DNA of 64,000 nt. Source: an uncultured Bacteroidales bacterium. Lineage in GTDB: Bacteria > Bacteroidota > Bacteroidia > Bacteroidales > Paludibacteraceae. The stretch is from positions 45,508-109,507 of the forward strand of contig ONEG01000005.1 in assembly GCA_900316845.1 (NCBI GenBank). Direction: 5' to 3'. Under the pieces are notes generated by a model. That model had not been told where the DNA came from. It saw only the letters and a list, made by a program, of their open reading frames with translations, and searched no databases. Shown here in pieces: positions 1-64,000 of the stretch. Numbering within the stretch: position 1 is the first letter of the stretch; every line of letters starts with the position of its first letter. The translations under genes were made by a program, and so were the position numbers.

Positions 1-801
1 TTTGAGGAAGTCTTCACCATCCATCATGTCGTATTTTCTAGCGATATGACGCCATCCCATATAGCCGGTGTAGTCAAACCGGATACTCATCTTGTCACCA
101 TCGGCCGACGGGGTATCTTTCGTAGTGATGATAATAACGCCGTTTGCACCCTGCGCTCCATAGATAGCAGTAGCAGCTGCATCTTTTAAGACGTCCATCG
201 ATTGGATGTCACCCGGCGCGATATCCGCGATACTAGAAACAGGGAATCCGTCCACGATATACAACGGCTCATTACTTTGCGTCAATGACGTACCTCCACG
301 AACACGAATCTTTACATCAGCATCAGGACTACCCTCCGTAGTAACGACTGACACACCGGCCAACTTTCCTTGCAATGCCTCCGAGGCGGAAGCCACAGGG
401 ATGTCCTTTAGCTGGTCTGCGCCTACTGAAGCTACAGAAGTCACCAAGTCACGTTTCTTCGTCGTTCCATAACCGGTAACAACCACTTCCTCAAGCACCT
501 CACTGTTTTCGGAGAGTACCACGTTCATCGTGCTGCCGGTGATGTTCAGCTCCTGGGTCTTCATACCGATGTACGAGAAAACCAGCACCTTCGCATCGTC
601 GGGAACATCCAGACTGTAGTTACCGTCGAAATCTGTCACTGTACCAATAGTGGTACCTTTCACGACCACAGAAGCCGAGATAATCGTCTCGCCCGTCTGG
701 TCCTTTACCGTTCCGCTAATCACACGTGCTTGAGCAGCCATACCTACGAAAAGTAAGGCCGAAAGCATCATGGTACGGAACACTGAGAAATTCAATTTCA
801 T
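1..801 (-). CDS. SusC/RagA-family TonB-linked outer membrane protein (partial, N-terminal part)
   Basis: The first 267 codons of a gene that runs off the left edge. Reading from the ATG at 801, there is a signal peptide (MKLNFSVFRTMMLSALLFVG, cut near AQA), then a carboxypeptidase-like beta-sandwich domain (about residues 25-105, with VISGTVKDQTGETI and GTVTDFDGNYSL). The stretch EEVVVTGYGT follows, and then the plug domain with LQGKLAGVSV, IRVRGGTS, PLYIVDGFPV and VLKDAAATAIYGAQGANGV. This order is diagnostic of SusC/RagA receptors, which import glycans or peptides through the outer membrane with a SusD partner. The substrate and the SusD gene cannot be seen because they would lie beyond the edge. 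The gene is monocistronic at its 5' side, behind topB and a terminator-like hairpin. Confidence 0.95.
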   Translation of the reverse strand, partial: MKLNFSVFRTMMLSALLFVGMAAQARVISGTVKDQTGETIISASVVVKGTTIGTVTDFDGNYSLDVPDDAKVLVFSYIGMKTQELNITGSTMNVVLSENSEVLEEVVVTGYGTTKKRDLVTSVASVGADQLKDIPVASASEALQGKLAGVSVVTTEGSPDADVKIRVRGGTSLTQSNEPLYIVDGFPVSSIADIAPGDIQSMDVLKDAAATAIYGAQGANGVIIITTKDTPSADGDKMSIRFDYTGYMGWRHIARKYDMMDGEDFLK

Positions 802-882
802 ACAGAGAATTTTGTTTGTTTTTATGATATAGTTAATTTAAATGATATTACGTTTCACGTAAACATATTTCAAAAAACGGCG

Positions 883-890
883 CAAAGGTA
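883..890 (-). promoter_or_regulatory. Candidate -7 element for the SusC gene
   Basis: The minus strand reads TACCTTTG, a match to the Bacteroidota -7 consensus TAnnTTTG, 81 bases before the SusC start codon. I see no good TTTG-like -33 element 19-21 bases upstream, so this promoter may be weak or activator-dependent, as expected for a polysaccharide-utilisation locus. Confidence 0.5.
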
Positions 891-893
891 CAC

Positions 894-927
894 AAAAAAC
901 GTCAATCTTATGTGGAAAAATTGACGT
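894..927 (-). terminator. Terminator-like hairpin after topB
   Basis: On the minus strand ACGTCAAT (927-920) and ATTGACGT (906-899) form a perfect 8-bp inverted repeat with a 13-base loop. It is followed at once by TTTTTT. It sits 40 bases after the topB stop and fits an intrinsic terminator, though the stem is AT-rich. It lies just upstream of the SusC -7 element, so it could also be an operator. Confidence 0.5.
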
Positions 928-966
928 AAATAATACACATATAGATTTTTTTGCTAAATCGAGTTG

Positions 967-2922
967 TCAAAACGGCTCTGCATAGGTACAACCCTCACGC
1001 CATCTGGAACACCCGTAACGTGTATTGCCGCGGATGATCAAGCCCTGTCGGCAAACGGGACAAAGCATACCCGCCTTGTTCGTTTTGACATCTTTGACGA
1101 CTCCGGAAGTCATCTCCTTGAGTTCCGTCAAGAAGTCTTGTGCTTGATATTCGCCTCGCTCTATCTCACGCAGTTTTTTCTCCCATAGACCGGTCAGTTC
1201 TGCGGACTTGAGCAAGGGAGAGATGATGGTATGAATAAGATCGATACCCACTTGAGTAGCACGGAGCGACTTACCTTGCTTCTGGATATACTTGCGTTGA
1301 TAGAGTTTCTCAATGATGGCTGCGCGGGTAGATGGACGACCTATACCATTCTCCTTCATCGCCTCGCGGAGTTCGTCGTTCTCGACTGTTTTTCCCGCCG
1401 TCTCCATCGCACGCAGAAGAGTCGCCTCCGTGTAATACTTAGGCGGCGTTGTCGTCTTCTCTTTCAAGAGCGGCTCGTGAGGCCCACTCTCGCCTTTCAC
1501 AAACGCAGGCAGCGACTTGGCGCTTTCCTCATTCGCATCATTTGCATCATTCGCATCATTGAGTTCGCTCTGCGAACGCTCATTCGCGAACACCGCCCGC
1601 CATCCGGGTTTGAGAACCTCCCGTCCGGTCACCTTGAAATCAACCTCACCGGCTTTTGCCAGAACAGTCGTGTTGCTGACCTCGCATTCGGGATAGAAAG
1701 CCGCAATGAAATGCGTCGCCACCAGATCATACACCTTCTTCTCATCCGCCGTCATGGCATCCGGACGCTGACCCGTAGGAATGATGGCATGGTGGTCGGT
1801 AACTTTCTTGTTATCAAACTCTTTCTTCGATTTGGGTAACGAGCCGGCGCCTTTCTTGCCATCCGCTTTGAGCCCCAATAACGGCGCTACCTGCGGAAAG
1901 TAGTCTTTTATACCCGCCAGCGTACCCGGTACTTTGGGGTAGATATCATCACTCAGATAAGTCGTATCCACACGGGGATAAGTGGTCAGTCGTTTCTCGT
2001 AAAGAGACTGAATGAGTTGGAGTGTCTGCTCCGCAGAAAAGGAATATTTCTTATTGCAATCCACCTGCAGCGATGTCAAGTCATACAGCTTCGGGGCAAA
2101 CTCCGTACCCTTCTTCTTCTCTACAGAGGTAATCAGGAACGGCTGATCCTTGATAGCGTCCACAAGTGCCTGTCCCTGCTCCTCGGAAGTGATGGCATAT
2201 TCGTCATCTTCCGCCGGCAGTTGGGCACTAAAAAGGGTGTCGCGGTAGTTGGTTTTCAGCTCCCAATAGGTGCGCGGCACGAAATGATCAATCTCCGCCT
2301 GCCGTTTCACCACCAACGCTAACGTCGGCGTCTGTACACGTCCCACGGAGAGCACCTGCCGGTCCTTTCCGCTCCCGCGCGCGTACCTTATAGTATAGGC
2401 GCGCGTGGCGTTCATGCCAAGCAGCCAATCGCCTATCGCCCGCATCATGCCCGCCTCATATAAGTGCTGGTATTCGGATTGATCTTTCAGCTGACGGAAC
2501 CCCTCACGGATAGCCTCTTCGGTCAGCGAGTTCACCCACAGGCGCTTTACCGGGCACTTGCATCCGGCCTGCTGATAGACCCATCGTTGGATGAGCTCTC
2601 CCTCCTGGCCGGCATCACCGCAGTTAATGACCTCATCAGCCTGCGCAATCAGCGACTTGATGACATTAAACTGCTTATGTACCCCTTCGTCACCGGAGAC
2701 TTTGATAGAAAAACGCGGAGGAATCATCGGCAAGGAACTAAGGCTCCAAGCCTTCCATTGGTCTGTATATTCCTGCGGATCGAGCAATGCGCATAAGTGA
2801 CCAAAAGTCCAGGTTACCTGGTATCCATTGCCCTCAAAATAGCCGTCCTTGCGCTGCTTGGCGCCCAGGACATTCGCTATATATGCACCCACAGAGGGTT
2901 TCTCCGCTACACAGACAATCAC
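967..2922 (-). CDS. topB: DNA topoisomerase III (type IA)
   Basis: A 651-residue type IA topoisomerase that relaxes or decatenates DNA through a 5'-phosphotyrosine link. The TOPRIM domain opens with VAEKPSVG (Glu7) and carries the acidic motif GDAGQEGEL near residue 100. The catalytic tyrosine is Tyr315 in TTYPRVDTTYL. FGIGRPSTRA-type chemistry is seen as ENGIGRPSTRAAII before the end. The last 30 residues form a four-cysteine zinc ribbon (CPVCRQG and CSRWREGC). The start is GTG at 2922, since MIVCVAEKPS is the conserved family N-terminus. Near residue 460 an in-frame 9-bp DNA repeat makes Asn-Asp-Ala repeats. It lies 27 bases behind wzc and is probably the last gene of the wza-wzc operon. 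Stand-alone topB copies are also common on integrative elements, but nothing else here supports one. Confidence 0.93.
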   Translation of the reverse strand: MIVCVAEKPSVGAYIANVLGAKQRKDGYFEGNGYQVTWTFGHLCALLDPQEYTDQWKAWSLSSLPMIPPRFSIKVSGDEGVHKQFNVIKSLIAQADEVINCGDAGQEGELIQRWVYQQAGCKCPVKRLWVNSLTEEAIREGFRQLKDQSEYQHLYEAGMMRAIGDWLLGMNATRAYTIRYARGSGKDRQVLSVGRVQTPTLALVVKRQAEIDHFVPRTYWELKTNYRDTLFSAQLPAEDDEYAITSEEQGQALVDAIKDQPFLITSVEKKKGTEFAPKLYDLTSLQVDCNKKYSFSAEQTLQLIQSLYEKRLTTYPRVDTTYLSDDIYPKVPGTLAGIKDYFPQVAPLLGLKADGKKGAGSLPKSKKEFDNKKVTDHHAIIPTGQRPDAMTADEKKVYDLVATHFIAAFYPECEVSNTTVLAKAGEVDFKVTGREVLKPGWRAVFANERSQSELNDANDANDANEESAKSLPAFVKGESGPHEPLLKEKTTTPPKYYTEATLLRAMETAGKTVENDELREAMKENGIGRPSTRAAIIEKLYQRKYIQKQGKSLRATQVGIDLIHTIISPLLKSAELTGLWEKKLREIERGEYQAQDFLTELKEMTSGVVKDVKTNKAGMLCPVCRQGLIIRGNTRYGCSRWREGCTYAEPF

Positions 2923-2949
2923 GTGATTTACAATTTAGTCATTTACCAT

Positions 2950-5235
2950 TTACGATTTCTGCACTCCGTAACCATACCCGTATCCGGCACGAAGACCCTT
3001 CACGCCGTTGAGCACGCAGGTGACATTATGCATCCGATTTTGGGCGATGACATTATTGACATACTCGATCATCTCCGACGGCGTGTATTTATAACGGCAT
3101 ACAAAGATGGTGATATCTGCGATGCGATCCAAGAGATAGGTATCGCTCACCAAAGCCACCGGCGCCGTATCCACGAGAATATAGTCATACCGCTTACGCA
3201 ACTCCGCGAAGAGTTCGTCTATCCGCTCGGTCTGCAGCAACTCCGCCGGGTTGGGAGGTATCGTTCCGCAAGGGATGATATCTAAATTCGGATGCTCGCC
3301 ACTCGGTACAACGATATCGTCAATCGAGACATCCGGATCCGCCAGATAATCCGTCAGATGACCTTTATTGCTCAGTCCGAAATAAGCAGCTAACATCGGT
3401 TTGCGGATATCCAAACCCACCAACGCCACTTTCTTTCCCAAGATAGCCAACGACAAGGCGGTATTACTTGCCACATACGATTTTCCATCTCCGTTGATAC
3501 ACGAGGTCACCAAAATGACCGGAGATTTCACATCGGCAGGAATCACATAGCGTAAGTTCGTTCGGATCAGGCGGAACAACTCAGCCGAAACCGTTGACTC
3601 GCCTTCATGGATTGCAATATGCGCATTCCGGGAGTTTTGTACCAACTGCCCCAACAGAGGTGCATGAATTCGCTTCTCAAACTCCTTCGGATCGTCGATC
3701 TTGTCATTGATAAGGACGTAAAGATATAGTACCGCCGCCGGAATTAACAAGCCCATGAAGATACACAACAACAGCAGTTTTATCAATTTCGGAGACTGAC
3801 TCTTAACATCGCGTTGCGGGACATCCAGCACTTTCGCCGGCATCGTCGTCGCGGCCAACATCAGGGCATTCTCTTCACGTTTCTCATACAGAAAGACATA
3901 CAAACGCTCCCGTAATTGTTGCTGGCGTACAACGCGTAGGTACTCGCGCTGCTGCTCCGGGGCATCTTTGATTTTACGGTTGTATTTCGAGTCCTGCGAC
4001 AGAAGATTGCGCTGGCGGATCTTCAAACTCTCGCGCACCGACCCTATCGTAGCGATGATGTTTTGACGCATGATAGCGAGTTGCGCATTCATCTGCTCAA
4101 TAACGGGGTTGTCATCCGTAGCGGTACGAAGAATACGCATGCGCTGCAGCAGCAAAGCGTTGTATTCCGACAGGCCGCTCGACAGCGATGCATCCGTCAC
4201 ACCGATATTCGAAGGGATGAGGCTATTACGTTTGGTTTCGTCCCGCAAGAATTCATCGATATACTCCACCAGACTCAGCTGAGTCTCTATCTCCGCCATC
4301 GCGCGTTGCTCCGCACTGCTGGCCGAGAGAAACAGTTGCGCTTGGGCCTGGATATCAGCGATGTTATTGCTCTCTTTATAGTCCGAAACAGCATTCTCGG
4401 CGTCAGCCAGCTCCTTTGTGATGATAGCCAACCGCTCCTCGATAAAATTCGCCGTGTTCGTCGCAATCATATTTTTGTCCACCACGGCATTCAGGTTATA
4501 TTGCTCGATCAGCTGATTCAGCAAGGCCTTATCGCGTTCGGGCATGGGGGACTTTATGGACATCTTGATGATGTTCGATTCTTTCTTGTATTGCGAAATA
4601 GATAGCATCTCGCCATAACCGGCCACTACCAACTCGCGGCGACAGTGAAAAACACGATACGTCGTATCTTGACTCAGCGCGCGGTTGGCATGGATCTGTA
4701 TCGTTCCGATTCCCGTCTCTATTGGCGCATTCAAACTCTCCACACGGGTTGTCGAACGATGGAAGAAACCGTTTTTGGTCTTTATCTTATACCCTTTTGA
4801 GGTGGGTTTTACGATAATGGAGAAGGGTATTTTCTCTGCCCTTTTCGTCAAAGCTATATAGTCCACAGAAAAAGCCGGATTCCGAAACTCGCCTTCCCAT
4901 CTCAGCGAACCTTTTTTCGCATGTGCATCCCATAGATTAAGGGCATCAATAGCCTGATACAACAGGCCTCTCGAAGCCAACACCACTACCTCGTCTTCGG
5001 CTGCCTGATTGCCGGTCAAACCCAACATCGACAAAGATGCCATCTCTTCGCCAAAGCCGTCTTTTTGACGCAACATAATGGAGGCATCAGTCGTCCACTT
5101 AGGACTCTTTCGCAAATAATAGCAGACACCCAAGAATACAAAACACGCTACTCCTATCGCAAACCACCACCAGTGCTCCAGCACAATGCGCGTCACTTTA
5201 CGCAAATCTATCTCGTTATTTTGATTTGTTTCCAT
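2950..5235 (-). CDS. Polysaccharide co-polymerase / BY-type tyrosine kinase (Wzc-like)
   Basis: A 761-residue inner membrane protein that combines a Wzz chain-length domain with a cytoplasmic tyrosine autokinase. Together they control polymerisation and export of capsule or exopolysaccharide. Transmembrane segment 1 is near residues 20-41 (WWWFAIGVACFVFLGVCYYL) and segment 2 near 482-507. Between them is a long periplasmic region with coiled coil. The kinase has Walker A SCINGDGKS near 578, Walker A' LVGLDIRKP, and Walker B YILVDTAPV near 688. The tail has a tyrosine cluster, AGYGYGYGV, the expected autophosphorylation sites, though only three tyrosines long. It starts 6 bases after wza stops. 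No glycosyltransferases lie next to the pair, so the polymer it serves is unknown. Confidence 0.9.
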   Translation of the reverse strand: METNQNNEIDLRKVTRIVLEHWWWFAIGVACFVFLGVCYYLRKSPKWTTDASIMLRQKDGFGEEMASLSMLGLTGNQAAEDEVVVLASRGLLYQAIDALNLWDAHAKKGSLRWEGEFRNPAFSVDYIALTKRAEKIPFSIIVKPTSKGYKIKTKNGFFHRSTTRVESLNAPIETGIGTIQIHANRALSQDTTYRVFHCRRELVVAGYGEMLSISQYKKESNIIKMSIKSPMPERDKALLNQLIEQYNLNAVVDKNMIATNTANFIEERLAIITKELADAENAVSDYKESNNIADIQAQAQLFLSASSAEQRAMAEIETQLSLVEYIDEFLRDETKRNSLIPSNIGVTDASLSSGLSEYNALLLQRMRILRTATDDNPVIEQMNAQLAIMRQNIIATIGSVRESLKIRQRNLLSQDSKYNRKIKDAPEQQREYLRVVRQQQLRERLYVFLYEKREENALMLAATTMPAKVLDVPQRDVKSQSPKLIKLLLLCIFMGLLIPAAVLYLYVLINDKIDDPKEFEKRIHAPLLGQLVQNSRNAHIAIHEGESTVSAELFRLIRTNLRYVIPADVKSPVILVTSCINGDGKSYVASNTALSLAILGKKVALVGLDIRKPMLAAYFGLSNKGHLTDYLADPDVSIDDIVVPSGEHPNLDIIPCGTIPPNPAELLQTERIDELFAELRKRYDYILVDTAPVALVSDTYLLDRIADITIFVCRYKYTPSEMIEYVNNVIAQNRMHNVTCVLNGVKGLRAGYGYGYGVQKS

Positions 5236-5241
5236 ACACCC

Positions 5242-6036
5242 TTATTTTTTTACGACTGTCACAATAATCGTTGCAGCACTCAATGCCGTAGATACTACGC
5301 TCAGCCACAAACCGGAATTCGTACTACCGATAGCGCGCACCTTGTTCGGCGAGACATAGACAACATCGTTTTGTTGAAGGAAATAATAGGGAGAGGTATA
5401 GATATCTGCGTTCCCTAAATTGAGTCGCGCCAACTCTAACTTTCCGTTTACCTCGCGGGTGATCAACACATTGTCTCTACGGCCATACGGAGTCAGATCA
5501 CCGGCTGCAGCAAGAGCGTCAAAGATGGTCATCCGACCACTCGGCATGGATACTTGACTCGGACGGTTCACCTCGCCTAACACAGACACTTTTGCGCCAA
5601 CAACCGAAACCCGCACAGTGGGGTCAATCACCTGTCGGGACAAGACCTTGCGAATCTCCTCCTCTGCCTCCGGACGGCTCAGTCCGCCTACTTGTAACTT
5701 TCCCAACACCGGCATCTCGATATACCCCGCCGCATCCACAACATAGTATTGCAACATCGGAGTCGTCTGAACCTGATTCGACCCGGGAGCCGCATAAATA
5801 ACCGTCGGAAGGTTATAAGGAGCCACTGCCTCTTTATCAAGCGCTGATACAAAAACCGTCAGCGCATCACCCGGACGAATCACATGTTCCGTCCGAGGAG
5901 AGTATTTCGCATTGATGGAATCAACCTTCGACGCATCCGCGTCGTGCAGGTAAGTTAATTGTTTCTGCGTTACACAACTAACAGCCGTTACAGCTGCTAT
6001 AATCAACACACAGAATTGTCGAGTAATTTTATACAT
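5242..6036 (-). CDS. Polysaccharide export outer membrane lipoprotein (Wza-like)
   Basis: A 264-residue lipoprotein expected to form the outer membrane pore through which the Wzc-controlled polymer leaves. The signal peptide ends in a lipobox, TAVSC. The poly-export domain begins with HVIRPGDALTVFVSALDKE (residues about 53-71) and an SLBB domain follows with VSVLGEVNRPSQV and GRMTIFDALAAAGDL. The C-terminal LWLSVVSTALSAATIIVTVV resembles the membrane-spanning helix of Wza. It is the first gene of the wza-wzc-topB unit and has its own promoter facing away from the sigma-54 activator gene. Confidence 0.9.
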   Translation of the reverse strand: MYKITRQFCVLIIAAVTAVSCVTQKQLTYLHDADASKVDSINAKYSPRTEHVIRPGDALTVFVSALDKEAVAPYNLPTVIYAAPGSNQVQTTPMLQYYVVDAAGYIEMPVLGKLQVGGLSRPEAEEEIRKVLSRQVIDPTVRVSVVGAKVSVLGEVNRPSQVSMPSGRMTIFDALAAAGDLTPYGRRDNVLITREVNGKLELARLNLGNADIYTSPYYFLQQNDVVYVSPNKVRAIGSTNSGLWLSVVSTALSAATIIVTVVKK

Positions 6037-6063
6037 AGTTCTTCAAAAGTAATCAAAAGCGTG

Positions 6064-6095
6064 CAAAGGTACACATTTTTTTTGACATACACAAG
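6064..6095 (-). promoter_or_regulatory. Promoter for wza-wzc-topB
   Basis: The minus strand has CTTG (6095-6092), 20 bases, then TACCTTTG (6071-6064), 28 bases before the wza start. Both the -7 element and the spacing match the Bacteroidota sigma-ABfr consensus. It diverges from the promoter at 6121-6152. Confidence 0.7.
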
Positions 6096-6120
6096 AATAT
6101 ACACTTTTTTTATCAAATTA

Positions 6121-6152
6121 TTTGCATATATGCAAAAAATATTGTAATTTTG
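6121..6152 (+). promoter_or_regulatory. Promoter for the sigma-54 activator, with a 16-bp palindrome on its -33 box
   Basis: TTTG (6121-6124), exactly 20 bases, then TAATTTTG (6145-6152), 24 bases before the ATG at 6176. The -33 box is the left end of a perfect palindrome, TTTGCATATATGCAAA (6121-6136), which is a plausible operator site in this divergent control region. Confidence 0.75.
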
Positions 6153-6175
6153 CATGACATTTTGTCAGGTTTACT

Positions 6176-7351
6176 ATGACGCAACAAGAATTATTAGCTA
6201 TCAAACAGCGTTTCGGCATCATCGGTCAAAGTCCGTTGCTGAATCGCGATATAGAGATTGCCGTGCAGGTCGCACGCACGGATTTGAGTGTGCTTATCAC
6301 CGGAGAGTCCGGTGTGGGAAAGGAGCATTTTCCGAAAATCATCCATGCTTTCTCCTCTCGCAAGCACGGAGCCTATTTTGCCGTGAACTGCGGCGCCATC
6401 CCCGAGGGCACCATCGATAGTGAGCTGTTCGGACACGAGAAAGGCGCTTTTACCGATGCCAAGAACGAGCACAAAGGTTATTTTGAAATAGCCGATGGAG
6501 GTACTTTATTCCTGGACGAAGTGGGAGAACTTCCTCTTCAGACGCAGGTTCGTCTGCTACGTGTCTTGGAGACCGGCGAGTTCCTGCGCATGGGCTCCAG
6601 CCAAGTCCGCAAGACCAATGTCCGCGTCGTGGCAGCCACGAATCTGAACATGCGCCAAGCTATAGACGATGGCCGGTTCCGGGAGGATTTGTTCTACCGT
6701 CTCAATACCGTAGAAATACGCGTACCCGCGCTGCGCGAGAGAAAAGAAGACATCCCGTTGCTCTTCCGTAAGTTCGCCGTGGATTTCTGCAACCGATACC
6801 AGATGCCGCCTCTCTCCCTCAACGAAGAGGCCACGCGCTTGCTCCAAAACTCCTATTGGCGTGGTAACATCCGTCAGCTCAAGAACTTAGCCGAACAGAT
6901 TGCAGTCATCGAGATGGACCACCAGATCAATGCCGACACGCTCCGCCAATATCTGCCCAAAGAGGAAAACCAACAGAGTATCGTCCTGCGAAAGTCGCCG
7001 ACTGAGTCCGCCGGAAAAGACTACTCCCACGAGATTGGCATCCTTTATAACTTGGTCATGCAGAATAAAAAAGAGATAGAGGAACTGAAAGGACTACTTC
7101 ATCCTTCTCCGGCAAAAGAGCATGAGATCTCGCCCGCAGCGACCATCACCATCTCTCCGTCGCCCGACACAACGCCACGAAAAACCATCGAGGCAGAAGA
7201 TATCGAAGATAGCTTGCGCGTGGATGAAGGAGAGAAAGAGCTGATCCGACGTGCCCTGGAACTAACGAACGGTAACCGTAAAGAAGCCGCCGCAAGACTC
7301 GGTTTCTCTGAACGAACACTATATCGCAAAATCAAAGAGTATGGACTATAA
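6176..7351 (+). CDS. Sigma-54-dependent transcriptional activator without a receiver domain
   Basis: A 391-residue AAA+ enhancer-binding protein. The AAA+ domain starts within the first 20 residues, with no response-regulator or GAF domain before it, as in PspF. Walker A is GESGVGKE (about 42-49). The sigma-54 contact loop reads GAFTDA rather than GAFTGA (about 90-95). Walker B is GGTLFLDEVGELP (about 109-121), and FREDLFYRLN carries the arginine-finger region. After a variable linker a Fis-type helix-turn-helix ends the protein (NGNRKEAAARLGFSERTLYRKI). It activates RNA polymerase-sigma-54 promoters; its targets are unknown, although the divergent wza operon is a candidate. The lptE-like gene overlaps its 3' end by 11 bases. 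Confidence 0.9.
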   Translation: MTQQELLAIKQRFGIIGQSPLLNRDIEIAVQVARTDLSVLITGESGVGKEHFPKIIHAFSSRKHGAYFAVNCGAIPEGTIDSELFGHEKGAFTDAKNEHKGYFEIADGGTLFLDEVGELPLQTQVRLLRVLETGEFLRMGSSQVRKTNVRVVAATNLNMRQAIDDGRFREDLFYRLNTVEIRVPALRERKEDIPLLFRKFAVDFCNRYQMPPLSLNEEATRLLQNSYWRGNIRQLKNLAEQIAVIEMDHQINADTLRQYLPKEENQQSIVLRKSPTESAGKDYSHEIGILYNLVMQNKKEIEELKGLLHPSPAKEHEISPAATITISPSPDTTPRKTIEAEDIEDSLRVDEGEKELIRRALELTNGNRKEAAARLGFSERTLYRKIKEYGL

Positions 7352-7925
7352 TAGAGCAAATCAGACTGGCGAGACACTATCGAGACAGAATCGGATCGGT
7401 ACTAAAAGGGTACTAAACAAGAGTAAAGTGCTATCATTCTGCGGTACACTTTTATTCCTGCTGGCCTCTTGTTCTATCTCCTATAAGTTCAACGGAGCGA
7501 ACATCAACTACCAGACTACCCACTCCATCTCCATCGCCGACTTTCCGAATAACGCGCCGATGGTGAACCCTACCCTCAGTAACAATCTGTCGGAGGGCAT
7601 CCGAGACTTATACCAACGTCAGACACGTCTGCAGATTCTACGAAAAGGCGGTGATCTGGAGTTAGAGGGCGAAATAGTAGGATACGACATCTCCCAAGGC
7701 GCCATCGGTGCCGACAGCTATGCTTCGGAAAGTAAACTGACCATCCGCGTCAACGTACATTTCACCAACAACATCAACCCCGAAGACTCGTTCGACAAGA
7801 CGTACTCTGCATCGCAGACCTTCGACGCCAGCCGACTCTTGACAGACGTGCAAGACGAGCTATGCGCAATCATCATTCAGGAGATTGCGGAGAACATCTA
7901 CAACGACACAGTAGCTAAATGGTAA
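7341..7925 (+). CDS. LptE-like lipoprotein (LPS assembly)
   Basis: A 194-residue protein whose N-terminal third holds a hydrophobic segment and a lipobox (LLFLLASCS). The rest shows the pattern of Bacteroidota LptE proteins: SYKFNGANI right after the lipid cysteine, a middle with DLELEGEIVGYDISQGAI, and an end with DELCAIIIQEIAENIYNDTVAKW. LptE plugs the LptD barrel that places lipopolysaccharide in the outer membrane. The ATG at 7341 gives an 11-base overlap with the activator gene. It leaves about 25 residues before the hydrophobic core, so a later start, such as the GTG near 7429, is possible. A strong bidirectional terminator follows. Confidence 0.75.
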   Translation: MDYNRANQTGETLSRQNRIGTKRVLNKSKVLSFCGTLLFLLASCSISYKFNGANINYQTTHSISIADFPNNAPMVNPTLSNNLSEGIRDLYQRQTRLQILRKGGDLELEGEIVGYDISQGAIGADSYASESKLTIRVNVHFTNNINPEDSFDKTYSASQTFDASRLLTDVQDELCAIIIQEIAENIYNDTVAKW

Positions 7926-7930
7926 AAAAT

Positions 7931-7953
7931 CAGCCTCGAAAGAGGCTGTTTTT
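7931..7953. terminator. Bidirectional intrinsic terminator
   Basis: CAGCCTC (7931-7937), a GAAA loop, GAGGCTG (7942-7948), then TTTTT. The left flank is an A-run, which gives a U-tract on the other strand. It therefore serves both the lptE-like gene (plus) and the OmpA gene (minus, stop at 7952), which converge here. Confidence 0.9.
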
Positions 7954-9013
7954 ATAGAAGTACGATTTCGACCCGCCGGTTCATCTGACGGTGCTCTTCA
8001 CTGTCATTAGGCACAATCGGATCTCTTTCCCCTCTACCCTCAATCTCGATCCGGCCAACATGAATACCGCGTCGCTCCATCTCGCGACGCACCTCTTGAC
8101 ATCTTCCTTCAGAGAGAGATTGATTGGAACGGTCCGAACCGATATTATCCGTATGCCCCACAATGCGGATTCGCTGGGTGGGACGGATTCTCAGAAATTG
8201 ATACAACTCATTCAATGCCGGCTCAGAAGTAGCCAGAATACGAGTCTTGCCGTTCGCAAAATAGATGTTATGCAGCAAAAATGATTTCACCTCCTTCGGT
8301 GACATAACCACTCCGCCAAACAATTCGGGATCGGTAATGGTGTCCCGAAATGGAAAATAGTCCACGGCTGTAGCCTCTATAGTATAATAGGGAATACGGT
8401 CATCTAACAACACCGCCAACACCGAATGCAGCGTATCCGACGTGGTTTGCATGATACGTTTCCGCTCATGATTGCGAACAATAACATTAGCTGCCACCGG
8501 ACGCGATGTCAGCGAATCCGTCACCGTAAATGTCAGACGGGTCTCCGGATACAAATAAACCTTGACGGTATCTTCATCCGCCCGGTGATTAAAACGAACC
8601 GTATCGGCAGGAAAGAACCCGGTCTTCGCAGCCGCCGCCCAATACTGACCATTCGGCAAGCCACGGGAGACGCGTGCGCGTTTGTTATCAGTGGGCTTGT
8701 TGACCTTCGGCTTCTTATTCGGCCGAGCGTTCTGCTCTTGTACCGTAATATGCGTTGCCGGTAGCGGTTCGCCGGTCTTCAGGTTAAAAGAATAAACGTA
8801 CAGCAAAGGCTTGCCTTCCTTGATTCTTTTCTTCTTGTCTGCTTTCAGCTTCGCTGCCTTTTTCTTCTCTGCCTTGCGTTTCGCTGCTGCTCGCTTCTGC
8901 TCCGTCTTCGCACGCTGTTTCGCACGCTTCTGCGCATTCGATGCCGCATACAAATCGCCACCTCCGATCATCAGAGCCAGCGCACATAGATATATCACGA
9001 TTCGAAAACGCAT
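7952..9013 (-). CDS. OmpA-domain cell-envelope protein with a Lys/Ala-rich linker
   Basis: A 353-residue exported protein. The signal peptide is MRFRIVIYLCALALMIGGGD, cut near LYAAS. It is followed by about 45 residues rich in Lys, Ala and Arg, a CnaB-like beta-sandwich (LKTGEPLPATHITV and NGQYWAAAAKTGF), and a C-terminal OmpA domain of about 110 residues. That domain carries the peptidoglycan-binding pattern IVGHTDNIGSDRSNQSLSEGR and ends with NRRVEIVLL. The basic linker may span or contact peptidoglycan; that is inference. The reading frame stays open upstream to 9106, but that stretch overlaps the tRNA, so the ATG at 9013, directly before the signal peptide, is the real start. Confidence 0.85.
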   Translation of the reverse strand: MRFRIVIYLCALALMIGGGDLYAASNAQKRAKQRAKTEQKRAAAKRKAEKKKAAKLKADKKKRIKEGKPLLYVYSFNLKTGEPLPATHITVQEQNARPNKKPKVNKPTDNKRARVSRGLPNGQYWAAAAKTGFFPADTVRFNHRADEDTVKVYLYPETRLTFTVTDSLTSRPVAANVIVRNHERKRIMQTTSDTLHSVLAVLLDDRIPYYTIEATAVDYFPFRDTITDPELFGGVVMSPKEVKSFLLHNIYFANGKTRILATSEPALNELYQFLRIRPTQRIRIVGHTDNIGSDRSNQSLSEGRCQEVRREMERRGIHVGRIEIEGRGERDPIVPNDSEEHRQMNRRVEIVLL

Positions 9014-9048
9014 AAGATACAAACGTTGTTTTTTCTTCTTAAATATCA

Positions 9049-9080
9049 ACAGGAGGATAGTCACGGGACTACCCTCCTGT
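9049..9080 (-). terminator. Hairpin at the 3' end of the tRNA
   Basis: ACAGGAGGATAGTC (9049-9062) pairs with GACTACCCTCCTGT (9067-9080) over 14 bp with one wobble and a 4-base loop, starting 2 bases after the tRNA. There is no clear U-tract. It could end tRNA transcription or act as a processing signal. Confidence 0.5.
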
Positions 9081-9082
9081 CG

Positions 9083-9157
9083 TGGTCCCACTTGGGCTTG
9101 AACCAAGGACCCCCTGATTATGAGTCAGGTGCTACTAACCAACTGAGCTATGGGACC
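9083..9157 (-). tRNA. tRNA with CAT anticodon (elongator Met or Ile2)
   Basis: A 75-base cloverleaf. The acceptor stem is GGTCCCA/TGGGACC, the anticodon stem-loop CCTGA-CTCATAA-TCAGG, and the T arm contains GGTTCAAGC. The discriminator is A, and CCA is not encoded. The D stem has only three pairs (GCT/AGC) with a C-T opposition. Anticodon CAT with a CTCATAA loop fits either elongator methionine or the isoleucine tRNA modified by TilS; sequence alone does not settle which. Confidence 0.9.
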
Positions 9158-9167
9158 GCAGTCAGTA

Positions 9168-10802
9168 TTATTTCTGCTGACGAGCATTGCTGAAGAGCAC
9201 AAGGCTCTCGTCTTTGGTAATCTGCATCTCCTTCTCCGTCAACTCCGGAATAATCAGCTTAGTTCCCGGAAGCAACGCATTCGGATTAGAGATCTTCTCT
9301 TTATTGGCGATGTAGATATATACCCAGCAATAGGTGTTGTTATAGTATTGGCGTGCCAACTTCGACAAGGTAGTGGACTTCTCCGACGTTACCTCCTCAC
9401 TGATACGCTCTTTATACACATTCGTCTTCGCCGGACGACTACTCTCCGTCAGAGGCACTGTCTTCTCCGCCTCAGGACGGTTCGCTTTCTGGTCATCCAG
9501 GTTATACTTCATACGATCGAAGGTCTCTTTATCCACCAGACGGATAGCGGCGCGACGGTTCGGACCATACGAAGCGGTGCTGCGACGACCGATAACCTTA
9601 CCCATACCACCGGCATGCATACGCTCCATCTCGATGCCGTGCTCCTGAGCCAACTCATCCACTACATTGTCCGCACGTCTGTCGCCCAGTGCATAATTGA
9701 GGCTGTTAGATCCGGTGTTGTCGCAATAACCCGTTACAATCGCATACAACGTGGTATCCTCTTGCAGACGCTCTGCTACCTGTTGGATCGTAATCAGACC
9801 CTTGTCGTCAATATCTGCCTTGTTGTTAGCAAAATATACGTAGTAGTATTGCTCCAACTCTTTCTCTTTCTGCTGGAAGGTCTCGCGAACAATAATCGAG
9901 TCGTGACGGATGATAACCGTGTCATGACAAGGCTTCTGCTCAGCCTTCTTCTCCCATGTATCGAATGCACTGATGTTACGTACGTGGTTCTTGGATTGCG
10001 GCTCAAATTTAATACGCAAATTCAACGTCACGTCAAAAATACCATCGTTGTTCTTCGACGCGAACGAAGAGGGGCTGTACTTGTGATATCCACGTCCGTC
10101 CACGTAGTCACGGGTAAAATAGGAATAGTTTGCACGTACACCGAGCGCGAGGGTTCGGTTGAGGTTAAACTCCACATTTACACCTGCCTGCAGGTAACCG
10201 ATTGACTTATAGCCCTTATCATGCTCCGGAGCTACTTCTCCATCCGCATTGATATACGATGCCGTATTACCTCTCTTGTGTGTCGGATTATATTCAATGC
10301 CCGTACGCGGATCAACATAATAATCATCCATATGGTATTTGGCCCTTCTATAGAACGCAACACCACCACCTACGTACGGAATTACGGAAAGAATCTTCTT
10401 TTTCGCACGCGGGAAGATGATACTAATAAGGTCCATTCCCAAGTACGCACCCGCTTTGTGCATGTGACCGGTCAACAAGGTATCGGCATGTCCGGTATTA
10501 CCCGTTACGGTGTACATGTCATACATATACTCGATACCCAAGTTCCATACCGGAGTAAAGTTATATTCCAACGCCAAACCCGCAGCCGGTACTGCAACGG
10601 AATGCTTTGCTTCTGAAGTAAAATCTCCATCAAAGGAACTAAATCCGATATGAGGAATAAGCGACCAGTGTGCAAACTCCGGCGGAATGTTCTCATTCTC
10701 CTCCACTTTGTAAGGGTGAGCACCCTTTTCTTCTTCACTCTCCTGAGCCCACAAAGGCAGACTGAGAAGTAACAGAGATAAAACGTATATGACCTTTTTC
10801 AT
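9168..10802 (-). CDS. OmpA/LysM outer membrane protein
   Basis: A 544-residue protein with a signal peptide (MKKVIYVLSLLLLSLPLWAQ). About 230 residues of beta-barrel pattern follow (ending LNLRIKFEPQ). An OmpA peptidoglycan-binding domain comes next (YYYVYFANNKADID, TGYCDNTGSNSLNYALGDRRA, NRRAAIRLV). A C-terminal LysM-like unit ends the protein (STTLSKLARQYYNNTYCWVYIYIANKEKI...LLPGTKLIIP). Barrel, OmpA and LysM together make it a likely outer membrane-to-peptidoglycan anchor. It has its own promoter and ends only 10 bases before the tRNA, which is probably on the same transcript. Confidence 0.85.
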   Translation of the reverse strand: MKKVIYVLSLLLLSLPLWAQESEEEKGAHPYKVEENENIPPEFAHWSLIPHIGFSSFDGDFTSEAKHSVAVPAAGLALEYNFTPVWNLGIEYMYDMYTVTGNTGHADTLLTGHMHKAGAYLGMDLISIIFPRAKKKILSVIPYVGGGVAFYRRAKYHMDDYYVDPRTGIEYNPTHKRGNTASYINADGEVAPEHDKGYKSIGYLQAGVNVEFNLNRTLALGVRANYSYFTRDYVDGRGYHKYSPSSFASKNNDGIFDVTLNLRIKFEPQSKNHVRNISAFDTWEKKAEQKPCHDTVIIRHDSIIVRETFQQKEKELEQYYYVYFANNKADIDDKGLITIQQVAERLQEDTTLYAIVTGYCDNTGSNSLNYALGDRRADNVVDELAQEHGIEMERMHAGGMGKVIGRRSTASYGPNRRAAIRLVDKETFDRMKYNLDDQKANRPEAEKTVPLTESSRPAKTNVYKERISEEVTSEKSTTLSKLARQYYNNTYCWVYIYIANKEKISNPNALLPGTKLIIPELTEKEMQITKDESLVLFSNARQQK

Positions 10803-10845
10803 GATAAAAAAGAGATTATTTTCGTTATATTCACAATTCAGGGCG

Positions 10846-10877
10846 CAAAGGTACTACTTTTTTTTGACATATGCAAA
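10846..10877 (-). promoter_or_regulatory. Promoter for the OmpA/LysM gene
   Basis: Minus strand TTTG (10877-10874), 20 bases, TACCTTTG (10853-10846): a full match to the Bacteroidota consensus, 43 bases before the start codon. Confidence 0.8.
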
Positions 10878-10912
10878 CTTTTTTGCAAAAAAATTTTTTT
10901 TTATTACTCAGT

Positions 10913-10944
10913 ATTGCATATATGGGATTTATTTTGTATCTTTG
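10913..10944 (+). promoter_or_regulatory. Promoter for pta-ackA
   Basis: ATTG (10913-10916), 20 bases, TATCTTTG (10937-10944), 48 bases before the pta start. It diverges from the OmpA/LysM promoter across a very AT-rich stretch. Confidence 0.75.
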
Positions 10945-10992
10945 CACTCGATTTAGTTACATCGTATTTCAAATACTAAAACGCTATATATT

Positions 10993-11991
10993 ATGGACAT
11001 TTTAAATCAAATGATTGCGCGCGCGAAAGCTAATCCGCAGCGCATTGTGTTGCCGGAAGGTGACGAACCACGTACGTTAGAGGCTGCAAACATCCTGTTG
11101 AGAGACAAGATTGCGCAGCTTATTTTAATTGGCGACCCGGAAAAGATCAAAGCCATGGCGGCTGAAAAGGGCTATGAGCACATCAAGGAAGCAAAAATCG
11201 TGGACCCGATTCACGACCCGAAAATGCCTGAGTACGCGAATCTACTCTTCGAACTCCGCAAAGCAAAAGGTATGACGGAAGAAGAGGCAGCGAAAAAAGC
11301 ACAGGATCCTTTGTACCTCGGCTGTCTGATGATCAAGGCAGGTGATGCAGATGGCGAGTTAGCCGGTGCACGCGGCACAACGGCAGACACCATCCGCCCC
11401 GCATTCCAGATCCTCAAGACCAAACCCGGTTGCTCCATCGTCAGCGGTGCATTCCTGATGTTCACTCCGGCTAAACACCTGGGAGAGAACGGATTCCTGC
11501 TCTTTGCCGACTGCGCCGTGAACCCGAATCCGGATGCTAAACAGCTCGCAGAGATAGCCATCTCCACCGCAGAGACCGCACGCGCTATCGCAGGCATCGA
11601 GCCGCGCGTAGCTATGCTTTCCTTCTCCACCAAGGGTAGCGCTAAGCATGAACTTGTGGACAAAGTAGCCGAGGCTACCAAGCTCGCCAAAGAGATGGCG
11701 CCTGAGCTGGCTCTTGACGGCGAACTCCAGGCCGACGCAGCGCTGATTGAGTCCGTCGCTGCTACCAAAGCGCCGGGCAGTCCTGTAGCCGGAAAAGCAA
11801 ACGTACTCGTCTTCCCGGATCTCCAGGCAGGAAACATCGGATATAAACTCGTGGAGCGTTTCAGCGGGGCTGACGCCGTGGGACCGATTCTCCAAGGTAT
11901 CGCTGCGCCGGTCAATGACCTCAGCCGCGGATGCAAAGTGCAAGACATTGTTCAAATGGTGGCTATCACTGCCAACCAAGCTATTAAATAA
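10993..11991 (+). CDS. pta: Phosphate acetyltransferase
   Basis: A 332-residue enzyme that interconverts acetyl-CoA and acetyl phosphate. It is the short form, containing only the catalytic PTA_PTB domain and lacking the N-terminal domains of the E. coli enzyme. Typical stretches are RIVLPEGDEPRTLEAA near the N-terminus, GARGTTADTIRPAFQILKTKPG, ELQADAALIESVAATKAPGSPVAGKANVLVFPDLQAGNIGYKLVERF and GPILQGIAAPVNDLSRGC. It is first in an operon with ackA, 91 bases downstream. The pair makes ATP and acetate in fermentation. Confidence 0.97.
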   Translation: MDILNQMIARAKANPQRIVLPEGDEPRTLEAANILLRDKIAQLILIGDPEKIKAMAAEKGYEHIKEAKIVDPIHDPKMPEYANLLFELRKAKGMTEEEAAKKAQDPLYLGCLMIKAGDADGELAGARGTTADTIRPAFQILKTKPGCSIVSGAFLMFTPAKHLGENGFLLFADCAVNPNPDAKQLAEIAISTAETARAIAGIEPRVAMLSFSTKGSAKHELVDKVAEATKLAKEMAPELALDGELQADAALIESVAATKAPGSPVAGKANVLVFPDLQAGNIGYKLVERFSGADAVGPILQGIAAPVNDLSRGCKVQDIVQMVAITANQAIK

Positions 11992-12082
11992 TATAGAATA
12001 TGAAGGTTCGTGCAAGTCGGGTGTAAGCTCGCTTACGCAACTCGACGTAGCCGAAGCTCCAGAATTTTAATTTATTAAAATT

Positions 12083-13273
12083 ATGAAAATCTTAGTATTA
12101 AACTGCGGAAGTAGCAGTATTAAATATAAGCTCTTTGAGATGGAGAGCAAAACCGTGATGGCGCAGGGTGGCATCGAGAAGATCGGTCTGCCGGACTCCT
12201 TCCTTCTGGTCAAACTGCCGAACGGCGAGAAAGTAAAATTTGAGAAACCAATGCCGGAACACACCGTGGGTATCGAGCTCATCCTCGAGAAACTGGTGGA
12301 CCCGGAAATCGGTTGCATCAAGGACCTCAAGGAGATCAATGCTGTCGGTCACCGCGTAGTCCATGGTGGCGAGAAATTCAACAAATCCGTGCTCATCACC
12401 CCGGAAGTGAAAGCGCAGATCGTGGAGTGTATCGACCTCGCTCCGCTGCATAACCCTGCTAACCTCAAGGGTATCGACGCGATCGAGAAGATCCTGCCGG
12501 GCGTTCCCCAGGTAGCTGTCTTCGACACCGCTTTCCACCAGACCATGCCGGACTACGCGTACATGTACGCGCTTCCTTATGAATTATACGAGAAGTACGC
12601 CATCCGCCGTTATGGCTTCCACGGAACCAGCCACCGCTATGTATCCGCACGCGTATGCGAGTTCCTCGGCGTCGATCCGAAAGGCAAGAAGATTGTTACC
12701 GCCCACATCGGTGGCGGCGGAAGTTGCACGGCTGTCATGGACGGCAAGAGCGTGGACACCTCTATGGGTCTGACGCCGGTGGAGGGCCTCGTCATGGGTA
12801 CACGTGCCGGTGACCTCGACCTCGGCGCTGCTACCTTCATCATGGACAAAGAGCATCTGGATACCGCAGCTTTCAACAACCTCGTTAACAAGAAGTCCGG
12901 TCTCCTCGGCGTATCCGGTGTCTCCAGCGACTGCCGTGACATTGAGGCGGCCATCAAGGAGGGCAACAAACGCGCTGACCTCGCACGGAAGATGTTCATC
13001 TACCGCCTGAAGAAATACATCGGTGCGTACGCCGCAGCGATGAACGGCATCGACATCCTCGTCTTCACCGCCGGTATCGGAGAGAACGATCCGTACATCC
13101 GCGCAGAAGTGATGAAAGGTCTCAGTTACCTCGGCATCGAGCTGGACGAAGAGGCGAATAACGTACGCGGCGAAGAGCGCATCATCTCCAAGAAGGGCTC
13201 AAAAGTAACCGTATGCCTCATCCCCACCGACGAGGAACTCATGATTGCCACCGATACCCAAGCTTTGGTATAA
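12083..13273 (+). CDS. ackA: Acetate kinase
   Basis: A 396-residue kinase that converts acetyl phosphate and ADP to acetate and ATP. Family signatures are LNCGSSSIKYKLFEM at the N-terminus, VGHRVVHGGEKF, FDTAFHQTMP, RYGFHGTSHRYV, HIGGGGSCTAV, GTRAGDLDLG and VFTAGIGENDPYIR. Its length is normal for the family. It follows pta and is followed after 20 bases by an amylase gene, so fermentation end steps and starch breakdown share a transcript here. Confidence 0.97.
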   Translation: MKILVLNCGSSSIKYKLFEMESKTVMAQGGIEKIGLPDSFLLVKLPNGEKVKFEKPMPEHTVGIELILEKLVDPEIGCIKDLKEINAVGHRVVHGGEKFNKSVLITPEVKAQIVECIDLAPLHNPANLKGIDAIEKILPGVPQVAVFDTAFHQTMPDYAYMYALPYELYEKYAIRRYGFHGTSHRYVSARVCEFLGVDPKGKKIVTAHIGGGGSCTAVMDGKSVDTSMGLTPVEGLVMGTRAGDLDLGAATFIMDKEHLDTAAFNNLVNKKSGLLGVSGVSSDCRDIEAAIKEGNKRADLARKMFIYRLKKYIGAYAAAMNGIDILVFTAGIGENDPYIRAEVMKGLSYLGIELDEEANNVRGEERIISKKGSKVTVCLIPTDEELMIATDTQALV

Positions 13274-13293
13274 AAAACACACCACTATCTACC

Positions 13294-14934
13294 ATGAACA
13301 AACCCATTATTTACCAACTCTTCCCGCGCCTTTTGGGCAACTACAACGAGACGCGCAAACATAACGGCACCAAGGAAGAGAATGGCTGCGGGCGATTTGT
13401 AGATATCAACGAGCGTGCGCTCAAGTCCATTTCGGATTTGGGCGCTACGCATGTTTGGTACACCGGAGTCATCCGACACGCCACAGCCCAATACAACAAC
13501 CCGGCTATCACCAAAGGCAAAGCCGGTTCGCCTTATGCCATCACCGACTACTACGATGTCGATCCCGACTTGGCAAAGAACGAAGCCAAGCGTATGCAGG
13601 AGTTCGAAGCCCTTGTCAAACGCACCCACGACGCCGGACTCGGTGTACTCATCGACTTTGTGCCCAACCACGTCAGCCGCGAGTATAAATCTCTCTGCAA
13701 ACCTGCCGGCGTAGAGGATCTCGGAGAGAAAGACCATCCCGAATGGGCCTTCTCCCCGCTCAATAACTTCTACTACCTGCCGGGTGAACGATTCACGATG
13801 GACAAGGACCTGCAGGGCTATGAAGAGTTCCCCGCCAAGGTCACCGGTAATGATTGTTTCACTTCGCATCCTTCCCTCAACGACTGGTACGAGACCGTCA
13901 AACTGAACTACGGCGTCTTCTATCAGGGCGGGCGGGAGAAGCAATTCGACCCCATCCCCTCTACCTGGATCAAGATGCGCGACATCTTGCTCTTCTGGGC
14001 GGACAAAGGTATCGACGGCGTGAGGGTCGATATGGCGGAGATGGTGCCTGTCGAGTTCTTCGCGTGGGCGATTGCAGCCGTGCGGAAGAGACATAAGAAA
14101 TTCCTTTTTATCGGCGAGTGTTACGACCCGAACCAATACGACGCATACCTCGCGGCGGGATTCGACTACCTCTACGACAAAGTGGGTATGTACGATTATC
14201 TCCGCGGTGTTCTCAGTAAGGGTTGGCCCGCCGAAGGGATCACCTCCAAATGGATGCAGCACGGCGACGAACGACTCAAGCACATGCTCTATTTCCTTGA
14301 GAACCACGACGAGCAGCGAATCGCCAGCGGCTTCTTCAGCGGAGACGGACGGTGCGCCGAGCCGGCAATGATCGTGGCGGCTACCCTCAATCAATGTCCC
14401 GTCATGATCTACTCCGGCCAGGAGTTAGGCGAACGGGGTATGGAGATGGAGGGCTTCTCCGGCATCGACGGCAGAACCACTATCTTCGATTATTGGGGTG
14501 TCAAATCCATCCAGGCATGGGCGAACAAAGGTAAGTTCGACGGCGCTAAACTCTCGCCGGAACAAAAAGAACTGCGCGAGTTTTATCAGAAACTCCTAAC
14601 CCTCACGCGCGATGACAAAGCGATCCAGAAAGGCCGCATGTACGACATCACCTATGCGCAGGGGGACGGTTTCGACAAACGCCAGCACTTCTCTTTCATC
14701 CGGCATATCAAGGGGGAGACACTCCTTGTGGTCGTCAATTTCCACGACCGCGAGCGGCAGATCCACCTCCGCTTGCCGAACGATGCCTTCGTCTATCTCG
14801 AGATGGACGGCAAAGCCAAGGCGACCGCCACGGATCTTCTGCGCGGAGGCAAACAGCCGATTGATTTTGCACCGGATGCCTTCTTCGACATCGCGCTGCC
14901 TGCTTGGACCGGGGTGGTCTTAAAAATCAAGTAA
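13294..14934 (+). CDS. Alpha-amylase family glycoside hydrolase (GH13), cytoplasmic
   Basis: A 546-residue GH13 enzyme acting on alpha-glucans. The (beta/alpha)8 barrel shows region I as FVPNHVSRE. The nucleophile Asp is in GVRVDMAEM (about 244), the acid/base Glu in FIGECYDP (about 275), and the transition-state Asp in FLENHDEQR (about 339). A C-terminal beta domain follows. There is no signal peptide, so it probably works on internal polymer or imported oligosaccharides. The start is set at the ATG at 13294, 20 bases after ackA; the longer upstream frame would run into ackA. Linkage specificity cannot be told from the motifs. Confidence 0.9.
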   Translation: MNKPIIYQLFPRLLGNYNETRKHNGTKEENGCGRFVDINERALKSISDLGATHVWYTGVIRHATAQYNNPAITKGKAGSPYAITDYYDVDPDLAKNEAKRMQEFEALVKRTHDAGLGVLIDFVPNHVSREYKSLCKPAGVEDLGEKDHPEWAFSPLNNFYYLPGERFTMDKDLQGYEEFPAKVTGNDCFTSHPSLNDWYETVKLNYGVFYQGGREKQFDPIPSTWIKMRDILLFWADKGIDGVRVDMAEMVPVEFFAWAIAAVRKRHKKFLFIGECYDPNQYDAYLAAGFDYLYDKVGMYDYLRGVLSKGWPAEGITSKWMQHGDERLKHMLYFLENHDEQRIASGFFSGDGRCAEPAMIVAATLNQCPVMIYSGQELGERGMEMEGFSGIDGRTTIFDYWGVKSIQAWANKGKFDGAKLSPEQKELREFYQKLLTLTRDDKAIQKGRMYDITYAQGDGFDKRQHFSFIRHIKGETLLVVVNFHDRERQIHLRLPNDAFVYLEMDGKAKATATDLLRGGKQPIDFAPDAFFDIALPAWTGVVLKIK

Positions 14935-14953
14935 ACTGAATATTGATAACTGA

Positions 14954-15913
14954 ATGCTGAATACTTTCAAAGATATCATGCGTCTGGTGAGGTGGAGCAA
15001 CCTGCTCTTCCTCGCCGCGCTGATATACCTCATGGAGAAATGGGTAGCCGTGCCTATCTTGGATGCGGCGGCGTTTGGGGAGCAACTCCCGTGGTTCATC
15101 ACCCTCCTTTTGGCGCTGGCGACCGTCCTGATCGCCGCCGGCGGATACGTCATCAATGACTATTTCGATGTCAAGATCGACCGCATCAACCGGCCCGACG
15201 AGCTGATCGTCACCCGCACCATCCCCAAACCCACTGCCATGCACCTCAGTCTCTGTCTGAGCGGCGCGGGCATCCTCTGCGGACTCGTCGTCGCCATACT
15301 CCTGCGCAGCATGACCCTCGGCATCCTGTTTATCCTCGTGCCGGGGCTCTTGTGGTTCTACTCTTCCTCGTATAAACGCCTCTTCATGGTCGGCAATCTC
15401 ATCATCGCCTTGCTCGCAGGCCTGACACCGATGTTGGTAGCGATGACGAACGTGGCGCAGCTCCGGCTTCGCTTCGCCCCTATCCTGCCTTACACCTCCC
15501 TCGAGCACGACCTCTACGCCTGGCTCGGAGGCTTCGCGCTCTTCGCGTTCCTCCTCACCTGGATGCGGGAGATCGTCAAGGACATGCAGGACCAGATGGG
15601 AGACCGAGAGCTGGAGTGTCACTCCATGCCCGTCGTCTGGGGAGACACATGGACGAAAATCTTCGTGACAGCCCTGGCGGTACTCACCCTCGCCATCATC
15701 GGCCACCTCTGGTACCGTGTCTTGCCGTTCCCCATCGGATGGAACAGCCTCAGCACGAGATATATTGTCTTAGGAATAATAACGCCCCTCCTCGGGGCAT
15801 TATGGCTGTTGTGGGCAGCGAAGATTCCTTCGGATTATAAGAACTGCCAACAACTCATCAAGTTCACGATGTTCCTCGGAATGCTCTACAGCATCTGCTT
15901 GAGGGCCTTGTAA
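14954..15913 (+). CDS. UbiA-family prenyltransferase
   Basis: A 319-residue membrane protein with about eight or nine hydrophobic helices. It has the two Asp-rich, Mg-diphosphate-binding motifs of the UbiA family: NDYFDVKIDRINRPD (about 68-82) and KDMQDQMGDRELECHSMPVVWG (start about 206). UbiA enzymes join prenyl chains to aromatic or glycerol-phosphate acceptors. Bacteroidota carry a close group annotated as geranylgeranylglycerol-phosphate transferases, but I cannot fix the acceptor here. It follows the amylase gene after 19 bases and its last 28 bases overlap the convergent maf gene. Confidence 0.85.
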   Translation: MLNTFKDIMRLVRWSNLLFLAALIYLMEKWVAVPILDAAAFGEQLPWFITLLLALATVLIAAGGYVINDYFDVKIDRINRPDELIVTRTIPKPTAMHLSLCLSGAGILCGLVVAILLRSMTLGILFILVPGLLWFYSSSYKRLFMVGNLIIALLAGLTPMLVAMTNVAQLRLRFAPILPYTSLEHDLYAWLGGFALFAFLLTWMREIVKDMQDQMGDRELECHSMPVVWGDTWTKIFVTALAVLTLAIIGHLWYRVLPFPIGWNSLSTRYIVLGIITPLLGALWLLWAAKIPSDYKNCQQLIKFTMFLGMLYSICLRAL

Positions 15914-16449
15914 ACGAGGTGCACGGGGAATCCCATGACGTTGAAATACGACCCTTTCATCCCGGTGCAGGCGATATAACCGATCCACTCCTGCACCCCA
16001 TACGCACCGGCTTTGTCAAAAGGCCGGTATTTTTGTATATAGTGCCTGATCTCGTCGTCCGTCAACTCGCAAAAAGTGACATCCGTCTTATCGACCACGG
16101 TCTCCATCTCTTTCCCTTTTTGGACAAAAGTGACTGCGGTGAACACCTGATGGGTCTTGCCGGAGAGGGCACGCAGCATCGCATACGCCTCCGCCTCGTC
16201 GTGGGGCTTGCCTAACATCTGACCCTCCAGCCATACTATCGTATCTGCGGTGATAAGAATCTGATCTTCCTTGAGCTTTCCCTCGTACGCGTGCGCCTTC
16301 GCGCGCGATATATAATAAGGTATATCGCCGCCCTGCAACTCGGCCGGATAATGTTCGTCGGCATCGATAGTAACAGCCGTAAATGGCAGGTCTAAACCTG
16401 CCATCAACTCGCGCCTTCTCGGGCTCTGACTTCCTAAAATAATTTCCAT
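15886..16449 (-). CDS. maf: Maf-family nucleotide pyrophosphatase
   Basis: A 187-residue house-cleaning enzyme that hydrolyses non-canonical or excess nucleoside triphosphates, probably dTTP/UTP. Motifs are LGSQSPRRRELM at the N-terminus, SRAKAHAYEGKL, LITADTIVWLEGQMLGKPHDEAEAYAML, SGKTHQVFTAVT and DKAGAYGVQEWIGYIACTGMKGSYFNVMGFPV. Its start codon shares one base with the parC stop (TGATG), so the two are translationally coupled. Its 3' end overlaps the UbiA gene tail to tail. Confidence 0.93.
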   Translation of the reverse strand: MEIILGSQSPRRRELMAGLDLPFTAVTIDADEHYPAELQGGDIPYYISRAKAHAYEGKLKEDQILITADTIVWLEGQMLGKPHDEAEAYAMLRALSGKTHQVFTAVTFVQKGKEMETVVDKTDVTFCELTDDEIRHYIQKYRPFDKAGAYGVQEWIGYIACTGMKGSYFNVMGFPVHLVYKALKQML

Positions 16450-19094
16450 CAGAATAAATCTAATTGTGTATCTTGTGGCTTCTCGAAGGTCATCTTCACG
16501 CCTTCCACCTCTATCTCTTCAGGTGCCTTCTTCGCTTCTTCCTTTATCGAAGCGTCCTTCTCTCCTTCCTCCTCCATCGGCTCCTCGGGAGCTGCGTCCT
16601 CTTCCTCTGGTTCGGGCTCCGGCTCCGGCGTGATATCTTCGATGCTCGCCACCTCCAGAGTCGTCACGCGTTTACCTTTTGCCTTGGCGGATTTCTCATC
16701 GATAAAATCAGCCATCGTGATCTCCATCGGCTCATGTTTCTCGTCGCTGAACAGCACGCGGAACACCGCCTCCTCACGGTCGGACAGCACCGCGATACGG
16801 GATTCTTTGTCCTCTCCCAGGAACGATTGGATCTTCGCCTGCGCGTCGTCTAACTTAAACCGCTTTCCGTAGTAGTATTTCAACTCGCCGTTCCACTGAA
16901 TCAGCGACCAAACCTTGTCCGGATCCAGCTTCTCAATCCGCAGGATGTTATCCTCGAAATGGGCGGTGAGGTCATAACTGGTGGTGTAGTATGTACCGTC
17001 GTTATTGATGACCAGGATCCGGTCGTCGTCCCAGAACTCGCCCAGATACACTCCGTGTTCGTCGTAGTTGACGCGCAGCACATCCGGGTCAAACCATACC
17101 TTCCGACCGCCGAGCGTCGAGCGGCCTTTTTGCTTCAGCGTGATGGATTTGACTTCGTATTTGGTCAGCAGATTGCCTCGCGCCGTGCGCGATTTGACGG
17201 CTAACTCGCTCAGATCCTTGCATACCTCTAACTTCTTGAGGTGAAGCGCCGGCTTCAGCGCCACGCGGATCACCTCCGCCTCACCGTTCGGATTGACGGT
17301 GAAATACATCACCTTCGACCCCGGCTTGCCTTGCGTCAGGTCGTACTCCTTATCCCGCGCCACACCGGTCACGGAGAAGCGCTTCATGTAGTACGGACCT
17401 TTCTTGCCGTCGCGGTAAACAACGTTATAAACCGTCCGCTCATCGCCGCGCTGGAACACAGCGATATGCAATATATCCGTCCCGACAAACAGCTTCTCGG
17501 CTACCTTCACCACCTTGTATTTGCCGTCCTTGTGGAAGACAATCAAATCATCGATGTCCGAGCAGTCGAACAGGTAGTTATCTTTCTTCAGCCCCGTCCC
17601 GACGAATCCCTCTTCGCTGTTCATGTACAGCTTGACGTTGTTCTCCACAACCGCCTGCACGTTAATCGCACCGAAGTTACGCACCTCGGTCTTACGCGGA
17701 TAGGCCTCGCCGTATTTCGCTTTCAGCATCTCAAACCACGAGATCGTGTAGTCCGTCAGGTGGTTGAGGTTCTTGATGCACGCCTTGATCTTCTTCTCCA
17801 GCTCCTTCATCAGCTCATCCGCCTTCTTGGAGTCGAACTTCGTGATGCGCAGCATTCGTATCTCGAAGAGTTTCTCGATATCTTCGCTCTTCACCTCACG
17901 GATCAGCTGGGCCTTGAACGGCGTCAACGCCTCGTCCACAAACGCAATCAGCTTCTCCTTGTTCGGCGCGTTCTCGTAACCCTCCTCTTTATAGATGCGG
18001 TTCTCGATGAAGATCTTCTCTAACGAGGTGTAGAAATACTTCTCCTCCAGCTCCCCTTTCTCGATCTCCAGCTCCCATTTCAGCAGCGCTTTGGTGTTCT
18101 CCGTGGAGAGCTTGAGCAGGTTGCTCACGTTGGTGAAAATCGGCTTGCGGTTCTCCACCACGCAGCAGTTCGGGCTGATGTTCACCTCGCAATCCGTGAA
18201 GGCATAAAGCGCGTCAATCGCTTTGTCCGACGACGAACCCGGCGCCAGTTGCACAACAATGCGCGCCTGGTCGGCGGTGAAATCATCGATCTTCTTGATC
18301 TTGATCTTGCCTTTCTGGTTGGCCTTGAGGATAGTCTCGATGATCTTCGAGGTGGTGGTTCCGAAAGGTATCTCCGTGATGACGAGGGTCTTGTTGTCGT
18401 CCGCCTTCTGAATCCTTGCACGGATCTTCACCTGTCCGCCGCGCTCGCCGTCATTGTACTTGGTCACGTCGATCACGCCGCCGGTCGGGAAATCCGGATA
18501 GAGTTGGAACTCCTGTCCCCTCAGATACGCCAGCGAAGCGTCGCAGAGCTCGTTGAAGTTATGCGGCAGGATCTTCGAGTTCAGACCCACGGCGATACCC
18601 TCAACTCCTTGTGCCAACAGCAGCGGGAATTTCACCGGTAGGTGGATCGGTTCGTTCTTACGGCCGTCGTAACTCTTCATCCACTCCGTCGTCTTGGCGT
18701 TGAACACCGCCTCTAACGCAAACTTACTCAGCCTTGCCTCGATATAACGGGGCGCCGCAGCGCCGTCACCCGTCAGGATATTGCCCCAGTTTCCCTGGCA
18801 ATCGATCAGCAGGTCTTTCTGGCCCAGCTGCACCAGCGCATCGCCGATGGACGCATCCCCGTGAGGGTGGTACTGCATCGTCTGGCCAACGATATTGGCG
18901 ACCTTGTTGTATTTGCCGTCATCCACCGTCTTCATCGCATGAAGAATACGGCGCTGAACGGGCTTCAGGCCATCCTCTATTGCCGGTACAGCACGCTCCA
19001 ATATCACATACGACGCATAGTCCAGAAACCAGTCCTGGTACATGCCCGTCAAGTGATACTTCACAGCATCATTGAATCCACCCTGACCTGCCAT
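16449..19094 (-). CDS. parC: Type IIA topoisomerase subunit A (ParC-like)
   Basis: An 881-residue breakage-reunion subunit. The N-terminal winged-helix domain has YASYVILERAVPAIEDGLKPVQRRIL and YHPHGDASIGDALV. The catalytic tyrosine is in AAPRYIEARLS near residue 117. The C-terminal half has degenerate beta-pinwheel blades and no GyrA-box that I can find, which favours topoisomerase IV over gyrase. It ends in a long Glu/Pro/Lys tail (about 60 residues) and a hydrophobic tip, LDLF. The partner ParE is not in the window. It lies between a small membrane protein (6 bases upstream) and maf. Confidence 0.88.
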   Translation of the reverse strand: MAGQGGFNDAVKYHLTGMYQDWFLDYASYVILERAVPAIEDGLKPVQRRILHAMKTVDDGKYNKVANIVGQTMQYHPHGDASIGDALVQLGQKDLLIDCQGNWGNILTGDGAAAPRYIEARLSKFALEAVFNAKTTEWMKSYDGRKNEPIHLPVKFPLLLAQGVEGIAVGLNSKILPHNFNELCDASLAYLRGQEFQLYPDFPTGGVIDVTKYNDGERGGQVKIRARIQKADDNKTLVITEIPFGTTTSKIIETILKANQKGKIKIKKIDDFTADQARIVVQLAPGSSSDKAIDALYAFTDCEVNISPNCCVVENRKPIFTNVSNLLKLSTENTKALLKWELEIEKGELEEKYFYTSLEKIFIENRIYKEEGYENAPNKEKLIAFVDEALTPFKAQLIREVKSEDIEKLFEIRMLRITKFDSKKADELMKELEKKIKACIKNLNHLTDYTISWFEMLKAKYGEAYPRKTEVRNFGAINVQAVVENNVKLYMNSEEGFVGTGLKKDNYLFDCSDIDDLIVFHKDGKYKVVKVAEKLFVGTDILHIAVFQRGDERTVYNVVYRDGKKGPYYMKRFSVTGVARDKEYDLTQGKPGSKVMYFTVNPNGEAEVIRVALKPALHLKKLEVCKDLSELAVKSRTARGNLLTKYEVKSITLKQKGRSTLGGRKVWFDPDVLRVNYDEHGVYLGEFWDDDRILVINNDGTYYTTSYDLTAHFEDNILRIEKLDPDKVWSLIQWNGELKYYYGKRFKLDDAQAKIQSFLGEDKESRIAVLSDREEAVFRVLFSDEKHEPMEITMADFIDEKSAKAKGKRVTTLEVASIEDITPEPEPEPEEEDAAPEEPMEEEGEKDASIKEEAKKAPEEIEVEGVKMTFEKPQDTQLDLF

Positions 19095-19100
19095 CAGCGG

Positions 19101-19265
19101 TTATCCCTTTCTGTTAATGAAAATATAGGCTAAGATACCGGCTACCTCACATACCATACCGGCGATCAGCATTCCATTCTCCGGCAGAGCAAATCTGTAC
19201 ACCACCAGGAATACTACACCTAAAATCAGGAGACAAACTCCTAAATACTTCTTGAATAATTCCAT
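19101..19265 (-). CDS. Small two-helix membrane protein, unknown function
   Basis: A 54-residue protein, starting MELFKKYLGVCLLILG and ending AYIFINRKG. Two hydrophobic helices (about residues 8-24 and 31-50) are separated by a short loop with ALPENGM. It starts 51 bases after its promoter and ends 6 bases before parC, which supports translation. Similar short double-helix proteins are common in Bacteroidales, but no function is known to me. Confidence 0.75.
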   Translation of the reverse strand: MELFKKYLGVCLLILGVVFLVVYRFALPENGMLIAGMVCEVAGILAYIFINRKG

Positions 19266-19316
19266 AATTACGCGTTATTTCGTTGCCCAAAGGGCATGAT
19301 TAATCATTTCACGCTG

Positions 19317-19348
19317 CAAAGTTACTACAAAAATTTGGAATATGCAAG
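19317..19348 (-). promoter_or_regulatory. Promoter for the membrane protein-parC-maf operon
   Basis: Minus strand CTTG (19348-19345), 20 bases, TAACTTTG (19324-19317), about 50 bases before the small membrane protein gene. Confidence 0.7.
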
Positions 19349-19423
19349 ACTTTGACTTTAAAAATCAAATTTATTTGAATTTTTATAGGCAATAAGGCTT
19401 GTTATTCGCACAAACGTGCGAAC

Positions 19424-19471
19424 GTAACTTCGAGGTGGGACGGCTTGCCGTGTCGGTGCCCTCGAAGTTAC
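19424..19471. repeat. Hairpin-forming intergenic repeat, copy 1 (complete)
   Basis: GTAACTTCGAGG (19424-19435) and CCTCGAAGTTAC (19460-19471) form a perfect 12-bp inverted repeat around an inner stem, ACGGC-TT-GCCGT (19440-19451). The first 34 bases (19424-19457) recur identically at 26111-26144. The AT-rich sequence before it and a short GTGCGA motif are also similar in the two places. It lies between dprA and the parC operon and holds no gene. Confidence 0.8.
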
Positions 19472-19523
19472 ACATATTCCAAGGTGCCCTCAAAATAATC
19501 GTGCCCTTGCGGCTAAGAAGTTA

Positions 19524-20621
19524 CTACAAATTTTTTAAATAAATTCCTCCCGGCAGAGCCCGTACGAGCCCTTCGATCTCTAACATCGTCAGCTCGGATG
19601 CCACCTCGCCATACGCCAGACCGGTCTCCATGACGATAAGGTTGATATGCATTCCCTCCTCCGCCTCCTGCAGCTTGGCGAGGATGATCTGCTGCTCCTT
19701 AGTCAGGTTGTCCATCAGCCCGATCAGGCTGGTCTGCATACCTTCCGAAGCACTCTTCCGGGTCTTCCATTCCATCGCTTCAATGAGGTGGTCAGCTCCG
19801 GTGATCAGTCTGGCTCGGCCTCCACGGATAAGGTCGTTGCATCCCTCAGAGGCAGGGTCATTAGGCCGGCCCGGAAATGCAAAAATAGGCTTGCCGTAGT
19901 CGTTCGCCATGCGGGCAGTGATAAGGCTGCCTCCGCGGGCATGACTCTCCACAACCACCACCGCATCCGCCAGACCCGCCACAATGCGGTTCCGCCGAAC
20001 GAAATTCGACTGGATGGGTTCCGTCCCGGAGGGGTATTCGGTCAGCAACCCGCCTTTCGCCAGAGATGCGACCGCCTCCGGACGATGGGTGATAGGATAG
20101 ATCCGATCCAACCCGTGCGCGGGCACAATGATAGTCGGAATGCCGGCCTCCAGCGCCGCTCTATGTGCCGCGATATCAATGCCGTAAGCCCCGCCGGAAA
20201 CGATAGTAACGTGCTCTAACCGGTCCGCCAAATCGCGTACCAGCGCTGCCGTCAGTTCCTTTCCCCGCTCCGTCGGTCGCCGCGTGCCCACGATAGAGAC
20301 GATATGACCTTCCGATGGACATACATGCCCTTTCGTATAAAGCAGAAACGGCCGGTCGGGACAGTTCCGCAAGCGGTAAGGATAGGCCTCGTCATCCTGC
20401 GTCAGCACGCGGATGTCATGCGCCTGTATCCACTCCCACTCTTTCTCCGCACGAGCCATCACTGCCGCTTTCTCCGGCTCATCGACCGCAGCCCACGCAG
20501 ACTCCGCCGAACCGTACCGGTCCAGCAGACTCAATGCCCGCCGCAAGCGGCTGTGAAAAAGCATCGAGAGGGCTATATGGTATTTCTGGCTACTGATTTC
20601 TGAATACTGAATACTGAACAC
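19524..20621 (-). CDS. dprA: DNA-processing protein DprA
   Basis: A 365-residue protein that loads RecA on incoming single-stranded DNA. The Rossmann-like core shows SIVGTRRPTERGKEL, IVSGGAYGIDIAAHRAALEAG, TIIVPAHGLDRIYP, FVRRNRIVAGLADAVVVVESHARGGSLITARMANDYGKPIFAFPG and GCNDLIRGGRARLI. A C-terminal winged-helix domain follows (EEGMHINLIVMETGLAYGEVASELTMLEIEGLVRALPG). The start is GTG at 20621, inside a period-7 repetitive stretch that overlaps the vanZ 3' end by 32 bases. The family-typical N-terminal helix (KYHIALSML) begins after it, so some of the first 12 residues may be untranslated. Confidence 0.9.
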   Translation of the reverse strand: MFSIQYSEISSQKYHIALSMLFHSRLRRALSLLDRYGSAESAWAAVDEPEKAAVMARAEKEWEWIQAHDIRVLTQDDEAYPYRLRNCPDRPFLLYTKGHVCPSEGHIVSIVGTRRPTERGKELTAALVRDLADRLEHVTIVSGGAYGIDIAAHRAALEAGIPTIIVPAHGLDRIYPITHRPEAVASLAKGGLLTEYPSGTEPIQSNFVRRNRIVAGLADAVVVVESHARGGSLITARMANDYGKPIFAFPGRPNDPASEGCNDLIRGGRARLITGADHLIEAMEWKTRKSASEGMQTSLIGLMDNLTKEQQIILAKLQEAEEGMHINLIVMETGLAYGEVASELTMLEIEGLVRALPGGIYLKNL

Positions 20622-20979
20622 TGACTACAACAATCGCCACTCCCACGAGTGCGCCCACGGCGTCAGCGTAGAGATCCGCCATCTCGCCCGAGCGCGACAG
20701 GGTGCAATACCGCTGAAGGACTTCCATCAACGCCCCGTAGCCGGTTGCCCCGAGCCAAACATAAATATACGGCATTACGCGCCCGCGCAGTCGCGCACCG
20801 AGAGGCACCAACCACGCCACCGCCAACACGAAGTACATCGCCCCGTGCAACACCTTGTCGCTCATCGATAGCGAGGATGGCATACGGGGGTTCTCCCATA
20901 GGGAAAGAACAGCAATGCCCGCTGCCACAAGGACAGCAGGCATCCATTTAACGATCGGAGAGATGGATCTTTTGACCAT
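20590..20979 (-). CDS. VanZ-like membrane protein
   Basis: A protein of 129 residues from the ATG at 20979 (MVKRSISPIVKW), with four predicted membrane helices. It has the VanZ-like pattern SDKVLHGAMYFVLAVAWL and ALMEVLQRYCTLSRSGEMADLYADAVGALVG. The family is widespread and mostly uncharacterised; VanZ itself lowers teicoplanin susceptibility. The gene overlaps upp upstream and dprA downstream by 32 bases each. An earlier in-frame start at 21003 would lengthen the overlap with upp and is less likely. Confidence 0.8.
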   Translation of the reverse strand: MVKRSISPIVKWMPAVLVAAGIAVLSLWENPRMPSSLSMSDKVLHGAMYFVLAVAWLVPLGARLRGRVMPYIYVWLGATGYGALMEVLQRYCTLSRSGEMADLYADAVGALVGVAIVVVSVQYSVFRNQ

Positions 20980-21619
20980 AACATAGATCGCCGGCATCGC
21001 CAAGACCCGGAACGATATACTTCTTCTCGTTCAAAACGGGGTCTATAGCCGCGCACCAAAGGGTGACATCGTCGCGGTCGTTCAGCGCCTTGCGCATATA
21101 ATCGATCGCTTGCGGCGTAGCGATGGTGCAACAAAGATGCGTATGTCGCGGCGTGCCATGCTTCAGCAACGCCAGGTATCCTACCTCCATCGACATGCCG
21201 GTCGCTAACATCGGGTCAACCACAACAAGCGTCTTGTCGTCTATCGACGGCGCCGCCATGTACTCCGCCACGATCTCCAACTCGCCTTCCGCATTAACCC
21301 GCCGATAGGCGCTCAAGAAACCGTTGTCGGCATGATCGAAGATATTCAGGAACCCCTGATGAAGCGGCATGCCGGCACGCAAAATGGTCGCCAGCACCAA
21401 CTGGTCGGAGATAACATCCACCGTCGTCTTCGCCAGCGGAGTCTGCACGTCCGTGGATTCGTAGTTCAGCTCCTTGCTCAACTCGATCGCCATGACTTCG
21501 CCGATACGCTCAATGTTCCGGCGGAAACGGAGACGATCCTGCTGGATATCCACGTCACGGATCTCCCGAAGGAAATTCTGAAGCACGCTATGGTGCTCCG
21601 AGAGGTTGATAACTTTCAT
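20948..21619 (-). CDS. upp: Uracil phosphoribosyltransferase
   Basis: A 223-residue enzyme that salvages uracil, making UMP from uracil and PRPP. The PRPP-binding loop is TLVVVDPMLATGMSM. AAPSID before it, the ATPQAIDYM segment and the uracil-binding end YIVPGLGDAGDLCYG are typical. The start ATG overlaps the stop of the coiled-coil protein gene by one base (TAATG), showing translational coupling. Confidence 0.95.
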   Translation of the reverse strand: MKVINLSEHHSVLQNFLREIRDVDIQQDRLRFRRNIERIGEVMAIELSKELNYESTDVQTPLAKTTVDVISDQLVLATILRAGMPLHQGFLNIFDHADNGFLSAYRRVNAEGELEIVAEYMAAPSIDDKTLVVVDPMLATGMSMEVGYLALLKHGTPRHTHLCCTIATPQAIDYMRKALNDRDDVTLWCAAIDPVLNEKKYIVPGLGDAGDLCYGQKIHLSDR

Positions 21620-22260
21620 TATTGCATGGATTTAGCGGCTTTCTGTTCGGCCTTCACGCTCGCTACGCGGGCTTTGAGTTCTGCCTCGATGTTTGCCAGG
21701 GCGGTCGCCTTCTGAACTACCTCCTGATTGTAGGTCTGCAGTTTGGTCTGGTGGTTTGCGATCGTGGTCTCCAGATCCGATACGGCGCGCTGACGCTCTG
21801 CCAACTCACGAAGTGCATAACCTAACTCCTTCTGCTGTTTGTCGAGGAAGGCGGTGTAACCCTCGCGGGTCTCGTCGTTCAACTCTTTCTGCTTCGTCAG
21901 CATCTTCTGCTGACCGGTTACGACCTTCTGCATGCTTTTCAGCTCGCCCTCTTCTTTGCTGTAGAGTTTCTTCATCGAAGCGGCCATCTTGACGGCACCC
22001 TTCAGCGAACTCTCCATCTCTTTGGACAGTTTCTGCTCGCTCTTGAGCTCCGATTTGGCAGACTTCAACTCTGTCGCATTTTTCTCCAGAGCCTGTGCCA
22101 CTGCGTCCAGCGACGCCCTGTACATAATCGGCTCCGTCATGTACAACGTACGGAGGGAATCTACATTGAACTCTGCCAGTGTGATGTTCACCGGCGTTAC
22201 TTGCTGGGCCATGGCGCTAACGCTCAAAGCCGCAAAAGCCATTAAAAAGAATTTTTTCAT
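21619..22260 (-). CDS. Exported coiled-coil protein, unknown function
   Basis: A 213-residue protein. It has a signal peptide (MKKFFLMAFAALSVSAMAQ) and then mostly charged heptad sequence (about residues 55-210) rich in Lys, Glu, Gln and Ala, so a long coiled coil is expected. I do not recognise a family. It is first in the operon with upp, vanZ and dprA and has its own promoter. A periplasmic or cell-surface spacer role is possible but not shown. Confidence 0.8.
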   Translation of the reverse strand: MKKFFLMAFAALSVSAMAQQVTPVNITLAEFNVDSLRTLYMTEPIMYRASLDAVAQALEKNATELKSAKSELKSEQKLSKEMESSLKGAVKMAASMKKLYSKEEGELKSMQKVVTGQQKMLTKQKELNDETREGYTAFLDKQQKELGYALRELAERQRAVSDLETTIANHQTKLQTYNQEVVQKATALANIEAELKARVASVKAEQKAAKSMQ

Positions 22261-22324
22261 ATTTCTTTGGTTTAAATAGTTAAATTTATGTGCGGTTTTT
22301 ATTCCTCTGTTCGGAATTTCGCTG

Positions 22325-22355
22325 CAAAGATACTAAAAAATTTGCAAATGTCAAA
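22325..22355 (-). promoter_or_regulatory. Promoter for the coiled-coil protein-upp-vanZ-dprA operon
   Basis: Minus strand TTTG (22355-22352), 19 bases, TATCTTTG (22332-22325), about 65 bases before the start codon. It interleaves with the opposite promoter at 22341-22372, so the two may exclude each other. Confidence 0.75.
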
Positions 22356-22372
22356 ATTTTTCTCTATCTTTG
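22341..22372 (+). promoter_or_regulatory. Promoter for DUF5063-exonuclease-phosphatase
   Basis: TTTG (22341-22344), 20 bases, TATCTTTG (22365-22372), a perfect match to the consensus, 24 bases before the ATG at 22396. It shows that the upstream extension of that reading frame is not translated. Confidence 0.8.
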
Positions 22373-22395
22373 CACGTTTTTTATTAAATCCGTAT

Positions 22396-22905
22396 ATGAA
22401 AAATTTCATTTATGCTGATTCTACGATAGCTTTTGTGACCGCCGCGGCGCAAACTTGCCTGCTCATCGAGCAGACCGCAGACCACGATCGCGAGGAATGG
22501 AGGGAGCAGATGTTACGCCTCCTGCCGGTGCTCTATCTGCGGACACGTTTGCTCGAACCGGCCGAGACGGTCATGGACGACGAGCCGCAGCGGTTTGTCA
22601 CCGAGGAGGATTATAACTTCGCCTTGGTGGGCATCCGCAACCTCTTGGGACAGGATGACGCCTACCTGGATGTCTTTGTCGATCAGGGTATCTACACCGA
22701 CGAGATCCAGACTGCCTATATCTCCGAAGGGCTCGCGGATATCTATCAGGAACTCAAGGACCTCGCCGCGGCCTTCCAGACTGGCGAGGAACCGGTCATG
22801 AACGACGCAGTGGTACTCTGCCGCGAAGCGTTTGACAATCACTGGGGTCGTAAACTTTTAGCGGTCATGAGGGCTTTGCATGAGATATCAGATACATCAT
22901 ATTAA
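22396..22905 (+). CDS. DUF5063-type protein
   Basis: A 169-residue, mostly helical soluble protein, beginning MKNFIYADSTIAFVTAAAQTC. It has the acidic helical pattern of Bacteroidota proteins annotated DUF5063 (LPVLYLRTRLLEP, FVTEEDYNFALVGIRNLLG, DVFVDQGIYTDEIQTAYISEGLADIYQELKDL). In other Bacteroidales this family is also found just before a 3'-5' exonuclease gene, as here, where they overlap by 26 bases. A joint role is suggested by that but unproven. The start at 22396 follows the promoter. Confidence 0.75.
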   Translation: MKNFIYADSTIAFVTAAAQTCLLIEQTADHDREEWREQMLRLLPVLYLRTRLLEPAETVMDDEPQRFVTEEDYNFALVGIRNLLGQDDAYLDVFVDQGIYTDEIQTAYISEGLADIYQELKDLAAAFQTGEEPVMNDAVVLCREAFDNHWGRKLLAVMRALHEISDTSY

Positions 22906-23722
22906 CTCCGACCTGCTCCAATGGATGCCGGTCATCGCGTTCGACGGCGAAGTGATTGTCGTGGACCGCGCAGAACAGGTTCCCGAAGCCGTGGCGTACC
23001 TCTCGGCGCAGCCGGTAGTAGGCGTGGATACGGAGTCACGGCCTTCTTTCACACGAGGCATCCATTATCCCACGGCGCTCGTCCAGATAGCCTCCCATGA
23101 GCGGTGCTATCTCTTCCGCCTCACCCATATCGGCATGCCCCAGGAACTCGCGGATTTCTTTGCCAACCCTGCGGTCTGCAAGGTCGGACTCGCTTTCCGC
23201 GATGACATCAACGGACTCCGACGCAGGCGCAACTTCACCCCTGCCAACTGCGTGGACATCCAGCATATGGTGCCCCAGTACGGCATCCTCGACCTCGGCC
23301 TGCAGAAGATCTACGCCATCTGTTTCGGCAAGAAAATCTCCAAAGCACAGCAGTTGACCAACTGGGAGAACACCCACCTCACGCCCGAGCAGGCGCGCTA
23401 CGCCTCTACGGACGCATGGGCGACACTCCTTATTTATGAGGATCTGCTCGCGCACGAACAACTCGACCCCGATGAGGTCATCGCCCTCAAACGCGAAGAG
23501 AAAGAGCGCCAGATCGAGCACCAGCAGGAGATCCAGGACCAACGTCTGCGCGAGCAGGGCATCGAGCCGCCGCCCCATCTGACCCTCGAGGAGCGCGAGG
23601 AACGACAAGCCGCCAAAAGACGCGAAGCACGAAAACGCAAACGCCACCGCCAGGCGGCTAACAAAAAGAAAACCGCATCGTGCATTAATGCACGATCAAA
23701 ACAACAAAAACCCAACTTATGA
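22880..23722 (+). CDS. RNase D-like 3'-5' exonuclease
   Basis: A 280-residue DEDD-superfamily nuclease. Exo I is GVDTESRPSF (Asp50, Glu52), Exo II lies in KVGLAFRDDINGL, and Exo III is YASTDAWATLLIYEDL with the Tyr of the DEDDy class. After about residue 195 comes a highly charged tail (about 85 residues of Glu, Arg, Lys and Gln), ending in a basic cluster that could bind nucleic acid. It overlaps the DUF5063 gene upstream and the phosphatase gene downstream (ATGA). Whether RNA or DNA is the substrate is not clear. Confidence 0.88.
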   Translation: MRYQIHHINSDLLQWMPVIAFDGEVIVVDRAEQVPEAVAYLSAQPVVGVDTESRPSFTRGIHYPTALVQIASHERCYLFRLTHIGMPQELADFFANPAVCKVGLAFRDDINGLRRRRNFTPANCVDIQHMVPQYGILDLGLQKIYAICFGKKISKAQQLTNWENTHLTPEQARYASTDAWATLLIYEDLLAHEQLDPDEVIALKREEKERQIEHQQEIQDQRLREQGIEPPPHLTLEEREERQAAKRREARKRKRHRQAANKKKTASCINARSKQQKPNL

Positions 23723-25155
23723 AACGCTATTTTTGGATTTGTCTGTACTCTGTACTCTGTATTCTGCACTCCCTCTCCGCCTCCGCCGAGATCAAGTACA
23801 TCTTCTATTTCATCGGTGACGGCATGGGCACCAACCAGGTCCTCTCGGCAGAGATGTACCGCTCGGCAATCCAGGGCGAGCCTCTCGGCCGCGTACAAAC
23901 GCTGATGACCACTTTCCCCTATTCCGGGCATGCTTCGACGTACTCCAAGTCCAACGGTATCACTGACTCCGCGGCCGCGGGCACTTGCCTCGCCACGGGC
24001 TCCAAGACCAACAACGGCATCCTCGGTCTCGATGCCGACGGCAACCGCCTGACGACCATCGCCGAGGACCTCAAAGCCCAAGGATGGGGCATCGGCATCA
24101 TGACTACCGTCGCTATCGACCATGCAACGCCGGCGGCCTTCTACGCCCACGTGGAGAAACGCAGCGACTACTATAAGATCGGCAAACAGCTCTGCGCATC
24201 CGGGTTCGATTTCTTCGGCGGCGCCGGTTTCCATCACCCTCAGGGCAAGCACGACAACAAGTCCACCAACCTCTACCGTTTAGCCGAGCAAAACGGCTAC
24301 ACCATCGTCCGCAGCCCCGAAGAGGCACGACAATCCATCATTCCATCATTCAGCGGCGAAGCCGCGGCTCATTCCATCAATAAACTAATCCTCGTCCAGC
24401 CCTGTGACACAGGGATGAACCATGGAAGTAACCTCCCCTATGCCATCGACCGCAAGGAAGGCGACTTGACCCTCACGCAGATCGTCTCAACCGCCATACC
24501 CTTCCTCAATGCCCGATACGAGCGCTTCTTCATGATGGTCGAGGGTGGTATGATCGACTATGCCTGCCATGCCGACGATGCAGCAACCGCCATCGGCGAG
24601 ACCTGGGATATGAACGACGCCATGCAAGTCGCCTATGATTTCTATCTCGCGCACCCCGACGAGACCCTCATCCTCGTCACCGCCGATCATGAGACAGGCG
24701 GTCTGGCGCTCGGCAACAGCGATTATACGCTCCATCTGGATCTCCTCCAAAACCAGAAATGCTCCTCTTGGGTCCTCTCCGACCGCTTCACTCAACTCTT
24801 CAAAGAAACATCCAAACCCCAATGGACGGATGTGAAGCGTCTCTACCGCGAGAACCTCGGCTTCTGGGACACCGTGAAGATCTCCGACGACGAGGAGGAT
24901 GACCTCAAAGACCTCTACGAGAAGGCATGCGAAGGCAAGGGCAAGGATGCCAAGAACATGTACAAGACCATCAACTCGCTTGGCGAGGCGGGCGTCGCGC
25001 TCCTGAACAAGAAGGCCCATATCGGTTGGACCACTCGCGCCCATTCGGCACACGCCGTTCCGATCTTCGCCATCGGCCCCAACGCCGAACTCTTCTCCGG
25101 CTGGCACGACAACTCCGACATCGTTCCTATCCTAAAAAAAGCGCTTGGCAACTAA
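23719..25155 (+). CDS. Alkaline phosphatase (PhoA family), exported
   Basis: A 478-residue secreted phosphomonoesterase. The signal peptide is MKRYFWICLYSVLCILHSLSASA. Metal and active-site motifs are YFIGDGMGTNQ, TDSAAAGTCLATG (nucleophile Ser), AIDHATPAAFYAH, MVEGGMIDYACHADDA, LVTADHETGG and HSAHAVPIFAIGP. These are the Zn/Mg ligands and catalytic serine of PhoA-type enzymes. Part of the signal peptide is encoded by a period-7 DNA repeat near 23735-23765. It ends the operon; a strong terminator overlaps its stop codon. Confidence 0.93.
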   Translation: MKRYFWICLYSVLCILHSLSASAEIKYIFYFIGDGMGTNQVLSAEMYRSAIQGEPLGRVQTLMTTFPYSGHASTYSKSNGITDSAAAGTCLATGSKTNNGILGLDADGNRLTTIAEDLKAQGWGIGIMTTVAIDHATPAAFYAHVEKRSDYYKIGKQLCASGFDFFGGAGFHHPQGKHDNKSTNLYRLAEQNGYTIVRSPEEARQSIIPSFSGEAAAHSINKLILVQPCDTGMNHGSNLPYAIDRKEGDLTLTQIVSTAIPFLNARYERFFMMVEGGMIDYACHADDAATAIGETWDMNDAMQVAYDFYLAHPDETLILVTADHETGGLALGNSDYTLHLDLLQNQKCSSWVLSDRFTQLFKETSKPQWTDVKRLYRENLGFWDTVKISDDEEDDLKDLYEKACEGKGKDAKNMYKTINSLGEAGVALLNKKAHIGWTTRAHSAHAVPIFAIGPNAELFSGWHDNSDIVPILKKALGN

Positions 25156-25168
25156 GCCAAGCGTTTTT
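25142..25168 (+). terminator. Intrinsic terminator of the phosphatase operon
   Basis: CGCTTGGC (25142-25149), 6-base loop, GCCAAGCG (25156-25163), then TTTTT. The left arm is the end of the coding sequence and the stop codon lies in the loop. Confidence 0.9.
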
Positions 25169-25330
25169 CTTGAGGCCTCTGCCTCCAACCATCCTCCCCT
25201 CCGAACCTGCTTTGAGCCCCCATGAGCCCGATTTGAGTCTCTCGTGAGCCCATTTACGGCTCATTCCCGTTAGCATCTCGTGACCATTACGGACATCTAC
25301 GTAGAGTCCCTTCCGGATTTTCTTAGAAAC

Positions 25331-25681
25331 TTATTCATTTAATTCTGCAGAATAGCGCACGATGTGTGTCTTTAATTCAGGAATGTCTCGAGTAATCGTC
25401 TCCCATAACATCTCTTTGCTGATATGTATATAGTCGTGGACCAACACATTGCGCATAGCAACTATCGGACGCCAATTCACCTCCGCATGCGTTTCTCTAA
25501 AATCATACGTCAGCAGGTTAGCCGCCTCGCCTATGATCTCTATCTGCTTAACTAAACCATAATAGAGCAGCCTATTTTCGAGCAATTCCTCCTTGGGATA
25601 CGTCGCCAAACCGGTTTCTATCACGCCTATAGCATCTAAAATGTGCTCCAAACGCTCTTTATCTCTGTTATGCTCTCTCAT
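25331..25681 (-). CDS. HepT-like RNase toxin (DUF86)
   Basis: A 116-residue helical protein with the HEPN ribonuclease motif R-X4-H-X-Y as RNVLVHDY (Arg77, His82, Tyr84). It also has the family stretch IEIIGEAANLLTYDFRETHAEVNWRPIVAMR. HepT proteins are RNases held in check when the paired MntA nucleotidyltransferase AMPylates the tyrosine of this motif. The start overlaps the MntA-like gene by 14 bases, so they are one unit. All catalytic residues are intact. Confidence 0.88.
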   Translation of the reverse strand: MREHNRDKERLEHILDAIGVIETGLATYPKEELLENRLLYYGLVKQIEIIGEAANLLTYDFRETHAEVNWRPIVAMRNVLVHDYIHISKEMLWETITRDIPELKTHIVRYSAELNE

Positions 25682-25973
25682 AGATCAGTAATTTATCTCT
25701 ATTTGCTGTTTCTTGCGCAAAGGGCAGTAACTCATCTTGCTCGACCAAATCCACCTCACGTTGCAATAAATCTTGGAGATCCAACTTCATGGTTACATAC
25801 TGAAACAATCCTATCGGCTTGGACTTATCCAGATCCACTAAAATATCCACATCGCTATTCTTTGTCTCCTCGCCGCGGGAACAAGACCCAAATAAATAGG
25901 CCTTGTTAACTGGTTGCGTTGCAAAGAAACGCTGCATCTTAGGGATCATATTTTGTACTTCAGCCGTTGGCAT
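25668..25973 (-). CDS. MntA-like minimal nucleotidyltransferase antitoxin
   Basis: A 101-residue minimal nucleotidyltransferase with the signature GS-X10-DXD: GSCSRGEETKNSDVDILVDLD (Gly29, Ser30, Asp41, Asp43). This matches MntA of the HepT/MntA (type VII) toxin-antitoxin group, where it AMPylates and silences HepT. It is first in a two-gene operon from the promoter at 25999-26030. The C-terminus QTANRDKLLIYERA is typical. Confidence 0.9.
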   Translation of the reverse strand: MPTAEVQNMIPKMQRFFATQPVNKAYLFGSCSRGEETKNSDVDILVDLDKSKPIGLFQYVTMKLDLQDLLQREVDLVEQDELLPFAQETANRDKLLIYERA

Positions 25974-25998
25974 GTCTCATTCCTTTCATTTTCGGCTG

Positions 25999-26030
25999 CA
26001 AAATTACTACAAAAAAATCAAATATCCAAA
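25999..26030 (-). promoter_or_regulatory. Promoter for the MntA-HepT pair
   Basis: Minus strand TTTG (26030-26027), 20 bases, TAATTTTG (26006-25999), a full consensus match 25 bases before the MntA-like start. Confidence 0.8.
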
Positions 26031-26110
26031 TTTTTGACGAGAAAAATTTATTATGCTCGCATAAATGAATTTTTAGCGGCAAAAGGAGGTGTTTGCACAT
26101 TAGTGCGACT

Positions 26111-26144
26111 GTAACTTCGAGGTGGGACGGCTTGCCGTGTCGGT
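26111..26144. repeat. Intergenic repeat, copy 2 (lacks the 3' arm)
   Basis: Identical over 34 bases to 19424-19457, including the left arm GTAACTTCGAGG and the inner ACGGC-TT-GCCGT stem. The closing arm CCTCGAAGTTAC is absent and is replaced by a C-rich stretch. It sits between the MntA promoter and the hairpin cluster at 26163-26213. Confidence 0.8.
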
Positions 26145-26162
26145 CCCCCTCTGTGCCCCCTC

Positions 26163-26213
26163 CCCGCATCCTTGCGGGCCTCTCTGTGCATTTCTCGCGC
26201 ATCTTTGCGCGAG
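26163..26213. other. Pair of GC-rich hairpins in a gene-free stretch
   Basis: The stretch 25974-26301 holds no gene. Besides the promoter and repeat copy 2 it has two clean hairpins: CCCGCA-TCCT-TGCGGG (26163-26178) and CTCGCGCA-TCTT-TGCGCGAG (26194-26213). The second has eight perfect GC-rich pairs. The base composition differs sharply from the AT-rich flanks. Confidence 0.6.
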
Positions 26214-26253
26214 CTTCTCCCCGCATCCACTCCGTTCCGCCGAGCCATAACAC

Positions 26254-26285
26254 AAGCAGCCCTGCCATTTCTGACAGGGCTGCTT
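26254..26285 (-). terminator. Terminator-like hairpin after small peptide gene 1
   Basis: AAGCAGCCCTG (26254-26264) and CAGGGCTGCTT (26275-26285) form a perfect 11-bp stem with a 10-base loop, 16 bases after the peptide gene's stop. There is no long U-tract on the minus strand, so factor-independent action is uncertain. Confidence 0.55.
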
Positions 26286-26301
26286 TGTACATAAGGCCGG
26301 A

Positions 26302-26451
26302 TTAATCGCCTCCGCCGCCACTGGGAATTGGTTCGGGAGTTCCACCTCCACCACCGCTAATAGGTAAACCAGCGGGACTTGAACATAGTGCTTGCACACC
26401 ATTCAAAAGACTCTCAGTCTCTACAATCGGTTGATTATATGTCTTTTTCAT
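26302..26451 (-). CDS. Small peptide gene 1, paired with a giant surface protein
   Basis: A 49-residue peptide: N-terminus MKKTYNQPIVETESLLNGVQ, then a Gly/Pro/Ser-rich tail ending IPSGGGGD. It has no transmembrane or clear signal sequence. It begins 38 bases after the 2007-residue protein gene ends. A related peptide at 35720-35860 has MKKKIYNQPVVET and stands in the same place behind the other giant gene, so selection on both sequence and position is likely. Short Bacteroidales proteins with this K-x-Y-x-x-P-x-x-E start exist; I know no function for them. Confidence 0.75.
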   Translation of the reverse strand: MKKTYNQPIVETESLLNGVQALCSSPAGLPISGGGGGTPEPIPSGGGGD

Positions 26452-26489
26452 AATTATACTCTTTTAATCGTTTTACATTCAACCTTCAT

Positions 26490-29400
26490 TTATTTTACTA
26501 ACTGACCCTTAGCGTCGTACATCTTCTCACCACGGATGATGAAGAACTCGCCGTTGATCAGCACCTTACGCGGAGCCTCATTAGCCTCTGCAGCCTCAAA
26601 GCCGGTTGCTACTTGCGGCTGCATCGGCATAGCACGTACGCGTCTGCCCAGTGCACTCTGCGGTGCTTCAGCTACGGCATTCAACTCGCTCAATTTCACG
26701 TATGCACGGTTAGCATCGAGGTGGTTGTTTTCGCCAACAGGGCGCAACTCATTGCTGAATAACATGTAAATATCCGAACCGGCAGCAGCAAGTGCAGCAG
26801 CATTCATGTAAATTAATGTTCCGTGGAGGGCTCCGTTGGTACCTGCTTCTTCTGTTGCAGCACCTTCATAAACAACCTCCAGTTTTTCAGCTGTTGCTTG
26901 GATGATGAACGGCTTACCAGCTGCGAACGGCAGATTATTCGTCTCTTCCTCAAGGTAAGCTGTAGCGCCATCTTGACTCTTGTTATTCAGTGTCCAGAAC
27001 GAAGCACCCTTGATAGCTGTCACTTTCTTCGGCAAGCAAACAGTGTAGTAGCGGTTGATTTCAAGACCGCTACGAACAACATCATAAACCGGCTCACCGT
27101 ACTTCTTCCAGCAGAGGTTACCAATTGCGAAACGATCGGCATTGCTGGTAGAGTTGGACGGACAGAGGTTCGTAAATACGATTTGGTACTTACCCTCCAA
27201 ATCAATGTTCTCTATGGTTGCAGAATAAATTGTATTCTTAACCGCATCAGCCTTTGTGATAGTCTCTGTTTTAACAACAGAACCATTTTGCTTGATCTCA
27301 ACCTTGAAAGAAATTCCATTTGACTCATTAAATGAGTAGTAGTAGTCAAACGATAACTGCTTAATACCATAGTTGAATTCCGGAGAAGTAATTACACCCT
27401 TAGCGGAGGTCTTACCATTAATCATCCAATAAGTTACCTCATCCTTCACAACTACTGCTGTATTAACAGCATTCCAGCCTTCATCAGATTCTCTGTCTAA
27501 ATAACTATTATTTGCATCAACCGTATTGAAGTCATCCGTTCTGTCGCAGTCTTTCGGAGCAACAACCTTCATCGTAACATTGATAACTTTATCTGCTGCA
27601 GCATCGTCCTCGTCATGCAGTGTGATAGTTGCAGAGAAGTTACCTTCATTTGCAGTATTCGGAGTAACAGTGATTGTACCACCATTCTCATCAAGAGTGG
27701 ACTTGTCAATACTGAACGCACCATTACCGCCTTCAAGAGTTACAGTTGCGTTTGCAATATTGGTCAAAGTTACATCAAACGATTTAGCAGCAACTGTTTC
27801 ATTCAGTTCAACGGTACCGAAATCAACATCCTCATCCGGATCAACCACAAACTCATGAACTACAGGAACTACAACTTCAATATTCATTGCACCATCTGCA
27901 ACTTCAAATATTTCAGATACTTTTGCGTACTCACTTTCAGAACTACTTGTAGCGTAATGTTTAAATACACCTGTACTTCTATACATGATAGCACGAGCTC
28001 CACCTGCAGAAATGATATACTTGCCATCTGCTTGCGTCATGGTCAAATCAACCTTATCATCAGACTCGGCAAATGAAGCATTACTACTATTTCCAGACAA
28101 ATATTTACCATTCTCGTCAGCTTCTTGGAGGTTGACAGTTGAACCAAGTTTGCTCATATACCACTGGATAGCAGCCTTATCCTCATCACTGGATACGACA
28201 AGGTTGTCACCATTCTTTGTCACCTCAATAGCTACACATTGACTATTTGCTACAGCATTAGACATTGCATAGAACTTGCTGTCAAATTCAGCAATAATAA
28301 CAACGGTCTTTGCTTCTGCAACCGGATCAGTTACGGTAATTGCTTGGTTAACAGATTTACCACCATAAGTAATGGTCACTTCTGTATTTGCAGGAGCAAG
28401 AGCTGTCTCCAGATCCGGCGAGAAAGTAAATGCATCTTTCGTCTCATTGCTGTAATCAACTACATCCGAGGCACCAGCTGTGTAGTTCAACTGAATTTGC
28501 AGGCCTGCAGGGTTGAAGGACTCACCTGTCTCATAAGCTACTTTTGCCGGAGCTTGAGCGATAGTAATGTTATCCAACGATTTCTCAGTAGCCTCGATAG
28601 TAATTGTGATATTACCATTAACTGCCTCTTTAACAATCAACAGTTCAGCGGGGGCACTTGTGTTGTCCCAAATATAGTCTTCACCAGCCGTTAATGTGGT
28701 CTCGCCGGATTTTACGGTAATCTCATTAGGCCATGCATAACCGGTAGTCAAGTTATATTTCAGGTCAATATCGTTATCCAATGCCTGCGGAACTTTCTTC
28801 GCATTTTCTGCATCTGCCGTACAACCTGTCAAAGTAGCAGAAATAGAATAGCTCGGAGCGGCTTTCTTGTAAAGGCTCAATGCACCACCCGTACCAGTCG
28901 CATAGCAAGCAAAGCCATATCCGCTGTTGAAGCGAAGATTAGCATTAACTCCATTCGTTGTATTCTGCTTGTTTACTATTTCGTATCCATCAGAAATAGT
29001 CCAAAGGGATTTATCATCTGCGCCGTCAGCAAGCAGTTGAGCCTTGTTTTTCGCACCGGTACTTGCTGCGTACATACCTGTTTTTGCATTGTATAACGTC
29101 CAGTAGTCACCAGACTTAGCTAATGTCCAAACAGCATATTTGCTCGGATCAGATATAGTTCCCTCTACAGGTTCTACATCTGCTTGATAATCAAGACGAC
29201 CATCCGTTACACCTGCAAGCAGCAAGTTGCCATCATAGTAAATTAAGTAGTCATCTGCCACCAGTTCTCCATCAAACTCTTCGAAGTCACCTGTTGGAGC
29301 CGGAGCATTTACCGTAATAGTATATTCAGCAGTTTTCGATACTTCATTCTCTTCGTAAGTTACGGTTACAGTCTGCTCACCTGTAGCGCTCATATCATAA

Positions 29401-32400
29401 CCGCTGAAAGTCGCACTTGCAGTTACGGTTTCGTCTTCTGCGCCCTCATAATGAGCAGTAACAACCATACCTTCGTGCGAGAAAGCGTCGCCCGTCTCAA
29501 ATGTCGTAGGATACGTTCCGCCGAGTGTGATAGAAGTCAAGTCGTGAGAAGCTAATTCTACAACATCCTTTGGTGCACGTGGCATAATTTTAATAGTTGC
29601 AACAGTACTGCCATAATATACAACACCAGAGAGATCGTATTTTTTACCACTTGTTAAAGAGGGTTCGAAGAAACGAGTATCTATTGTAATAGTATTTGTA
29701 CCATCAGAGAAAACAGAACCATTATAAGTAAGGTTCTCTAATTTTACGATTGTACCTTGTTCAGCCGGATGTCCGCTGGTGAGAGCAGCAATAGTAGTAA
29801 CGCGCGGAGTAATAGTCTCAGCATCCGTTGCTGATACATCGGAAGCAACCAGCGATGTCAATTCCGGATAATTATTCCACAACTTGATTTTTGTATCAAA
29901 AACAATACCATTCAACTTCTTATTAACGGCAAATCCGTTGCTCGATTTATAAAGTAGAATACCTTTTTCATTACTTGCGTCGGTTAGCCAAACTTGGCTG
30001 CCGTCAATTCCCGTTACAACCCAATTGTTGATAGTGACATCGATATTAGATTCCGTTGAAGTTGCAGCCCCTTGGACAGCTTCCATAGTCGTCAACGGTT
30101 CTGCTAATGTGTAAGTTGCGCTTGAAACGTCGCTCCAATCATCTCCATCCTTAGCTGCTGCATAGATAGTTTTGGTCGCTGTTACGTTAATAGCACTCGT
30201 ATATTCTGTCCAAGTAGAAGTTGAAGGATCATCTTTAATACTTGCATTATCTGTATAATAAATCGGAAGACTAGCCGATTGCGACAAAGTTACATCAATC
30301 GAGCCAAGGAATTTTTGACTTGTCGGTTCAAACTCTGGTGCACCGGCTGGAATAATCTCCTTTACATCTGCTTCTAAACGCGGCATCAATTTAATAGCAT
30401 TCGAAGAACCATAGAATACAACACCAATCAAGTCATATTTTTTACTGCTTTCCAATGTCGGATTATAGAAACGAGTGTCAATAATAATTGTAGTGACACC
30501 ATCCGAGAAGGCGGTTCCGTTATAAGTTACATTCTCCAATTTGACAACGGTACCTTGCTCAACCGGATGGTTGCTTGTGAGAGCTGCAATAGTTGTTACG
30601 CGCGGAGTAAGTGCGGCTGCAGTTGTAACAGAAACATCGGCTTTCGTCAATGAATTGAGCTCTGCCGCACCATTATATTTAGTCAATCCCGTGCCTAAAA
30701 CAGTACCATTCAACTGATTCCCGACAGCAAATCCATGACCAGATTTATAAAGCAAGATACCTTTTTCATTAGTAGCATCTGCAATCCAAACTTGGTTTCC
30801 GCTAACGGCTGTTACTACCCAGTTGCTAATAGTAACATTGATATTGACAGTACCGCTTGACGGAACAGCAGCCTGCACTTCTGCCATTGTTGTCAGCGGC
30901 ACAATCTTCGTGAATGTTTTATTGGCCTTGTTACTCCAGTCATTACCTTTCTTTGCAGCTGCATAGACGGTCGTGGTCTCACTGAAAGAAGGCTTGTTTT
31001 CGTTATCATAAGGTGTCCACGTATCGGTTGAAGGATCACCTGCACCCTCTGTAGCATCAGTTGTATAATATATGGAAGCACCATCTGTTTCACAACTCAT
31101 AGATACCTCTACTGTAGGATAGAAATTATCATCTCCTGAAATTTCAGGTGTAGCCACACTTGCAGGAGCCACATATTTAGAAATAGCAATATTTCCTAAT
31201 GCAACGTTTCCGTTCGATTTATTTGTATAGATAAATTTAACGTAGCGTGATGCCGAGTTCAGGTCATATTCCTCATTTTGTGCATCACCAAGTGAGGAAT
31301 AAGATTTTACATCTGTATAGTTCACTCCATCTGCAGATTCTTGAACTTTGAAAGTTCCCCCGCTAAAACTATTTCCTTTAATAGTATAGGTTAACTTACC
31401 TGGGGTATCTGAAAAATGAATGAGAATATAATCTCCGGTATCGTCAAATTTGATTGCCGGTGAAGAATTATAAGTTCCTGTACCGGAAACGCTCAAGCCA
31501 TTGGGAAGTTCCCCTGTTCCATTTCCATCATATGCAAACGGAAGAGTAGCCGGAGCCTCATATTTTGCCTGTGAAATAGCCAAGACCGCAGAAGCATTTC
31601 CTGTTCCATCACTTGCAGTAATCTTCATCCAACAGTTACGAGCAGCTCCATAATTATCTGCCACATCAAAAGTTACCGCAGTTTTTGCCCCATTTACGGT
31701 AATATTCGTAACCCATGCTCCGGAAGTGATTGCTTCAGTACAACCCTCATCGCTATATAATACTGGCGTTACAGAAGTAATGTTTCCAGAAAAGTTCGCT
31801 GGTGTGATAGTAACAGACTGATTTTCCACATCTGTTGCTGCAACACTTTTACTGGTCGGAGTCAAAGTAACCGTAGGATCTGAACCTCCACTTGGTGTAT
31901 AGGTGATTGTTATTGATTTAATATAGCAATATTTACTTGTTTCCACGGTTAATCCAGAAAGAGATGCAATATTTAGATCTGTAATATCCATATTGTTCAA
32001 ACTGGCATTTGTTCCGGTAGAGACCTCATTTGCTAGTGTCGTAGTTCCATTTTTAACAGTGATAGTAGCAGATTTTGTAGAATTATATGCCGCTCTATTC
32101 AATGTGATTTGAGTTACATTGGTAATAGGAGTAGAAAATGATATTGTGAATGAGCCTGCGCTTGATTTGGCTCCTGATTTCAACCCCATATTTACTTTTC
32201 CCGAATAACATTTGTCCGTCGCGCTACAAGTAATCGTTCCAAAGGCATCATCACTAGAAGCAATACCATTAGAGACAAAATTAGATGTAGTGTATGCTGC
32301 ACTACCATCGTTAGTGCCAGATGTCTGGTTAGCAAACGTGATAATAGCCGTCTCTCCCCACACATTCAGACTGCCCAGCAAAAAAAGCAGCATAAAAGCA

Positions 32401-32513
32401 AGGTGTTTTAGTGCCGAATACCGACGGTGAACCGACGGTGAACCGACGGTCAAAGCCAACGTCGTTCCGACGCTCTTCCGCTCTGACTTCCTTAAAAAGT
32501 TTAAATTTCTCAT
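26490..32513 (-). CDS. Giant secreted multidomain surface protein 1
   Basis: A 2007-residue protein. The N-terminus (MRNLNF...) has an extension of about 36 residues before a hydrophobic core, HLAFMLLFLLGSLNVWG, that resembles a signal peptide. Then come beta-sandwich and Ig-like regions. A tandem duplication covers about residues 455-720 and 720-985. Each unit pairs a chitobiase-C-terminal-like fold (IYYTTDA, YAAAKKGNDWS) with an OB-like domain (NWVVTAVSGNQVWIADATNEKGILLYK). More Ig-like domains follow, including IYAMS-type ricin or carbohydrate-like stretches I cannot name. The last 26 residues (RKVLINGEFFIIRGEKMYDA...) nearly match those of giant protein 2 and may be a sorting or anchoring tail. 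Part of the N-terminal extension is encoded by an 11-bp DNA repeat. Function unknown; adhesion or carbohydrate binding is inference. Confidence 0.85.
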   Translation of the reverse strand: MRNLNFLRKSERKSVGTTLALTVGSPSVHRRYSALKHLAFMLLFLLGSLNVWGETAIITFANQTSGTNDGSAAYTTSNFVSNGIASSDDAFGTITCSATDKCYSGKVNMGLKSGAKSSAGSFTISFSTPITNVTQITLNRAAYNSTKSATITVKNGTTTLANEVSTGTNASLNNMDITDLNIASLSGLTVETSKYCYIKSITITYTPSGGSDPTVTLTPTSKSVAATDVENQSVTITPANFSGNITSVTPVLYSDEGCTEAITSGAWVTNITVNGAKTAVTFDVADNYGAARNCWMKITASDGTGNASAVLAISQAKYEAPATLPFAYDGNGTGELPNGLSVSGTGTYNSSPAIKFDDTGDYILIHFSDTPGKLTYTIKGNSFSGGTFKVQESADGVNYTDVKSYSSLGDAQNEEYDLNSASRYVKFIYTNKSNGNVALGNIAISKYVAPASVATPEISGDDNFYPTVEVSMSCETDGASIYYTTDATEGAGDPSTDTWTPYDNENKPSFSETTTVYAAAKKGNDWSNKANKTFTKIVPLTTMAEVQAAVPSSGTVNINVTISNWVVTAVSGNQVWIADATNEKGILLYKSGHGFAVGNQLNGTVLGTGLTKYNGAAELNSLTKADVSVTTAAALTPRVTTIAALTSNHPVEQGTVVKLENVTYNGTAFSDGVTTIIIDTRFYNPTLESSKKYDLIGVVFYGSSNAIKLMPRLEADVKEIIPAGAPEFEPTSQKFLGSIDVTLSQSASLPIYYTDNASIKDDPSTSTWTEYTSAINVTATKTIYAAAKDGDDWSDVSSATYTLAEPLTTMEAVQGAATSTESNIDVTINNWVVTGIDGSQVWLTDASNEKGILLYKSSNGFAVNKKLNGIVFDTKIKLWNNYPELTSLVASDVSATDAETITPRVTTIAALTSGHPAEQGTIVKLENLTYNGSVFSDGTNTITIDTRFFEPSLTSGKKYDLSGVVYYGSTVATIKIMPRAPKDVVELASHDLTSITLGGTYPTTFETGDAFSHEGMVVTAHYEGAEDETVTASATFSGYDMSATGEQTVTVTYEENEVSKTAEYTITVNAPAPTGDFEEFDGELVADDYLIYYDGNLLLAGVTDGRLDYQADVEPVEGTISDPSKYAVWTLAKSGDYWTLYNAKTGMYAASTGAKNKAQLLADGADDKSLWTISDGYEIVNKQNTTNGVNANLRFNSGYGFACYATGTGGALSLYKKAAPSYSISATLTGCTADAENAKKVPQALDNDIDLKYNLTTGYAWPNEITVKSGETTLTAGEDYIWDNTSAPAELLIVKEAVNGNITITIEATEKSLDNITIAQAPAKVAYETGESFNPAGLQIQLNYTAGASDVVDYSNETKDAFTFSPDLETALAPANTEVTITYGGKSVNQAITVTDPVAEAKTVVIIAEFDSKFYAMSNAVANSQCVAIEVTKNGDNLVVSSDEDKAAIQWYMSKLGSTVNLQEADENGKYLSGNSSNASFAESDDKVDLTMTQADGKYIISAGGARAIMYRSTGVFKHYATSSSESEYAKVSEIFEVADGAMNIEVVVPVVHEFVVDPDEDVDFGTVELNETVAAKSFDVTLTNIANATVTLEGGNGAFSIDKSTLDENGGTITVTPNTANEGNFSATITLHDEDDAAADKVINVTMKVVAPKDCDRTDDFNTVDANNSYLDRESDEGWNAVNTAVVVKDEVTYWMINGKTSAKGVITSPEFNYGIKQLSFDYYYSFNESNGISFKVEIKQNGSVVKTETITKADAVKNTIYSATIENIDLEGKYQIVFTNLCPSNSTSNADRFAIGNLCWKKYGEPVYDVVRSGLEINRYYTVCLPKKVTAIKGASFWTLNNKSQDGATAYLEEETNNLPFAAGKPFIIQATAEKLEVVYEGAATEEAGTNGALHGTLIYMNAAALAAAGSDIYMLFSNELRPVGENNHLDANRAYVKLSELNAVAEAPQSALGRRVRAMPMQPQVATGFEAAEANEAPRKVLINGEFFIIRGEKMYDAKGQLVK
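32420..32463. repeat. 11-bp tandem repeat in the 5' end of giant gene 1
   Basis: Three units of ACCGACGGTGA/CA (32420-32452), extended by AAGCCAACGTC. The 22-base block 32442-32463 occurs again, inverted and exact, at 43116-43137 in the 5' end of giant gene 2. Because the orientation is opposite relative to the two genes, it encodes different residues in each: TVGSPSVHRR here and VNRRSTDGQSQR there. Confidence 0.85.
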
Positions 32514-32579
32514 AATTTTTATATTTTAAAGTTAATAATGTTATTTATCTTCGTTTGATTTGTTATTCTGATTGCTTAA

Positions 32580-32870
32580 TCATGCTACTGCCAAATGGCG
32601 ACGCTTAAGAGCGGCAAGCACACATGCCGAAGCCATAGGATTTAGTCCACGAAAAGTAGTACGGCGTTTCAATTCCTCAAGAGGCATTTCCAATAACACC
32701 TTAGCGATGCACTCATCAGCAAAAGAATTACTTACTACATTTACTCCCGTAAAATCCAATACCACGCGCTCATCTTGTTGCAAAAGCGGCAATAATCTTT
32801 CTCGTACGACTGCCCCTAATTGGCGCGTACCCAAATCCTCTCCATATTCTCTAAAAGCAAATGTTACCAT
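32580..32870 (-). CDS. STAS-like domain protein (DUF4325 type)
   Basis: A 96-residue protein that reads as a single STAS-like domain. It has a beta strand VVLDFTGVNVVSNSFADECIAKVL, like the anti-sigma-factor antagonist core with a serine, and the start FREYGEDLGTRQLGAVVRERL. DUF4325 proteins normally follow a GHKL-type ATP-binding gene. Here only the end of such a gene remains upstream, overlapping by 7 bases, so this gene may have lost its partner. A consensus promoter stands 200 bases upstream. Giant gene 1 follows after 66 bases. Confidence 0.8.
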   Translation of the reverse strand: MVTFAFREYGEDLGTRQLGAVVRERLLPLLQQDERVVLDFTGVNVVSNSFADECIAKVLLEMPLEELKRRTTFRGLNPMASACVLAALKRRHLAVA

Positions 32871-33040
32871 AGCTGCTCTAATTCGTTGTCGTTTAAAAAT
32901 AATGTATCAAATTCATCCGTCACATCGGTACGATAAGCAACCACTTCTTGCGGATCTATTTCCTTATCGGTTTGAAGTTGCATATAAACGATTGTACCCT
33001 GCCAAAAATCACTTTCATTTGTTGATATGACCCCATCGAT
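32864..33040 (-). pseudogene. 3' stump of a GHKL-type ATP-binding protein gene
   Basis: An open stretch of 58 codons that begins right after an in-frame TAA (33041-33043). It reads GVISTNESDFWQGTIVYMQL, then TDKEIDPQEVVAY, and ends NDNELEQLW. The GT-x-V-x-x-x-L strand resembles the closing strand of GHKL ATPase domains, and DUF4325 genes usually follow such ATPases. The only ATG in frame (MQLQTDKEI) leaves 39 residues. I read it as the remains of a deleted ATPase gene still linked to its partner; a short real peptide cannot be excluded. Confidence 0.55.
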
Positions 33041-33066
33041 TTACTTCTTATTTCATTAATTCGCGG

Positions 33067-33098
33067 CAAAGTTACAAAATATCTTTGATATTTGCAAA
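33067..33098 (-). promoter_or_regulatory. Promoter before the ATPase stump and STAS-like gene
   Basis: Minus strand TTTG (33098-33095), 20 bases, TAACTTTG (33074-33067), a perfect consensus. It can still drive the STAS-like gene and perhaps giant gene 1. Confidence 0.8.
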
Positions 33099-33164
33099 TT
33101 CTTTTGCAGTTATTTTCATTTTGTCACCAAAATCGCTGGTTTTATGAGATTCAAACTATTTCCA

Positions 33165-33224
33165 CTATCCGATGCTGAGGACGGCCATCAGCAAACAGGC
33201 GAAAAATAGTTTTAAGTGTTTCAT
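33165..33224 (-). pseudogene. Orphan signal peptide (remnant of a secreted protein gene)
   Basis: From the ATG at 33224: MKHLKLFFACLLMAVLSIG followed directly by TAG. This is a complete Sec-type signal peptide of the kind that opens many Bacteroidales surface proteins, but nothing of the mature protein follows. Upstream stands an AT-rich leader with GTTTAACT/AAATTTAAT-like sequence resembling that of the genes at 43-45 kb. I take it as the stump of a deleted surface-protein gene. Confidence 0.55.
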
Positions 33225-33279
33225 AAAAATTAAATTTAGTTAAACAAAAAGGTTAATTAATATAGTTAGTTTTGATTTG

Positions 33280-34170
33280 TTATAATCTGGCTTTGATCGT
33301 TTTAATCTGCGAGGAATCCATTTGCGTAAAGGCGAAAAGGCGTTTGCCTGCATCTTTGAGCGATGCGCCTATTAAATAAATCGTTTCTTCGTCAATGATT
33401 AAAAATCTGTCGTGGCAAATGGATGTCGTATGGAGCGCCAAACCTTTATACTGCACGTTGAAATTCTTCTCTGCCAATTGTAATGCACTCGAAATGTCCT
33501 TCGTGTAAATATCTACTTGTACTCCTTCCTGTTTCGGACTCATCATCGTCAAAACCGATTCATCCACGTAATTATCAATCAACAGGATAGACTTTTTAGC
33601 CGACTTTATTAACCGTTCAACCAACTCATATGCATCATATATCTGCCCGTCCACAAAGATCCCTTCACGAGGAGGCAACGAAGTACGAATAAAGAAATCT
33701 ACTTTATTTTGCAGTTCATGTATTTGTTCCGTGTGCTCTTGTAATTTGTTATCTATCCGTTGTTCCAAGTACTGGATATGCGGATTGAGGGCATAACCAC
33801 GCAATAGATAATCTTTCAACACCCGTGTCGCCCATTGACGGAAACGTGTGGCATTAGCGCTATTTACCCTGTAACCAACCGATAAAATTGCATCAAGATT
33901 ATAAAACATCGTACGATACTTCTTACCATCAGTAGCAGTATTTTCCAAAATGGAAATAACTGAATTTTTATCAAGTTCTCCCTCTCGGAATATATTCGCA
34001 AGATGTTTAGAAATAGCGGGTATCTGCACGCCAAACAGCGTCGCTATTTGTTGCTGCGTCAGCCAAACCGTTTCATCAGCGAGTTGCACATCCAGATGGA
34101 CGGTATTGTCGGCGCTGCTATACACCACCACGTTTTCCGTGCTATTATATGTCGCTATTTCATTTGGCAT
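33280..34170 (-). CDS. RhuM-family protein
   Basis: A 296-residue protein of the virulence-associated RhuM family. An N-terminal winged helix-turn-helix-like part (DETVWLTQQQIATLFGVQIPAISKHLANIFREGEL) is followed by the conserved core TDGKKYRTMFYNLDAILSVGYRVNSANATRFRQWATRVLKDYLLRGYALN. A C-terminal domain, ILLIDNYVDESVLTMM...HDRFLIIDEETIYLIGASLKDAGKRLFAF, looks like a single phospholipase D-type half-site (H-x-x-x-x-x-D). Function unproven; these genes occur on mobile elements and near defence loci. The start is set at the ATG at 34170 rather than the TTG at 34182. That ATG lies inside the broken KilA-N frame. Confidence 0.85.
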   Translation of the reverse strand: MPNEIATYNSTENVVVYSSADNTVHLDVQLADETVWLTQQQIATLFGVQIPAISKHLANIFREGELDKNSVISILENTATDGKKYRTMFYNLDAILSVGYRVNSANATRFRQWATRVLKDYLLRGYALNPHIQYLEQRIDNKLQEHTEQIHELQNKVDFFIRTSLPPREGIFVDGQIYDAYELVERLIKSAKKSILLIDNYVDESVLTMMSPKQEGVQVDIYTKDISSALQLAEKNFNVQYKGLALHTTSICHDRFLIIDEETIYLIGASLKDAGKRLFAFTQMDSSQIKTIKARL

Positions 34171-34453
34171 TTGTCTTCTCAATGAATTTGTTTACAGACA
34201 TATAGAAGCGATTGCTGCCGGCTTCCATTCTAATTCCCCCGAATTCGGGGGTTTAAAAATCAGGATTATACAGTTGCTCCCATACTCCCAAAAAATCTAT
34301 AGTGCTTTTGTTATTTAGCCATTTCTCTATTAATCTGCTCCCTTCCTCAAAACCTTTGGTCATATCCGTCAAGCAGATATAATCATTTTGATTCATATCC
34401 AACAGCACATTGATAGCAGTTCCTTTTACGACTATGGATTTTGTCTGTTTCAT
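34160..34453 (-). pseudogene. KilA-N domain gene, broken by an in-frame stop and truncated
   Basis: The frame starts MKQTKSIVVKGTAINVLLD and reads through YICLTDMTKGFEEGSRLIEKWLNNKSTIDFLGVWEQLYNPDF to TAA at 34255-34253. Without any frame shift it then goes on as TPEFGGIRMEAGSNRFYMSV-NKFIEKTNAK to TGA at 34162-34160. The continuation is just what KilA-N proteins have at this point, so the TAA is a nonsense change (probably Lys AAA to TAA). The rest of the protein is missing; RhuM begins inside its last codons. Upstream is a good promoter. KilA-N proteins are DNA-binding proteins of phages and mobile elements. Confidence 0.8.
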
Positions 34454-34777
34454 TAATTCTTCATTTCATTTATGAGTCCTAACTATTCCTTCTATATTCC
34501 CACGCTGAATGCCATCAGCATCTATTGTTCTCTTCTATTAACGCCGCGCGCGCCACCTTATTATATAGATAGCGCGCACGTGTATATGGGTGTAGTCTGT
34601 CTCTCCTTCGTCAGGGAGGTTGTCGAATAGATACTATGGACGTGTTGTTTTTTCATGACGATGGCAATGTCTTTACGTTCCTTTGGAAATTCGACTGCAA
34701 AAGTAGTAATTTTTTTTGATATATGCAAGTCTTTTTGCAAATAAATTTATTTTGTCGCCAAATACCCCAATTTTCCC
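34454..34777 (-). other. Gene-poor stretch with a promoter and a possible 31-residue leader peptide
   Basis: No recognisable gene. It holds the promoter at 34698-34729 and a long untranslated leader to the KilA-N remnant. Within the leader an ATG at 34656 opens 31 codons (MKKQHVHSIYSTTSLTKERQ..., stop at 34561-34563) with no recognisable similarity. The sequence around 34540-34580 is rich in GCGC. Confidence 0.35.
34698..34729 (-). promoter_or_regulatory. Promoter upstream of the KilA-N remnant and RhuM gene
   Basis: Minus strand CTTG (34729-34726), 20 bases, TACTTTTG (34705-34698). It lies about 245 bases before the KilA-N start, leaving a long leader. Confidence 0.65.
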
Positions 34778-35632
34778 TTATTTCTTGAACGGCAACTCGT
34801 CATCCGGCGTGATATAGTCGATAGCTTTTTTGTCACTAATCACGCTATGCCCCAGCCTCTGCTCAATGTCCTCCCGTGCGTTCCGCGCCACCTCGGCACC
34901 ATCTTTAGCTACATGCGCAGCTTCTAACAATCCTTCGGGGTTACGCTCTTTGCTCAGGTCGGTTGCCGTCTGCTCCGCCAGAGCGTTTAGCAGCAGCTCC
35001 ATGTTGGTCATGTTATCGCGCAGGTTCTGGTCTGTCAGACCTTTATGTTCCTTATATTCGCGCGTAGTCATGCCGCTCCATATCTTACTCATCAAGTCCG
35101 TCAGCCGCGCATACTCACTCTCGTGCTCTATGCCGCTGCGTTTCCATTCGTCGGTCAGCCCTTTGCGGATCTCGATGGTCTTTATCCGTTGGTTAATCCA
35201 ATTCTCGGAGTAGCCCAAACGGCGATAATCTCTCACCATCTGTTCGATACTTCTCTCCGGGTCCTGCATCTGACGGATACGTTCCGCGCCGACCTGCGCG
35301 AGCCATTGCTTGAACGGCTCTGCCTTCTTCGACGGGATGGACTGAATGATACGCATAAGTTGCTCCGTATCAGCCACATCGGTGAGGCGCTGCTTGCCGT
35401 CCGTAGCAGTCAATTTCAACTGCTTACAATTTGTAAGCATTTCATTTGCACCTTCTGTAGAAAGCCTTTTCTTTAACACTGCCCAGTAAGTACTGGCACT
35501 ACGCGCAGTAGCTTGGTCTGTTAAGACAGCCACTACATCAACGATTGAGAAGAAGTACTTCTCCTGTACATCGTCCCATACCACGCGCACGCGCAGGGAC
35601 TCAAATAATTTTATTGCTTCGTGTTCGGCCAT
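34778..35632 (-). CDS. Bro-N domain protein (phage antirepressor-like)
   Basis: A 284-residue protein with an N-terminal Bro-N domain (about residues 5-110: VRVVWDDVQEKYFFSIVDVVAVLTDQATARSASTYW, LTDVADTEQLMRIIQSIPS and EPFKQWLAQVG). A helical, charged C-terminal half follows (ERIRQMQDPERSIEQMVRDYRRLGYSENWINQR and TREYKEHKGLTDQNLRDNM). Bro-N domains bind DNA and are typical of phage and mobile-element regulators. The frame is open up to 35698, but that extension covers a terminator-like hairpin. I therefore choose the ATG at 35632 (MAEHEAIKLFESL), which matches the usual family N-terminus. Confidence 0.85.
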   Translation of the reverse strand: MAEHEAIKLFESLRVRVVWDDVQEKYFFSIVDVVAVLTDQATARSASTYWAVLKKRLSTEGANEMLTNCKQLKLTATDGKQRLTDVADTEQLMRIIQSIPSKKAEPFKQWLAQVGAERIRQMQDPERSIEQMVRDYRRLGYSENWINQRIKTIEIRKGLTDEWKRSGIEHESEYARLTDLMSKIWSGMTTREYKEHKGLTDQNLRDNMTNMELLLNALAEQTATDLSKERNPEGLLEAAHVAKDGAEVARNAREDIEQRLGHSVISDKKAIDYITPDDELPFKK

Positions 35633-35660
35633 AGTCTTTTGCGTTGCTAAATTTTTCACC

Positions 35661-35684
35661 AAAGGCAGCCATGAAGCTGCCTTT
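35661..35684 (-). terminator. Terminator-like hairpin after small peptide gene 2
   Basis: AAAGGCAGC (35661-35669) pairs perfectly with GCTGCCTTT (35676-35684) across a 6-base loop, 36 bases after the peptide gene stop. The U-tract is short, so efficiency is uncertain. Confidence 0.55.
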
Positions 35685-35719
35685 GATGATCTGTGCATCC
35701 TTGCGGGTGTAAGTGAAAA

Positions 35720-35860
35720 TTAGTCGTTGGTTATCTCTTCACTACCCGTTGTTATTGTGCTAGTACTACCTCCGTTTAGGATACTTCCCGCTAAGATGAT
35801 GGTTGTAGACTTGACTTGCGTAGTCTCAACTACCGGTTGATTATAAATCTTCTTTTTCAT
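35720..35860 (-). CDS. Small peptide gene 2, paired with a giant surface protein
   Basis: A 46-residue peptide: MKKKIYNQPVVETTQVKST, then IILAGSILNGG and a Thr/Ser/Gly-rich, acidic end (EEITND). It shares its N-terminal pattern and its position behind a giant gene with the peptide at 26302-26451. The stretch TTIILAGSILNGG is the only hydrophobic part. The frame is open to 35926, but the ATG at 35860 matches the other peptide's start. A 14-bp hairpin lies between it and the giant gene. Confidence 0.75.
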   Translation of the reverse strand: MKKKIYNQPVVETTQVKSTTIILAGSILNGGSTSTITTGSEEITND

Positions 35861-35888
35861 AATTGCGATATATTTACTAAAGAGCTTT

Positions 35889-35922
35889 GCGTAGGCGTGC
35901 GCCACAATGCGCACGCTTACGC
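35889..35922 (-). other. Strong hairpin between giant gene 2 and small peptide gene 2
   Basis: GCGTAGGCGTGCGC (35889-35902) and GCGCACGCTTACGC (35909-35922) pair over 14 positions with one mismatch and a 6-base loop. It begins 9 bases after the giant gene stop and lies 28 bases before the peptide start. There is no U-tract, so it may be an attenuator or an RNA-processing or stability element separating the two expression levels. Confidence 0.6.
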
Positions 35923-35931
35923 TCATTCATG

Positions 35932-38900
35932 TTATTTTACCAGCTGTCCCTTAGCGTCGTACATCTTCTCACCACGGATGATGTAGAGCTCGCCGTTGAT
36001 CAGCACTTTACGCGGAGCCTCGCTCTCGAAGCCGGTGTTCTCAATGCCGGTAGGAAGTTTCGGAGCACCTGCGCCGATCGACATACGACGACGACCCGGA
36101 GCCGGAACTACATAACTACCGGAGATTCCGCCTGCAACACCCATCTTGAAGTATGCGCGATTTGCACCGCAGAACACATTGTCGGTATCGACAAAGTAGT
36201 ATCTGTTATCCTTCAGGATGTAAATGTGATCATTTGGAGCGAGGTGGATTTTCGAGTACGAGCCAAACAAGCCGTGGTAATCACCTTCCGGAGCATTCTC
36301 CTCGTCGGTGTAGTAAACAGCGATTTGATTTACGCCTTCCTTCGTCAGGAAGATATACGGACGACCGGCTACCATCTTGCCATTCAGTACTTCATCTAAG
36401 AAGATCTTCTCGTACGTACCATCATAATAAGCTACCTCGTACAGCTCAGCGCCAACCATGATACCGCCGTTTGGCAAGCAGATAGTTCCATAACGACCTT
36501 CCGTCACGTCACGGGTGTAGCCGTTGAAGCGGTTATTAGTTACTGCATATTTGCTGAAATCAGTATCGAACTTCATCGTCTTGATACGCATCTTCTGATT
36601 GCCGGTAGCTTCAATCTTGACATTTCCAGCCGGTACTGCTACTTTGTACTCGGTATATTGATCCGTCAAAGGTGCAATCTCATGTCCATTTACACTCAGT
36701 TTTGCTCCGCTGCTTGCATAGCGAGTATTGATAACGAGCATACCCGGAACAGTAGCATTAAGATAGAGGTACGTTCCTTGGTAGCAATCATAAGAAGAAG
36801 AACGGTATGCGTACTGATCATTAGCAGCCTTACCAGCTATCTTCTGCCATTCAGCACCGCTGAAGTAGTTTGCCAATACAGTATCAACACCAGTAATAAT
36901 TACATCTGTAGTAGCTTTTCCGCTCCAACTCCATGTAGTAGTCTCGCTTACAGGCACCACGTCAACATACTTATTCACGATATTGATGGTTGCTACATTC
37001 GATTCGCGAACATTACTAAACGCATCTGTTGCAGTTACCTTAACCGTTACGGCACCCGCTGCGGTACTGGAGAGAACACCAGTTGCAGGATCAATGGTTG
37101 CATCTCCTGTCTCATCAGATTCGATGTTCCATACATAACTTGCCACATCCGCAGTTGTCGGATTGAGTGTTACTACTGGAGTACCTGCCACGCCAACTGC
37201 CAACGACATATCAGCTACGCTTATAGAGGTCAGCGGAACTAACTCTTTCTTACATGCATTTGCATAATAGAGGTATATGGATGTACCATCGCCTTTACCC
37301 TCATATGTTCTATAGATACGTACGTTGCGAGTTCCTGTAGGAAGATCGATGTCGTTCAAAGCTTGTGCAGCATCTTTTGCATTTGCAGCATATTCTGCTA
37401 CACTCAGAACAGACGAAGTGTTAAACGTTACAGCCGATGATGCCACTAACGCATATTTCGGACTTGAACTATTAGAACCAGAAGTCACACCAAGTGTCAA
37501 CGACTCAAACTGAGAGCCATCAGACATTGTTAACTCAATGAACTTAACATTTCCGTCCACTTTAATACCATATACTGAGCTTGCACCGCTATACGGGGTA
37601 ACAGAACTACTTGCAGGACAATCACCACGTTTAATTTGGAATTTACCAATGGTCACGATAGCGTCAGACCATGAAGTTGCCGGTGCATTCCATACTCTAC
37701 ACGGATTCTCAGATACAGTTACCTCTACCTGAGCAGACTTCGTATCGTCAGCCACAGACGTTGCAATGATGTGAGCCGTACCGACAGCCTTAGCGGTTAC
37801 AACACCCGTTGCGCTTACTTCTGCCAACGACTCATCGCCGCTCTTAACCGTCCATACTACAGCTTGAATAGAAGCCAACTCATCGTTCGTGTCATAAACC
37901 GCTGCACTCAGTGTTGTCGTCTCACCCTCAAGCACGCTCAGCGTACCGCTGATGATAACCTCCTTAATAGCAGCTGCCTTAGTTACGGTAACAGCATAAG
38001 TCACGTCACCATCTTCTGCGTATGCGCTCGATACTGTGTAATTTACTGCGCCCGCGCTGAAGTCTTGTTCGCCGGTCTTGTCGAGCGTTTCGCCACCATT
38101 AGCGTAAGCCTTGATAGTCGGTGTCAGGTGCTCCAGATCTGCGGTAGCCGGAACTTCAACAGCAATCGTCTTGTTAACTTTGTCAATCGTGCCTATAGCC
38201 TCGCCAATTTTGAACTCCTCAATGAACGGAGCCATGTAACGCTCTACTGAAACATAGTTCACGAAGCCATTCCATGCTTGCGAACCTTCGCTAGCTTTAC
38301 GAACGATATAGAACTCATCCAAACCGTCAAATTCTGCCGGCAACGCGATACCATTTGTCAGATCAATCTCTCCGGTATTCCATATAAGATTCGTACCTGC
38401 AGATTCTGCATAAATCTCAATTTGACTTCCGCCGGAAGTAGAAGGAGAAACAGTAGCTACAAACAATACATCGCCGGTCGAGAAGGTCTTACCTGCTGCC
38501 AGTTTAACACCAACATAGTTGTTGGTATTCATCTTCTTGTTGTCTGCCAATTTGGCATAGCCTGTTCCTCCATAGTAACCGGTAGCTTCAAAGCCTGTGC
38601 TTTGGTCTCCACCGGAAACAGTAGCCTTGATAATCTCAACACCTCTCTTCAGCTTATTCGTATAACGAACCTGATAGAACTTCTGATCCTCTTCGCCGGA
38701 CTCAGGAACGACCTTAACCTGAACGTATTTATACGTACCTTCATCCACCGGAGTGTTGTTGATCGTTACCTCAGCGACAGAGCTGGTAGCAGTAGCCGAA
38801 GTAATCACAGGCTGCTGGCCATACTCATAAACCAGGTAATAGATGTTAGTTGCCGGATCGAAACCATCTATAGTTGCGCCATCTACTTGCAGGTCGCTCA

Positions 38901-41900
38901 GCGTGTTAACAGTCGAAACGGTCTCCCATTGTGCATGGAGTTCGATGTTGCCTGTCGGGGTGTAGCTTGCGCCTGCTGCGCCAATCAGATTACCTCCCGT
39001 CTCTGCATCATACCACCCCTTGAAACTATACGTGCCGTAAGTCGGCGTCGGCAACGTAATAGCCGTGCCGTAGAAGTATTGCGAAGCTATCGGATCACCG
39101 CCGTTTACATCAAAGCTAACCTCATACGGATCGGTGATGGTAATTGCTTTCAGTACGCAAGTACCACCGGCTGTCTTTGACTTAATATCTAATTTATAGA
39201 GCGCAGCATCTGCATTGTACCAATAATACAACTTGTGCGTCTCTTTAGATTCGTCAGCCGACTCAATAACCGTTGCAGACTCAACGCCGTTCACGGACAT
39301 CTTAGCCGATGCGTCAGACTGCATACGACCGGTCTTCACGATGACCAACTTCTTTGCTGCTGTCTCAAACTGAATATAACCATCATTGGCATTACTCCAC
39401 TTGATACCATCGTAGATATAGTTGTGCGTGTGACCGCGGTCCACACCCGAAATATTGCTATAAGCGTATCCCTTAGCAGTCAGTTGCTCTTTCACGTCAT
39501 CCAAATCAACCGTATTATCACCTACAACATAAGCCTCAATATCGAAGGTTACTGCCAGCGGCTTAACGCCATAGTGCGTACCTGTACCATCTGTCCAACT
39601 GTTCGGTGCGTAGTTCTCTGCGCAGAGAGCTTGTGCAACCGGGCTATTGAACGTACCACCGGAGATAGCCACAGCGTCCTCCTCTGCGGTAGTCGGAGTA
39701 GTGCCTGCGTAGATAGCTGCTACGCTAGTGATGTTACCTGCTGTAATAGCAGCATTGATATCTGCACCCGGGTAGTTAGCCTTGAAATCATAAACTACAC
39801 CTACTGCCGGTACTGCGGCACTTGCGTCACCGACCTTGCCACCGCCACCTTGAGAGATGATCGTACCGCCGGTAATATGGCTCTCGCCTGCGCGAACTAC
39901 TACTGCCGGACCATTTGTTGATACCAACGTACCGCCGGAGATATTCAGAACACCCGTGTTCGGATGATAAACACATGCGGAAGCATAGCCTGCACTCGTA
40001 ATATGACCAAGCAGAATACCACCATTGATGTCAATCGTGTAACCACCCTGACCGTTATTACCCGGAGCCATTACAACGGCATTGTCCCTTGCTTCCAGTA
40101 CACCATTGTTGATCGTTACCTTTCCAGTATAACCAACCCATGCAGCAGCCTCGCCGGCTACGATCCAACCACCGTTCATTACAAACTCACCGCCTGCATT
40201 AACGTTGATCGGCCATTTGCCGGTTAATTTACCACCTGCATAAGTAACCTCATTGCTTCCATTGATCGTCGGATCATCAGTTGCTGCGTTGTCTGTCAAA
40301 ATCAACTTACCGTCTGCGTTAATATCGATGACGTCACCTGTTGCCGGACCGGTCAAGTTCTTTCCATTCATATCCAGCGTTACGGTCTTGCCAGCGATTG
40401 TCCAAGCGGTTGTAGACTCACAGTTCTGCAACAATTCGATCGTCTGACCATCTGCCACAACTGCGATTGCGTCAGCAAACGCGCTATAATAGGTTGAGCC
40501 GATGCGTGCTACAAAATTAGCATTTATCCATTGAGCTGTCAGGACGACGTTAGCCGTACCAACGGTATAGGTGTCGCCCGGAGCATAATCGTTTGTACCA
40601 TCGTTCCATCCGGCAAACACCTTGTCAACCGGAGCATCATAAGTATTCGCCGGAACCGTGAATGTCTCGCCTTGTGCCTTGTCAGCCACAGTTGCCGGAG
40701 CGTCACCACTACCCTCACCTGCTGCAAATGAGATGGTATAGAGTTGTGTCCAGTGAGCGGTGAGCGTCAAATCGCCTGTTACATTAGCAGTCCAGTCGTA
40801 GGGAGTTGCACCATTATACCAGCCGTCAAAACGACAATGCTCCTTTGTAGGATCTGCCGGAGCAGTCGCCTTATCGCCATCAAAGACTGGAATGGAAGCC
40901 ACATCAGAACCTCCGTCTGAGTCAAAGCTAATGGTATGTGCTGCAGGAGCTGTTGCAAATGCAATATTGGTAATCTGCACATTCGATCCCTGCGGGTTGA
41001 TGTACCATGTACCTGCGGTCAGGTTCCAACTCTTTGCAGTGTTTGCCGTCGGGGTAAATTGGTTCTGGTCATCACCCTTAGTCTTCGAAACGGTGTAGTT
41101 GTTTGTGTTGCTAGTTGTTAACTGCAACTGACGAGTTTGTCCTGTCGGAACCACAAATGAGATGAACTCCGAATTGAGGTTTTTGATTCTTGCGTCTGCA
41201 CTCGATCCCGGAAGATATTTCTCTGCGAGATTGTATGTAAGTCCCTCATATGCGGTATTTGTCTGCTTTACGGGGGCTAATAGACGACCTTTATTCAAAT
41301 TGATTGAATAACCTACTGCTGGAGCTTCTTTTTTCTCAAGAGCCGTTCCATTCTCATTCACCTCAATTTGGCAAACACGGATATCTTGTTTCTCAACGCA
41401 AATATACAAATTTGAGTGACCGGTCAGGTCATACTCCTTAACGCAATCACGTTTCGTGCTTATCGTAATAGATATCGTCTCATTAACTATTGGAGTAACT
41501 TCACCCTCCTTTACAATCATCACATAAGCTTTATGCGTTGTACTGCTTGAATAAACATCATAGAGAGAAATCTTCACATGTGTAGCATCCGTAGTTGTCT
41601 CGTACGAAATAACTTTCTTAAATGCATCCACGTTAGGAATACCAGATGCAGCACCACCAACTTTTACAGTTTTCGAATAATTTTTCCCCTCAACGGTTAC
41701 ATCTTCTGTCACAAGGGATGCATCGATAGCAGAGAAATCAGTTGTATTCAACGAGCCATCGTCTTTCACCAACTTAATAACCGGCTTCCATTGAGCCACA
41801 AACTGTACGGCAGCAGCACCCATCGTATATTCTGCGCCTGCTGCAAGTTTATCACCTGTGCCGTTTGCTTTCCAACCGTCAAAAGCCTTGCCGCTCGGAG

Positions 41901-43203
41901 CGACCATAGAACCTTGATCCGGGAGATTAAAAGTTGCACCATCCCATTTCTGGAAAGTAGTAGGAACAGTACCTGAACCTGCACCGGCAGAGAAAGAAAC
42001 GTTATAAGCATCAACCCATTGAGCCTCTACTTCTACATCTTGATCTTCTGTATCGCTAATAGAAGCCGGATCCCAACCTGTGAAGTGAAAGTCAGCTACA
42101 TCTGCTAAAGCAGCAAAAGAAGCGATACCCGTTCCCTCATAATACGTCGTCGGATACGCACTTACGTCCGAACCCTTGAGGTTGGTATAACTAATGCTAT
42201 GAGTAGGAGTAGAAGGTACAGAAACAACGATATTTGCATCTTTTGTAGCTGCATTAAATGCAGAAGTTGCCGCTTGTGAAGCCGTTACAACAGCGGTACC
42301 TGCAGCAGAAGCGCTAAAAGAAGTTCCTACGATGCTGGCGTTCGTACCTCCGTCTGTTTTAACGGTATAGGTTACAGCGCCATCACTATTTGAAGCGAAC
42401 AAAGTACTCAAATCCAACGCCCCACCTACAGTATACGCACCATTATTAAATGTAATCGTCGGATCTGTTTTTGCAGCTGGATGCAACCATACTTTAACGC
42501 CCCACAATCTAAATGTCTGGGCACCATCAAAGTACGTTGTTCCTGATACATACGTATTTGTTCCGATTGTGCAATTTACTTTCTTAAACTGCTTTACTAG
42601 CCGAACCTTCTTTAAACCATCATTATGGGTATCAAACTTCATCCATACTGCATCTGCATAATTTGTGTTAGAAGAAGAGCAAGATTGCTGCACTATATAT
42701 ACAGGAGCAGTTGAAGGTTTTAGAGTCGTAAATGCATTTACATCATACCCTACCAAAACTGGCGAAACTGCTTTACTAGAACTATTCCTGCTTATCAAGA
42801 AAGCCACACTATCTATCGTAACTCCCGTAGTTGTTATGTCTAAACAGTTTGATAAAGACGATGCGGATGCATCCATTGCGCTAGAAATTCCTGCCGCATA
42901 ATAATGAGTACCATTTTGACTTACAGAACTTATCGAAGATGAAATCGTTATCCCTTCCGTCGTATAAGTTTTGTGGTAATTAGAAAGCGTACTGCTCGTG
43001 TATTCAAACGAAACCGTAGGATCCGCCGCCCAAACATTGCCAATGGCAAAGGTAAAGAGGAAGACGAGCGTCATTAAGACCTTCCATCGTTTCGATAGAG
43101 GGGTTTGCTTGTAGTGACGTTGGCTTTGACCGTCGGTTGACCGTCGGTTGACCGTCGTTCGACTGTCGTTCAACATCGCTGCTTTGAATGTTAAATTTCT
43201 CAT
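35932..43203 (-). CDS. Giant secreted surface protein 2 with Listeria-Bacteroides repeats
   Basis: A protein of 2423 residues from the ATG at 43203 (MRNLTFKAAML). The N-terminal extension, partly encoded by an 11-bp DNA repeat, precedes a signal-peptide core (VLMTLVFLFTFAIGNVWA). Listeria-Bacteroides (InlB B) repeats ending in GWxx...AQW or AHW lie near 340-480, 760-890 and 1360-1430. A parallel-beta-helix-like stretch is near 900-1200 (IELLQNCESTTAWTIAGKTV, VYHPNTGVLNISGGTLVS). Big_2-like Ig domains are near 1750-1840 and 1985-2060. The final 26 residues nearly match those of giant protein 1. It lies last in the toxin-antitoxin operon and shares its AT-rich leader. A surface adhesin role is inference. 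Confidence 0.85.
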   Translation of the reverse strand: MRNLTFKAAMLNDSRTTVNRRSTDGQSQRHYKQTPLSKRWKVLMTLVFLFTFAIGNVWAADPTVSFEYTSSTLSNYHKTYTTEGITISSSISSVSQNGTHYYAAGISSAMDASASSLSNCLDITTTGVTIDSVAFLISRNSSSKAVSPVLVGYDVNAFTTLKPSTAPVYIVQQSCSSSNTNYADAVWMKFDTHNDGLKKVRLVKQFKKVNCTIGTNTYVSGTTYFDGAQTFRLWGVKVWLHPAAKTDPTITFNNGAYTVGGALDLSTLFASNSDGAVTYTVKTDGGTNASIVGTSFSASAAGTAVVTASQAATSAFNAATKDANIVVSVPSTPTHSISYTNLKGSDVSAYPTTYYEGTGIASFAALADVADFHFTGWDPASISDTEDQDVEVEAQWVDAYNVSFSAGAGSGTVPTTFQKWDGATFNLPDQGSMVAPSGKAFDGWKANGTGDKLAAGAEYTMGAAAVQFVAQWKPVIKLVKDDGSLNTTDFSAIDASLVTEDVTVEGKNYSKTVKVGGAASGIPNVDAFKKVISYETTTDATHVKISLYDVYSSSTTHKAYVMIVKEGEVTPIVNETISITISTKRDCVKEYDLTGHSNLYICVEKQDIRVCQIEVNENGTALEKKEAPAVGYSINLNKGRLLAPVKQTNTAYEGLTYNLAEKYLPGSSADARIKNLNSEFISFVVPTGQTRQLQLTTSNTNNYTVSKTKGDDQNQFTPTANTAKSWNLTAGTWYINPQGSNVQITNIAFATAPAAHTISFDSDGGSDVASIPVFDGDKATAPADPTKEHCRFDGWYNGATPYDWTANVTGDLTLTAHWTQLYTISFAAGEGSGDAPATVADKAQGETFTVPANTYDAPVDKVFAGWNDGTNDYAPGDTYTVGTANVVLTAQWINANFVARIGSTYYSAFADAIAVVADGQTIELLQNCESTTAWTIAGKTVTLDMNGKNLTGPATGDVIDINADGKLILTDNAATDDPTINGSNEVTYAGGKLTGKWPINVNAGGEFVMNGGWIVAGEAAAWVGYTGKVTINNGVLEARDNAVVMAPGNNGQGGYTIDINGGILLGHITSAGYASACVYHPNTGVLNISGGTLVSTNGPAVVVRAGESHITGGTIISQGGGGKVGDASAAVPAVGVVYDFKANYPGADINAAITAGNITSVAAIYAGTTPTTAEEDAVAISGGTFNSPVAQALCAENYAPNSWTDGTGTHYGVKPLAVTFDIEAYVVGDNTVDLDDVKEQLTAKGYAYSNISGVDRGHTHNYIYDGIKWSNANDGYIQFETAAKKLVIVKTGRMQSDASAKMSVNGVESATVIESADESKETHKLYYWYNADAALYKLDIKSKTAGGTCVLKAITITDPYEVSFDVNGGDPIASQYFYGTAITLPTPTYGTYSFKGWYDAETGGNLIGAAGASYTPTGNIELHAQWETVSTVNTLSDLQVDGATIDGFDPATNIYYLVYEYGQQPVITSATATSSVAEVTINNTPVDEGTYKYVQVKVVPESGEEDQKFYQVRYTNKLKRGVEIIKATVSGGDQSTGFEATGYYGGTGYAKLADNKKMNTNNYVGVKLAAGKTFSTGDVLFVATVSPSTSGGSQIEIYAESAGTNLIWNTGEIDLTNGIALPAEFDGLDEFYIVRKASEGSQAWNGFVNYVSVERYMAPFIEEFKIGEAIGTIDKVNKTIAVEVPATADLEHLTPTIKAYANGGETLDKTGEQDFSAGAVNYTVSSAYAEDGDVTYAVTVTKAAAIKEVIISGTLSVLEGETTTLSAAVYDTNDELASIQAVVWTVKSGDESLAEVSATGVVTAKAVGTAHIIATSVADDTKSAQVEVTVSENPCRVWNAPATSWSDAIVTIGKFQIKRGDCPASSSVTPYSGASSVYGIKVDGNVKFIELTMSDGSQFESLTLGVTSGSNSSSPKYALVASSAVTFNTSSVLSVAEYAANAKDAAQALNDIDLPTGTRNVRIYRTYEGKGDGTSIYLYYANACKKELVPLTSISVADMSLAVGVAGTPVVTLNPTTADVASYVWNIESDETGDATIDPATGVLSSTAAGAVTVKVTATDAFSNVRESNVATINIVNKYVDVVPVSETTTWSWSGKATTDVIITGVDTVLANYFSGAEWQKIAGKAANDQYAYRSSSYDCYQGTYLYLNATVPGMLVINTRYASSGAKLSVNGHEIAPLTDQYTEYKVAVPAGNVKIEATGNQKMRIKTMKFDTDFSKYAVTNNRFNGYTRDVTEGRYGTICLPNGGIMVGAELYEVAYYDGTYEKIFLDEVLNGKMVAGRPYIFLTKEGVNQIAVYYTDEENAPEGDYHGLFGSYSKIHLAPNDHIYILKDNRYYFVDTDNVFCGANRAYFKMGVAGGISGSYVVPAPGRRRMSIGAGAPKLPTGIENTGFESEAPRKVLINGELYIIRGEKMYDAKGQLVK
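43116..43170. repeat. 11-bp tandem repeat in the 5' end of giant gene 2
   Basis: Degenerate units of TTGACCGTCGG run through 43127-43170. The block 43116-43137 is the exact inverted copy of 32442-32463. It encodes the hydrophilic part of the N-terminal extension (SRTTVNRRSTDGQSQRHY), just before the signal-peptide core. Confidence 0.85.
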
Positions 43204-43255
43204 AAGCATTAAATTTTTAAAGTTAAACAAAAAAATTGGTTTTTAATTATTTATT
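43204..43255 (-). repeat. AT-rich leader repeat, copy 1 (before giant gene 2)
   Basis: On the minus strand it reads AACCAATTTTTTTG, then TTTAACTTTAAAAATTTAAT, then GCTT directly before the ATG. The same 40-50 bases occur at 43769-43812, 44400-44443 and 44912-44956, each time ending 0-1 bases before a start codon. It is not a promoter by the TAnnTTTG rule; it may carry the translation-initiation signal or mark cassette joints. Confidence 0.8.
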
Positions 43256-43266
43256 TTGATTTTAAA

Positions 43267-43554
43267 TCATTTTGATTTCTTAAACAAATCGGAATGAGTA
43301 CCTGTTCGTACGAGAGCTACCAAACACACTGTTTCTTGCACATCATACACCAACAGCCAATTCGGTTCTATATGACATTCCCAAAATCCCTTATAGTTTC
43401 TCCCTTCTAACTTATGCGGAAGGTATTCTTCCGGAACTTGTCCGTCTTGATGAAGATACTCAAGAACTTGCTCTATATTCGAGAGATCATAGCCTCTCTT
43501 TTTGCAGAGTTTCAAATCCTTACGAAACTGGCCGGTTGGCTTCAAATCATACAT
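43267..43554 (-). CDS. YafQ-like mRNA interferase toxin (RelE superfamily)
   Basis: A 95-residue toxin with the YafQ pattern: YDLKPTGQFRKDLKLCKKRGYDLSNIEQVLEYL, PEEYLPHKLEGRNYKGFWECHIEPNWLLVYDV and LVALVRTGTHSDLF. The His in the CHIEPNWLLVY strand and the C-terminal THSDLF segment are the usual catalytic area. YafQ proteins cleave mRNA in the ribosome. It starts one base after its partner gene stops. Confidence 0.9.
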   Translation of the reverse strand: MYDLKPTGQFRKDLKLCKKRGYDLSNIEQVLEYLHQDGQVPEEYLPHKLEGRNYKGFWECHIEPNWLLVYDVQETVCLVALVRTGTHSDLFKKSK

Positions 43555-43555
43555 A

Positions 43556-43768
43556 TTAGTCCAGAATATCGTTCATCATTTCTTTTACGTCCGAATAGGT
43601 CTTCAGGTCTCCGTTCCGAGCTTCCTTCATAGCAGCAAGAGTTTCTTTAGTCGGCACATACTCATCCGAACGACTGATAATCTTAATGCCTTTCACTTGC
43701 TGGATCAGCTCGATTATCGGCTGTACTAACGCGTTCGACGGGTTATATTGTATTGTCATTGTCTGCAT
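43556..43768 (-). CDS. Antitoxin partner of the YafQ-like toxin
   Basis: A 70-residue protein (MQTMTIQYNPSNALVQPIIE...). An N-terminal part could form a DNA-binding dimer, and a toxin-wrapping acidic C-terminus follows (LKTYSDVKEMMNDILD, with VPTKETLAAMKEARNGD before it). The start is placed at the ATG at 43768, immediately after the repeated leader; two codons upstream (ATG CTT) belong to the leader itself. Identity as antitoxin rests on its place before the toxin and its size. Confidence 0.8.
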   Translation of the reverse strand: MQTMTIQYNPSNALVQPIIELIQQVKGIKIISRSDEYVPTKETLAAMKEARNGDLKTYSDVKEMMNDILD

Positions 43769-43812
43769 AAGCATTTAATTTTTAAAAGTTAAACAAAAAA
43801 TTGGTTTTTATA
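43769..43812 (-). repeat. AT-rich leader repeat, copy 2
   Basis: Same leader as at 43204-43255 (AACCAATTTTTTG, TTAACTTTTAAAAATTAAAT, GCTT, ATG), here before the antitoxin gene of the YafQ pair. Confidence 0.8.
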
Positions 43813-43833
43813 ATTTATTTTATCTGTTGATTG

Positions 43834-44151
43834 TTACTGCATTTCAATTTCAAGCACTACCATCTTTTGCGGTATTATATGATGAACATATGCCTTTTCT
43901 CCTTCCACAGAGAAGATTATTGCCATGTTCTTGTAATGAGTCCGCTTCACCTCCATTCCTATCTGACGAGACAACTCTTCATCTACCGCCAATGACCCTG
44001 CTGAGTTCTCCAACTTCTTAATTTCTTCCTCTAAGCCAAGCATATATCTCTTAGCCGTTAGAGGCGCATGGACTTCTTCTTTAATAAAGCGGGCCAACGA
44101 CTTCCGGTCTTGTTTGGCTTCTTCGGTAAGCTTCACCTCATACTTCCTCAT
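43834..44151 (-). CDS. RelE/ParE-like toxin
   Basis: A 105-residue protein of RelE/ParE shape: YEVKLTEEAKQDRKSLARFIKEEVHAPLTAKRYMLGLEEEIKKLENSAGS, then KRTHYKNMAIIFSVEGEKAYVHHIIPQKMV. The N-terminal helical hairpin and later strands fit the fold. Its start codon overlaps the upstream gene's stop (ATGA). The target (ribosome or gyrase) is not predictable. Confidence 0.8.
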   Translation of the reverse strand: MRKYEVKLTEEAKQDRKSLARFIKEEVHAPLTAKRYMLGLEEEIKKLENSAGSLAVDEELSRQIGMEVKRTHYKNMAIIFSVEGEKAYVHHIIPQKMVVLEIEMQ

Positions 44152-44399
44152 ACAGCCTCACGTATATCATTCATCCCGTACTCCTCGCCAAGCTCTTTTG
44201 CCAGACCGTCAAAATACTCCTCGACCGTGTACATCGGTTTGTTCTTGAAGTCCGGATCTATACTCAAGGGTCGTTGAAGCGGCTGAATCTTGATGCTCTC
44301 AATGTATGCGAGCACCTCATTCATCTTCTGCTCATCCTCTATCATCGGTCCCATGGCATTAAGGAAACGACTACTTGCTATTGCCTGCGCTGCACTCAT
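44148..44399 (-). CDS. Putative antitoxin partner of the RelE/ParE-like toxin
   Basis: An 83-residue protein from the ATG at 44399 (MSAAQAIASSRFLNAMGPMIEDEQ). The C-terminal half is acidic (YTVEEYFDGLAKELGEEYGMNDIREAV), as in antitoxins that wrap their toxin. It overlaps the toxin gene by ATGA. A start at 44426 would translate the repeated leader and is unlikely. Confidence 0.7.
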   Translation of the reverse strand: MSAAQAIASSRFLNAMGPMIEDEQKMNEVLAYIESIKIQPLQRPLSIDPDFKNKPMYTVEEYFDGLAKELGEEYGMNDIREAV

Positions 44400-44443
44400 A
44401 AGCATTAATTTTTTAAAGTCAAACAAAAAAATTGGTTTGTTAT
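44400..44443 (-). repeat. AT-rich leader repeat, copy 3
   Basis: Same leader as copies 1 and 2 (AACCAATTTTTTTG, TTTGACTTTAAAAAATTAAT, GCTT, ATG), one base changed in the TTTAACT block. Confidence 0.8.
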
Positions 44444-44465
44444 TTATTTTGAGTTATTTTTGGTG

Positions 44466-44777
44466 TCAATAATATAATTTTGAATGCACTGCATCATATA
44501 TAGCTACATACTGCTCTCCATCCTCATCAGTCTCCACACGGTAGGCGATATGGAAATCTTCTACGATTGTTTCTTTATACTCAGCTGCTATCCAACTTTT
44601 TTTAAGCCGTGCGTCGGCATAAATGAACGGATGTTTGCCCAAATCATACATAGCCCCGATCAACCTCTCCACTTTTGCCAGCACAGTCTCCTCGTCTAAT
44701 GTTGGATGCAATCGCATAGAGATTGCGTAAAATTCCAAAATGGCCTGATGCACTTGCTCCTCAATAATTACTTTCAT
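44466..44777 (-). CDS. RelE/ParE-superfamily-like protein, putative toxin
   Basis: A 103-residue protein: VIIEEQVHQAILEFYAISMRLHPTLDEETVLAKVERLIGAMYDLG, then SWIAAEYKETIVEDFHIAYRVETDEDGEQYVAIYDAVHSKLYY. The helical N-terminus followed by strands ending in a hydrophobic tail fits RelE/ParE toxins, but the match is looser than for its two neighbours. It overlaps the small upstream gene by ATGA, the same layout as the next pair. Confidence 0.65.
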   Translation of the reverse strand: MKVIIEEQVHQAILEFYAISMRLHPTLDEETVLAKVERLIGAMYDLGKHPFIYADARLKKSWIAAEYKETIVEDFHIAYRVETDEDGEQYVAIYDAVHSKLYY

Positions 44778-44911
44778 ATAGCTTCCTGATGGATACGAGG
44801 TTGAGCATAATAATCATGCACCATTTTTGTCAAGTCATCGTGCAACTGCTCGACTGTCACAAAATGCTCTGCTATCTCCGCCTTCGATATCGTTTGTTTC
44901 TTTGCACTCAT
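44774..44911 (-). CDS. Very small putative antitoxin
   Basis: A 45-residue protein: MSAKKQTISKAEIAEHFVTV, then EQLHDDLTKMVHDYYAQPRI, ending HQEAI. It is helical and charged, first in the toxin-antitoxin operon, and its stop overlaps the next start (ATGA). It shares the initial MSA and the preceding leader with the antitoxin at 44148-44399. The function is inferred from position only. Confidence 0.65.
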   Translation of the reverse strand: MSAKKQTISKAEIAEHFVTVEQLHDDLTKMVHDYYAQPRIHQEAI

Positions 44912-44956
44912 AAGCATTTAATTATTAAAGTTAAACAAAAAAATTGGTTTTTATTA
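44912..44956 (-). repeat. AT-rich leader repeat, copy 4 (operon front)
   Basis: Same leader (AACCAATTTTTTTG, TTTAACTTTAATAATTAAAT, GCTT, ATG). This copy is the only one with a promoter directly upstream, at 44972-45003. Confidence 0.8.
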
Positions 44957-44971
44957 TTTATTTTTGCGGCG

Positions 44972-45003
44972 CAAAGGTACGAAAAATATTTCATATACGC
45001 AAG
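44972..45003 (-). promoter_or_regulatory. Promoter for the toxin-antitoxin array and giant gene 2
   Basis: Minus strand CTTG (45003-45000), 20 bases, TACCTTTG (44979-44972). No other full promoter is visible down to giant gene 2, so the three pairs and the giant gene are probably one transcript. Confidence 0.7.
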
Positions 45004-45124
45004 CGCGAGGGTGCAAGGGCGCGAATAATTACACAAAAAAGGTTATTTTCGTCAATTTTTACACAAACAAGATGGAACTGAAGAGGAACATAAAGTCTTA
45101 CTAAACTCTTACTGAAAAGCAAAC

Positions 45125-45158
45125 AAAAAACACCCCGCCGGATGGGCAGGGTGTTTTT
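45125..45158 (-). terminator. Intrinsic terminator of the rpoBC operon
   Basis: On the minus strand ACACCCTGCC pairs with GGCGGGGTGT (one G-U) around an ATCC-containing loop and is followed by TTTTTTG. It lies 18 bases after the rpoC stop. Confidence 0.9.
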
Positions 45159-45175
45159 GAATAGGCTGAAGAGGA

Positions 45176-49459
<4,284 letters not shown>

Positions 49460-49474
49460 ATTAGTCCTCCAAAA

Positions 49475-53287
<3,813 letters not shown>

Positions 53288-53448
53288 TATTTTGGATGGT
53301 TAATAAATGATTAACAGAACTAAACTGTTGGTAATGAATAATTTAGACCTAAATTGTAGGGTAGATAATTTGTAGTATTTTAATCTTCACCCGTGTTGTA
53401 TTACCAAATTTTTCAGTTTTTTAAGCATTCTGTTCTATTGAGCAGAAA

Positions 53449-53507
53449 AGGTTTAGACCCACATTTGCATGCGGATCTAAACCTATTCCACTCGAAATAG
53501 AGTGGTT
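53449..53507 (-). terminator. Tandem hairpins between rplL and rpoB (attenuator)
   Basis: Going with transcription: CCACTC/GAGTGG (53507-53486 area, 6 bp), then AGGTTTAGATCC (53484-53473) pairing with GGGTCTAAACCT (53460-53449) over 12 bp with one G-U, followed by TTTT. The position, in the 235-base gap between rplL and rpoB, matches the partial terminators that set the ratio of ribosomal protein to polymerase mRNA in other bacteria. Confidence 0.75.
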
Positions 53508-53522
53508 GGTTGAGGGAGGTTA

Positions 53523-53903
53523 TTACTTGAGTTCTACCTCAGCGCCTACCTCTTCGAGAGCTTTCTTAAGAGCCTCAGCGGTAGCTTTGTCAACGCCCTC
53601 TTTTACGTTAGAAGGAGCAGCGTCAACGATGTCCTTAGCCTCTTTCAGGCCGAGACCGGTTTGCTCTTTTACAGCCTTTACAACCTGGAGCTTGTTAGCG
53701 CCAGCGGATTTCAGAACTACGTCGAAGGAGGTCTTCTCCTCTGCTGCCTCAGCAGCTGCAGCACCTGCAGCAGGAGCAGCAACAGCTACTGCAGCTGCAG
53801 CCGGCTCAATGCCATACTCCTCTTTGAGGATAGTAGCGAGTTCATTTACTTCCTTAACAGTAAGGTTAACTAATGTTTCAGCAATAACTTTAAGATCTGC
53901 CAT
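53523..53903 (-). CDS. rplL: Ribosomal protein bL12 (L7/L12)
   Basis: A 126-residue stalk protein. The N-terminal dimerisation helices ([34 protein letters not shown]) come first, then an Ala-rich hinge ([23 protein letters not shown]). The globular C-terminal domain follows ([45 protein letters not shown]). It recruits translation factors to the ribosome. Confidence 0.98.
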
Positions 53904-53988
53904 TGTCTTATAAATTTTAAATGTTTTTTGATTCAGTTAATTAATTTTTTCGGGATACCGATATTTCGATAAATCGATATTTCGATGA

Positions 53989-54519
53989 TTATTCTGCGCG
54001 CTCGCCGAGGGTCTGGAGTACACCATGGATGGTGTTCTGGCCGCTCTGGAGAGCAGAAACGACGTTCTTCGCAGGCGATTGCAGCAGAGCAACCAATTCT
54101 GCAATAAGTTCGTTCTTGGACTTGATAGCGCAGAGGAACTCGAGGTTCTGCTTGCCTACGTATACAGTCTCTTCTACGTACGCAGCTTTGAGTTCAGGCT
54201 TAGCCTCTCCGGTCTTGTCGCCCTTGGTAAACTCTTTGATGAGTTTAGCGGGAGCGTTACCGGTGTTGCTGAGCATGAGTGCGGTGTTGCCCTTGAGAGC
54301 GCCGAAGATCTCAGCCTCCACGCCTTTTTTCTCGAGCGCTTTCTGGAGGAGGGTATTCTTAGCTACCAAGAGTTTGATGTCCTGTTTGAAGCACGCGCGG
54401 CGCAGGTCGCTTGTTTTCGCAGCGTCCAGACCCTCGATATTCACGAGGTAGAAGTGCGAGTACTCAGCGAGTTGAGCACCAAGGGCTTCAATGACGCGAT
54501 TTTTATCTTCCTTTTTCAT
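53989..54519 (-). CDS. rplJ: Ribosomal protein uL10
   Basis: A 176-residue stalk base protein that binds 23S rRNA and bL12 dimers. Typical N-terminus MKKEDKNRVIEALGAQLAEYSHFYLVNIEGLDAAKTSDLRRACFKQDIKLLVAKNTLLQKALEK and C-terminal helix ending VVSALQSGQNTIHGVLQTL. The 85-base gap to rplL carries a period-7/8 TCGATA repeat. Confidence 0.97.
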   Translation of the reverse strand: MKKEDKNRVIEALGAQLAEYSHFYLVNIEGLDAAKTSDLRRACFKQDIKLLVAKNTLLQKALEKKGVEAEIFGALKGNTALMLSNTGNAPAKLIKEFTKGDKTGEAKPELKAAYVEETVYVGKQNLEFLCAIKSKNELIAELVALLQSPAKNVVSALQSGQNTIHGVLQTLGERAE

Positions 54520-54542
54520 ACTTGTCTGTGATTTTTAAGAGA

Positions 54543-55232
54543 TTAAAGCGATTTGGTATCGATCTTAATACCCTGACTCATCGTGCTGGAAAGATAAACG
54601 CTCTTGATGTACTCACCTTTGGATACAGCGGGTTTCAGGTGCTTGATCATCTCGATGAACGCAGCAGCGTTCTCAGCGATCTTGTCAGCCGTGAAGCTTA
54701 CTTTACCGATAGAGGTGTGTACAATACCGAACTTGTCAACCTTGAAGTCGATCTTACCGCCCTTAACCTCTTTGACAGCTTTCGCTACGTCCGTGGTAAC
54801 GGTACCGCTCTTGGGGTTCGGCATGAGTCCGCGAGGACCGAGCACGCGACCGAGAGCACCGATCTTACCCATGATCTGAGGCTGGGTGATGATGACATCA
54901 ATGTCTGTCCATCCACCTTTGATCTTTTCAATATACTCATCCAGACCTACGTAGTCAGCACCTGCCTCTTTGGCAGCTGCCTCCTGATCCGGAGTACAGA
55001 GTGCGAGAACGCGAACCACTTTACCGGTACCGTTCGGGAGAGCTACGACGCCGCGAACCATCTGGTTAGCCTTACGGGGGTCAACACCCAGGCGTACGTC
55101 GATATCTACGGAGGCATCGAACTTGGTAGTAGTGATCTCTTTTACGAGAGCAGCTGCCTCCTCGATGGTGTAGAGCTTGCCTGCTTCAATCTTCTCAGCA
55201 GCAAGTTTCTGTTTTTTTGTCAGTTTTGCCAT
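54543..55232 (-). CDS. rplA: Ribosomal protein uL1
   Basis: A 229-residue protein with the uL1 motifs [89 protein letters not shown] and [14 protein letters not shown]. It sits at the E-site stalk and in many bacteria represses its own operon. Confidence 0.98.
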
Positions 55233-55257
55233 AATTGTTGATAATGATTGAAGTTGA

Positions 55258-55680
55258 TTACTTAACGGCTATACCCATGCTGCGTGCGGTACCTTTGACC
55301 ATCTTGAGTGCAGACTCCACGGTGAAGCAGTTGAGATCCACCATCTTGTCTTGCGCGATCTGAAGAGCCTGGTCCTCGGTGATCGAAGCCACCTTGGTAC
55401 GGTTAGGCTGGTCAGAACCGCTCTTCACCTTAGCTGCCTCGAGGAGCTGGATAGCTACAGGAGGAGTCTTAACGACGAAGTCAAACGACTTGTCAGCATA
55501 AACGGTAATGATTACAGGCAGCACTTTGCCTGCCTTGTCTTGCGTTCTGGCATTGAACTGTTTGCAAAACTCCATGATGTTCACACCCTTAGAACCCAGA
55601 GCCGGGCCTACCGGAGGTGCAGGGTTGGCTGCGCCACCCTTGATTTGGAGTTTGATAAAACCAGCAATTTCTTTAGCCAT
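55258..55680 (-). CDS. rplK: Ribosomal protein uL11
   Basis: A 140-residue protein: [68 protein letters not shown] and the end [17 protein letters not shown]. It binds the GTPase centre of 23S rRNA. It lies 108 bases after nusG. Confidence 0.98.
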
Positions 55681-55788
55681 AGTTTTACTTTTGTTAATAG
55701 TTTTTGGCCTGATAGCGGACTAACGTCCTCGGCCGGTTAATAAATTTTTAAACTACCGAGTAGTGACTAACGACCCGTAAGAGGTCTC

Positions 55789-56340
55789 CTACTCTTTTTC
55801 TACCTGATTGAAGCCGAGCTCCAGAGGAGTCTGGCGATCGAAGATAGTGACAACGACTTTGAGTTTGTGCTTGTCCTGACTCACCTCCTGAACCTGTCCC
55901 TTGAATCCGTTGAACGGACCATCCACAACCTTGACACTCTCTCCGACAAGGAAAGTGATCTCGCTTGCCGCTCTCGTCTCCGACTCCGAAGCGATGCCAA
56001 CCAACTTGTTGACCTCCTCCTGGGAAACGGGTTCGGGCTTCGCCGAGGTCTTGCCGCCGCTGAGGAAACCGAGCACGTTAGGGATGTTGCGCAACAAAGG
56101 GAAGCTCTCGTCGCACAAATAACACTCCACCAGAAGATATCCCGGCAGGAGATTGCGCTCCTTCTCCGTACGTTTACCGTTCTTGAGGGTAACGATCTTC
56201 TCACGTGGAATCAGGACTTGCGATACATACTCGCGGAAGAGGGACGAAGAGACAAGCGCATTATTGATGTACTCCTCTACCTTGTTCTCCTTGCCGCTGA
56301 TAGCACGCAACACGTACCATTGTTTCTTGTACTCTGCCAT
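55789..56340 (-). CDS. nusG: Transcription elongation/antitermination factor NusG
   Basis: A 183-residue protein from the ATG at 56340 (MAEYKKQWYVLRAISGKENKVEEYIN). It has the NGN domain and a C-terminal KOW motif (LVGESVKVVDGPFNGFKGQVQEVSQDKHKLKVVVTIFDRQTPLELGFNQVEKE). The frame is open to 56418, but the extra part overlaps the secE gene and is not conserved. It couples transcription to translation and Rho. Confidence 0.96.
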   Translation of the reverse strand: MAEYKKQWYVLRAISGKENKVEEYINNALVSSSLFREYVSQVLIPREKIVTLKNGKRTEKERNLLPGYLLVECYLCDESFPLLRNIPNVLGFLSGGKTSAKPEPVSQEEVNKLVGIASESETRAASEITFLVGESVKVVDGPFNGFKGQVQEVSQDKHKLKVVVTIFDRQTPLELGFNQVEKE

Positions 56341-56360
56341 AACAATTAATGAATTAATGA

Positions 56361-56549
56361 TTAGAGCAGACCGTAAACAAAGGTCATGATTGACTCGAAG
56401 CAGTAGTCCATAAGCCAAACGATCAGCGCCAGTATTATGGAAGCGATCAATACTATAACGGAACTTTGTGCCAACTCCTTGCGGGTAGGCCAGCTCGTCT
56501 TATGAACTAACTCGTTGTACGATTCTTTGCAATATTCTACAAACTTCAT
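56361..56549 (-). CDS. secE: Preprotein translocase subunit SecE
   Basis: A 62-residue single-helix subunit of the SecYEG channel: an amphipathic FVEYCKESYNELVHKTSWPTRKELAQSS followed by the membrane helix VIVLIASIILALIVWLMDYCFESIM. The W-P-T-R-x-E motif is diagnostic. nusG follows after 20 bases. Confidence 0.96.
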   Translation of the reverse strand: MKFVEYCKESYNELVHKTSWPTRKELAQSSVIVLIASIILALIVWLMDYCFESIMTFVYGLL

Positions 56550-56677
56550 ATATATAGTAGATTTTCTTATTTGTTACTATACCTTATTCCGCGCCAACAA
56601 TCCGGCTCTAGCACCAGCTAAAGTCGAATCGGAAGCTATGTCTTTATGTTGGGCTTGGCGTAACATTCCAAGCTTTG

Positions 56678-56748
56678 CACGGAAGGCAGGAATCGAACCC
56701 ACATTGACGGTTTTGGAGACCGCTCTCCTACCATTGGAGGACTTCCGT
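56678..56748 (-). tRNA. tRNA-Trp (CCA)
   Basis: A 71-base cloverleaf with acceptor ACGGAAG/CTTCCGT, anticodon loop CTCCAAA (anticodon CCA) and T arm GGTTCGATTCC; discriminator G, no encoded CCA. It lies between tuf and secE, the usual place in this phylum. Confidence 0.95.
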
Positions 56749-56829
56749 AAAATTGCTCGGGGCTCGACACCCCGAGCGTTTTCCCCAGGACTACCCGGGT
56801 CAACCCAGGTTTACCTAGCGATCGACGAA

Positions 56830-58017
56830 TTAGTCGATCAGTTTGGTGATCTGACCAGATCCTACCGTACGGCCACCCTCACGGATTGCGAAACGCAGAC
56901 CCTCAGAGCAAGCTACCGGATAGATCAGCTTAACCTGAATCTCGAGGTTATCACCCGGCATTACCATCTCAGTTCCTTCCGGCAGAGTGATCTCACCGGT
57001 AACATCCATGGTACGGATGTAGAACTGCGGACGATAGTGGTTGTGGAACGGAGTGTGACGACCACCCTCTTCTTTCTTCAGGATATAAACCGAAGCCTTG
57101 AACTCACTGTACGGTTTAACGCAACCCGGGTGAGTCAATACCATACCACGCTTAACCTCATCTTTGTCGATACCACGGAGGAGCAGACCTACGTTATCAC
57201 CTGCCTCACCTTGATCGAGAAGCTTACGGAACATCTCAACGCCGGTTACAACAGATTTCTTACCCTCTGCACCCAGACCGATCAGCTGAACCTCGTCACC
57301 AACTTTGACGACACCGGTCTCGATACGACCCGTTGCTACAGTACCACGACCGGTGATGGAGAATACATCCTCAACCGGCATCAGGAACGGTTTGTCAACG
57401 GCACGTACAGGCAGCTGGATCCAGTTGTCGCAAGCGTCCATCAACTCCATGATCTTCTCTTCCCACTGCGGAACACCGTTCAGTGCACCCAGTGCAGAAC
57501 CGCGGATAACCGGGGTGTTGTCACCATCGAAATCATAGAAGTTCAACAGCTCACGCATCTCCATCTCAACGAGATCCAACATCTCAGGATCGTCAACCAT
57601 ATCGCACTTGTTCATAAATACAACCAGGCGCGGTACGTTTACTTGGCGAGCCAACAGAATGTGCTCGCGGGTCTGAGGCATAGGACCATCAGTTGCAGCA
57701 ACTACGATGATTGCACCATCCATCTGGGCAGCACCGGTAACCATGTTCTTTACATAGTCAGCGTGGCCCGGGCAGTCTACGTGTGCGTAGTGACGGTTAG
57801 CTGTTTGATACTCTACGTGAGCGGTGTTGATAGTAATACCACGCTCTTTCTCCTCAGGAGCGTTATCGATAGAATCGAACGAACGCTGCTCTGAAAGACC
57901 TTTCTTTGCCAATACAGTTGTAATAGCTGCGGTCAGAGTCGTTTTTCCGTGGTCTACGTGACCGATGGTACCGATGTTAACGTGCGGTTTCGAACGGTCA
58001 AATTTTTCTTTTGCCAT
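56830..58017 (-). CDS. tuf: Elongation factor Tu
   Basis: A 395-residue GTPase that brings aminoacyl-tRNA to the ribosome. G1 is [10 protein letters not shown]2 [15 protein letters not shown]3 DCPGHADY, and G4 NKCDMVDD. Domain 2 and 3 signatures are [13 protein letters not shown] and [12 protein letters not shown]. Full length with the expected end ([13 protein letters not shown]). Confidence 0.98.
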
Positions 58018-58095
58018 AGTAATTCTTTAATTTTTATTAACGTTAATAAACAAAAATTGTTTAACTTTCAATTTTCAATTATCAATTTTCAATTT

Positions 58096-58135
58096 AAAAA
58101 AGGCCGGTCAATGTTTGACCGTTGACCAACCTTTT
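58096..58135 (-). terminator. Hairpin between the tRNA cluster and tuf (attenuator)
   Basis: On the minus strand AAAAGGTTGGTCAA (58135-58122) pairs with TTGACCGGCCTTTT (58111-58098) over 14 positions, two of them G-U, and is followed by further T. It stands between the tRNAs and the period-7 spacer before tuf, so it may partly stop read-through from the tRNA promoter. Confidence 0.65.
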
Positions 58136-58177
58136 AATTGTCTCTGGAGACCAGAGTTCGCGTTTACACGCGATCTG

Positions 58178-58249
<72 letters not shown>

Positions 58250-58253
58250 AAAG

Positions 58254-58326
58254 AGCGAAAGACGGGACTCAAACCCGCGACCCCCAGCTTGGAAGGCTAG
58301 TGCTCTATCGACTGAGCTACTTTCGC
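58254..58326 (-). tRNA. tRNA-Gly (TCC)
   Basis: Acceptor GCGAAAG/CTTTCGC, anticodon loop CTTCCAA (anticodon TCC), T arm GGGTTTGAGTCCC. 73 bases, CCA not encoded. Confidence 0.95.
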
Positions 58327-58355
58327 GTCGCGAGCAGCACTGCCGCGTTGTTATG

Positions 58356-58438
58356 TGGGTGCGGATGGATTCGAACCACCGAAGTCGAAAGACAGCAGAT
58401 TTACAGTCTGCCCCATTTGGCCACTCTGGAACACACCC
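58356..58438 (-). tRNA. tRNA-Tyr (GTA)
   Basis: 83 bases with the long variable arm of class II tRNAs. Acceptor GGGTGTG/CGCACCC, anticodon loop CTGTAAA (anticodon GTA), T arm GGTTCGAATCC, discriminator A. Confidence 0.95.
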
Positions 58439-58486
58439 TTTTTTCAATGTTCACTTTTTCAAACTATTTCGATTCTTTGAATCGAG

Positions 58487-58559
58487 AGCCTCTAGTCGGA
58501 CTCGAACCAACGACCGCTGGATTACAAATCTAGTGCTCTACCAACTGAGCTATAGAGGC
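58487..58559 (-). tRNA. tRNA-Thr (TGT)
   Basis: Acceptor GCCTCTA/TAGAGGC, anticodon loop TTTGTAA (anticodon TGT), T arm GGTTCGAGTCC. 73 bases. It is the first gene after the promoter at 58638-58669. Confidence 0.95.
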
Positions 58560-58637
58560 AGATCGTGTGCATTCTCGTTGTGCACGAACTGAGCCTTTTT
58601 CAGGCGTTCGTCCATACACTTCCGACGAAAAAGCGTG

Positions 58638-58669
58638 CAAAAGTACTGCTTTTTTTTGACATGACCAAA
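58638..58669 (-). promoter_or_regulatory. Promoter for the tRNA-tuf cluster
   Basis: Minus strand TTTG (58669-58666), 20 bases, TACTTTTG (58645-58638), 79 bases before the first tRNA: full consensus and ideal spacing, as expected for a highly expressed unit. Confidence 0.8.
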
Positions 58670-58728
58670 TATTTTTGCAAAAAAATGCAATTTTCAGTCA
58701 TTTTTCTTGTTTTTGAGACCCGAATACC

Positions 58729-59673
58729 TCATTTTTTGTCTTTCTTTGCCCTCGGATGCGTCTCCATATATACTCGCTTGATCTGCTCAAAAGTCGTGTG
58801 CGTATATACCTGTGTCGTACTCAGAGACGCATGACCCAATAACGCCTGAATCGTTCGGATATCTGCCCCGTTATCCAACATCGTCGTCGCAAACGTGTGA
58901 CGCAACACATGCGGCGAGTGCTTCTTCAGCGTACTCACTTCCCCCATACGCGTGCGCACGATATTATATAAGGTGTTCTTCGTCATCGGCACAACCTCGC
59001 CGGACTTGGATTGCTTGACGAAAAAAGTCTGCGGGCCGGTGATAAGTTCCGCTCGTGCCTCCATATATTCCTTGATCTGCTCCGCTAATGCAGGCCCGAA
59101 AGGCACAATCCTTTCCTTTCTCCGTTTACCGAAGATACGTACTTGCCCTTGCTGCAGATCCAAGTCCTTGTCCTGCAATCCCAACATCTCCGCCTGACGC
59201 ATCCCCGTCTGATAGAGCATCTCGATAATCAATGCGTCGCGGATGTCCTCAAACGAGTCGCCGCACGTCGCTAATCGCTCATCACTCAACCGTTCCTCTT
59301 CCGCCATCTCCGCCGGACGGAAGAAAACCGGCAACGGCTTATCCGCTTTCGGCGGAACAACACGCGCCGTGACATCACGAGTCACCTTGCCCGTACGAAG
59401 CATAAAACGATAGAAACTACGCAACGCGGACAACTTGCGTTTGACAGAACGGGGAGACTGTTTATCTTGTTCCAGCATTTCCAGCATCCAGGTCTTGACA
59501 TCATCCTCTCCTACTTTACGAACCTGTTCTGCGCTCACCACCAAAGGATCGGCTCCTTTCGCTGACCAACCCATGAACCGGCCAAAATCCCGCAGGTCAT
59601 CGCGGTATGCCTCCACCGTCCGCGGAGAATACTTCCGCTCGATAGCGATATAGTCCAAAAAATGCCGAATCAT
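58729..59673 (-). CDS. xerC: Tyrosine recombinase XerC
   Basis: A 314-residue site-specific recombinase that resolves chromosome dimers. It has an N-terminal SAM-like core-binding domain (FLDYIAIERKYSPRTVEAYRDDLRDFGRF). The catalytic domain carries YQTGMRQAEMLGL (first Arg), HVLRHTFATTMLDNG (His and second Arg) and LLGHASLSTTQVYTH (His and nucleophile Tyr). The reading frame opens at a TTG at 59691, but that codon overlaps the promoter, so the ATG at 59673 is the start. Chromosomal XerC/D is likelier than an integrase because the neighbours are core genes and no attachment site is visible. Confidence 0.9.
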   Translation of the reverse strand: MIRHFLDYIAIERKYSPRTVEAYRDDLRDFGRFMGWSAKGADPLVVSAEQVRKVGEDDVKTWMLEMLEQDKQSPRSVKRKLSALRSFYRFMLRTGKVTRDVTARVVPPKADKPLPVFFRPAEMAEEERLSDERLATCGDSFEDIRDALIIEMLYQTGMRQAEMLGLQDKDLDLQQGQVRIFGKRRKERIVPFGPALAEQIKEYMEARAELITGPQTFFVKQSKSGEVVPMTKNTLYNIVRTRMGEVSTLKKHSPHVLRHTFATTMLDNGADIRTIQALLGHASLSTTQVYTHTTFEQIKRVYMETHPRAKKDKK

Positions 59674-59677
59674 GGTG

Positions 59678-59709
59678 CAAAGGTACAACAAAAGTTTGAC
59701 ATACGCAAG
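59678..59709 (-). promoter_or_regulatory. Promoter for xerC
   Basis: Minus strand CTTG (59709-59706), 20 bases, TACCTTTG (59685-59678). The -7 element lies only 5 bases before the ATG at 59673, so the message should be leaderless or nearly so. Confidence 0.65.
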
Positions 59710-60181
59710 CGCCCGCGCGATTTTTTTCGTTTTGCCCCTTTTTTTTCTTTTGCCCGGAGCGTCCTCCCGTTGAAGCTTGCGGTGTAGGCGGTTTACCGCT
59801 GCGCCGGTACTCTCTCCGCCTTCGTCCGTTAGCCCCGATTTTATGCGGGATTATCTGTCATCTATCATCTATCCCCTTTCTGTGTCCGTTACGCCGGATG
59901 TCATCCGGCATGTAGTACCCTGTCTTGTTGTTTACCGCGTGCCCCCCTGTGATTTTTTTCCTTTTTTTTCTTGCGTATCTCGTTTTTTTGTTGTACCTTT
60001 GCACCCAAATTTTGACACACGATACCACATAAATCTATCATATTGGCGCATCGCTCAAAGATTTAGGCAAGAAATGGTTCGCGTTTAGTCGAATGGAAAA
60101 GACAACAACTGAGTTATTAGAGAAAATGTAACTATGCACATCTACGTAGCATCCTCGTGGATGTATTGAGACGATAAAGCA
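59710..60181 (+). other. Gene-free stretch before the Rhs-tip gene
   Basis: No convincing gene. Visible items are a palindromic GCCGGATGTCATCCGGC near 59911-59927, a period-8 TCATCTAT repeat near 59846-59870, and the promoter at 59970-60001. A short leader follows with a 12-codon frame (MEKTTTELLEKM, 60093-60131) and a small ATCC-TCGT-GGAT hairpin just before the start at 60182. Confidence 0.6.
59970..60001 (+). promoter_or_regulatory. Promoter for the HNH-Rhs chimera and lipoprotein
   Basis: CTTG (59970-59973), 20 bases, TACCTTTG (59994-60001), 180 bases before the start codon. Confidence 0.65.
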
Positions 60182-61693
60182 ATGGATTTGCTACCTGCAG
60201 ACATATTTCCTTTTGATGAAGAATTAGAGTGCGACTATAAAGGCGAGCACTATTCCGTGCGTGATAATGGTGCCATCATGCGCCACGCAAAGGGGAGAAA
60301 ACGTCCTTTGGATGAGGTGTGGACGTTTGGAGAAAAAGATGTAGCAAATGGCTATATGGTCTTTCGGAATGAACGAGTTCACAGAATAGTTGCAACCGCA
60401 TTTATAGGTTCAGCTCCAAGTCCACAACATGTGGTGGATCATATTGACACCTGCGCGCTAGGCATGGAACGGCTGATGAATGCGCGGTCGTATATGGATA
60501 CGTTGTTCGTCCGTTCCGTAGCCTTGCGGCCGGACACTACCGCTACTTTTGTGGATATAGACGGAGAAGCGTTTCCGGAGTTGCAATGGCAAGGTGTGGA
60601 TAGCAGCCTTGTATGGACACTGGCGATAGAGAGTGATTCGGACATGCTCTATCCTGTCCTGACGAAAGATATTTCTTGTCTGGATCCCCGTGTCAGTGGT
60701 GTCTATTACTACCATTCCGACCATCTGGGTTCTGCCGCATGGGTGACACATGGTGCCCAAGCTGTCCAGTTTGTCCACTACATGCCGTTCGGCGAGATGT
60801 GGTATAACCAGCAAGGCTCGGCGTATAACGAGCGGTATAAATTTACCGGCAAAGAGCGTGATGCAGAGACTGGATATGATTATTTTGGTGCACGATATTA
60901 TGCATCCGGTAATCTTTCGTGGTTGTCCGTTGATCCGTTAGCCGATAAGTACCCGAATATATCTCCGTATGCATATGCAGCATGGAATCCAGTAAACCGA
61001 ATCGATCCCGATGGTAGGGATTGGTACGAGGCTGAAGATGGAACTTCTGCGCTCTGGAAAAACTCTAACGATGCGTCAATTAACCTAAATGGTGTCTCGT
61101 ACAACAATATCGGAGCAAATTATAACCATACAGTAGGTAATACCACATATGGCTATCACCAAAACGAGTTGGCCTCTGTAACCACAGATGCGATGAGTGG
61201 AGATAATTATATATCTCAGTTCTCGAAAGAAGATTGGAATGGAACGCCCGCAATGAAGGCATGCAATAAAGCATGTGATGCAATGCTCGCGTCGGCTGGA
61301 TTTGCGAGTTCCGAGCACAAGAACAAAAACATAATTGTAGAGAATGATGGGACCGGAAGAGCAGGAATAGCTAATAACAATGCCGAGAGTATTATTGGTA
61401 AGATGACAGACATGCTATACGCTGGCATTCCCTCTAAAGCATGTGTAGATATTAGACAGGGAAGCTCTTCTGCCGATAAGATAGGTGATCATTTTATAGT
61501 GATAATGGGAATAAAAGAGTACATATCTCAAGGAAAACCGGCGGGTGTGTCCTATCGTTTCTTTGAGCCAGGAACAGGTCAAGTAAAATATCGAATAGGA
61601 GAATTGAACTTAGTTAACAACAGACTGACAGGAAACGCTCCATATAGTAACACACGTCATTATACAGTATCAAGCATAAGGTTTAGCAGATGA
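60182..61693 (+). CDS. Chimeric HNH-fragment / Rhs core protein with a papain-like C-terminal toxin candidate
   Basis: A 503-residue protein of three parts. Residues about 14-90 match the front of an HNH homing-type endonuclease (YSVRDNGAIMRHAKGRKRPL, RVHRIVATAFIGSAP, VVDHIDT) and stop before its NRPENLRW half. Residues about 175-279 are an Rhs repeat-associated core (YYYHSDHLGS, KFTGKERDAETGYDYFGARYY, LSVDPLADKYP, NRIDPDGRD). The last about 220 residues are a variable tip with ACNKACDAML (Cys361, Cys365), GDHFIVIMG (His437) and FFEPGTG. This is a Cys-His order seen in papain-like peptidases and deamidases. No signal peptide and no Rhs shell are present, so it is an orphan tip. The next gene overlaps by ATGA and is a candidate immunity gene. 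Confidence 0.8.
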   Translation: MDLLPADIFPFDEELECDYKGEHYSVRDNGAIMRHAKGRKRPLDEVWTFGEKDVANGYMVFRNERVHRIVATAFIGSAPSPQHVVDHIDTCALGMERLMNARSYMDTLFVRSVALRPDTTATFVDIDGEAFPELQWQGVDSSLVWTLAIESDSDMLYPVLTKDISCLDPRVSGVYYYHSDHLGSAAWVTHGAQAVQFVHYMPFGEMWYNQQGSAYNERYKFTGKERDAETGYDYFGARYYASGNLSWLSVDPLADKYPNISPYAYAAWNPVNRIDPDGRDWYEAEDGTSALWKNSNDASINLNGVSYNNIGANYNHTVGNTTYGYHQNELASVTTDAMSGDNYISQFSKEDWNGTPAMKACNKACDAMLASAGFASSEHKNKNIIVENDGTGRAGIANNNAESIIGKMTDMLYAGIPSKACVDIRQGSSSADKIGDHFIVIMGIKEYISQGKPAGVSYRFFEPGTGQVKYRIGELNLVNNRLTGNAPYSNTRHYTVSSIRFSR

Positions 61694-62325
61694 AAAAGAT
61701 AGCAATATTATTACTGTTGTGTATGAATTCTATAATTAGTTGTTCTAATGAAGAATTCGATGTTTTTAGCAGCAAATTTCCTCAACTATCTCTCCCGATA
61801 GCTTCGGATAAGTCTTCCGATTTTAGTGATAGTTTCTACTATCACATTCTGTTGGATAAGGAATCGTCTATCACCGAACAGGAGTTCGTAAAATATATCA
61901 AGACTTCAAGATGGGGAGAGTTCCAGCAACCAACAGATTCTTTACTGCATATATACCATTATGTCCCTGTGGGACGGTTAGACTACAAATCATATGTCAT
62001 ATTATTTGTCAATTGTGGATATATGCCGTTACCAAATGATTATGATGGTCTTGATATAGGAACTTACGAAAATCTGCTATGCGTGTATACTAGGGATGGT
62101 AAACGTACCGATTCAATTGTCTTTTCTGGCCATGGCTGCATTTCTAATCAAGATGGAAAATTTGCTCCCAATTGGCATGCGGATATGCCTCTAACGTTTG
62201 AGGAAGGCTCATTTACGGATGATGGAACGATAGTAATCCAGCATTTTAAGGATAATGAACGGACTCCTTATAGCATAGATACACTTCAAATAGATGAGCG
62301 TAGTGGCAAAATCATTAAGCAGTGA
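61690..62325 (+). CDS. Lipoprotein, candidate immunity protein
   Basis: A 211-residue protein with a lipoprotein signal (MKKIAILLLLCMNSIISCSN, lipid Cys18). No family was recognised in the mature part; it reads as an alpha/beta domain (YHYVPVGRLDYKSYVILFVN, ENLLCVYTRDGKRTDSIVFSG, TLQIDERSGKIIKQ). Its start overlaps the chimera's stop (ATGA), and polymorphic toxin tips are usually followed directly by their immunity gene. The base composition is clearly more AT-rich than the flanking core genes, another feature of such cassettes. A lipoprotein would suit a toxin that acts or arrives in the periplasm. Confidence 0.65.
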   Translation: MKKIAILLLLCMNSIISCSNEEFDVFSSKFPQLSLPIASDKSSDFSDSFYYHILLDKESSITEQEFVKYIKTSRWGEFQQPTDSLLHIYHYVPVGRLDYKSYVILFVNCGYMPLPNDYDGLDIGTYENLLCVYTRDGKRTDSIVFSGHGCISNQDGKFAPNWHADMPLTFEEGSFTDDGTIVIQHFKDNERTPYSIDTLQIDERSGKIIKQ

Positions 62326-62657
62326 GCGACCAGATGCATAAGACTCATCAGCCGCGGACGATATATGATTCGAACGCAGGCACGTTGGACCTCTATTGGG
62401 ATGCGAACGGCAACCTTGCACAGGTGATTGGTTGTAAACAGAACTTAGGGCGTTTGCATGAATGGGATGAAGAGAACAGATTGCGGTTCGTATTGGGAGA
62501 CAAGCATGCAGGTTATTACGGTTACGATGCCACGGTTACTGCATATTTCGCGCCGTGCGTAGAAGAAGCCTTAGAAGCCCTATATGAGACCTCTACCGCC
62601 ATCAAAATTCTCCGCGATGACAAGACTTACACGGTGATAGGACAAGAGGTCAAGTAA
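62322..62657 (+). pseudogene. Orphan Rhs YD-repeat fragment
   Basis: A 111-codon frame (GTG at 62322, or ATG at 62334). It contains YD-repeat sequence: IYDSNAGTLDLYWDANGNLAQVIG, LGRLHEWDEENRLRFVLGDKHAGYYGYDA. In a full Rhs protein this part precedes the repeat-associated core, so here it lies downstream of a tip that should follow it. After YGYDA the sequence changes to an unrelated helical end (EEALEALYETSTAIKILRDDKTYTVIGQEVK). It is probably a piece of a second Rhs gene left by recombination. Confidence 0.75.
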
Positions 62658-62678
62658 ATAGTATATCTTAGAAAAACG

Positions 62679-62716
62679 AACAGACCTACGAAACTTAATC
62701 GTGGGTCTGTTTTTTT
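62679..62716 (+). terminator. Intrinsic terminator after the Rhs locus
   Basis: AACAGACCTACGA (62679-62691), 7-base loop, TCGTGGGTCTGTT (62699-62711): 13 pairs with one T-G, followed by TTTTT. It closes the Rhs-tip/lipoprotein/fragment unit. Confidence 0.9.
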
Positions 62717-62746
62717 ATATAATAACTTATCAAAAAAACAATCATT

Positions 62747-62946
62747 ATGAGCAAAAAAAAGAATTCTTCTATCTTTTAGAAAGCACGGCAGAACGCCGTG
62801 CGCGACGTAACCGGGACATCAAAGCTCTCTTCCTGCATCTGACAGTCGAAGAGGGCTTTTCGTTTATGGATGCCTACGAAGCGGTAGGGTATCAATTTTA
62901 CCTCTCCGCAGGACAAGTACGCGATATTTTAGCCCGCCGACGATAA
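62747..62946 (+). pseudogene. Small helical gene with an apparent -1 frameshift in an A8 run
   Basis: The ATG at 62747 opens MSKKKK but ends after 11 codons. If the A8 run at 62753-62760 had one more A, the frame would read MSKKKEFFYLLESTAERRAR and go on through RRNRDIKALFLHLTVEEGFS, ending SAGQVRDILARRR at TAA near 62944. The long frame alone lacks a good start of its own: its upstream part is the preceding terminator. The product would be a small basic helical, possibly helix-turn-helix, protein of about 65 residues. It may be a true mutation, a phase-variable switch or a sequencing error. Confidence 0.6.
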
Positions 62947-63058
62947 AAGTGCGGAAAACCCGCACAATTATTCCGTTCAAAAGCAGTAACTTTGTCGCCG
63001 GAATTGAAAAAGAAAGCTGATAAAAGAAAAGAAGCAAAAGAAAATTAAAAAGAAAAAG

Positions 63059-63130
63059 TCCGCCACAGCCCTATGGGCTGTAGCCACAGTCCAAAGGACT
63101 GTAGAGACACATACGTGTGGCGGAGATATT
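63059..63130 (+). ncRNA. Candidate structured RNA or leader with three helices
   Basis: TCCGCCA (63059-63065) pairs with TGGCGGA (63118-63124), closing a junction. Inside it are CAGCCC-TAT-GGGCTG (63066-63080) and ACAGTCC-AAA-GGACTGT (63086-63102), and a possible ACAC/GTGT hairpin (63107-63118). A T-run follows at 63128-63134. A -7-like TAACTTTG lies upstream at 62987-62994. It ends 20-30 bases before the gene at 63155, so it could be a leader or an attenuator. No known class was recognised. Confidence 0.55.
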
Positions 63131-63154
63131 TTTTTAAAGTTTAAAGATTTATTT

Positions 63155-63517
63155 ATGGAAAACTCGTTTTACGATTTTTGGCGGCTTTATATCCCGCAGC
63201 CGGAGTACCGCAACCGTTACCGCGCTTGTGAGAAAGTGTGGAACGACATGGATGAGTTGCGTCGCCGGCGGATTATCTATCAACTCCAAAGAGAGCAAAT
63301 GCCGGACGGAGAGAGAAAGGTTCACACCGCCAATCCTTATTTCTACCTCATCCGTGCAGACCCTCAACCGGACTGGCTGACTCCTGCACAAGTGGCTAAT
63401 GCGCTTGCGCAGCACACTCCTCTGGCTGTGGCTCTGGATCCAGCTACGCAGACCTACAAAACCTGCACCCGCGAAGAAGCGGAAGTCTTCGCCCTGAACG
63501 TGCATCATTATATGTAA
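63155..63517 (+). CDS. Hypothetical protein, mobile-element type
   Basis: A 120-residue soluble protein: MENSFYDFWRLYIPQPEYRN, then RACEKVWNDMDELRRRRIIYQLQRE, ANPYFYLIRADPQPDWL, and an acidic end. The F-x-x-F-W-x-L-Y start and the N-P-Y-F-Y-L block look like small Bacteroidales proteins seen near replication or mobilisation genes, but I cannot name a family. It lies just behind the structured stretch at 63059-63130. Confidence 0.65.
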   Translation: MENSFYDFWRLYIPQPEYRNRYRACEKVWNDMDELRRRRIIYQLQREQMPDGERKVHTANPYFYLIRADPQPDWLTPAQVANALAQHTPLAVALDPATQTYKTCTREEAEVFALNVHHYM

Positions 63518-63552
63518 CCCTAACTGTTTAACCCTTTAACAATTTAACAACT

Positions 63553-63717
63553 ATGTCTTTGCATTTTACATTGGAAGCCCCGTTCAAGAGCATGTCCGGG
63601 GTGATCAGCCGGAAGCGTTATCCGGACGGAAGAGTCGAATCCGTCATCGCTACCAAGCACGGCACGATCTACAAACGAACCTGTTATCCGAAAGGCACGT
63701 TCCCCCGTCGCGGTTAA
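63553..63717 (+). CDS. Small basic hypothetical protein
   Basis: A 54-residue protein: MSLHFTLEAPFKSMSGVISR, then KRYPDGRVESVIATKHGTIY, ending PKGTFPRRG. It is rich in Arg and Lys and beta-prone. It starts after a period-8 TTTAAC repeat (63526-63550), 35 bases behind the preceding gene, with a sensible codon pattern. No family recognised. Confidence 0.55.
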   Translation: MSLHFTLEAPFKSMSGVISRKRYPDGRVESVIATKHGTIYKRTCYPKGTFPRRG

Positions 63718-63730
63718 GTCGTTCCCGTAA

Positions 63731-63905
63731 GATGATCCCGTGATGGTCAGCTTAAGCTAAGGCTCGTTACGACTCGCGACTACGTCGCTCGATGGAAACT
63801 CGCCTTGCTCTACGCTCTCCCCATAGCAAACAGCCTCCGGCTTGGTTTACTCTGGGGACCCCAAAAGAAAAGTCGGTTCAAGAGCCCGACCATCACGGGA
63901 CCATC
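63731..63905. repeat. Structured element bounded by an 18-bp inverted repeat
   Basis: GATGATCCCGTGATGGTC (63731-63748) and GACCATCACGGGACCATC (63888-63905) are complementary at 17 of 18 positions. The 139 bases between contain AGCTTAAGCT, GCGAC-TAC-GTCGC and a long imperfect hairpin from CCCCATAG near 63829 to CTCTGGGG near 63867. No credible gene lies inside. It could be a small non-autonomous mobile element or a structured RNA. The remaining sequence to 64000 shows only a CCCTCA/TGAGGG hairpin. Confidence 0.6.
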
Positions 63906-64000
63906 TGCGGAGGAAAAGCAAAGAACAAAACAATCAAAAAGCCCTCACAATCGGCATTGAGGGTCCCCGACGGGCGCTAACGGAGTGCACCCGGTGGGGA

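What the first reader, a model, noticed from the sequence alone, without database searches (positions are those of the whole stretch)
60182..62325. Orphan Rhs tip with a papain-like toxin candidate fused to half an HNH endonuclease, plus a lipoprotein immunity candidate
Seen: one open frame joins the front of an HNH protein (cut right after VVDHIDT) to an Rhs core and then to a tip with CNKAC, GDHFIV and FFEPGT. An AT-rich lipoprotein gene overlaps its stop by ATGA. Known: polymorphic toxins end in variable tips encoded next to immunity genes, and papain-like folds use Cys then His then an acidic or amide residue. Inferred: the tip (about residues 280-503) is a cysteine protease or deamidase toxin, and the lipoprotein neutralises it outside the cytoplasm. 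The HNH piece would place the orphan tip behind a new promoter and start codon without the Rhs shell, an unusual way to keep a toxin expressed.
Basis: partly seen in the sequence, partly recalled or inferred. Interest (0 to 1): 0.8.

Follow-up and report, generated by a model that had tools for sequence, protein, structure and literature searches.

The report
Stranded Rhs toxin tip with immunity lipoprotein
A Bacteroidales genome carries the broken-off end of a large bacterial weapon protein, probably a papain-like cysteine enzyme, next to its likely antidote; a recent deletion seems to have glued it onto the front of an unrelated nuclease gene.

Summary
In detail: one 503-codon frame joins 90 codons of an HNH gene, an Rhs core end and a C-terminal tip, and a lipoprotein gene overlaps its stop by ATGA.

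The HNH fusion looks like a recent scar. Another species has the intact HNH gene; the window matches it through base 60451 (one silent difference in 270 coding bases), then turns into Rhs sequence at a D-x-I-D-T motif that an Rhs relative encodes in the same frame. Short shared sequence would explain the frame, so selection for expression is not needed. The fused protein has no evident export signal and only half the HNH motif. An assembly error is not excluded.

The parts
59988..60001 (+). promoter-like TTGTTGTACCTTTG, Bacteroidetes type (type recalled)
   Evidence: pattern TTGNNNTANNTTTG: 7 in the window, 0.55 expected in shuffles. The sigma-70-type scan gives 5 sites where shuffles give 8.3, so it adds nothing
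59993..60451 (+). block shared with the intact HNH locus of G460 (98.0% identity), ending at the fusion point
60039..60134 (+). tail of another gene inside the leader (RhuM-like; name recalled, no family match)
   Evidence: matches in 6 of 21 genomes, among them the ends of frames of 249-327 aa; same arrangement before the intact HNH gene of G460; no Pfam or NCBIfam hit
60182..60451 (+). front of an HNH_3 gene, residues 1-90, cut inside the HNH motif
60452..61009 (+). end of an Rhs core (TIGR03696 at 60779-61015), to the PVNRIDPDG motif
61010..61693 (+). toxin tip, residues 277-503, papain-like; C361 at 61262-61264, H437 at 61490-61492, E462 at 61565-61567, R500 at 61679-61681
61690..62325 (+). 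lipoprotein, immunity candidate, 211 aa
   Evidence: 50% identical to the lipoprotein behind the same tip in G035; relatives beside other tips
62322..62657 (+). second Rhs core fragment with an unrelated 41-residue tail (T9SS-tail-like by eye), remnant of a further module
62678..62712 (+). terminator-like hairpin
   Evidence: 5 such sites found, 2.4 expected in shuffles

Best explanation
It is a stranded (orphan) toxin-immunity pair of an Rhs polymorphic toxin. The tip is a papain-like cysteine enzyme of the BtaeB/Tox-PL3 kind. On a full-length Rhs carrier it would be delivered to rival bacteria and attack a substrate in the periplasm or envelope through Cys361, His437 and Glu462, and the lipoprotein would block it in the producer's own envelope. 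Here the carrier is gone. A recent deletion between codon 90 of an HNH gene and an Rhs core, at short shared sequence (D-x-I-D-T), most likely left an in-frame chimera. If expressed from the HNH leader the tip would stay in the cytoplasm, so what still counts is most likely the immunity lipoprotein, or the tip as a store for later recombination. Shown: the parts, the fold match, the recurring pair, the near-identical HNH gene elsewhere, the place of the breakpoint. Inferred: toxicity, target compartment, immunity, the deletion, loss of delivery.
Against: No activity was tested and the catalytic distance was not measured. The lipoprotein model is weak (pLDDT 65) and shows no match at E<=0.001, BtaiB included, nor does a profile search. 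8 of 11 lipoprotein places not used to build the profile have no tip in the stretch read. 2 of 8 named tips have no such neighbour (L060, L063). The Rhs parent of this very fusion was not found, and between G460 HNH and G015 Rhs only 10 of 15 bases before the breakpoint agree, the longest exact run being GACAC. An assembly error at the junction is not excluded.
Confidence: 0.68

Rival explanations
1. The HNH-Rhs junction is an assembly error of a metagenome contig; the tip and lipoprotein are real but the fused gene does not exist.
For: The genome is 37 contigs at 96.6% completeness and looks like a metagenome assembly (its named genus-mate is one). The HNH block is nearly identical to another species' gene, and the junction lies 3.5 kb from the contig's end.
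Against: The block is 98.0% and not 100% identical to G460, so it is not simply that strain's sequence. The shared stretch at the join, as far as relatives show it, is short, shorter than the words assemblers join on (general knowledge).
Confidence: 0.15
2. The fusion is kept by selection: the HNH promoter, leader and start codon express the tip as a cytoplasmic toxin-antitoxin or defence-like unit.
For: The frame is open throughout and has a promoter-like motif upstream; the catalytic residues are intact. Orphan Rhs toxins of Salmonella are expressed from internal promoters and act inside the cell (PMC7043789, passages seen).
Against: A lipoprotein would not meet a cytoplasmic toxin. The join is very young and seen in 1 of 178 genus genomes. 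Its frame follows from the shared motif.
Confidence: 0.06
3. The tip is not a toxin but a processing (releasing) peptidase of Rhs proteins, and the lipoprotein is an unrelated neighbour.
For: Zhang et al. describe some papain-like domains of polymorphic toxins as releasing peptidases (PMC3482391, passages seen). Lipoprotein relatives occur without the tip.
Against: The domain is the C-terminal end of the protein, the toxin position, in the window, G035 and the loci read. The closest structure is titled an effector-immunity complex. The pair recurs together in G035.
Confidence: 0.06

Closest known systems
BtaeB C-terminal domain with BtaiB, Bacteroides fragilis T6SS (PDB 9jdd)
   Different: 29% identity; here on an Rhs core and not shown to use T6SS; the lipoprotein was not matched to BtaiB by sequence or fold. 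Function of BtaeB not read: no paper on it in the library
Tox-PL3, papain-like toxin domain (Zhang et al. 2012, PMC3482391; passages seen)
   Same: Signature C, [DE]H, [DE], R; RHS proteins; Bacteroidetes and delta-proteobacteria
   Different: Not compared with the prototype sequence; one relative (L062) has Asn at the acid
Orphan Rhs toxin/immunity modules of Salmonella (PMC3967940, PMC7043789; passages seen)
   Same: Displaced Rhs C-terminal fragment with a core remnant and a linked gene behind it
   Different: There recombination with the main rhs gene restores expression and delivery; here the N-terminal partner is an HNH gene and the genome's other Rhs matches are distant, 42% and 55% over short stretches

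Membership tests
Rhs polymorphic toxin (orphan module) | Rhs core before a variable C-terminal tip | tested here: met
   TIGR03696 at residues 200-278, 61.6 bits
Rhs polymorphic toxin (orphan module) | Same tip on a full-length Rhs protein elsewhere | tested here: met
   G035, 1354 aa, tip 57% identical
Rhs polymorphic toxin (orphan module) | Immunity gene directly behind | tested here: inconclusive
   Linkage shown; neutralisation not testable; relatives also without tip
Tox-PL3 | Conserved C, [DE]H, [DE], R on a papain-like fold | tested here: met
   signature from PMC3482391
Tox-PL3 | Sequence relation to the Prevotella prototype | not tested
   prototype sequence not at hand
BtaeB-like effector | Same fold and active-site residues as 9jdd_A | tested here: met
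BtaeB-like effector | Immunity protein related to BtaiB | tested here: inconclusive
   no match; lipoprotein model weak
T6SS cargo effector | Host has a T6SS | tested here: inconclusive
   TssD PF17642 in 0 of 41 genomes, but also in 0 of 14 controls. The T9SS marker SprA_N is in 39 of 41, this genome included
HNH endonuclease | Complete HNH motif | tested here: not met
   profile positions 2-25 of 46 only; G031's whole gene reaches 2-45

The most novel reading that the evidence does not exclude
A mobile HNH gene captured an orphan Rhs toxin and gave it promoter, leader, start codon and N-terminal domain, making a new cytoplasmic toxin kept by selection; free-standing HNH genes would then be a vehicle for moving polymorphic toxin tips between loci and species.
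Probability: 0.06. Interest if true: 0.65.

Novelty: new member of a known kind. Interest (0 to 1): 0.38.

Why it matters
It ties Rhs-borne tips of several Bacteroidota, with a relative in Myxococcus, to a newly solved B. fragilis effector fold, and gives a set of linked lipoproteins as immunity candidates, which points to an envelope target. It also shows, with a nearly unchanged copy of the donor gene in hand, how a deletion at short shared sequence can make a toxin chimera that looks designed but need not be.

Tried and rejected
Considered and set aside: NlpC/P60 or Tae-type amidase as the closest fold. None is among the 50 entries shown; by that tool's note this does not exclude them. The Xer-type recombinase at 58729-59691 as mobiliser of the pair: it is a complete integrase-family protein beside tRNAs and a tuf-like gene, and I take it for a housekeeping xer gene (context recalled, not tested). 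My first idea that the leader 60039-60169 is a graveyard of fragments made in this genome: the same arrangement stands before the intact HNH gene of G460.

Led nowhere: viral-contig scan for the tip (49 pattern matches, 0 relatives); plasmid tblastn (no match); Pfam and NCBIfam on the leader tail, the P0003 tail, the P0003 Rhs piece and a small ORF (one chance hit, E 0.11); PDB searches with the lipoprotein and its profile (best E 0.46 and 0.49); fold search with the lipoprotein model; papers on BtaeB (searches gave none on it). Substitution rates of tip and lipoprotein against G035: silent sites saturated, so no ratio.

Full report
What is there. The window is the last 64 kb of contig C19 of a 2.34-Mb, 37-contig genome. 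From 60182 to 61693 runs one 503-codon frame. Its first 90 codons are the front of an HNH_3 gene, cut at profile position 25 of 46. Residues 200-278 are an Rhs core (61.6 bits, cut-off 32.5). Residues 277-503 are a tip that matches no Pfam family and only one chance NCBIfam model (E 0.17). The lipoprotein ORF 61690-62325 overlaps the stop by ATGA. Behind it lies a second Rhs core fragment with a different tail, 62322-62657.

The pair. In G035 the same tip (57% identity) ends a 1354-aa protein with LTD, DUF6443 and RHS-repeat matches, and a lipoprotein 50% identical to the window's starts over its stop. Tips are rare: 2 of 178 genus genomes, 10 of 393 genomes drawn from the order, about half of these by partial matches. 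A scan of genome contigs gave 8 named loci. In 6 of 8 a secreted-type ORF overlaps the stop or follows within about 25 bases (L056, L057, which is cut by its contig's end, L058, L059, L061, L062); by eye 5 of these 6 carry a lipobox-type Cys (motif recalled). L060, whose tip lacks its end, is followed by a 413-aa protein of another kind, and L063 (Myxococcus eversor) by no similar ORF. A profile of the lipoproteins, built from genes beside tips, found 15 places in 11 of 393 genomes. Four of the 15 are members of the profile itself (G000, G131, the first of G118, G359:C29). Of the other 11, the second G118 gene and G198 lie in a stretch with a tip (G198's tip, E 3e-19, was new); G394:C108 starts at its contig's end; 8 have no tip in the stretch read, three of them with only about 160 to 540 bases upstream. 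So linkage is firm for close relatives, but the wider lipoprotein group also stands alone, as orphan immunity genes or unrelated lipoproteins would.

The fusion. In the genus 10 of 178 genomes hold the HNH front. Nine lie in open frames of 362-404 aa; I read two of them, G031 (402 aa, full HNH_3 at 55.3 bits) and G460 (390 aa). Only the window's frame runs into Rhs. Window 59993-60451 is 98.0% identical to G460, with one silent difference in 270 coding bases and five single-base differences between 60006 and 60181. At 60451 identity stops: G460 goes on with the HNH motif, the window with Rhs. The Rhs relative in G015 reads D-I-I-D-T-S where HNH reads D-H-I-D-T-N, in the frame of the fusion; 10 of 15 bases before the breakpoint agree between the two relatives, the longest exact run being GACAC. 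The Rhs parent itself was not found: the own genome's other Rhs matches are 42% and 55% identical over short stretches. The simplest account is a deletion by short homology between an HNH gene and an Rhs array; if so, the frame came with the motif and is no sign of selection. Near-identity to the donor makes the event recent, or the junction an assembly error, which cannot be told apart here without reads.

How it would work. On a full Rhs carrier the tip would be delivered to rivals and cut or modify an envelope substrate; the producer's lipoprotein would hold it off. A T9SS marker is present in this genome and 38 of 40 relatives. The T6SS search was empty in 41 of 41, but so were its 14 controls, so it shows nothing. 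In the window the tip has lost the carrier and any evident export signal (by inspection of the N-terminus). I expect no delivery; the lipoprotein may still protect against kin with the full toxin, as published for orphan immunity genes of gut Bacteroidales (PMC12247911, start of abstract and passages seen). Orphan Rhs tips that regain delivery by recombination with the main rhs gene are known from Salmonella (PMC3967940, passages seen), as are orphans expressed from internal promoters (PMC7043789, passages seen).

Verdict. The claim of a purposeful HNH fusion is not supported. This is a new member of a known kind with a clear example of a recent chimera.

Noticed in passing
window 59674-59709 and 59970-60005: 36-base inverted repeat, 86% complementary, that carries two divergent promoter-like motifs; a 48-base stretch 95.8% identical to window 59959-60006 also lies in G460 (L097 548-594).
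   Followed up: partly
window 33280-34182: 300-aa ORF whose end resembles the leader tail at 60039-60134; further relatives on contigs C14 and C35 of this genome. Its family was not searched.
   Followed up: partly
window 63730-63748 and 63888-63906: 19-base inverted repeat, 95% complementary, 94 bases from the contig's end.
   Followed up: no
L037 9445-16550 (G035): The Rhs region before the shared tip is two genes whose ends overlap, 1014 aa and 1354 aa, the second with its own signal-like N-terminus, LTD and DUF6443.
   Followed up: no
L089 1-2136 (G198:C20): A further tip relative (E 3e-19) behind an HELGH stretch, with a lipoprotein starting a few bases after its stop.
   Followed up: no
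L063 (Myxococcus eversor): A tip relative at the end of a 544-codon open frame that shows no Rhs core by eye, without a similar neighbour behind it.
   Followed up: no
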